DNA of 25,944 bases, from positions 1-25,944 of IMG/VR virus record IMGVR_UViG_3300000930_000008. The stretch is one strand, 5' to 3'. The position numbers and the translations under genes were made by a program. Positions 1 to 25,944 of this stretch are shown here, one piece after another. This DNA comes from a virus. Position 1 is the first letter of the stretch; every line of letters begins with the position of its first letter. Below the pieces are notes generated by a model. The model saw nothing but the letters and a program-made list of their open reading frames with translations, was not told the origin of the DNA and did not search any database.

Positions 1-2
1 CG

Positions 3-11
3 TGGTATAAT
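3..11 (+). promoter_or_regulatory. Possible extended -10 element at the window edge
   Basis: TGGTATAAT is a perfect extended -10 element (TGn followed by TATAAT). Any -35 box would lie outside the window. A start about seven bases downstream would place the GC hairpin at 18-31 at the very 5' end of the transcript. There is no plus-strand gene close downstream, so this may be chance or belong to an antisense or small RNA. Confidence 0.25.
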
Positions 12-17
12 ATTTTC

Positions 18-31
18 GGCGCGACCGCGCC
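18..31. other. GC-rich inverted repeat (hairpin)
   Basis: GGCGC, loop GACC, GCGCC forms a compact five-pair stem just past the end of the leftward operon. It is flanked by TTTT on one side and AAAATTTT on the other. On the minus strand it is followed by GAAAATATT rather than a U run, so it is not a textbook terminator for the operon. It could still stall or protect the 3' end. Confidence 0.35.
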
Positions 32-53
32 AAAATTTTGGGGAAAGTCAAGC

Positions 54-74
54 AAAAATAAATCTTGACATTTT
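54..74 (+). promoter_or_regulatory. Orphan copy of the phage promoter upstream half
   Basis: These 21 bases (A-rich tract followed by TCTTGACATTTT) are identical to 2222-2242, where the same segment forms the UP-like tract and -35 box of a strong promoter. Here the position 17 bases past TTGACA (65-70) reads CCTGTG, so there is no good -10 box. The element points rightward into the 3' end of the leftward operon. It may be a decayed promoter, a protein-binding site or a weak antisense promoter. Confidence 0.45.
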
Positions 75-84
75 CGCTTAATTG

Positions 85-318
85 CTACCTGTGTTTAGTT
101 CGCCAAGGGGAGGCAAAATCTATGCCAGCCCTATTCCTAGAATGAGCCTGATAGGGCATTCCGTCTTTTCTTCGTCTAGGGCTGGCATCAAATTTTGCCT
201 GTCTTCGTTTTCGGTCTAGCTCATCCATCTCCATAGCAAAACGTATTTCATTCATTTCGCTAATAGTTAGCATCCCCCCGCTTGCCTCAGTCTTTCTGTT
301 AGCAGTTCTTTTGCTCAT
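85..318 (-). CDS. Small basic protein of unknown function
   Basis: This is the last gene of the leftward operon and encodes 77 residues. I place the start at the ATG at 318 (MSKRTANRK) because AAGGAG lies 10 bases upstream; a longer in-frame version starting at 351 is possible but has no such signal. The protein is highly charged, with a central helix-prone stretch (MNEIRFAMEMDELDRKRR) and a basic, arginine-rich C-terminal third. It has no signal peptide or membrane segment. It overlaps the preceding gene by 20 bases, which suggests translational coupling. Its 3' half contains a long inverted repeat (112-133 with 177-199). I do not recognise a family; a nucleic-acid-binding or host-takeover role would be a guess from charge and position only. 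Confidence 0.6.
   Translation of the reverse strand: MSKRTANRKTEASGGMLTISEMNEIRFAMEMDELDRKRRQAKFDASPRRRKDGMPYQAHSRNRAGIDFASPWRTKHR
112..199 (-). repeat. Long imperfect inverted repeat inside a coding region
   Basis: Bases 112-133 and 177-199 are inverted copies: 12 identical bases (ATGCCAGCCCTA) on the inner side, a 2/3-base mismatch, then 8 identical bases (GGCAAAAT). The loop is about 43 bases. In the leftward mRNA this would form a roughly 20-pair stem near the end of the terminal gene. Both arms are coding (AKFDASPR and AGIDFASP). Confidence 0.6.
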
Positions 319-550
319 TAGATAACAGCTCCTTAATAGAGTCAGTTTCAATTTGGATTATATCGGATCGATAATATTTTAGCAAATATGTTACCACCTC
401 ATCCCAATTAGAAAATTCGTAGTCCTCGTCATTAGGATTACCGTCGGCATATACCCCATCATAATCTTCATTATCACAACATATAATAAAAGAAGTGTCG
501 GGCTTAACTTCCCCATAACAATCTACGTTTTGAATTTTTTTTCTGCTCAT
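299..550 (-). CDS. Probable independent product of the acidic C-terminal domain
   Basis: This 83-residue protein starts at MSRKKIQNVDCYGEV, in frame inside the larger alanine-rich gene. GAGGAG lies nine bases upstream of the ATG, the same arrangement that starts the other genes of this tandem array. The sequence is acidic, with a CC pair and many Asp/Asn/Tyr residues, and ends in a helix-prone segment (DSIKELLSNEQKNC). I recognise no family. It is either a gene whose upstream neighbour lost its stop codon, or the second domain of a genuine fusion. Confidence 0.5.
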   Translation of the reverse strand: MSRKKIQNVDCYGEVKPDTSFIICCDNEDYDGVYADGNPNDEDYEFSNWDEVVTYLLKYYRSDIIQIETDSIKELLSNEQKNC

Positions 551-814
551 ATTAGTTAACTCCTCGTATCGTTTAACCCAGTAATCAGCATCAGCAGCAT
601 AAGCAGTATCAGCAGCACAAGCAGCATCAGCAGCATAAGCAGTAGCTTTGGCAGCATCAGCAGCATCAGCAGCAGCATCAGCAGCATCGGCAGCACGAGC
701 GTTATATACAGCATGAGCAGCACAAGCAGCGTCAGCATTAACCCGTAGTGCTTCTTCACTAAAGACCTCACCTGCTTGCCATCTCTTAACCAGCTCTATG
801 TATTTATTTGTCAT
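299..814 (-). CDS. Alanine-rich repeat protein fused to an acidic C-terminal domain
   Basis: The 171-residue reading frame has three parts. Residues 1-27 (MTNKYIELVKRWQAGEVFS) are a conserved head. Residues 28-77 are an alanine-rich tract of AAD/AAY units. Residues 78-88 (WVKRYEELTN) are the conserved tail. The two neighbouring paralogues end right after this tail, but here the frame continues into 83 more residues beginning MSRKK, an acidic segment rich in Asp, Tyr and Asn (FIICCDNEDYDGVYADGNP). The internal ATG at 550 has GAGGAG nine bases upstream, so a separate 83-residue protein (299..550) is probably also, or mainly, made. The alanine tract should be almost purely helical. The function of both halves is unknown. 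Confidence 0.7.
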   Translation of the reverse strand: MTNKYIELVKRWQAGEVFSEEALRVNADAACAAHAVYNARAADAADAAADAADAAKATAYAADAACAADTAYAADADYWVKRYEELTNMSRKKIQNVDCYGEVKPDTSFIICCDNEDYDGVYADGNPNDEDYEFSNWDEVVTYLLKYYRSDIIQIETDSIKELLSNEQKNC

Positions 815-1350
815 TAGTTAACTCCTCATATTGTTTAACCCAGTAAGCAGCAGCGGGACTCCCTGTCTGCGCAGCATCAGCAGCAGCAACAGCAGCAGCA
901 GCATAAGCAGCATAAGCAGCAGCATCGGCATCATAAGCAGCAGCATCAGCAGCAGCATCAGCAGCAGCATCAGCAGCAGCAGCCTTATCAGCAGCAACGT
1001 AAGCAGCATGAGCAGCACGAGAAGTATCACGAGCAGCGGCACAGTTAGCCTCAAGAACTTTTGCACTAAAGCACTCACCTTCTAGCCATCTCTTAGCGAC
1101 TTCTATATATTCATTTTTCACTTAGTTAACTCCTCGTATTTCTTAATCCAGTAAGCAGCATCACGAGCGTAATCATCAACATCAGCAGCAGCCCAAGCAG
1201 CCCAAGCAGCCCAAGCAACGTCAGCAGCATAAGCAGCATAAGCAGTAGCATCGGCCGCATCATAAGCCGCATCATGCGCAGCACGATCATCAGCACTAGT
1301 AGCATCGGCAGCATCGGCAGCAGCACGAGAAATATCACGAGCAGCGTCAC
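584..1350. repeat. Three blocks of degenerate GCA/TCA triplet repeats
   Basis: Three blocks (about 584-740, 844-1033 and 1153-1350) consist mostly of plus-strand AGC, ATC, ACG and AAGC units such as AGCAGCATCAGCAGC. On the minus strand they read GCTGCTGAT and encode Ala-Ala-Asp or Ala-Ala-Tyr units. The period is three bases and the reading frame is kept, so unit gain or loss would lengthen or shorten the proteins without frameshift. The blocks are separated by the non-repetitive head and tail coding sequences of three paralogous genes. Confidence 0.85.
804..1121 (-). CDS. Alanine-rich repeat protein, second paralogue
   Basis: This 105-residue protein starts at a GTG (MKNEYIEVAKRWLEGECFS) that overlaps the previous stop as GTGA. 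GAGGAG seven bases upstream supplies the Shine-Dalgarno. Residues 1-27 match the heads of both neighbours. The middle is nearly all Ala with spaced Asp and Tyr (DAAADAAADAAAYDAD), and the end (YWVKQYEELTNDK) matches the shared tail. The regular AAD/AAY spacing predicts a single long or hairpinned helix with Asp/Tyr stripes. I recall similar tracts in unassigned phage proteins and in Imm-5-type immunity proteins, but this does not establish function. Its 3' end contains the ribosome-binding site of the next gene. Confidence 0.75.
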   Translation of the reverse strand: MKNEYIEVAKRWLEGECFSAKVLEANCAAARDTSRAAHAAYVAADKAAAADAAADAAADAAAYDADAAAYAAYAAAAVAAADAAQTGSPAAAYWVKQYEELTNDK

Positions 1351-1429
1351 GGTTAGCCTTAAGAACTTCTGCACTAAAGCACTCACCTTCTAACCATTTC
1401 TTAACCAGTTCTATATGCTCATTTGTCAT
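1118..1429 (-). CDS. Alanine-rich repeat protein, first paralogue
   Basis: This 103-residue protein begins MTNEHIELVKKWLEGECFS and ends YWIKKYEELTK, with an alanine-rich core between. It has more Trp than the other copies (AWAAWAAWAA) as well as Asp and Tyr. Head and tail are close to the other two copies while the core varies in length and composition, as expected for tandem duplication followed by repeat drift. It is the most upstream of the three in the leftward operon, four bases after the small basic gene. No signal peptide is visible and Asp occurs too often for a membrane span, so a soluble helical protein is likely. Function unknown. Confidence 0.75.
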   Translation of the reverse strand: MTNEHIELVKKWLEGECFSAEVLKANRDAARDISRAAADAADATSADDRAAHDAAYDAADATAYAAYAADVAWAAWAAWAAADVDDYARDAAYWIKKYEELTK

Positions 1430-1432
1430 TGA

Positions 1433-1555
1433 TTAGTTCCATTTTCCTTTGTGCTTGATTTTTCCACCCTTCATGGCTTTTTTTCGGTCCAACATCACAA
1501 CCGATTTATTAGCTTTGCGAGCGTGTTTAGCCACGAGGTTTCTCTGCTTGTTCAT
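1433..1555 (-). CDS. Very basic 40-residue protein
   Basis: The protein is MNKQRNLVAKHARKANKS followed by a basic stretch containing MLDRKKAMKGG and KHKGKWN. About a third of its residues are Lys, Arg or His. The ATG overlaps the preceding stop codon (ATGA), which supports it as part of the operon. Small proteins with an RNxVAKHA...DRKK...KHK layout are common in tailed phages, usually without assigned function; nucleic-acid binding is a plausible inference from charge. It was checked by reading every codon to the TAA at 1433-1435. Confidence 0.7.
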   Translation of the reverse strand: MNKQRNLVAKHARKANKSVVMLDRKKAMKGGKIKHKGKWN

Positions 1556-1722
1556 TGTACCGCATAACATTCCAGTTCGTTAAAGGCTTCTTCAACTAGG
1601 TCCAGCATATCGTCGTTCATAAGCTCCTTTGAACCTCTTAACATCTTCAGCCATTCCCACAATTCATCAACGTCTATACATACGTCGCCAATATATAAAT
1701 TTCTCTTAATCTCTAGTCTCAT
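1552..1722 (-). CDS. Small acidic protein of unknown function
   Basis: I choose the ATG at 1722 (MRLEIKRNLYIGDVCIDVDELW), which overlaps the upstream stop as ATGA and gives 56 residues. A start four codons earlier at 1734 is also possible. The protein has a short strand-like N-terminus (KRNLYIGDVCIDV) and then an acidic helical region (ELWEWLKMLRGSKE, MLDLVEEAFNELE). No membrane segment or metal motif is evident. I do not recognise the family. Confidence 0.65.
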   Translation of the reverse strand: MRLEIKRNLYIGDVCIDVDELWEWLKMLRGSKELMNDDMLDLVEEAFNELECYAVQ

Positions 1723-1847
1723 TTTGAAAACCATCCTTTTAGCGGTTTATTTCTTCTAGTGGCAGCTATTTCTTTTTTAGCTATAGCTATTTTTTGCGCT
1801 TCTGTTAGTTTAGTGAAAATTTCTTTTCTGTATTCTTTATTGCTCAT
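1719..1847 (-). CDS. Tiny charged helical protein
   Basis: This 42-residue protein starts at MSNKEYRKEIFTKLTEAQ. I prefer this start over an in-frame one at 1904 because AGATAAAGAAATG just before it is repeated exactly before the next gene upstream. The body is a Lys/Glu-rich helix (KLTEAQKIAIAKKEIAA) with a basic tail (RRNKPLKGWFSK). It resembles the neighbouring 32-residue product (QLMAEAVEIAKKN against KLTEAQKIAIAKKE), so the two may be a duplicated pair. Function unknown. Confidence 0.55.
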   Translation of the reverse strand: MSNKEYRKEIFTKLTEAQKIAIAKKEIAATRRNKPLKGWFSK

Positions 1848-1875
1848 TTCTTTATCTCTAGTTAATATGAACATT

Positions 1876-1974
1876 CTAGCTGCTAGTGGTTCTTTTGTCA
1901 ACATTCTTTTTTGCTATTTCTACAGCTTCTGCCATTAGCTGACGGGTTGCCCTATTAATTTCTTCTCTTGTCAT
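1876..1974 (-). CDS. Tiny helical protein, first gene of the leftward operon
   Basis: This 32-residue frame reads MTREEINRATRQLMAEAV and then EIAKKNVDKRTTSS. It is the first frame after the predicted leftward promoter and lies about 23 bases from the expected transcript start. The sequence before the ATG (AGAAGATAAAGAA) repeats before the next gene at 1847. It has no strong Shine-Dalgarno and is too short for a composition argument, so it stays tentative. Its similarity to the next product is the best support that it is real. Confidence 0.45.
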   Translation of the reverse strand: MTREEINRATRQLMAEAVEIAKKNVDKRTTSS

Positions 1975-2003
1975 TTCTTTATCTTCTTATTTAATATGTA
2001 CAT

Positions 2004-2032
2004 ATTATCACATAGAAATACCTAGCAGGCAA
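2004..2032 (-). promoter_or_regulatory. Leftward sigma70-type promoter of the small-gene operon
   Basis: On the minus strand TTGCCT (2032-2027) is separated by exactly 17 bases from GATAAT (2009-2004). The -10 is preceded by TGT, giving an extended -10. Transcription would start near 1997, about 23 bases before the first start codon at 1974. Confidence 0.6.
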
Positions 2033-2078
2033 GCGAAATATTTTCATATTAAAATGGGGTAACATGACTATGTTTCGC

Positions 2079-2107
2079 TTGCTTATGCGTCAGTTAACCT
2101 ATAGTAT
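2079..2107 (+). promoter_or_regulatory. Rightward promoter candidate, mirror of the leftward one
   Basis: TTGCTT (2079-2084), a 17-base spacer and TAGTAT (2102-2107). The twelve bases ending in the -35 (TTTCGCTTGCTT) match the leftward promoter's TTTCGCTTGCCT at 11 of 12 positions in inverted orientation. It would produce a transcript with an approximately 155-base leader ahead of 2269, in addition to the promoter at 2222-2261. Confidence 0.35.
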
Positions 2108-2221
2108 AGGGGGGCGGTTAATAGACCTTGACATTCCCCTGCGGGCGAGTCCCCTTTTCACGTACAACTTTGAGAATTTCACAACCGAAAAAGGTGCTAT
2201 AACAAGCCATAAACACCCCCG

Positions 2222-2261
2222 AAAAATAAATCTTGACATTTTTGTTCCCTGTTAGTATAAT
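2222..2261 (+). promoter_or_regulatory. Strong sigma70-type promoter at the start of the structural arm
   Basis: An A-rich UP-like tract precedes TTGACA (2233-2238), a 17-base spacer and TATAAT (2256-2261): full consensus. Only seven bases separate the -10 box from the ATG at 2269, so the transcript is predicted to begin at or within a base or two of the start codon, giving a leaderless mRNA. Confidence 0.85.
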
Positions 2262-2268
2262 TCTAACC

Positions 2269-2649
2269 ATGGCTTACGGAATACAGATAAGAAATGCTCT
2301 AGGGAACATAACTCTCGATACTACCACACGCTCCGCGAATCTAATAGTATCCGGTACCGTCTCAGTGACTACATCAGCTACAAAGACCGGTAACTATTAT
2401 GAGGGGTTGTCTACTGCTATCTCTTTCCCCGGAATAACTCAGGCAAACTCTAATATCTTTGAGATAATGCTTATCCCTAAGTTTGTGTATCTAGGTACCA
2501 CAGGTAGTTCTATAGCCGAGCATGTTGTTATTCTCAGACCTTCCGATATTGGCGCTGGTAACCCCGCGAACAGTACATTTAAATTCCGATTCTATGGCGT
2601 CGTTGCCAGCGTCACTAAATCATTCACTTACTGGGGTTTTAGATACTAA
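2269..2649 (+). CDS. Small virion-type protein, MAYGI family (copy 1)
   Basis: This 126-residue protein starts MAYGIQIRNALGNITLDTTT. The start is fixed by comparison with the adjacent paralogue, which begins MAYGIETYSSSG. The composition is rich in Thr, Ser, Gly and aromatic residues with alternating strand-like segments and an aromatic end (KSFTYWGFRY), typical of a beta-rich virion protein. Short proteins of this kind sit near tail-fibre genes in many marine phages. The tail-fibre-assembly-like gene two positions downstream fits a role in or near the tail tip or fibres. It has no Shine-Dalgarno because the promoter ends seven bases before the ATG. Exact function unknown. Confidence 0.7.
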   Translation: MAYGIQIRNALGNITLDTTTRSANLIVSGTVSVTTSATKTGNYYEGLSTAISFPGITQANSNIFEIMLIPKFVYLGTTGSSIAEHVVILRPSDIGAGNPANSTFKFRFYGVVASVTKSFTYWGFRY

Positions 2650-3311
2650 TGGCTTACGGAATCGAGACCTATTCCTCCAGCGGCTATTTACAGTTTTCTA
2701 CTGAAGTCGAGTCACTCAATGTAATATCGACGTCCACAGTCGCTAACAATAGTTCAATCGCGTATAATAATGATAATGAATTTCTAGCTTATAATAGAAC
2801 TACTACAGGGTATATAAGAGGCCAAAACAACGCGACACTAACCTCCTGGACCAATTACAGTGGAAACAGTGTTAATGTAATGAAACTACGACGAACAGGT
2901 GTCCTTGGAATTGGCGGAGAAGACGAAAGCGGAACTTTCGGTGTAAGAGTATTTGGATCTTCTTCCCAACTACTTTACTCAAGCAACTTTAGTAAAGGGC
3001 AAGAAATAATAAATATTATTTCGCCGGGCAGTGTCGGTATAGCCGGTACCGGCTACAACAATACCAACACCAACAACCCCAGATTACTTACTACTGACCC
3101 AACGGATTATTGGATATGTATGGGAGCCAGCATGATTTATGACACAGCCTGGGGAGACGGAGTACGGTCTGAAAATAATACTTATTGGAATTACTCCACT
3201 AACGAAGTCGAATATATAAATGTCTGGGGATTTGAACTCTTTGGTAGTCTTATATACATCGGCGCCGTAAACCAAGGGGCAATCGTACTACTAAAACAAA
3301 AGGAAACATAA
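2649..3311 (+). CDS. Virion-type protein, MAYGI family (copy 2)
   Basis: This 220-residue protein begins MAYGIETYSSSGYLQFSTEV and overlaps the preceding stop as TAATG. The N-terminal 25 or so residues align with copy 1, and the rest is longer and divergent. It is rich in Asn, Ser, Thr, Gly and Tyr, low in Lys and without a membrane segment, as expected of a beta-rich extracellular or virion protein. The region FGVRVFGSSSQLLYSSNFSK and the C-terminal YINVWGFELFGSLIYIGAVN look like sandwich strands. Its place between a paralogue and a fibre-assembly-like gene suggests a tail-tip, fibre or decoration component. The function is not proven. Confidence 0.7.
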   Translation: MAYGIETYSSSGYLQFSTEVESLNVISTSTVANNSSIAYNNDNEFLAYNRTTTGYIRGQNNATLTSWTNYSGNSVNVMKLRRTGVLGIGGEDESGTFGVRVFGSSSQLLYSSNFSKGQEIINIISPGSVGIAGTGYNNTNTNNPRLLTTDPTDYWICMGASMIYDTAWGDGVRSENNTYWNYSTNEVEYINVWGFELFGSLIYIGAVNQGAIVLLKQKET

Positions 3312-3751
3312 TGATAAAATATATAGCATACTGTGACGAAGATGGACTAATAGAACACCTAACAATGCAGCCCTCCGGAGACATCCCTGTTGAAGGCGAG
3401 CTAAGCAATGGACTAGTCATACACCACGTGAGTGACTCTTTTCCCGAGAGAAGTGACGTGTTTGTTGATAATTACTTTTGGAGGGATGGCTGGGTATCAA
3501 AAGGACCCCGCCCTAACCAGTATTACTACTTTAAAAACAGTGCCTGGGAATTGAATACGAGCGAAGTCGAATCTATTATACGAAATAAGAGAAATATGAA
3601 ACTTTATGCAACTGACTATACTCAACTTTCAGATAGTCCTACAGATTCGCATCGGTGGGTTACCTACCGACAAGAGCTTCGTGATATAATGGCCAATCTT
3701 CCCGCTTTAGATGACCCCGAAAATGTTACCTGGCCGACCGAACCCTCTTAA
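3311..3751 (+). CDS. Tail fibre assembly / tail assembly chaperone-like protein
   Basis: The 146-residue product has a C-terminal domain (about residues 88-146) with the layout RNKRN...ATDYTQLSDSP...W..YRQELRDI...VTWPTEP. This matches the phage tail assembly chaperone-like domain (Phage_tail_APC family), whose signature is R..LL..TDWT.LPD.P....W..YRQALRD followed by V.WP. The N-terminal region has no motif I recognise. The start overlaps the previous stop (TAATG) and AAGGA lies six bases upstream. Such proteins usually sit beside the fibre gene they help fold, here pointing to the two MAYGI proteins as partners. Family assignment is by motif memory only. Confidence 0.7.
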   Translation: MIKYIAYCDEDGLIEHLTMQPSGDIPVEGELSNGLVIHHVSDSFPERSDVFVDNYFWRDGWVSKGPRPNQYYYFKNSAWELNTSEVESIIRNKRNMKLYATDYTQLSDSPTDSHRWVTYRQELRDIMANLPALDDPENVTWPTEPS

Positions 3752-3790
3752 AAAAAAGTTCTTGACATTATGGTGTTCCTCATCTATACT
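3752..3790 (+). promoter_or_regulatory. Sigma70-type promoter for the terminase genes
   Basis: An eight-A tract and GTTC precede TTGACA (3762-3767), a 17-base spacer and TATACT (3785-3790). The ATG of the next gene lies at 3799, eight bases after the -10 box, so the first purine expected as the start site is the A of ATG itself. No Shine-Dalgarno fits in the remaining bases. Confidence 0.8.
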
Positions 3791-3798
3791 TACTATCT

Positions 3799-4239
3799 AT
3801 GAAACTCGTAAAAATGGCTCCAGAGAATCTTGAGGTGGCAAATGCGTATTTGTCCACTGGTAACGCTATGTCCGTAGCGGGGCAGTTTGGCTGCGAACCA
3901 GACCAAATCTACGAAATCCTCGAAAAGAATGAAGTGAAAGAGTACATTAATAGTGTATATCTAGACCAAGGGTACCGTAATCGATTCCGCCTTGCCGAAC
4001 TATTAGATGAAGTCATTGAAAATAAACTTCTAGAAGCACGAGAGTCCGATACTTACTCTAGCAAAGACCTTGTAGATATTATTGCCTTAGCCCACAAGAT
4101 GGGTGAGGACCATAGAAAAGGTGCCACAGAGACAACAACAATCAAACAGCAAAACGTGCAAATTAATTCCCCATTTGGTGAGGGTAATTATGGGAAGTTA
4201 ATGGAGAAACTTTTAGGTGGACAATCAGGAATTGAATGA
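3799..4239 (+). CDS. terS: Terminase small subunit candidate (TerS)
   Basis: The 146-residue protein has a helix-turn-helix-like N-terminus (residues about 11-45: NLEVANAYLSTGNAMSVAGQ then FGCEPDQIYEILEK). A helical middle follows (about 58-104, ending IIALAHKMGEDH), then a Gln/Thr linker and a short C-terminal segment (FGEGNYGKLMEKLLGG) of the type that contacts the large subunit. DNA-binding homeodomain-like small terminases of this length are usual. TerL lies two genes downstream, which supports the call. The start is predicted to be leaderless; the alternative ATG at 3814 also lacks a Shine-Dalgarno. Assignment rests on architecture and position rather than a diagnostic motif. Confidence 0.65.
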   Translation: MKLVKMAPENLEVANAYLSTGNAMSVAGQFGCEPDQIYEILEKNEVKEYINSVYLDQGYRNRFRLAELLDEVIENKLLEARESDTYSSKDLVDIIALAHKMGEDHRKGATETTTIKQQNVQINSPFGEGNYGKLMEKLLGGQSGIE

Positions 4240-4447
4240 TTTAAAGCTTGCATTCGCGCAGCATGAAGCGGTATGTGAAGAACGCTGGAAAACAATTTTT
4301 AACGAGCTAAGAGACGGCAAAGAAGAGAGCAAAGATCGTACAGAAGAGTTAAAAGCCTCTATTAATTCTCTATTACACCTTGTATGGGCCGGTGGAGGGG
4401 CACTAATCCTATTTTTAGGATCAATTGTGTCAGGAGCAGTAGGATGA
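4217..4447 (+). CDS. Small coiled-coil membrane protein (XhlA/holin-like)
   Basis: The 76-residue product starts at a GTG (MDNQELNDLKLAFAQHEAVC) with GGAG ten bases upstream. Residues 1-50 form a charged helix of coiled-coil type. Residues 52-75 are a single hydrophobic span (LLHLVWAGGGALILFLGSIV) that ends the protein. This N-in coiled coil plus C-terminal span resembles haemolysin XhlA and related phage membrane proteins that assist lysis. It overlaps the TerS gene by 23 bases and couples to the next gene through ATGA. Position between the terminase genes is unusual for a lysis gene, so the function is uncertain. Confidence 0.6.
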   Translation: MDNQELNDLKLAFAQHEAVCEERWKTIFNELRDGKEESKDRTEELKASINSLLHLVWAGGGALILFLGSIVSGAVG

Positions 4448-4704
4448 TATTCAGTAAAAGAGACAAATGGAAAAGTACGGAAAGTTCGAAGTTGTTCTCA
4501 ACAGAGGAAGAAGCTGTTCTCTGGGAGAGCAAAATACCAGCGATTGTGTCTCCATCCAGGGACGGCTGGTCCCCAATAGAAAAATTAAGAGGGAGAAAGT
4601 CCACCTGTGACGACTGCGACTGTGACCCCTGTGAGTGCAATGAATGGAAATTAGTAGAAGAGACATTATCGACGACAGACTCCTCGATGGAGGAAACTTT
4701 CTAA
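4444..4704 (+). CDS. Small Cys-rich protein overlapping TerL
   Basis: The 86-residue protein starts at ATG 4444 (MIFSKRDKWKSTESSKLFST). That ATG overlaps the preceding stop (ATGA) and has AGGAG seven bases upstream. Residues 55-65 are CDDCDCDPCEC, five cysteines in eleven residues, which could bind zinc or an iron-sulfur group. The segment EEEAVLWESKIPAIVSPSRD looks helical. Its last 61 bases overlap the start of TerL in another frame. No known family is recognised. Context suggests expression with the packaging genes, but a direct packaging role is only inferred. Confidence 0.6.
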   Translation: MIFSKRDKWKSTESSKLFSTEEEAVLWESKIPAIVSPSRDGWSPIEKLRGRKSTCDDCDCDPCECNEWKLVEETLSTTDSSMEETF

Positions 4705-5927
4705 AGGTACCGATTACTCAGTATCTAGAGCTACTTGAAATAGAAGCTATTCCATCACAAAGGGCTATAATTAATGCTATTAATAACCCTAAGTACCGTT
4801 TTATTGTTGGTGCTCTTAGCCGACGCCAAGGAAAGACTTATATTGGCAATATTATTGCCCAGTGTGTCGCCCTCGTTCCGGGATGTCATGTACTTATTGT
4901 GTCCCCTAACTACAATCTTAGTAATATCAGTTTTGACCTTCAAAGAAACCTTATAAAGCATTTCGAACTGGAGGTTTCAAAAGATAACGCAAAAGATCGT
5001 GTTATAGAATTAGCTAATGGGTCTACTATTAGACTCGGCTCCGTAAATCAGATTGACTCAGTTGTTGGGCGAAGTTATGACTTTGTGCTTTTCGACGAGG
5101 CAGCACTGGCAGATGGAGAGACAGCGTTTAATGTTGCTATCCGACCTACACTAGATAAACCGGGGTCTAAAGCTTTATTTATTAGTACGCCCCGTGGAAG
5201 GAATAACTGGTTTAGCCGTTTCTATAATAGAGGCTTTACTGATGAATTCTCGGAGTGGGCTAGTGTAAAAGCTACTTGGGAAGATAATCCTCGGGCTTCA
5301 GAGGCGGATATTACAGAGGCCAGAAAAAGTATGAGTGCTGCAGAGTTCTCCCAGGAGTATGAAGCAGACTTTAATGTGTTTGAAGGTCAGATTTGGAACT
5401 TCGATTACGAAACGTGTATACAAGACTTATCAGAAAAGGATTTTACAGGCTGCGATATAATAAGTGGTCTTGATGTAGGCTTTAAAGATCCCACAGCTTT
5501 CTGTTGTATTGCGTATGATGGACATAACTACTATGTAATGGAAGAGTATTACGCAGCGGAAAGAACTACAGAAGAACATGCTGAATACCTTGTAGAGATT
5601 TTAGAGAGAAGGTACGTAGACTACTGTTTCATAGACGCGGCCGCTGCACAGACGAGGTGGGACTTAGCACAGATGTATGATATATCTACTATTAATGCTA
5701 AAAAATCTGTAGTTGATGGGATAGGGCACGTAGCAGGTATCGTAGAAAATAACAGGCTTATAGTAGATCCCTCGTGTACAGAGGTTCTTAGGTGTCTCGA
5801 CTCATATAGATGGGATGCAAACCCTAACTTACTTAGGGAGAAACCGGTTCATGATTCTTCTTCACACATGGCGGACGCATTAAGGTACGCACTATACACT
5901 TTTGAAGAGAACGCACCAACGTTCTGA
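4644..5927 (+). CDS. terL: Terminase large subunit (TerL), packaging ATPase and nuclease
   Basis: This 427-residue protein powers DNA translocation into the prohead and cuts the concatemer. The ATPase half has a Walker-A-type loop GALSRRQGKT (56-65, K64), Walker B YDFVLFDEA (145-153, D151 and E152) and the coupling motif STP (181-183). The RNase-H-like nuclease half has the acidic triad in GLDVG (D277), FIDAA (D331) and HMADALRYA (D411). Length and motif order are normal for TerL. The start at ATG 4644 has a weak ribosome-binding site and lies inside the upstream Cys-rich gene, so coupled translation is likely. It is followed by a promoter and the HNH gene. Confidence 0.95.
   Translation: MEISRRDIIDDRLLDGGNFLKVPITQYLELLEIEAIPSQRAIINAINNPKYRFIVGALSRRQGKTYIGNIIAQCVALVPGCHVLIVSPNYNLSNISFDLQRNLIKHFELEVSKDNAKDRVIELANGSTIRLGSVNQIDSVVGRSYDFVLFDEAALADGETAFNVAIRPTLDKPGSKALFISTPRGRNNWFSRFYNRGFTDEFSEWASVKATWEDNPRASEADITEARKSMSAAEFSQEYEADFNVFEGQIWNFDYETCIQDLSEKDFTGCDIISGLDVGFKDPTAFCCIAYDGHNYYVMEEYYAAERTTEEHAEYLVEILERRYVDYCFIDAAAAQTRWDLAQMYDISTINAKKSVVDGIGHVAGIVENNRLIVDPSCTEVLRCLDSYRWDANPNLLREKPVHDSSSHMADALRYALYTFEENAPTF
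5908..5925 (+). other. Small hairpin at the end of terL
   Basis: AGAACG, loop CACCAA, CGTTCT is a perfect six-pair stem just before the TerL stop codon. No U run follows, so it is not a standard intrinsic terminator. It could slow or protect the terL transcript end just ahead of the next promoter, or be chance. Confidence 0.25.
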
Positions 5928-5934
5928 ACCTTCA

Positions 5935-5976
5935 GTAAAAATAATTCTTGACTTTCAGTTAACCCCTAAGTATAAT
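5935..5976 (+). promoter_or_regulatory. Sigma70-type promoter for HNH and head genes
   Basis: An A-rich tract (AAAAATAATTC) precedes TTGACT (5948-5953), a 17-base spacer and TATAAT (5971-5976). The ATG of the HNH gene is at 5985, eight bases past the -10, again predicting a leaderless transcript. The tract before the -35 is nearly the same as at 13866-13875. Confidence 0.8.
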
Positions 5977-5984
5977 TTATAAAA

Positions 5985-6371
5985 ATGTCAGAGCTAAAAC
6001 GCGATCCAATAAAATATCTCAGAGATAAAGCCAAAGCAAAGTATGAGAAAGGCTCTGCCTGCGAGATTTGTGATACAAAGGTACGTCTAGATTTTCATCA
6101 TTACTTTTCTTTTGCAGCTTTGTATGATAAGTGGCTAAAAGAAAAACAAAAAATTCGCCCAGAACATTATACAGAAGAGTACATTCTAGTATGGAGAGAC
6201 GAGTTTATTAAAGATAATTGGCAGGAACTTTATAATGATACAGTTACTATCTGTCACGATCACCATTTAAAGTTGCATAGTATTTATGGTAGAAATCCCG
6301 GATTACACACAGCGAAAAAACAAATGCGCTGGGTAGAGATACAAAGAGAAAAACATGGCCTTTTGGAGTAA
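5985..6371 (+). CDS. HNH endonuclease
   Basis: The 128-residue protein has a CxxC pair (C26, C29) and an FHH active-site element (H38, H39). A second cluster, ICHDHHLKLHSIYG (C90, H91, H93, H94, H98), completes the beta-beta-alpha metal fold. This matches small phage HNH nucleases that sit beside the terminase, such as HK97 gp74, which stimulate terminase cleavage in cos-type packaging. A role in DNA maturation is therefore likely, with a free-standing homing nuclease as the alternative. The gene has its own promoter and a predicted leaderless start. It overlaps the portal gene by 17 bases, so portal translation may be coupled to it. Confidence 0.85.
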   Translation: MSELKRDPIKYLRDKAKAKYEKGSACEICDTKVRLDFHHYFSFAALYDKWLKEKQKIRPEHYTEEYILVWRDEFIKDNWQELYNDTVTICHDHHLKLHSIYGRNPGLHTAKKQMRWVEIQREKHGLLE

Positions 6372-7545
6372 GAAAGAGAAGCTAAACCCCGTGCAGGAAG
6401 AGATTGTTGTCAGTCTTGAAGGCACAGGGCCTATACCTTCTCGGGAAATAGTTACTAACTATACTAGTTACTATGAGTATTTAGAGGTTGTAAATCGTGC
6501 AGTCAATATGATTGTGGACGATACGGCTGAGATACCCCTTCGAGTAGGTGAGCCGGTTCAAGGATTGAGTTCGGTTGTAAAAGGTGTTAGGCGCACTAGA
6601 GTAGACTTATTACTTAATAGAGAACCTAATCCTTTTCAGGATGTTTCCACATTTAAGCGAAACCTCATAATCGATTATATACTTGACGGAAATATCTTTA
6701 TCTACTTCGATGGGGCCCATCTCTACCATATTCCCGCTAACCATACAGAGATAGAGCCCGATACTAAAGCATATATCAAACAGTTCAAGTTTCAGACAAC
6801 AGGTGAGTTTGACCCCTCTGAAATTATACATATAAAAGAGAATAGTTTTCATAGCATATATAGAGGAACTAGTAGACTTAGGGCAGCTCAAAGAAGTATG
6901 TCCCTACTTACTAGAATGAGACAGTTCCAAGAAAACTTCTTTAAAAACGGGGCTATAGCGGGGCTTGTCATTCAGTCTCCTTCGGTAATTAGTGAAAAGA
7001 ATAAGGAAAGAATGATTCAATCGTGGATGACTCGTTATCGTCCCGATGCAGGGGGACGAAGACCCCTAGTTCTAGACGGTGGAATGACACTAGACACTCT
7101 CACAAACGTAAACTTCAAAGAGTTAGACTTTGAGTACTCTATTGAAGTAGCCGAAAAAGAAATACTAAAAGTATTGGGGGTCCCTCCCCTTTTACTAGAC
7201 TCAGGTAATAATGCTAATTTGAGACCTAACCACAGACTTTACTATTTAGAAACTATCTTACCTATTGTAGAAAAGATAAATAAAGCTATAGAAAGATTCT
7301 TCGGTTATACAATTACCCCCGATGTAAGTAGTATTCCTGCACTACAACCAGAATTAAGAGACTCCGCGGCATACTATACTTCCTTGGTAAACGGAGGAAT
7401 TATCACTGCGGCTGAAGCTCGCAATAACCTAGGGTTCCCTGAAATAGAGGGTACAGACGAAATAAGAGTTCCTGCAAACATAGCAGGTTCAGCGGCCAAT
7501 CCAGAATTGGGCGGCCGCCCAACAGAAGAGGATATAGATGAATAG
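6355..7545 (+). CDS. Portal protein (HK97 type)
   Basis: The 396-residue protein forms the dodecameric ring at the capsid vertex through which DNA enters and leaves. Family features visible are FFKNGAIAGLVIQSP (about 195-209), RRPLVLDGGMTLDTL (about 234-248), VLGVPPLLLDSGNNANLR (about 272-289) and the following helical stretch (YYLETILPIVEKINKAIERF). Length is usual for the HK97 portal family. The start lies inside the HNH gene with only a weak AGAG signal. It ends by overlapping the next gene by eight bases. Position between the nuclease and the protease-capsid gene is canonical. Confidence 0.92.
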   Translation: MAFWSKKEKLNPVQEEIVVSLEGTGPIPSREIVTNYTSYYEYLEVVNRAVNMIVDDTAEIPLRVGEPVQGLSSVVKGVRRTRVDLLLNREPNPFQDVSTFKRNLIIDYILDGNIFIYFDGAHLYHIPANHTEIEPDTKAYIKQFKFQTTGEFDPSEIIHIKENSFHSIYRGTSRLRAAQRSMSLLTRMRQFQENFFKNGAIAGLVIQSPSVISEKNKERMIQSWMTRYRPDAGGRRPLVLDGGMTLDTLTNVNFKELDFEYSIEVAEKEILKVLGVPPLLLDSGNNANLRPNHRLYYLETILPIVEKINKAIERFFGYTITPDVSSIPALQPELRDSAAYYTSLVNGGIITAAEARNNLGFPEIEGTDEIRVPANIAGSAANPELGGRPTEEDIDE

Positions 7546-7849
7546 AACAGAAATGGCGATAGAGATAATTGAATGCTTTCAGGATTTAGGACGAGTTCCT
7601 ACACGGCGAGAATACCTAGGTATGGGGAGTAGTGTCCCTATTCATTATAGAACATTAGTAAGAAATTTCGGTTCATGGCATAATGCTATGAAAAGATTAC
7701 GCCTAAAAAATACAGAAGAGTGGAATAAGATTTTTGACACTTCGACTGTATATACGGCAGAACAGAAGCCCGTTCTTGAACCGGCCTCGGAAGAAGACCT
7801 TAGCCCTTTAGAGAAGCTGAGGTCTATAAAAGGAGAATCAAGTGAATAA
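7538..7849 (+). CDS. Small protein with an HNH-associated-repeat-like DNA-binding domain
   Basis: The 103-residue protein has residues 5-57 matching the layout of the homing-endonuclease-associated repeat (HNH_repeat/HNHR): helix, LGRVPTRREYLGMG, a second helix, VRNFGSWHNAMKRL. In homing systems this helical repeat binds DNA next to a nuclease domain, but here no nuclease domain is attached. The C-terminal half is acidic and unstructured-looking (PASEEDLSPLEKL). It overlaps the portal gene by eight bases and the protease-capsid gene by eight, so it is embedded in the head operon. It might be a remnant of a homing element or a captured DNA-binding accessory. Confidence 0.65.
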   Translation: MNRTEMAIEIIECFQDLGRVPTRREYLGMGSSVPIHYRTLVRNFGSWHNAMKRLRLKNTEEWNKIFDTSTVYTAEQKPVLEPASEEDLSPLEKLRSIKGESSE

Positions 7850-9878
7850 GATTTTTCATATTGGCTCCACATTTAAAGCATTTGAAGACGGGGATGACCT
7901 TCATATTGCTGGAATGGCTAGCACTAATAATGCTGACCGTGTTGGAGATGTAATTGAAAATAAAGCCTGGGCAAAGGGCGGACTTGACAATTACTTAAAT
8001 AATCCCGTTATTCTTTTTAATCATGATTACAATCAGCCGATTGGACGAGCAATAGAGCTTAGTACAACCGACAATGGTCTGCAGTTAAAAGCAAAAATTG
8101 CTAAATCTGCTGGTCACGTAGGTGATTTAATTAAAGAAGGTGTCCTTGGAGCTTTTTCAGTCGGGTTTCAAGTTAAGGATGCAGAGTATATGACCGAAAC
8201 CGATGGATACAAGATAAAGGACGCAGAGTTATTGGAGGTCTCCGTAGTTTCGGTTCCTGCTAACCAGGCTGCTACCTTTTCTCTTGCAAAATCTTTTGAA
8301 TCTAAAGCAGATTACGAAGATTTCAAGAAATCTTTCAAAACAGTAGATTCCTTTACAGAATCTAATAACCTTCAGGAAACTGAAAAACATCTAGATTCCG
8401 TTAACGAATCAATGCCTACCGACTCTGATAAAGTCGAAGCACAGGAGAAAACTATGAGTGATATCGATATTGATGCGATTGTGGCTGCTGCTGTCGAAAA
8501 GACCGCAACTGCAATGGCAATGAAAGAAGCTGAACGCAAGTCAGAAGAGAAAACGCGATTGGACGCAGAACAAAAAGCTGCTGCCGAAGCCGAAACTCAA
8601 AAGACTGCAGAAGAAGCTCGAATTATAACCGCTGTTGCCAGCGGTACAGAACAACTGATGGCAGACATTGAAGCTAAAATGGCCTCAAAAGAAGCTAATC
8701 ACATGGACATTGTAAAAGAGTTTGAAAGCGAGCTTGTTGCTAAATCTGAAGAAATTCAGAAAATGCGTGACAGTAAGCGAGTATTCTCAGACCGGGGCAC
8801 TTATCCCGATCAAAAGTCTTTGGAAAATGACATTACTAATGCTCATATCTTGGGTGTAATTACTCAAAAAGGAATGGGAACTAAGTTCGGTCAATCGGTT
8901 ATGGAAAAAGCTACTAATGCCTTAGGTGGTGTAGCACTTCCTAGTTCAACCGAAGAAAACTTTGAGACCATCGTCTCTACTAACATCGAACGTGACGTGG
9001 AGTTGGAACTTATTCTAGATCCTCTGTTCCGTAAGATCCAAATGAATGCCGCTTCCATGGTTATTCCTACCATGCCTGATGCAGGATACGCTACATGGGC
9101 TGCGGCCGATGGTGCTGTTCCTTCTGATGCTATGAAAGGTAACATTGAAGATCGTGATTCAGCTCACGGCGCAAATACTGGGGTTGGCATGGGTAAGCAT
9201 GTATTGACTGTTGATCGTTTGATCTCTCGTTCATACATCGCTAATGAGACTGAAGAAGATGCAATTATGCCTATTCTTCCTTTGATCCGTGAAACTATGG
9301 TTCGTGCACATGCACGTGCTATTGAGCATTCACTTCTGTTGGGTGGGGCTTCTGATGATTTGATCAGCACTCCGTATAACGGGCTTGTTGCTTTGACGAA
9401 TGGGTCTGCTACTTTAGACAACGCTTCTTCTCCGGGTGTCGGTGGTACTGCTACTGCTTCTAAGTTGCTTGACTTGCGTCAAGCCATGGGTAAGTATGGT
9501 CGTCGACCGGGCGATGTAGTTTACATCATAGCTTTGAGCGCATACTACGATCTGCTTGATGATCCTGACTTCCAGAATATTAATGAAGTTGGTGACCAGC
9601 GTGCTACTAAGATTAATGGTGAGCTTGGAAACGTTTATGGGTCTCCCGTAATCGTATGTGATGAGTTCCCTGCTGTTGCGGATGGCAAGCCTTGGGCTGT
9701 AGCTGTTAACTCTCGTAACTTCTTGGTACCTGTATTACGCGGTGCAACTGTAGAGACTGATTATGAAGTTTCTGCACAGCGTCGAGTCTTGGTTGCTACC
9801 CAACGTCGTGGTTTTGAAAGGATTTTTGCTGACAATGCTACTTCTGGGGATTTCCAGACTGCTGTACATACCTGGTAA
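7842..9878 (+). CDS. Prohead protease - scaffold - major capsid fusion
   Basis: A 678-residue polyprotein starts at a GTG with AGGAG six bases upstream. Residues 1-150 are an HK97-type (U35) prohead protease: His in FNHDYNQPIGRA (H61), Ser in GAFSVGFQ (S106) and the LLEVSVVSVPANQAA block (E132). Residues 150-312 are a low-complexity linker and a charged coiled coil, like the scaffolding delta domain. Residues from about 313 are an HK97-fold major capsid protein (SLENDITNAHILGVIT..., ALGGVALPSS, RKIQMNAASMVIPTMPDAG). Protease and capsid are usually separate genes. Self-cleavage would free mature capsid near residue 312. A strong internal start occurs at residue 205 (listed separately). A UUCG-capped hairpin follows the stop. 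Confidence 0.88.
   Translation: MNKIFHIGSTFKAFEDGDDLHIAGMASTNNADRVGDVIENKAWAKGGLDNYLNNPVILFNHDYNQPIGRAIELSTTDNGLQLKAKIAKSAGHVGDLIKEGVLGAFSVGFQVKDAEYMTETDGYKIKDAELLEVSVVSVPANQAATFSLAKSFESKADYEDFKKSFKTVDSFTESNNLQETEKHLDSVNESMPTDSDKVEAQEKTMSDIDIDAIVAAAVEKTATAMAMKEAERKSEEKTRLDAEQKAAAEAETQKTAEEARIITAVASGTEQLMADIEAKMASKEANHMDIVKEFESELVAKSEEIQKMRDSKRVFSDRGTYPDQKSLENDITNAHILGVITQKGMGTKFGQSVMEKATNALGGVALPSSTEENFETIVSTNIERDVELELILDPLFRKIQMNAASMVIPTMPDAGYATWAAADGAVPSDAMKGNIEDRDSAHGANTGVGMGKHVLTVDRLISRSYIANETEEDAIMPILPLIRETMVRAHARAIEHSLLLGGASDDLISTPYNGLVALTNGSATLDNASSPGVGGTATASKLLDLRQAMGKYGRRPGDVVYIIALSAYYDLLDDPDFQNINEVGDQRATKINGELGNVYGSPVIVCDEFPAVADGKPWAVAVNSRNFLVPVLRGATVETDYEVSAQRRVLVATQRRGFERIFADNATSGDFQTAVHTW
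8454..9878 (+). CDS. Probable internally initiated scaffold-major capsid product
   Basis: ATG 8454 (MSDIDIDAIVAAAVEKTATA) is in frame with the protease fusion at residue 205. It is preceded by AGGAG with six bases spacing, as good as any ribosome-binding site in the window and identical in form (AGGAGAAAACTATG) to that of the second tube gene. The 474-residue product would comprise the coiled-coil scaffold and the full capsid domain without the protease. That would solve the stoichiometry problem of making hundreds of capsid subunits but few proteases. The parallel is phage lambda, where Nu3 starts inside gene C. This is inferred from sequence only. Confidence 0.6.
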   Translation: MSDIDIDAIVAAAVEKTATAMAMKEAERKSEEKTRLDAEQKAAAEAETQKTAEEARIITAVASGTEQLMADIEAKMASKEANHMDIVKEFESELVAKSEEIQKMRDSKRVFSDRGTYPDQKSLENDITNAHILGVITQKGMGTKFGQSVMEKATNALGGVALPSSTEENFETIVSTNIERDVELELILDPLFRKIQMNAASMVIPTMPDAGYATWAAADGAVPSDAMKGNIEDRDSAHGANTGVGMGKHVLTVDRLISRSYIANETEEDAIMPILPLIRETMVRAHARAIEHSLLLGGASDDLISTPYNGLVALTNGSATLDNASSPGVGGTATASKLLDLRQAMGKYGRRPGDVVYIIALSAYYDLLDDPDFQNINEVGDQRATKINGELGNVYGSPVIVCDEFPAVADGKPWAVAVNSRNFLVPVLRGATVETDYEVSAQRRVLVATQRRGFERIFADNATSGDFQTAVHTW

Positions 9879-9889
9879 GATGTTTAGGA

Positions 9890-9909
9890 TGGGAGCCTTC
9901 GGGCTCCCA
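9890..9909 (+). terminator. UUCG-capped hairpin after the capsid gene
   Basis: GGGAGCC, loop TTCG, GGCTCCC forms a perfect seven-pair stem, eight with the flanking T-A pair, closed by the very stable C(UUCG)G tetraloop. It lies 12 bases after the capsid stop and is followed by AGCCTTTGAG, with only a short T run. It could be a leaky terminator or an mRNA-stabilising element that raises capsid messenger over downstream genes. Confidence 0.6.
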
Positions 9910-9926
9910 AGCCTTTGAGAGTATAA

Positions 9927-10538
9927 ATGACTGATTTGATTACATTAGATGACTTTAAGTTATTAGAAGGTATAAATTCTACTGCAAATGACGATAAGTT
10001 CGAGAGCTTGATTACGAGGGTAAGTCAACTCGTTCGGACGTATTGTAATAATGATTTTGATACTTACGCAACAGGAGTGGGGTATACAGAGTTATTTGAT
10101 ATTCAGTGGTCTACTCATGTAGTTCAGTTAAAAAAGTCACCTGTTATTAGTATTTCAAGTGTACATGAAAGAATTGGACAATCCACTGCGTATACCGAAC
10201 TTTTTAGTGACGGTGCGGGTAGTCCCGCAGAGTACTCTTGGTACCTAGATAAAGTTACAGACTCTATTTTTAGAACTAATGAAGATGGGTCTTATAGATA
10301 TTTTCCACAGGGGGTAGGGGCAGTTAAGGTAGTCTACTTAGCCGGTTATACTATTGTACCGTCGGATTTACAGCTAGGTATATCAGATTTAGTAGAATAT
10401 TACCACAAAGATGAGTGGAAAGAAAGACAAAGTATCGGGTCAGCTTCGAGAGAGGGAGCAGGTGCTTCAGCTATAAAAAATGACCCTGGGTTTCCTGATC
10501 ATATTAGAAGGATACTAGATTTGTATAGGACCTCATGA
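9927..10538 (+). CDS. Head-tail connector (gp6/gp15-type adaptor)
   Basis: The 203-residue protein begins MTDLITLDDFKLLEGI, followed by a helical N-terminal part (LITRVSQLVRTYCNNDF) and strands around LKKSPVISISSV. The C-terminal half has the VYLAGYTIVPSDLQLGISDL layout and a final helix ending HIRRILDLYR. This order (first helices with a NDFD motif, a central beta segment with SPV, then Y.AGY..VP.D) is typical of HK97 gp6-like adaptors that bind the portal. Position immediately after the capsid gene agrees. It overlaps the next start by four bases (ATGA). Confidence 0.75.
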   Translation: MTDLITLDDFKLLEGINSTANDDKFESLITRVSQLVRTYCNNDFDTYATGVGYTELFDIQWSTHVVQLKKSPVISISSVHERIGQSTAYTELFSDGAGSPAEYSWYLDKVTDSIFRTNEDGSYRYFPQGVGAVKVVYLAGYTIVPSDLQLGISDLVEYYHKDEWKERQSIGSASREGAGASAIKNDPGFPDHIRRILDLYRTS

Positions 10539-11905
10539 GCAAAGCTTTTTTAGATAAATATTTGGTCCAGATTTTAGAAGAACTTAAAAAGCCTTCTAAT
10601 GCAAAAAACGGTCAGGCAGGCTTTCGTGAATTAGTTTCCGACCGGAAGGTTCATAAGGTTAGTATGTCTGTGGCCGGAGTACGAAATCAAGTCATTGCAC
10701 AGTTAGTAGAAGAAAACATTCCACAAGAAATTATAGCTTCTGAAGAAATGAAGGCAGTGCTTGATAAGTGGATACCTAATCTTATCCATAAGATATATGA
10801 GAATGCAACTACGAAATATGCTAGTTCTCCCAATGTTAAGGTGAAAGGGAACAAGTCGGCATTTAGTATAGTAACTACACTAGTGGTGGGTGGCTATGAC
10901 CACGATACAAAAAGCTATGGTCCTTTAAGTGTATTTAAAAGTATAGGAACGCTATTTTCCTCACAAAAGAAAACACTTGTAAAGAGTATAAACGGTGTTC
11001 TAAGGGATGCTGGTAGTAACAAAAGAGCCAATAATAAAAAGTTCTTAGACTTGGGGCATAGAGATCAGTCTGAAGTAACACAGCAGCAAGTTCAAAGAGC
11101 TAAAAGTACTTATTTCTCAGCACTAGAGACAGCAGAACCTGGCGTGGAAATAAGTGCTGAGGACTTAAAGGCTATCGATCTTGAGTTATTTATAAGCAAA
11201 AAAGGTTCAATAGAAAAAGATGTGATTGAAGTAGGGTTCCAATCTGCTACTATAAATAGAGCCGATAAAAAAAGCCCTAAAGCAAGACAAGAGCTAATAG
11301 ACCAACTGACAAAGGCTGTGGCAACGTTAAACCAGACAAACGACCTAAGGTTAAGCGAAAGCTCAGACAGCAGAGTTACTGTAGAAAAAAAGAAAATACT
11401 TAATAGAGCGAAGAAAAACTTAAAAGCTAGTAAGAATCTTAAAGTAAATATTAAAGATACAAAAATTAAACTATCTAAAGCTAAAGGTAAAAAGACAGTA
11501 AAAGGGAAAGTAACCAGAGGTTCTGCTAAAAAGGTGCCTATCTCTATAGACGGTGTAAAGAAGATGCGAGGCAAGACCTCAGCAAACAGTACTATAGGTT
11601 TAGCCGCTTTGATAAATGCTAAACTCTCTAAGACAGTACAAGAAAATATGAGGTATCCCGCCCTTGTGAATAGAACAGGACGATTTGCACAAAGTGTACG
11701 AGTTGTGGATGCTATAACAACTACACAAGGATTTCCGAGTATAGGGTATACCTATCAAAAAAATCCTTACCAAATTTTTGAGGACGGTGCGGGTAAGGCA
11801 CCTTGGGCCAATGGTCAGCGAGACCCTCGGAAACTTATAGATTTATCTGTTAGAGAAATAGCTGCAGGGTTATTACATGGAAGATTTTACACTAGGAGAG
11901 TATAA
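10535..11905 (+). CDS. Neck or head-completion protein with large basic N-terminal region
   Basis: The 456-residue protein has no complete family match that I can name. Residues about 370-456 contain NRTGRFAQSVRV, a TTTQGFPSIGYTYQKNPYQIFE block and APWANGQRDPRKLIDLSV, a layout I associate with neck/tail-completion proteins. Residues about 105-185 include FLDLGHRDQSEVTQQQV, a motif I recall from phage structural proteins. Between them (about 285-345) lies a Lys-rich stretch (KKKILNRAKKNLKASKNLK). The slot between connector and tail terminator is where a head-closure and a neck protein normally sit, so this gene may combine both roles. AGGA lies four bases before the ATG. Confidence 0.55.
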   Translation: MSKAFLDKYLVQILEELKKPSNAKNGQAGFRELVSDRKVHKVSMSVAGVRNQVIAQLVEENIPQEIIASEEMKAVLDKWIPNLIHKIYENATTKYASSPNVKVKGNKSAFSIVTTLVVGGYDHDTKSYGPLSVFKSIGTLFSSQKKTLVKSINGVLRDAGSNKRANNKKFLDLGHRDQSEVTQQQVQRAKSTYFSALETAEPGVEISAEDLKAIDLELFISKKGSIEKDVIEVGFQSATINRADKKSPKARQELIDQLTKAVATLNQTNDLRLSESSDSRVTVEKKKILNRAKKNLKASKNLKVNIKDTKIKLSKAKGKKTVKGKVTRGSAKKVPISIDGVKKMRGKTSANSTIGLAALINAKLSKTVQENMRYPALVNRTGRFAQSVRVVDAITTTQGFPSIGYTYQKNPYQIFEDGAGKAPWANGQRDPRKLIDLSVREIAAGLLHGRFYTRRV

Positions 11906-12360
11906 TGGTTGAAAATAGAGATTACAGTTCCAGAAGAATGGCCATTGTAAAAGCTATTGAAGATAACCTTAAACTCATAAATGGGAATTACCCTTACAGA
12001 ACAAATTTATATAATAATGTACTTCCTCGATTAACCTTTTGGGACGACGTAGAAGATTTTCCCGCAGTGCATGTTAGTGCGGGGGCGGAAACACGACAAT
12101 ACCAAGGGGGAGGATACAAAGACAGGTTTCTAACTGTTACATTAAGAATATATGTTCAAGAAGAAAACGCAGTGTTTGCTCTTGAAAAATTATTTGAAGA
12201 TATAGAAACAGTATTAGAAGATAACGCAGGTCTCTCTTATTTAGACCAAGATAGCAAAACTCAACGTGTTCAGCAGATAACAATCTTGAGCTTGGATACG
12301 GACGAGGGTGCTCTCGAACCTTTAGCTGTTGGAGAGATTATCTGCGAAGTTCGTTACTAA
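11905..12360 (+). CDS. Tail terminator / tail completion protein
   Basis: This 151-residue protein starts at ATG 11905, overlapping the previous stop as TAATG. Its layout is FPAVHVSAGAETRQYQGGGY, DRFLTVTLRIYVQEEN, ALEKLFEDIETVLEDN and a final TILSLDTDEGALEPLAVGEI ending in EVRY. That is the pattern of gpU-like or minor-tail-terminator proteins that cap the finished tail tube and join it to the head. Length and gene order, just before the tail tube gene, are as expected. The assignment rests on pattern and position. Confidence 0.7.
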   Translation: MVENRDYSSRRMAIVKAIEDNLKLINGNYPYRTNLYNNVLPRLTFWDDVEDFPAVHVSAGAETRQYQGGGYKDRFLTVTLRIYVQEENAVFALEKLFEDIETVLEDNAGLSYLDQDSKTQRVQQITILSLDTDEGALEPLAVGEIICEVRY

Positions 12361-12376
12361 CCTTATAGGTTAAGAT

Positions 12377-12406
12377 GAGAAGGTAATAAATCTTCTCTTC
12401 GGAGAA
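12377..12406 (+). promoter_or_regulatory. Two mutually exclusive hairpins before the tail tube gene
   Basis: GAGAAG (12377-12382) can pair with CTTCTC (12392-12397). Alternatively TTCTC (12393-12397) can pair with GAGAA (12402-12406) across a TTCG loop. The two share bases, so only one can form. The second covers most of GGAG (12401-12404), the Shine-Dalgarno of the tube gene at 12414; the first leaves it free. This is a possible translational switch, inferred only. Confidence 0.4.
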
Positions 12407-12413
12407 AAACAAA

Positions 12414-13862
12414 ATGGCATTACAATTTACAAGAAATGCAAAAGTCTTTGTGCAACTGACTGATAGAACCAGCGGCGCGCACAAAGCGGCCTGGCAGATT
12501 TCAGTTCTCGATGGTTTTTCATTCACTCAAGCGGTAAACTCTTCAGAGATTACGATCAATGAAGCAGGCGAAGTCTCTCGTAGAGCAAGATTGCTTTTTA
12601 ACGATAGCTTAGCCCCTGTGGAGTGGTCTATGAGCACTTATGCTCGTCCTTTTGACGGCGTTGGACTTGTAGCTGGAGGTGCTCATGCAGTTGAAGAGTC
12701 TCTCTGGGCAATGCTTTTAGGCGCCGATACCTGGAGCGACACTACTAAGACTTTCTCAAATGAGAGAGTGACATATGCTGGGGCTAGTTCGGCTTCTGAA
12801 AGAACAGTAAACGTTCTGGATAACTCTGGAGCCCCTGGAAATAATCTTAATACTTTTGACTTCAGTGCCTCAAATGTATCTTCTATGTCAGATAACTGGA
12901 ACATCTATTTCAGCTTTGAAGATGGAGATAATAAGCAACTTTACAAATGTATTAGTACTGCAGGCAACTCTGCTTCAATGGATTTTGATATTGATGGAAT
13001 TGCACAGATCGCTTGGTCTGGGTTTGCAAAAACTCTTGAAGATGCTGGAAAGGTAGTATTTGCTCCTAGTCAGGCCATGACATATGCTACTACTACTGGT
13101 AACACTATAGAAATCACAGCTACAGATCATGGTTATGTTAACGGAGATGAAGTTAACGTTACTTTTGACGCAGCAGAAGATTCAGGTATCTCGGGTGTCC
13201 TTACAGTAGCTAATGCTACTGCTAATACATTTGAGGTCGAAGCATCTGAGTCTCCCTCCGCTACTGGCGGTGTGGGTACTGCAGGTACTGTACGTTTATA
13301 CGTTATTGCTGAAGCATTGGCTGAGTCTAGTAACTTTATTCGTAACAGAATCTCCACTGTAGACTTGATTCGTAGGGACCTGTTAGTTGGTTCACCGGGT
13401 GCTGGGGAAAGTGCTGGTACAGGAGCTAATGACGCATCAGATATATATAACTTAGTATTGACAGGTGGTAGCTTCACCGTAGAAAATAATATGACGTACT
13501 TAACACCAGAGGAACTGGGGGTTGTAAACGCACCTCTAGCAAATATTACTGGAGCCCGCTCAATTTCAGGTACTTTGACTTGTTACCTTGATAACTCAGC
13601 GGATGATAGTAAATCTGGGGAACTCTTCGCAGACCTCGTATCTGATACTAGTACTGTAAGAAACGTTTTCGATATGTCTGTTAATATCGGGGGAGAAACA
13701 GCAGGAACTCCGAGAGTTGCTTTTGATCTACCTACAGCTCACTTAGAAGTACCTGTAGTTAACGTAGAAGATTTGCTTACTTTGGAAGTAACCTTCCATG
13801 GTCAGGTAAGTGACGGTAATGTTGACAGAACTGACGAAGCAACGATTGTTTACAAGGCATAG
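12414..13862 (+). CDS. Major tail tube protein with inserted Ig-like domain
   Basis: The 482-residue protein begins MALQFTRNAKVFVQLTDRTS, followed by LDGFSFTQAVNSSEITI and the S..P.EWS segment, the strand layout of tail tube proteins. The C-terminal part (about 310-482) carries VENNMTYLTPEELG, a SGTLTCYLDN strand and HLEVPVVNVEDLLTLEVTFH. Residues about 212-300 form an inserted beta-sandwich of the type common in phage tail proteins: ITATDHGYVNGDEVNVTF, GVLTVANATANTFEVEA. Like the Ig domain of lambda gpV, it probably decorates the outside of the tube. GGAG nine bases upstream is the ribosome-binding site. Being the main tail subunit, it should be highly expressed. Confidence 0.8.
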   Translation: MALQFTRNAKVFVQLTDRTSGAHKAAWQISVLDGFSFTQAVNSSEITINEAGEVSRRARLLFNDSLAPVEWSMSTYARPFDGVGLVAGGAHAVEESLWAMLLGADTWSDTTKTFSNERVTYAGASSASERTVNVLDNSGAPGNNLNTFDFSASNVSSMSDNWNIYFSFEDGDNKQLYKCISTAGNSASMDFDIDGIAQIAWSGFAKTLEDAGKVVFAPSQAMTYATTTGNTIEITATDHGYVNGDEVNVTFDAAEDSGISGVLTVANATANTFEVEASESPSATGGVGTAGTVRLYVIAEALAESSNFIRNRISTVDLIRRDLLVGSPGAGESAGTGANDASDIYNLVLTGGSFTVENNMTYLTPEELGVVNAPLANITGARSISGTLTCYLDNSADDSKSGELFADLVSDTSTVRNVFDMSVNIGGETAGTPRVAFDLPTAHLEVPVVNVEDLLTLEVTFHGQVSDGNVDRTDEATIVYKA

Positions 13863-13904
13863 AAAAAAATAATTCTTGACAATTAGATATTCGTTTTGTA
13901 TAAT
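13862..13904 (+). promoter_or_regulatory. Sigma70-type promoter before the second tube gene
   Basis: An A-rich tract (AAAAAAATAATTC) precedes TTGACA (13876-13881), a 17-base spacer and TATAAT (13899-13904): full consensus. Unlike the other three copies, the next start codon is 70 bases further on, and a terminator-like hairpin lies between. Confidence 0.8.
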
Positions 13905-13915
13905 TACGGAAGATT

Positions 13916-13940
13916 GGGGGGGAATTTTCTCCCCCTTTTC
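13916..13940 (+). terminator. Terminator-like hairpin (attenuator) just after a promoter
   Basis: GGGGGGG, loop AATTTTCT, CCCCC and then TTTTC form a five-pair all-GC stem with a short U tract, starting only 12 bases after the -10 box. The following TTCGT ... ACGAA (13940-13958) can form another hairpin. It may attenuate transcription of the downstream gene, or end a tiny leader RNA. Confidence 0.5.
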
Positions 13941-13974
13941 TTCGTACAGAAGGGAACGAATATAGGAGAAAACA

Positions 13975-14928
13975 GTGAGTTTTGAGTTTCTTCGGGAGGG
14001 AAGAGTATGGTTAGAGTACGATAGTACTTTCTATCTCTTGCATACTGATAAGGACATATCATTTTCTCAAACATTTCGTCAGGAAGATACAACAGTAAGA
14101 AGTCTACATAACAATTCAGATTTCTTCGAAGATTCCTCCATTGTAGATGCGAACCCCGCTGACTTTAGTTTCTCTATTTATCTAATAGCAAACGACAGCA
14201 CTCCTCTACACCAACATAAGCCCTTAGACTTATTGACGGAGTACTCAACTGATAATAACTTAAATACTTTTAATCTATATTTTGTATACTCGGATTATAG
14301 TCCTGAAACTTACTATAAAATAGAAAATTGTGTATTTACAGCCGGCTCATTTAATATACCTAGAAATGGTATTATGACTGTGGGCCTATCAGGACAAGGT
14401 ACTAAACTGACAAGAAATACAGGTCCAGGGTCGCCTATACCAGCACCATCTGCTGATTATACTTCTTCCCCCAACTTTGCAATTTCTAAACAGTTTGATA
14501 TATGGGCGACAGGTACATCTGTTGCACAATATAAACTGGACAATATCATAGGCGCGTCCCTAGAACTACAAAATAATGTTAACTGGACTAGTAATAATAC
14601 TTTACAAAAGTCTTTGTTAGTTACCGATGCAGATACTACAATTTATCCAGAGAATTTCACTCTAGATGGTAGGTCCCTTGCAGGAAGTATAGTTCAGTAT
14701 ATTAGCGAGTCTCAAACACTATCCAATGATAACGTTCAAACATGGGCTGAGAATACCTCAGTTATAATAAAAGCAGGATTAGGCAATTCTTACGGGTATC
14801 AACTTGAAGTTGATCTTGATAATAGAGCCTCTTTTACAAACAGAGCTACTTTCGGGGATGTTTTTACCCAAAGCTATGACTTTCGTTGTATGGGGAACCC
14901 TGCTATGAATTCAATATTTACATACTAG
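13975..14928 (+). CDS. Second tail tube-like protein (minor tube paralogue)
   Basis: The 317-residue protein starts at GTG 13975 with AGGAG six bases upstream. Its first 75 residues (SFEFLREGRVWLEYDSTFYL, DISFSQTFRQEDTTVRS, PADFSFSIYLI) align with the start of the preceding tube gene (FTRNAKVFVQL, GFSFTQAVNSSEITI, APVEWSMSTY). The C-terminal part has similar strand order (SIVQYISESQTL, GYQLEVDLDNRASF). It lacks the Ig insert. It is probably a paralogue that forms a specialised ring, such as a tube end or adaptor, or a second tube subunit. It has its own promoter and attenuator-like leader. Tube paralogy is read by eye and should be checked by structure prediction. Confidence 0.65.
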   Translation: MSFEFLREGRVWLEYDSTFYLLHTDKDISFSQTFRQEDTTVRSLHNNSDFFEDSSIVDANPADFSFSIYLIANDSTPLHQHKPLDLLTEYSTDNNLNTFNLYFVYSDYSPETYYKIENCVFTAGSFNIPRNGIMTVGLSGQGTKLTRNTGPGSPIPAPSADYTSSPNFAISKQFDIWATGTSVAQYKLDNIIGASLELQNNVNWTSNNTLQKSLLVTDADTTIYPENFTLDGRSLAGSIVQYISESQTLSNDNVQTWAENTSVIIKAGLGNSYGYQLEVDLDNRASFTNRATFGDVFTQSYDFRCMGNPAMNSIFTY

Positions 14929-14936
14929 GAGTATTA

Positions 14937-15386
14937 ATGAAATTAAAAGATTTAATGGTGGATACTAAAGCTGCATGGCTGGACTTCCCCGGAGCACCCG
15001 ATTTTCAAGTACAAGTAGCTAATCTTTCTCGCAAAGAATTGGTTTCACTTAGAAAGCGTTGTACGTCTAATAAGTTTGATAGAAAAAATCGACAAATGGT
15101 AGAGGACTTAGACGAAGAGAAGTTTGTTGTAGAGTTTACTAACGCTACAGTTAAGGGGTGGAAAGGCTTAAAACTTAAGTACTTGGAAGATTTGATTCTA
15201 GTTGATCTAAAATCAGAAGATCCAGAGCAAGAACTCGAATATGATCAAGAGCAGGCACAAGTGCTTGTTCAGAACTCTACAGAATTTGACACTTGGATAA
15301 ACGAGGTGGTTTTTGACCTTGCCAACTTTCGCCGAGCAGCAGATGGACAGTCTGTGGACCCGCTTAGAGAATTGGCAGCTTCATAA
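14937..15386 (+). CDS. Tail assembly chaperone, upstream frame (gpG-like)
   Basis: The 149-residue acidic protein starts at ATG 14937 with AGGAG five bases upstream. It has MKLKDLMVDTKAAWLDFPGA, an SRKELVSLRKRCTSNKFDRK helix, the FVVEFTNATVKGWKGLKLKY segment and a helical C-terminus (FDTWINEVVFDLANFRR). This is the usual layout of the first tail assembly chaperone, which binds the tape measure and recruits tube subunits. It lies directly before the second chaperone frame and the tape measure, the classic G/T position. Its last 86 bases overlap an open +1 frame, so part of the ribosomes probably shift to make a longer G-T protein. Confidence 0.75.
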   Translation: MKLKDLMVDTKAAWLDFPGAPDFQVQVANLSRKELVSLRKRCTSNKFDRKNRQMVEDLDEEKFVVEFTNATVKGWKGLKLKYLEDLILVDLKSEDPEQELEYDQEQAQVLVQNSTEFDTWINEVVFDLANFRRAADGQSVDPLRELAAS

Positions 15387-15726
15387 CGATACTGGCATGT
15401 CCAAGGATAAGTATTTGGACATGCAAGAGCAGTTAGGTCGAGAGCCAAACCCTGAGAAATGTCCCCCAGGTGTCGAAGATTTTCCTGAGATAGTCGTTGA
15501 GGCTATTGGAATCTTTAATTCTTTAGGTGATAGGGTGTACCCAGATATAGGGTATATTGGAAAAGATTATACAAACTTAGAGTTTTTAATCAATGCTTAC
15601 AAAATAGATGATAAAGAATTACTTTATGACATTCTATTAAGACTCGATGGTCATGCAATAAAGAAGTCTCAAGAGGCTTTGAAGCGTGAACACGATAAAA
15701 TAAAGAGTAAAAGTCGTGGCAAATAG
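15301..15726 (+). CDS. Tail assembly chaperone, downstream frame (gpT-like, frameshift product)
   Basis: This frame is open from 15301 and encodes ENWQLHNDTGMSKDKYLDMQ, EQLGREPNPEKCPPGVEDFP and a C-terminal basic helix. I recognise it as the T part of a G-T tail chaperone. No good start codon with a Shine-Dalgarno exists in this frame: ATG at 15343 and 15397 lack one. The conserved-looking WQLH segment precedes the second of these. It is therefore most likely translated by a +1 (or -2) shift from the upstream frame within 15301-15386. A single fused product would be about 262 residues. It ends inside the tape measure start (overlap 11 bases). Confidence 0.7.
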   Translation, partial: TRWFLTLPTFAEQQMDSLWTRLENWQLHNDTGMSKDKYLDMQEQLGREPNPEKCPPGVEDFPEIVVEAIGIFNSLGDRVYPDIGYIGKDYTNLEFLINAYKIDDKELLYDILLRLDGHAIKKSQEALKREHDKIKSKSRGK

Positions 15727-18700
15727 TGTAACCTTAGAAGTTATCCTTGAGGGGAAAAATCTAAAAGTAGTCCAGAAAGATATGGACAAGCTTACTACGT
15801 CTACAAATAAATCTGCTACGGCCCAGGAAAGACTAACTAAAACTGGGAAAAAGCATCATAAAGGTGCAAAAGGTGTAGCAGGAGCGACTGCAAACGGCAC
15901 TAAAGCCTTCTCAAAAATGCGTAATGAAATCGGAGGAGGTTCCTCCGGTCTTGTTGGCGCATATGCTACGCTTGCTGCAAACGTCTTTGCGGCTACAGCA
16001 GTATTTTATGCTCTTAGAAAAGCTGCTCAATTTGAAAGCATAATTCAAGGCTTGGAAAGAACGGGCAATGCTGCAGGAACAAATTTACCTCTTATAGCAG
16101 ATAATTTAAAAAAGATAACTGGAGCCGCTATTACTACTAGGCAAGCTATGGAATCTGTAGCTATAGGTTCTTCTGCAGGATTTGATTCTACTCAATTAGA
16201 AAACTTAACTAAAGTTGCTAAAGGAGCCTCAATAGCTTTAGGTAGAGACATGTCTGATTCTTTGGACAGGTTAATACGGGGTGCTGCTAAGCTGGAACCA
16301 GAAATTGTAGATGAATTGGGTATTATGGTAAGACTAGATGATGCTACAGCAGACTATGCTGAGTCTTTAGGCAAAACAGCAGCACAATTAACACAGAATC
16401 AAAGGCAACAAGCTTTCTTAAACGCTATAAATGAACAAGGATTAAAAAAATATGGAGATATAGCGGATAACATAGATATTAATGCTTTTGATACTTTGGC
16501 AGCCGCTTTCTCCGATATGGCCACTAGCCTGACCACCTTTCTCAATAAAGCTTTAATTCCTATTGCAACGTTTTTCTCCGAACACCAAGGAGCTTTACTA
16601 GGGGTTTCTATTCTTTTTGCTTCTACGATTTCCAAACAAATGGTTCCAGCACTATATGGGATGGCTGACGGACTAGCCTCCGCAGCATCAGCTCAAGCAG
16701 CTCAAGCTAAAGAAGGTTTAAAAGGCCTACATACTGTTAGTAAGGGAGAAACTGCCTATAGTAAGTATTTAGCTAAAGTAGACGCTGGTACAGATACTTT
16801 AGAAGATGCTAGAGAAGGTCACCATAGTCTGGGGTTAAGTATAGCTCAAAAAGAGAGACACTTAAAAACCCTGACGGGTGAGGTAGGTAAAGCAGGTACT
16901 GCCATGGATATCTATAGCAAGGAAATTGATGATGTTAGGAGACAGCAGATTGCTCTAGCACAATCTATGCAGCTTAGCCAGGCTGCACTGGCTAAGCAAA
17001 CAGGAGCAACTGCGGTAGCTAATTTCGGTAATTTCCAATTTAAACTTGGTTGGCAAAATCTAACATTATCTGTAGAACAATATAAATTAAGCTTAGTAAC
17101 TGCAGGGGTTAAAACTACCCTGTGGGGAGCTATTGTAAACCTTGCTAAACTTGCAACATACTCTTTTGCTTTGTCTCTTAAAGCTGTAGGTGCTGCTGCC
17201 ATGAGTGCTCTAGGTCCTTTAGGCCTATTATGGACGGTGGGTACTCTGATATGGGACTGGTACAAAGAGAATTTCATGCAACCCTCAGAAATAGAAAAGA
17301 GAGCTAAAGCATACGTTGACAGTTTAGAAAATATTAAAGCAGCTAATGACCAATTAGCACAAAGTCATGCTGAAGGATCTGATTTAATTATAGCAAAGTA
17401 CAAAGTAGCTATAGGATTTATAAATGATACTTCAACTAGAATGATTAAAAGTGCTAGAGAAGAGGCAGCCGCTAATAAAGCGGCTGCTATAGTAAAGTGG
17501 AACGCAGCCAAAGAAGTCGCTGCGCAAATATTAGTAGAGGCGGCTGCCTTAAAGACAATAGGGGAGACGCAGGGGGTACTTTCAGCAGCATACACGACTC
17601 AAGAAGCACACGTTAAACGTCTTGTCACTAAGATGAATGAACTTGATACTGCGGGCACTAACCTTGGTAAAGCTGCTGTATATGTGGATAAGAATAGTGC
17701 TTCATTTAAAAATCTAGGAGCAACTATTAAGGAACTGGAAGAGCAGAGTGAAACTAACGTAATTACTAAAGCATATACTGATAAATTAAAAGAACTGGAG
17801 ACTTCAGTTCTCAAGGGTTCTCTTAGTCAGGAAAAGTTCAATGAAGCATTGAAAGCCGCTGGATTGGAAGCCAAGACTGCTAAAGGGTTTGTAAATAGTA
17901 TTACTGGATCTTTTTCTCTCTTTGCGAAAGAACTAACTAAACTTCAACTTAAAAAGACTACTCCTTTTGATGGGCTGCTACAGTCTTCTATATCCTTACA
18001 AAATGAATTTACGGAACTGGCGACGAAAGGAGGAAAAATGGGAGAAGTCCTTCTGGGTAATCTATCCTCTCTAGTTCCTGGGTTTGAAAAGGCTTTTGGT
18101 GAGGGAAAAGGAGATGAGGCAATAAATACCTATGTAACCAGTCTTCAAGAGGCCGTAGACACTTTAAAGAGGTTTCCATCTGAGCTGAAAAAGATCAAAA
18201 CAGACCAGAAAATTATTAATGGGCTTGCTAAATTCTCGGTTTCTGCTTCACAAGAGGCGCTGAAGTTAAGAAAAGACGAAATAACTTTAAGAGAGGACGA
18301 GGTAGCAGCATTAGAGACAGCGAAGGAAGCTAGTGGGGTTCTTGGAGAAACTGAGCTAAAAATTCTTGAGACAAAAAAAGCAGAGCTAAGAGTTCTTAAA
18401 GCACAAAATGCAGAAGGAATAGAAACTACTAGGATAGCAATAACTACGGCTAAGTTAGCAAAAGAAGTACTGGGGATAGAAAATAAGCTACTGGGTGCTA
18501 GACGAAAAGGGATGGACTTAGCTAGGGATCTTTTAAAGACAGAAATATTAATAGCAAAAGCTAAGGAACCCGGTACTGAAGATATTAAGCTTACGGCGCA
18601 GGAAGAGTTGGGTATTTTCCTTTTACAGAAAAAAGCTAGGCAAAATTTAATCCAGCAAGAAACGGATATGAAATCGGCTATGAATGAGGTGGAGTTCACA

Positions 18701-20263
18701 TTGTTGAGCTTGAAGTTCAAGCTTATAGCAGAACAGCTTGCGGCTAATGAGAAACTGTCTGAGGACGATAAGAAGAGACTAGGAGGTATACAAGCTACGT
18801 TGGCTAAAGCTGAGTCTCTTAATGAAAAAAATATCCAAACTGAAGGTAAGTTAAGACTAGCACAGATAGAGTTAGAGCACCAGACTAAACTTAGAAACGT
18901 TAGAAAAGAAGTACTCGAATCTACAAAGGGCGCTAAAACTGTAGCGGAATCCTTTTTAAATCTGGGTAAATCTTTAACAATAAACCCTAAGATTGAGGAA
19001 GCTAATAAGGCTAAGATTCAATCAGCAATAAAAGAAAAAGAAAAAACTACAATAGCTGCTGGGGAAGGAAAGGGAGAAGGAGGGGCTCTAGATGCGAAGC
19101 AAAAAGAGGCAATAACGGCTGAAATAACAGCAGCTATGACTATACCCGACCCTTTCGCTAACCTTAATTTTGCAGAGAAAATTAGTGTGATGGTTAGCGC
19201 CTTTGCTCCGTTAAAAGCTGAATTTGCTAAATTAGGGCCTGAAGGCGAACTAGTAGTTTCTATGATGGTGGGTTTAGAGACTATGGCCGCAGGCTTTGAA
19301 AATACCTTTAATAAAATAGCTGAGATTATGAGTGAGACTGAAATGACAAGTTTTGCCAGTTTTAAACAGGCGTGGACTGAGTTAGGTGACCCAGAAAAGG
19401 CAGAAATCCTTTCTGCGGCTTTTTCTGCAGTTGCAAACAGTATAGGAGCTCTAGCTGGAATTATGGCCTCTGCCAGTAGAAATACAGTGGCTGGAATAGA
19501 CAGAGAAATAGCCGCAGAAAAGAAAAGAGATGGAAAGTCAAAAGAAAGTTTAAATAAAATTAGAGGGTTAGAAGCTAAAAAAGAAGCTCAGAAGAAAAAA
19601 GCTTTTGAGCAAAATAAGAAAATGATGATGGCTCAAGTGATTATGAGTACTGCTGCAGCTTATATGGGTATTATGGCTGCTGAAGCTTCAAGCGTTGGAT
19701 TTTTAGCACCCGCCCTAGCTGGTATAGCTTTAGTTCTGGGAGCAGCTCAACTTGCTATTATTGCAGGAACGTCTTATCAAGGAGGGGGTAGTAGTGTTGG
19801 GTCTTCACCATCGTCATCAACTACATCTGTAGGACAGAGAAAGTCTTCAGTTGACCTAGCAACTTCTAAATCTGCTTCAGGCGAAAACGCTTACTTCCGT
19901 GGATCACGAGGAATGGGAGGACCGGGAGACTTTGTACCTACCGGCGCTATGATGGGTGCGAAGTACAGAAATGAGGGTGGACCTACTACAGGTTATGTAG
20001 TAGGAGAGCAGGGGCCAGAATTATTTATGCCCGATCGTCCAGGAACTATTATTCCCAATGACGAAATTAGCTCCTCCTCTCAAAATGTAAACATCTCAAT
20101 AAATGCTATTGACTCTAGAGGAGTTGAGCAGGTGCTAGTAGAACAACGGGGCAACATTATCGGTATGATTAGAGATGCTGCAAATAACATTGGGGAAGAA
20201 TTTTACGAAGATATAGATACTTCAATTTACACCCCTGAGTCAGCAGGCGCGAGGCTTTACTAG
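15716..20263 (+). CDS. Tape measure protein
   Basis: The 1515-residue protein sets tail length; at about 0.15 nm per residue this predicts a tail of roughly 225 nm (inference). It starts at GTG 15716 (MANSVTLEVILEGKNLKVVQ) with no strong Shine-Dalgarno and overlaps the chaperone gene by 11 bases. Hydrophobic segments lie at about 78-100, 292-305, 480-515 and 1303-1355, with long charged coiled coils between (about 820-1130). The C-terminus carries the tape-measure signature GYVVGEQGPELFMPDRPG, then TIIPNDE and a final helix (VEQVLVEQRGNIIGMIRDAA in register). It is the largest complete gene here. No lysozyme or peptidase domain is visible. Confidence 0.92.
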   Translation: MANSVTLEVILEGKNLKVVQKDMDKLTTSTNKSATAQERLTKTGKKHHKGAKGVAGATANGTKAFSKMRNEIGGGSSGLVGAYATLAANVFAATAVFYALRKAAQFESIIQGLERTGNAAGTNLPLIADNLKKITGAAITTRQAMESVAIGSSAGFDSTQLENLTKVAKGASIALGRDMSDSLDRLIRGAAKLEPEIVDELGIMVRLDDATADYAESLGKTAAQLTQNQRQQAFLNAINEQGLKKYGDIADNIDINAFDTLAAAFSDMATSLTTFLNKALIPIATFFSEHQGALLGVSILFASTISKQMVPALYGMADGLASAASAQAAQAKEGLKGLHTVSKGETAYSKYLAKVDAGTDTLEDAREGHHSLGLSIAQKERHLKTLTGEVGKAGTAMDIYSKEIDDVRRQQIALAQSMQLSQAALAKQTGATAVANFGNFQFKLGWQNLTLSVEQYKLSLVTAGVKTTLWGAIVNLAKLATYSFALSLKAVGAAAMSALGPLGLLWTVGTLIWDWYKENFMQPSEIEKRAKAYVDSLENIKAANDQLAQSHAEGSDLIIAKYKVAIGFINDTSTRMIKSAREEAAANKAAAIVKWNAAKEVAAQILVEAAALKTIGETQGVLSAAYTTQEAHVKRLVTKMNELDTAGTNLGKAAVYVDKNSASFKNLGATIKELEEQSETNVITKAYTDKLKELETSVLKGSLSQEKFNEALKAAGLEAKTAKGFVNSITGSFSLFAKELTKLQLKKTTPFDGLLQSSISLQNEFTELATKGGKMGEVLLGNLSSLVPGFEKAFGEGKGDEAINTYVTSLQEAVDTLKRFPSELKKIKTDQKIINGLAKFSVSASQEALKLRKDEITLREDEVAALETAKEASGVLGETELKILETKKAELRVLKAQNAEGIETTRIAITTAKLAKEVLGIENKLLGARRKGMDLARDLLKTEILIAKAKEPGTEDIKLTAQEELGIFLLQKKARQNLIQQETDMKSAMNEVEFTLLSLKFKLIAEQLAANEKLSEDDKKRLGGIQATLAKAESLNEKNIQTEGKLRLAQIELEHQTKLRNVRKEVLESTKGAKTVAESFLNLGKSLTINPKIEEANKAKIQSAIKEKEKTTIAAGEGKGEGGALDAKQKEAITAEITAAMTIPDPFANLNFAEKISVMVSAFAPLKAEFAKLGPEGELVVSMMVGLETMAAGFENTFNKIAEIMSETEMTSFASFKQAWTELGDPEKAEILSAAFSAVANSIGALAGIMASASRNTVAGIDREIAAEKKRDGKSKESLNKIRGLEAKKEAQKKKAFEQNKKMMMAQVIMSTAAAYMGIMAAEASSVGFLAPALAGIALVLGAAQLAIIAGTSYQGGGSSVGSSPSSSTTSVGQRKSSVDLATSKSASGENAYFRGSRGMGGPGDFVPTGAMMGAKYRNEGGPTTGYVVGEQGPELFMPDRPGTIIPNDEISSSSQNVNISINAIDSRGVEQVLVEQRGNIIGMIRDAANNIGEEFYEDIDTSIYTPESAGARLY

Positions 20264-21021
20264 TGGCACAATTTACTAACTTTTTAGATATACTGCCTTC
20301 TCCTTCTTTCTTAATTGGGAACGCGGGGCAGGATGAAGACGACGGGGGATCACAAGCAGGCCCTGGGTATGCTTCTGTAAAACTTAACTCTACATCTAAG
20401 ACCATGAGAGCTAGAACTAACTCAGGTAGATATACTGCACGTAGTGCTGCCTACCAGAACTGGGATATTAGCATTGCTTATAATCCTATGACTAGGGCAC
20501 AGTTTATGCCTATCTATACTTTTATTCTTGAAAAGCAGGGAGGCTTAAAGTCTTTTTATGTTTCTCTTCCTCAGCATGAACAACCTCAAGACAGTACTTT
20601 TGCGGGTAGTACTAGTATTAACAATAGTCTTAAAATTGTGTCAACTGTAGCCCCCGGGGGTACTACTGCAATTATTACGAATGCTAGCTATGATCATACA
20701 ACCCAAGGCAAACCTTCTCCGGGGGATTTATTTACTCTAACAGATGCAGCAGACTCAAACCATAAAAAAGCATACATGATTACAAGGGTTGAAGATAGTG
20801 TGTATTACCAGTCAACTCCAGCTTCTACTGTAACTAAAGCATTAATTCATGTTACTCCGCGTTTTGCGAAAACAGTGGCAACTAACGCAACCTTAAATTT
20901 TTCTAAAAACGGTACTAATAACGGACCTCTTATTAAAGTAGTGGCAAAAGATATGCAAGAATATAGCTTAGGAACTAATAACTTATACCAGTTCAGCCTT
21001 AGCCTGGAGGAAGTTCAGTGA
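20263..21021 (+). CDS. Distal tail-like minor tail protein
   Basis: The 252-residue protein starts at GTG 20263, overlapping the tape measure stop as TAGTG. It has a strand-rich N-terminus (ASVKLNSTSKTMRARTNSGR), an aromatic middle (YQNWDISIAYNPMTRAQFMP, IYTFILEKQGGLKSFYVSLP), an inserted barrel-like region (SPGDLFTLTDAADSNHKKAY) and a final strand (NLYQFSLSLEEVQ). The end resembles the closing strand of tail-hub proteins. Coming right after the tape measure, it occupies the slot of the distal tail protein that forms the hub at the tube end. The call is by position and beta-rich composition. Confidence 0.5.
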   Translation: MAQFTNFLDILPSPSFLIGNAGQDEDDGGSQAGPGYASVKLNSTSKTMRARTNSGRYTARSAAYQNWDISIAYNPMTRAQFMPIYTFILEKQGGLKSFYVSLPQHEQPQDSTFAGSTSINNSLKIVSTVAPGGTTAIITNASYDHTTQGKPSPGDLFTLTDAADSNHKKAYMITRVEDSVYYQSTPASTVTKALIHVTPRFAKTVATNATLNFSKNGTNNGPLIKVVAKDMQEYSLGTNNLYQFSLSLEEVQ

Positions 21022-24000
21022 CAATTAGAGATCTTCCTACAGCCCTTACAAATTCTTTGTTACCCGATAACCCATCTTATAAAGATGGGTTCGCTTACGC
21101 ACATATAGTAAAATTTGAAAAAGCTATAAAAACTAGTGATGGCCTGACGGCTAAGAATCCTTTATCTTATGCTTATATTACCGATGCTTCTACGGATATT
21201 TCTTTTGATGATGGTAGTACTAATATAAGTGGGGTAAGTAACGGTGCCCAAACCTATATTGCAAATAGACTGCTTAGTGTAGGTACTGTTACAGAAACTA
21301 CTCAAGCTCGTGCTACTAACCTAAACTTAGACATTGATGCAATAGCATTAGGTACCACTTTAGCAGGACTAACCCTTACTTATGGCACTTCTACTATTAC
21401 CGGAAGTGTTGATTTTGTAAAAGCAGGCTTTGCAGAAGGAGATACCTTAAAGGTAACCTCCTCTACTAATAATACTAATTTAGTATTTAGAATTAATAAG
21501 TTTACAAATGATAATAAAACTATTAATTTCTCTACTGAAGGTAGTGTCTCTATAGGTGTAGGCTCTAATGAAACTATTGAGTTTTCCTCCGAAGAAGTAA
21601 TCGGTCTTTTAAATAAAAAAGAAGCCACTTCATATGCAGGATACATCAATAGAGAAGTATTCATATATAAAGCACATATTGACCCGGATACGGGGGGTAT
21701 AATAGGAACTCCCTATCTACTGTTTAAAGGCATAATTTCCTCAGCAAAGTTTACGGAAGATACTGATAGTAAATCAAAAATATCTTGGAGTGTCTCAAGT
21801 CATTGGGGAGACTTTGTAAGAGTAAACGGACGACTTACTTCAGATGAGTTCCATAGAGGATTAGATAGTACTGGGCAATCAGATCGTGGGGCATTAAAAA
21901 GACCTGAGTACCAAGATGATTTAGGTTTTCAGCATTCAGAACAAGCCATTAACATTATGGGCATATATCAGGTTCAGGAAACTAGATACAAGCTGAAGAT
22001 GAAGCGAAAATGGTATGGTGCTAAGAAGTATAAGCAAGTAGAATACCAAGTAGAAGTAGATAGAGAAGCTGACTTACGCTTTAACCTTGATGCAAAATAT
22101 CTGCCCGTTGTTTATGGGGTACAAAAAATTGATTCGATTCCTTTCTTTGTAGATACGGAAACAGAGAATGCAGATATTGTTTATGTAGCATATGCTATTT
22201 GTGAAGGAGAGATCGGAGGACTATACGATGTTTATTTTGATGATTCTTCCAGTATTTGTTTAGACCAACAAGATTTAGAGACCAGAGCACAAGGCTCTGA
22301 GGGTGTAGATATATTTTGTACGGGAAGAGCAGATAGGGGAGATAGTTTACAGGGGGCCTCTAATGTATATGATCTTTCTACTACTTATTTGCCCGGCCTT
22401 TCTAAGGCTTACGCGATCCAAGCATTATCGTCTACTAATTTTAGTACTGAAGCGGCTGTGGTAAATGGGAATATTTATAACGCCTCTAACTCATGGTTAA
22501 CAGCAGAAGCCTCAACAACGGGTACTAGCGTCGGCCCTGGCTTACAACACGAACAAGCTTCTACTTTTGAAAAGCCTATAGATGTTAAAATGATTTTCCA
22601 CTCAGGAAAAGCTAATCAAAAAACAGATGGGATGCTATCTTCGGTTGCTCTTGATAATAATTTTAAGATTCAATCGGATTATTTTGAATCTACCTCAGAC
22701 TACTGGGGTCCTAACCATAGAGTTCTAGATACTGCGTATGTAGTAGCAAAATATACTATTAATGAGGGAGAAACAGAAATACCCGAAGTTGACTTCGTGA
22801 TTCGTGGAAAACTTGTTGACTGCTATAACTATGACTATTCATATGTATCTGTTCCTACCGCTGGGGAAAGTATTACCAATTTTTCTATTGGTGATTCGGT
22901 TACTCTGTTCGCTACTTCAAATAATTTTAATTTAGGGTCAGCAACCATTGCAGATATATTTAGTCTGCCAGAGGAATCTAATAAACGTATACGGTTACAA
23001 GCAGACCCTGGCCTTTCAACAACTGCATTTTATATTAAGAAGAGTACTTATACTTGGCATGTAATTACACATGATCATGTACAAGAGACAGGCTCTGTGG
23101 CTGAAAGTCTAACAGAGACAGTAACTTCAGTTTCTACGGGTACTACTCAAGGTTTATCAGCTAATATCAACGCAAGTACTACTGCAAATATTCTTGCATA
23201 TTTCGGCGTCGATGCTCTTAGTGTTTCCCTAGGTAATGCTCTTCTAAACGAGCATTTAGCACAAGAAGATATACATACTCTTACTCAGCTTGCTTCTTCA
23301 ATTTCTGGGATTAGTACAAACTCTGGAGCAACTTTAGATAATATTGGAGAAACTGTAAATACTACTGAGGGGAGTAGCGAGTTTACCGAAGTAAGATTGA
23401 AAAATGCTATCGCTATAGGAACTTCGGGTACTTCTAGTGTTAATGACTTCTATAATGGATTTCAGATAGAAGTCAGTAGAAGAACTTCTGAGGATACTTT
23501 AGTAACAGAAGTCAAAACAATCACCAGCTATAACGGCGCAAACCGTGTAGCTATTGTAGATACAGATTTTACTAAGTTTATACCCGACGATGGGACCATA
23601 TCAGGAGTAGTCGCAGATACTTGGAAAATATTAAGCAAACCAGATAAAAGAGTTTCTATAAATCCAGCTATACAACTATTAGACTATATTACTGATTCTA
23701 GATACGGAAAAGATTTAAATATAGAAGATGATATAAATTTAGCAGCATTTACATCTGCCGCATATGCTTGTGACAATAGATCAGACATAACTGTCGTTAC
23801 GACGACGATACCTACTCCCAACGCTGTATATAAATATACAACGACGGGGGGTAGACTATTATTTCAAGGAACAGTCAAGTCTACTGCTGCAGTAACAGTT
23901 AATGGCGCCTCTACTACAGAAGTTACTTTCACAGATATTATTGGAAAACTAGGACTACAGTGGAAAGACTGGAGAAGTTATGAGGTCGGAGATTTAGTCT

Positions 24001-25944
24001 GGCACGGAGGTACTGTATATCTAAAAACAGGTACTACAGGTCAAATTCCTGCGGGATTCGGCTCAGGGGTCTCTACTGTTGGTAGCCTTTCTCTAACTAA
24101 AGTTTCCGGTGGTGGCTCAAGTGCGGTCTCGGTTGCGATAAATAAAGCCAGTTTTGAGGGAAACCCTCTAGTTAAGAAATTTTTGTCCTCTGGGTACATT
24201 AGTGGGTACTCTTTATATGATTCAGATGATGTTAAATATTGGAAATACTTGGGTTGGAATAGTCCAGATCAGAGGGAAGTAACTAGACACCAGTGTAATA
24301 CTATATTAGACACCTCTTCTCCTTTGTTTGATAATATAAATAGTTTACTAAGTCATTTTAACGGTATTTTACGGTACTCTAATGGTAAGTATGAACTTGC
24401 TGTTGAAGGGGCCACCCCTTCATCTTTTAATGCTATAGAACAGTTATCAGAAGATGATATTATAGGTGCTATTAATATAGAAGACTCAGGCCAAAAGGGT
24501 ACTTTTAATACTGTAACTGTAGGTATATCCGATCCTCAAAATAGATATGAGTCTCGTGCTATTTCTTTCTTTGATTCTACATACTTAAAGGAAGATAGAA
24601 ACGTTCAAAAGAAAGGAGACTTTAAGACTCCATATGTTACAAACTATTATAACGCCAGAATAAATGCTAGGCAATACTTAGAAGAATCTAGATATGGGCT
24701 AAAAGTTTCTTTTAAGATGTTACCTAGAGGTTTATTACTAACTGCGGGAAGTTTGATTACTATTAGTAATTCTCGTTTTGGGTGGGTAGATAAAGTATTT
24801 CGAATTTCTAACCTAGCTTTCGCTACTGATTGTTTAGTACAAGTAACTGCATTTGAGCACAATAATAAGGCGTACCTAGTAAGTACAATAGCGAATAAAG
24901 CTTATAACCCGGGGTCTGGAGTAACTATAGCCCCAGAGCCAAGTCCTCTACCCCTGTCATCGTTAGTTGCTACAACCGAGGCCCAGGGGGGCATTAACCT
25001 GTCTTGGGTTAACTCTAGTAAGTACAATGCGGCTAATTATCGAGTAGAAATATATAGGTCTACGCAAGATTCTATTACAGGTAACCCCGCTCCCGTACTT
25101 GTGGGAACGGTTGCAGGGGACAGTTTTTTCGATCCTATTATTACAAGCACTGAAACTACAGTTCATTATTGGGCTCGTTATGCTATTAGTACATATAACA
25201 CTATTGGTTCTAATATAGCACAGGCAAGAATAATTTATTCTGATTATGAACCTTTGGAGACGGGAGTTAGTGCCACTACTAGTGGAAGTATAGACGGCGT
25301 ATCTATAAATATAGATAAACCCGCTCTTTCATTGTCTGAAGATACCTTAAATCCCGGAAGTTATATTCATACTAATACAGGCCCCACTTTAAGAGTTCTT
25401 GTAGGAGTTAACAGATTAGTATATGATGCTTCAGGGATCACTAACCCCTCTTTTAGAGTACTTAGTGTAACTGATACTAATATTACTGCAGGTGCTCAGG
25501 TTACTCCTACTGTGGGGCAAACCTTTATAACGTATCAGGACGCCTCTCTAATTACCTCAGATACTGCAAGTATTGAATATGAACTAGTAATAGTTAATAG
25601 CTTAGGAGAAGAATCCGAATCTTATTTTATTACACAAGACTTTTCTGTTTCTGCAATAGGCTCCACAGGGGATGCCTTTAAAGAAATATTTCTTTATAAA
25701 AATTCTGTAAGCCAACCAACGGCGCCGTTGGATTCAGAAGGTTTTAATTCATCTTCTGGAAATTCCGCTGCTGTGGGTTCCTGGGCTACAACGCCTTCAA
25801 CACCTACAGGCTCTGAAATTACTTGGAAAGCTGTAGCAATCTTAATACAGCCACAGAGTGCAGGAACATGGGCAGTAAATACTAGCTGGAGCGTTTCACA
25901 ATGGTCTAGTGAAAAAGGTGCTAAAGGCGGTGTTGGTGAGGTAG
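21018..25944 (+). CDS. Large tail-tip / central fibre protein (gpJ-like), incomplete at the window end
   Basis: The frame starts at GTG 21018 (GTGA overlap, GGAGG seven bases upstream) and stays open to the window end, at least 1642 residues. The N-terminal part includes SWSVSSHWGDFVRVNGRLTS, FQHSEQAINIMGIYQ, YLPVVYGVQKIDSIPFFVD and VDFVIRGKLVDCYNYDYSYV, typical of the hub domains of gpJ-like tail-tip proteins. Later come a helical stretch (about 680-785) and a WKDWRSYEVGDLVWHGGTVY module (about 983-1014) like small sugar-binding folds. A fibronectin-III-like domain follows (about 1310-1400, INLSWVNSSKYNAANYRVEI). The last residues (SEKGAKGGVGEV) may begin a collagen-like Gly-X-Y tract. It should mediate host adsorption. 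Confidence 0.8.
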   Translation, partial: MTIRDLPTALTNSLLPDNPSYKDGFAYAHIVKFEKAIKTSDGLTAKNPLSYAYITDASTDISFDDGSTNISGVSNGAQTYIANRLLSVGTVTETTQARATNLNLDIDAIALGTTLAGLTLTYGTSTITGSVDFVKAGFAEGDTLKVTSSTNNTNLVFRINKFTNDNKTINFSTEGSVSIGVGSNETIEFSSEEVIGLLNKKEATSYAGYINREVFIYKAHIDPDTGGIIGTPYLLFKGIISSAKFTEDTDSKSKISWSVSSHWGDFVRVNGRLTSDEFHRGLDSTGQSDRGALKRPEYQDDLGFQHSEQAINIMGIYQVQETRYKLKMKRKWYGAKKYKQVEYQVEVDREADLRFNLDAKYLPVVYGVQKIDSIPFFVDTETENADIVYVAYAICEGEIGGLYDVYFDDSSSICLDQQDLETRAQGSEGVDIFCTGRADRGDSLQGASNVYDLSTTYLPGLSKAYAIQALSSTNFSTEAAVVNGNIYNASNSWLTAEASTTGTSVGPGLQHEQASTFEKPIDVKMIFHSGKANQKTDGMLSSVALDNNFKIQSDYFESTSDYWGPNHRVLDTAYVVAKYTINEGETEIPEVDFVIRGKLVDCYNYDYSYVSVPTAGESITNFSIGDSVTLFATSNNFNLGSATIADIFSLPEESNKRIRLQADPGLSTTAFYIKKSTYTWHVITHDHVQETGSVAESLTETVTSVSTGTTQGLSANINASTTANILAYFGVDALSVSLGNALLNEHLAQEDIHTLTQLASSISGISTNSGATLDNIGETVNTTEGSSEFTEVRLKNAIAIGTSGTSSVNDFYNGFQIEVSRRTSEDTLVTEVKTITSYNGANRVAIVDTDFTKFIPDDGTISGVVADTWKILSKPDKRVSINPAIQLLDYITDSRYGKDLNIEDDINLAAFTSAAYACDNRSDITVVTTTIPTPNAVYKYTTTGGRLLFQGTVKSTAAVTVNGASTTEVTFTDIIGKLGLQWKDWRSYEVGDLVWHGGTVYLKTGTTGQIPAGFGSGVSTVGSLSLTKVSGGGSSAVSVAINKASFEGNPLVKKFLSSGYISGYSLYDSDDVKYWKYLGWNSPDQREVTRHQCNTILDTSSPLFDNINSLLSHFNGILRYSNGKYELAVEGATPSSFNAIEQLSEDDIIGAINIEDSGQKGTFNTVTVGISDPQNRYESRAISFFDSTYLKEDRNVQKKGDFKTPYVTNYYNARINARQYLEESRYGLKVSFKMLPRGLLLTAGSLITISNSRFGWVDKVFRISNLAFATDCLVQVTAFEHNNKAYLVSTIANKAYNPGSGVTIAPEPSPLPLSSLVATTEAQGGINLSWVNSSKYNAANYRVEIYRSTQDSITGNPAPVLVGTVAGDSFFDPIITSTETTVHYWARYAISTYNTIGSNIAQARIIYSDYEPLETGVSATTSGSIDGVSINIDKPALSLSEDTLNPGSYIHTNTGPTLRVLVGVNRLVYDASGITNPSFRVLSVTDTNITAGAQVTPTVGQTFITYQDASLITSDTASIEYELVIVNSLGEESESYFITQDFSVSAIGSTGDAFKEIFLYKNSVSQPTAPLDSEGFNSSSGNSAAVGSWATTPSTPTGSEITWKAVAILIQPQSAGTWAVNTSWSVSQWSSEKGAKGGVGEV

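Follow-up and report, generated by a model that had tools for sequence, protein, structure and literature searches.

The stretch of DNA analysed here, a viral record of 25.9 kb that we call the window, carries a T5-like tail module comprising a major tail protein, a baseplate tail tube protein, two chaperone ORFs and a tape measure protein. The two chaperone ORFs overlap in different frames. After a stop at 15298–15300 the +1 frame opens at 15301 and runs to 15726. As frame 0 stops at 15386, a shift is permitted only within the 86 nt from 15301 to 15386. An earlier note on this DNA had given the same limits for the upstream frame (14937–15386), the opening of the +1 frame and the permitted interval, and the three candidate sites that it named are all present: TTT-C at 15327–15330, CTT-AGA-G at 15363–15369 and a T5 run at 15310–15314. 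A shift at TTT_C joins the frames as join(14937..15329,15331..15726) and yields 262 aa, which agrees with the fusion of about 262 residues predicted there.

The assignment of both ORFs as tail assembly chaperones, also made in the earlier note, was borne out by matches to phrog_313 and phrog_3914 and by the tape measure gene (phrog_3779) next downstream (Table 1). The fused sequence spans positions 13–253 of the 258 positions of phrog_313; a single PHROG profile holds both parts. Pfam TAC_5 matched the chaperone ORFs only below its cut-off, and searches of PDB and NCBIfam gave no match. In common with tail assembly chaperone G/GT pairs, the locus has an overlapping ORF pair in different frames 5' of a tape measure gene, homology to known chaperones and, as described below, a conserved slippery site within the overlap. 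Elsewhere in the window, on the minus strand at 299–1429, three paralogous ORFs stand side by side; they are rich in alanine/aspartate repeats (AADAADAA) and have common ends (IEVAKRWLEGE ... YWVKQYEELT).

Table 1. Features of the chaperone locus, in window coordinates
Feature	Position	Strand	Basis
Baseplate tail tube gene (T5 p140-like), directly 5' of the chaperone ORFs	13975..14928	+	phrog_3889, 2.1e-12; PF23779, 2.8e-12
Shine-Dalgarno AGGAG of the first chaperone ORF	14927..14931	+	Sequence; Shine-Dalgarno sequences precede 156/159 homologous first ORFs
First chaperone ORF, gpG-like	14937..15386	+	ATG 14937 to TAA 15386, 149 aa without shift; phrog_313 tail assembly chaperone, 8.5e-15
Synonymously constrained stretch of the marine clade, codons 121–125	15297..15311	+	ATA AAC GAG GTG GTT in the window
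Shift site AAC_TTT_CGC (E, P and A codons)	15324..15332	+	TTT_CGN in 159/160 +1-class relatives; intersection of permitted intervals
+1-frame extension, gpT-like	15331..15726	+	131 aa after the shift; phrog_3914 tail assembly chaperone, 3.6e-19
Tape measure protein gene, directly 3' of the chaperone ORFs	15716..20263	+	phrog_3779, 2.8e-79

Relatives of the locus were collected to locate the shift. We fetched 149 loci with both ORFs from viral contigs. A first pass covered 115 distinct sequences, window included; the second ORF was in the +1 frame in all of them, and TTTCG lay near the start of the shared region in every sequence except one contig (L010). The T5-like phages Brizo, My1, T5_ev219, RCIP0070, pVp-1, D149, Eos, D239, Ceto, X1, Gostya9, Sealy, OSY-STA, T5 (AY587007), phiR2-01, KKP_3711 and Sugarland were added, as were further contigs. 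A scan of genome contigs found no relatives. The 180 distinct pairs overlap only in +1 or −1, and none is in-frame. The +1 class has 161 members, including L010, which lacks the site, and Aeromonas phage Akh-2, in which TAG appears to be sense; the other 159 carry an in-frame TTT_CGN. Among +1-class relatives, which include marine contigs, T5, Sugarland, My1 and Vibrio phages, this motif thus stands at the equivalent place in 159/160. UUU followed by C occupies the P site and CGN the A site, the latter codon being CGT in 137 sequences, CGC in 16 and CGA in 6 (n=159). L010 has an apparent in-frame deletion of ~48 nt over the site, which is either an assembly error or a natural loss.

The overlaps themselves restrict the position of the shift. 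In the T5 group and Sugarland the nearest upstream +1 stop is so close that this frame opens no earlier than 5 nt ahead of TTT, and in My1, D149 and D239 the frame-0 stop directly follows CGN, so that the entire overlap of these three phages is 14 nt, ending CTTTCGTTAA. In T5 and Sugarland TTT_CGT lies inside an overlap of 26 or 38 nt. The permitted intervals of the relatives intersect in 14 nt, from −5 to +9 around TTT, and TTT_C is the sole codon in this intersection able to re-pair after moving forward by one base. Four phages examined after the rule had been fixed all obey it: Proteus phage 2 (AAC_TTT_CGT), Vibrio phage SJ1 (AAC_TTT_CGA) and the Aeromonas phages AhSzq-1 and Akh-2 (TTT_CGA with TAG as sense). 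Akh-2 had been taken for an exception; this was dropped once reading TAG as sense restored the site.

In these two Shenzhenvirus phages, AhSzq-1 (NC_047949, L229–L231) and Akh-2 (MK318083, L225), TAG is apparently read as sense. Coverage by ORFs of at least 200 aa rises from 0.30 to 0.66 with TAG as sense, compared with 0.33 for TGA and 0.40 for TAA. At positions 62795–62869 the record holds a tRNA whose anticodon is CUA. The GenBank annotation of these phages is shredded, apparently for this reason.

The earlier note had looked to an alignment of relatives, and this alignment fixes the site as TTT_CGC (15327–15332) and the direction as +1. The note had left +1 and −2 open; the relatives decide for +1. 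Of its candidate sites the first, TTT-C, stands. Few relatives or none share the T5 run, CTT-AGA or the start at 15343 with the window (ALTERNATIVES). A Mu-like −2 slip on the T5 run, by which GTT TTT G in the window could let tRNA-Phe move two bases back, is hardly credible: the run occurs in 7/116 marine relatives, and 109/159 sequences have a +1 stop 3' of its place. Such a slip is excluded for the family. We give equally little weight to a Ty1-like +1 shift at CTT-AGA-G. Its sequence resembles CUU-AGG-C, and AGA and AGG are slow codons in E. coli, but CTTAG is found in 2/159 relatives, frame 0 is already unconstrained at this point, and many relatives stop frame 0 earlier. Transcriptional slippage joining both frames would allow a fusion without a ribosomal shift. 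No computed result favours it, and we regard it as extremely improbable: no more than four bases are identical at the conserved site, and known transcriptional slippage tracts are longer than that.

Codon usage at the site departs from that elsewhere in the same genes. All 116 marine genes have TTT, and all 116 have CGN, whereas elsewhere in these ORFs TTC makes up 18% of the other Phe codons and AGR 57% of the other Arg codons; in T5-like genes TTC accounts for about half of the other Phe codons. Assuming independence among 70 clusters with <80% DNA identity, the probability of this occurring by chance was estimated at ~1e-10 for TTT and ~1e-21 for CGN, although these figures ignore relatedness and are indicative only. 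The motif alone is not unusual, as the window's genes contain five in-frame TTT_CGN against 3.3 expected; it is conservation at one place that exceeds chance. The four other occurrences, at 10622, 14074, 14881 and 24798, are in structural genes. Low-level slipping is possible there, and context must therefore matter.

Coding constraint changes frame at the site. Of the 159 sequences, 149 have a +1 stop in the 10 codons preceding the site and none has one in the 40 codons 3' of it. In the marine set the codons after CGN have a pN/pS of 1.37 in frame 0 and 0.50 in the +1 frame; in the T5-like phages, +1 pN/pS is 0.50 over the stretch from the frame-0 stop to a conserved Met. In the marine set few codons separate the zero-frame stop from this Met, so that the coding argument there rests mostly on the T5-like phages. 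These data bear on the alternative that no fusion is made and that the second ORF forms a gene of its own, with coupling or reinitiation past the first stop giving a start at ATG 15397, the only conserved internal Met. This ATG is kept in 144/159 sequences, which leaves some room for internal initiation, and most database annotations place the start of the second ORF at or near it. However, an SD-like AGGA, GGAG or GAGG precedes this Met in only 4/144 sequences, compared with the 156/159 first ORFs that have a Shine-Dalgarno sequence; the Met is replaced by Ile, Phe or Leu in ~10 relatives, including Eos, Sugarland and Brizo; and the +1-only residues before it are under purifying selection (pN/pS 0.50). 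An internal start would also leave unexplained both the constraint on TTT_CGN and the −1 heptamers of a sister clade. We therefore consider a separate gene unlikely. The earlier note had named a separate protein starting at 15343 or 15397 as the outcome that would speak against its proposal; both starts are disfavoured, ATG 15343 being unique to the window and Met 15397 lacking a Shine-Dalgarno sequence. Taken together, the programmed shift into the +1 frame proposed in that note is strongly supported, and comparison at the sequence level establishes the site, the +1 direction and the coding of both frames.

In the sister clade, comprising 19 contigs (part of L194–L218, and L222), the second ORF lies in −1. 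All 19 have an in-frame canonical heptamer exactly at the position of the +1 site, G_GGA_AAC in 10 and A_AAT_TTT in 9. These contigs form one side of a branch (97/90); the marine +1 group is next to them, and the T5-like +1 group lies farther off. A single change would suffice for the exchange of +1 and −1 on this unrooted tree. If the fusion had no use, it would be difficult to account for two unrelated mechanisms that connect these protein parts at an identical point. In many of the −1 relatives AGGT occurs ~9–12 nt 5' of the heptamer.

We also looked for candidate stimulators around the +1 site. Marine relatives share a consensus at codons 121–125, CTC AAY GAG GTA GTC, 30 to 16 nt before TTT, within the stretch CTCAACGAGGTAGTC. 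Synonymous conservation is high, with GAG in 114/116 sequences (GAA is commoner elsewhere), GTC in 104/116 and GTA in 98/116; the T5-like phages are without this element. A search for consensus RNA structure near the site found none beyond a weak 5-bp hairpin, which covers codons 121–125 and shows no compensatory changes. Single RNA folds around the site were unremarkable to moderate (z −0.1 to −2.6). GAGGT together with TTG 15313 was rejected as an internal start; most marine relatives have TTG ACY TAG at that place.

The most likely explanation for these results, to which we assign a probability of roughly 0.92 on sequence grounds, is that a 149-aa chaperone is the main product and that a minor +1 slip at UUU_CGN produces a 262-aa fusion in a ratio set for tail assembly. 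We infer the tRNA step, the efficiency and the role of the chaperones as follows. Most ribosomes would end at 15386 and release a gpG-like tape measure chaperone. A small fraction would slip with tRNA-Phe (anticodon GAA) on UUU in the P site and the arginine codon CGN in the A site; the tRNA would re-pair from TTT (15327–15329) to TTC (15328–15330), whereby a wobble G-U pair becomes G-C. Reading would resume with GCC at 15331 and produce the gpGT-like fusion. The shift would thereby keep the short-to-long chaperone ratio fixed and low for tail assembly, which in lambda is achieved by −1 shifting. Arginine CGU is common, not rare, in E. coli (table 1, PMC3498833), so that the hungry-codon argument has no force for T5 and a rare codon is not the aid.

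Forward slippage on UUU-pyrimidine in E. coli was reportedly described by Schwartz and Curran in 1997, and Fu and Parker are said to have studied argI frameshifting in E. coli in 1994. The E. coli UUU-pyrimidine shifts are laboratory or error shifts, unlike the conserved programme found here. In a prfB-type +1 shift the A site holds a stop codon and a Shine-Dalgarno sequence lies ~3 nt upstream, whereas here the A site is CGN. The sole SD-like sequence near the site, GAGGT at −24 to −20, was rejected in such a role because its 19-nt spacing to TTT is too long and because it is confined to the marine clade and absent in T5. The locus likewise lacks a conserved CUU-AGR of the Ty1 type and a conserved tract for a Mu-type slip of two bases backwards. 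Mu and phage 9g (PMC3498833, PMC4276943) enter this frame in this gene pair by −2 shifts, but no long T run is present here. The lambda G/GT shift is −1 on X_XXY_YYZ (Xu, Hendrix and Duda 2004; PMC5009743), in contrast to +1 at UUU_CGN.

The closest likeness is to influenza A PA-X, UCC_UUU_CGU (PMC3498833), with which the site shares P-site UUU_C, A-site CGN and the +1 direction. In Pectobacterium phage My1 the nonamer TCC_TTT_CGT is identical to that of PA-X. The ribosomes here are bacterial, the E-site codon is usually AAC, AAT or ACT (AAC in the window, UCC only in My1), and the outcome is an extended structural chaperone rather than a truncated polymerase subunit. The lack of UCC in the E site reduces the identity with PA-X but leaves the likeness intact, as the predicted PAX-like class is described in terms of a restricted choice of E-site codons (PMC3498833). 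According to the same work, eukaryotic viruses should have a class of UUU_C sites with a preference for CGN in the A site; whether cellular gene expression also makes use of such motifs was not decided there. Shifts of +1 in tail genes also occur in Listeria Tsh and SPP1 gp17.1 (PMC3498833), which are tail tube genes and not chaperones, and in the chaperone of the archaeal virus HSTV-2 (PMC5009743); these are likened by direction, not by shift-site sequence.

Tail chaperone frameshifts, +1 shifts in phage tail genes and UUU_CGN from influenza are thus already known. As far as the literature examined shows, the novelty lies in combining them, in how this combination is conserved across the T5 family and in the exchange of +1 and −1; earlier recognition is possible in the subscription literature, which lay outside the comparison. 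The Sugarland genome announcement (PMC6256483, citing Zivanovic 2014) states that in this phage, 'similar to T5', a frameshift signal was not predicted for the tape measure chaperone, and in the annotated records examined the chaperone halves are separate CDS or unannotated. We think it probable that the T5 family (Demerecviridae and marine relatives) has a PA-X-type +1 shift at UUU_CGN, overlooked in T5 itself, with −1 at the same position in a sister clade and the fusion conserved, and that the upstream element may be a new +1 stimulator. The conserved UUU_CGN contradicts the reported absence of a signal in T5 and Sugarland and would mean correcting how hundreds of T5-like genomes are annotated. 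The puzzle posed by PA-X, why a non-rare CGN in the A site helps, would move into E. coli, a species whose tRNAs and ribosomes are open to manipulation, and the change from +1 to −1 at one position would be a natural experiment on the evolution of frameshift direction.
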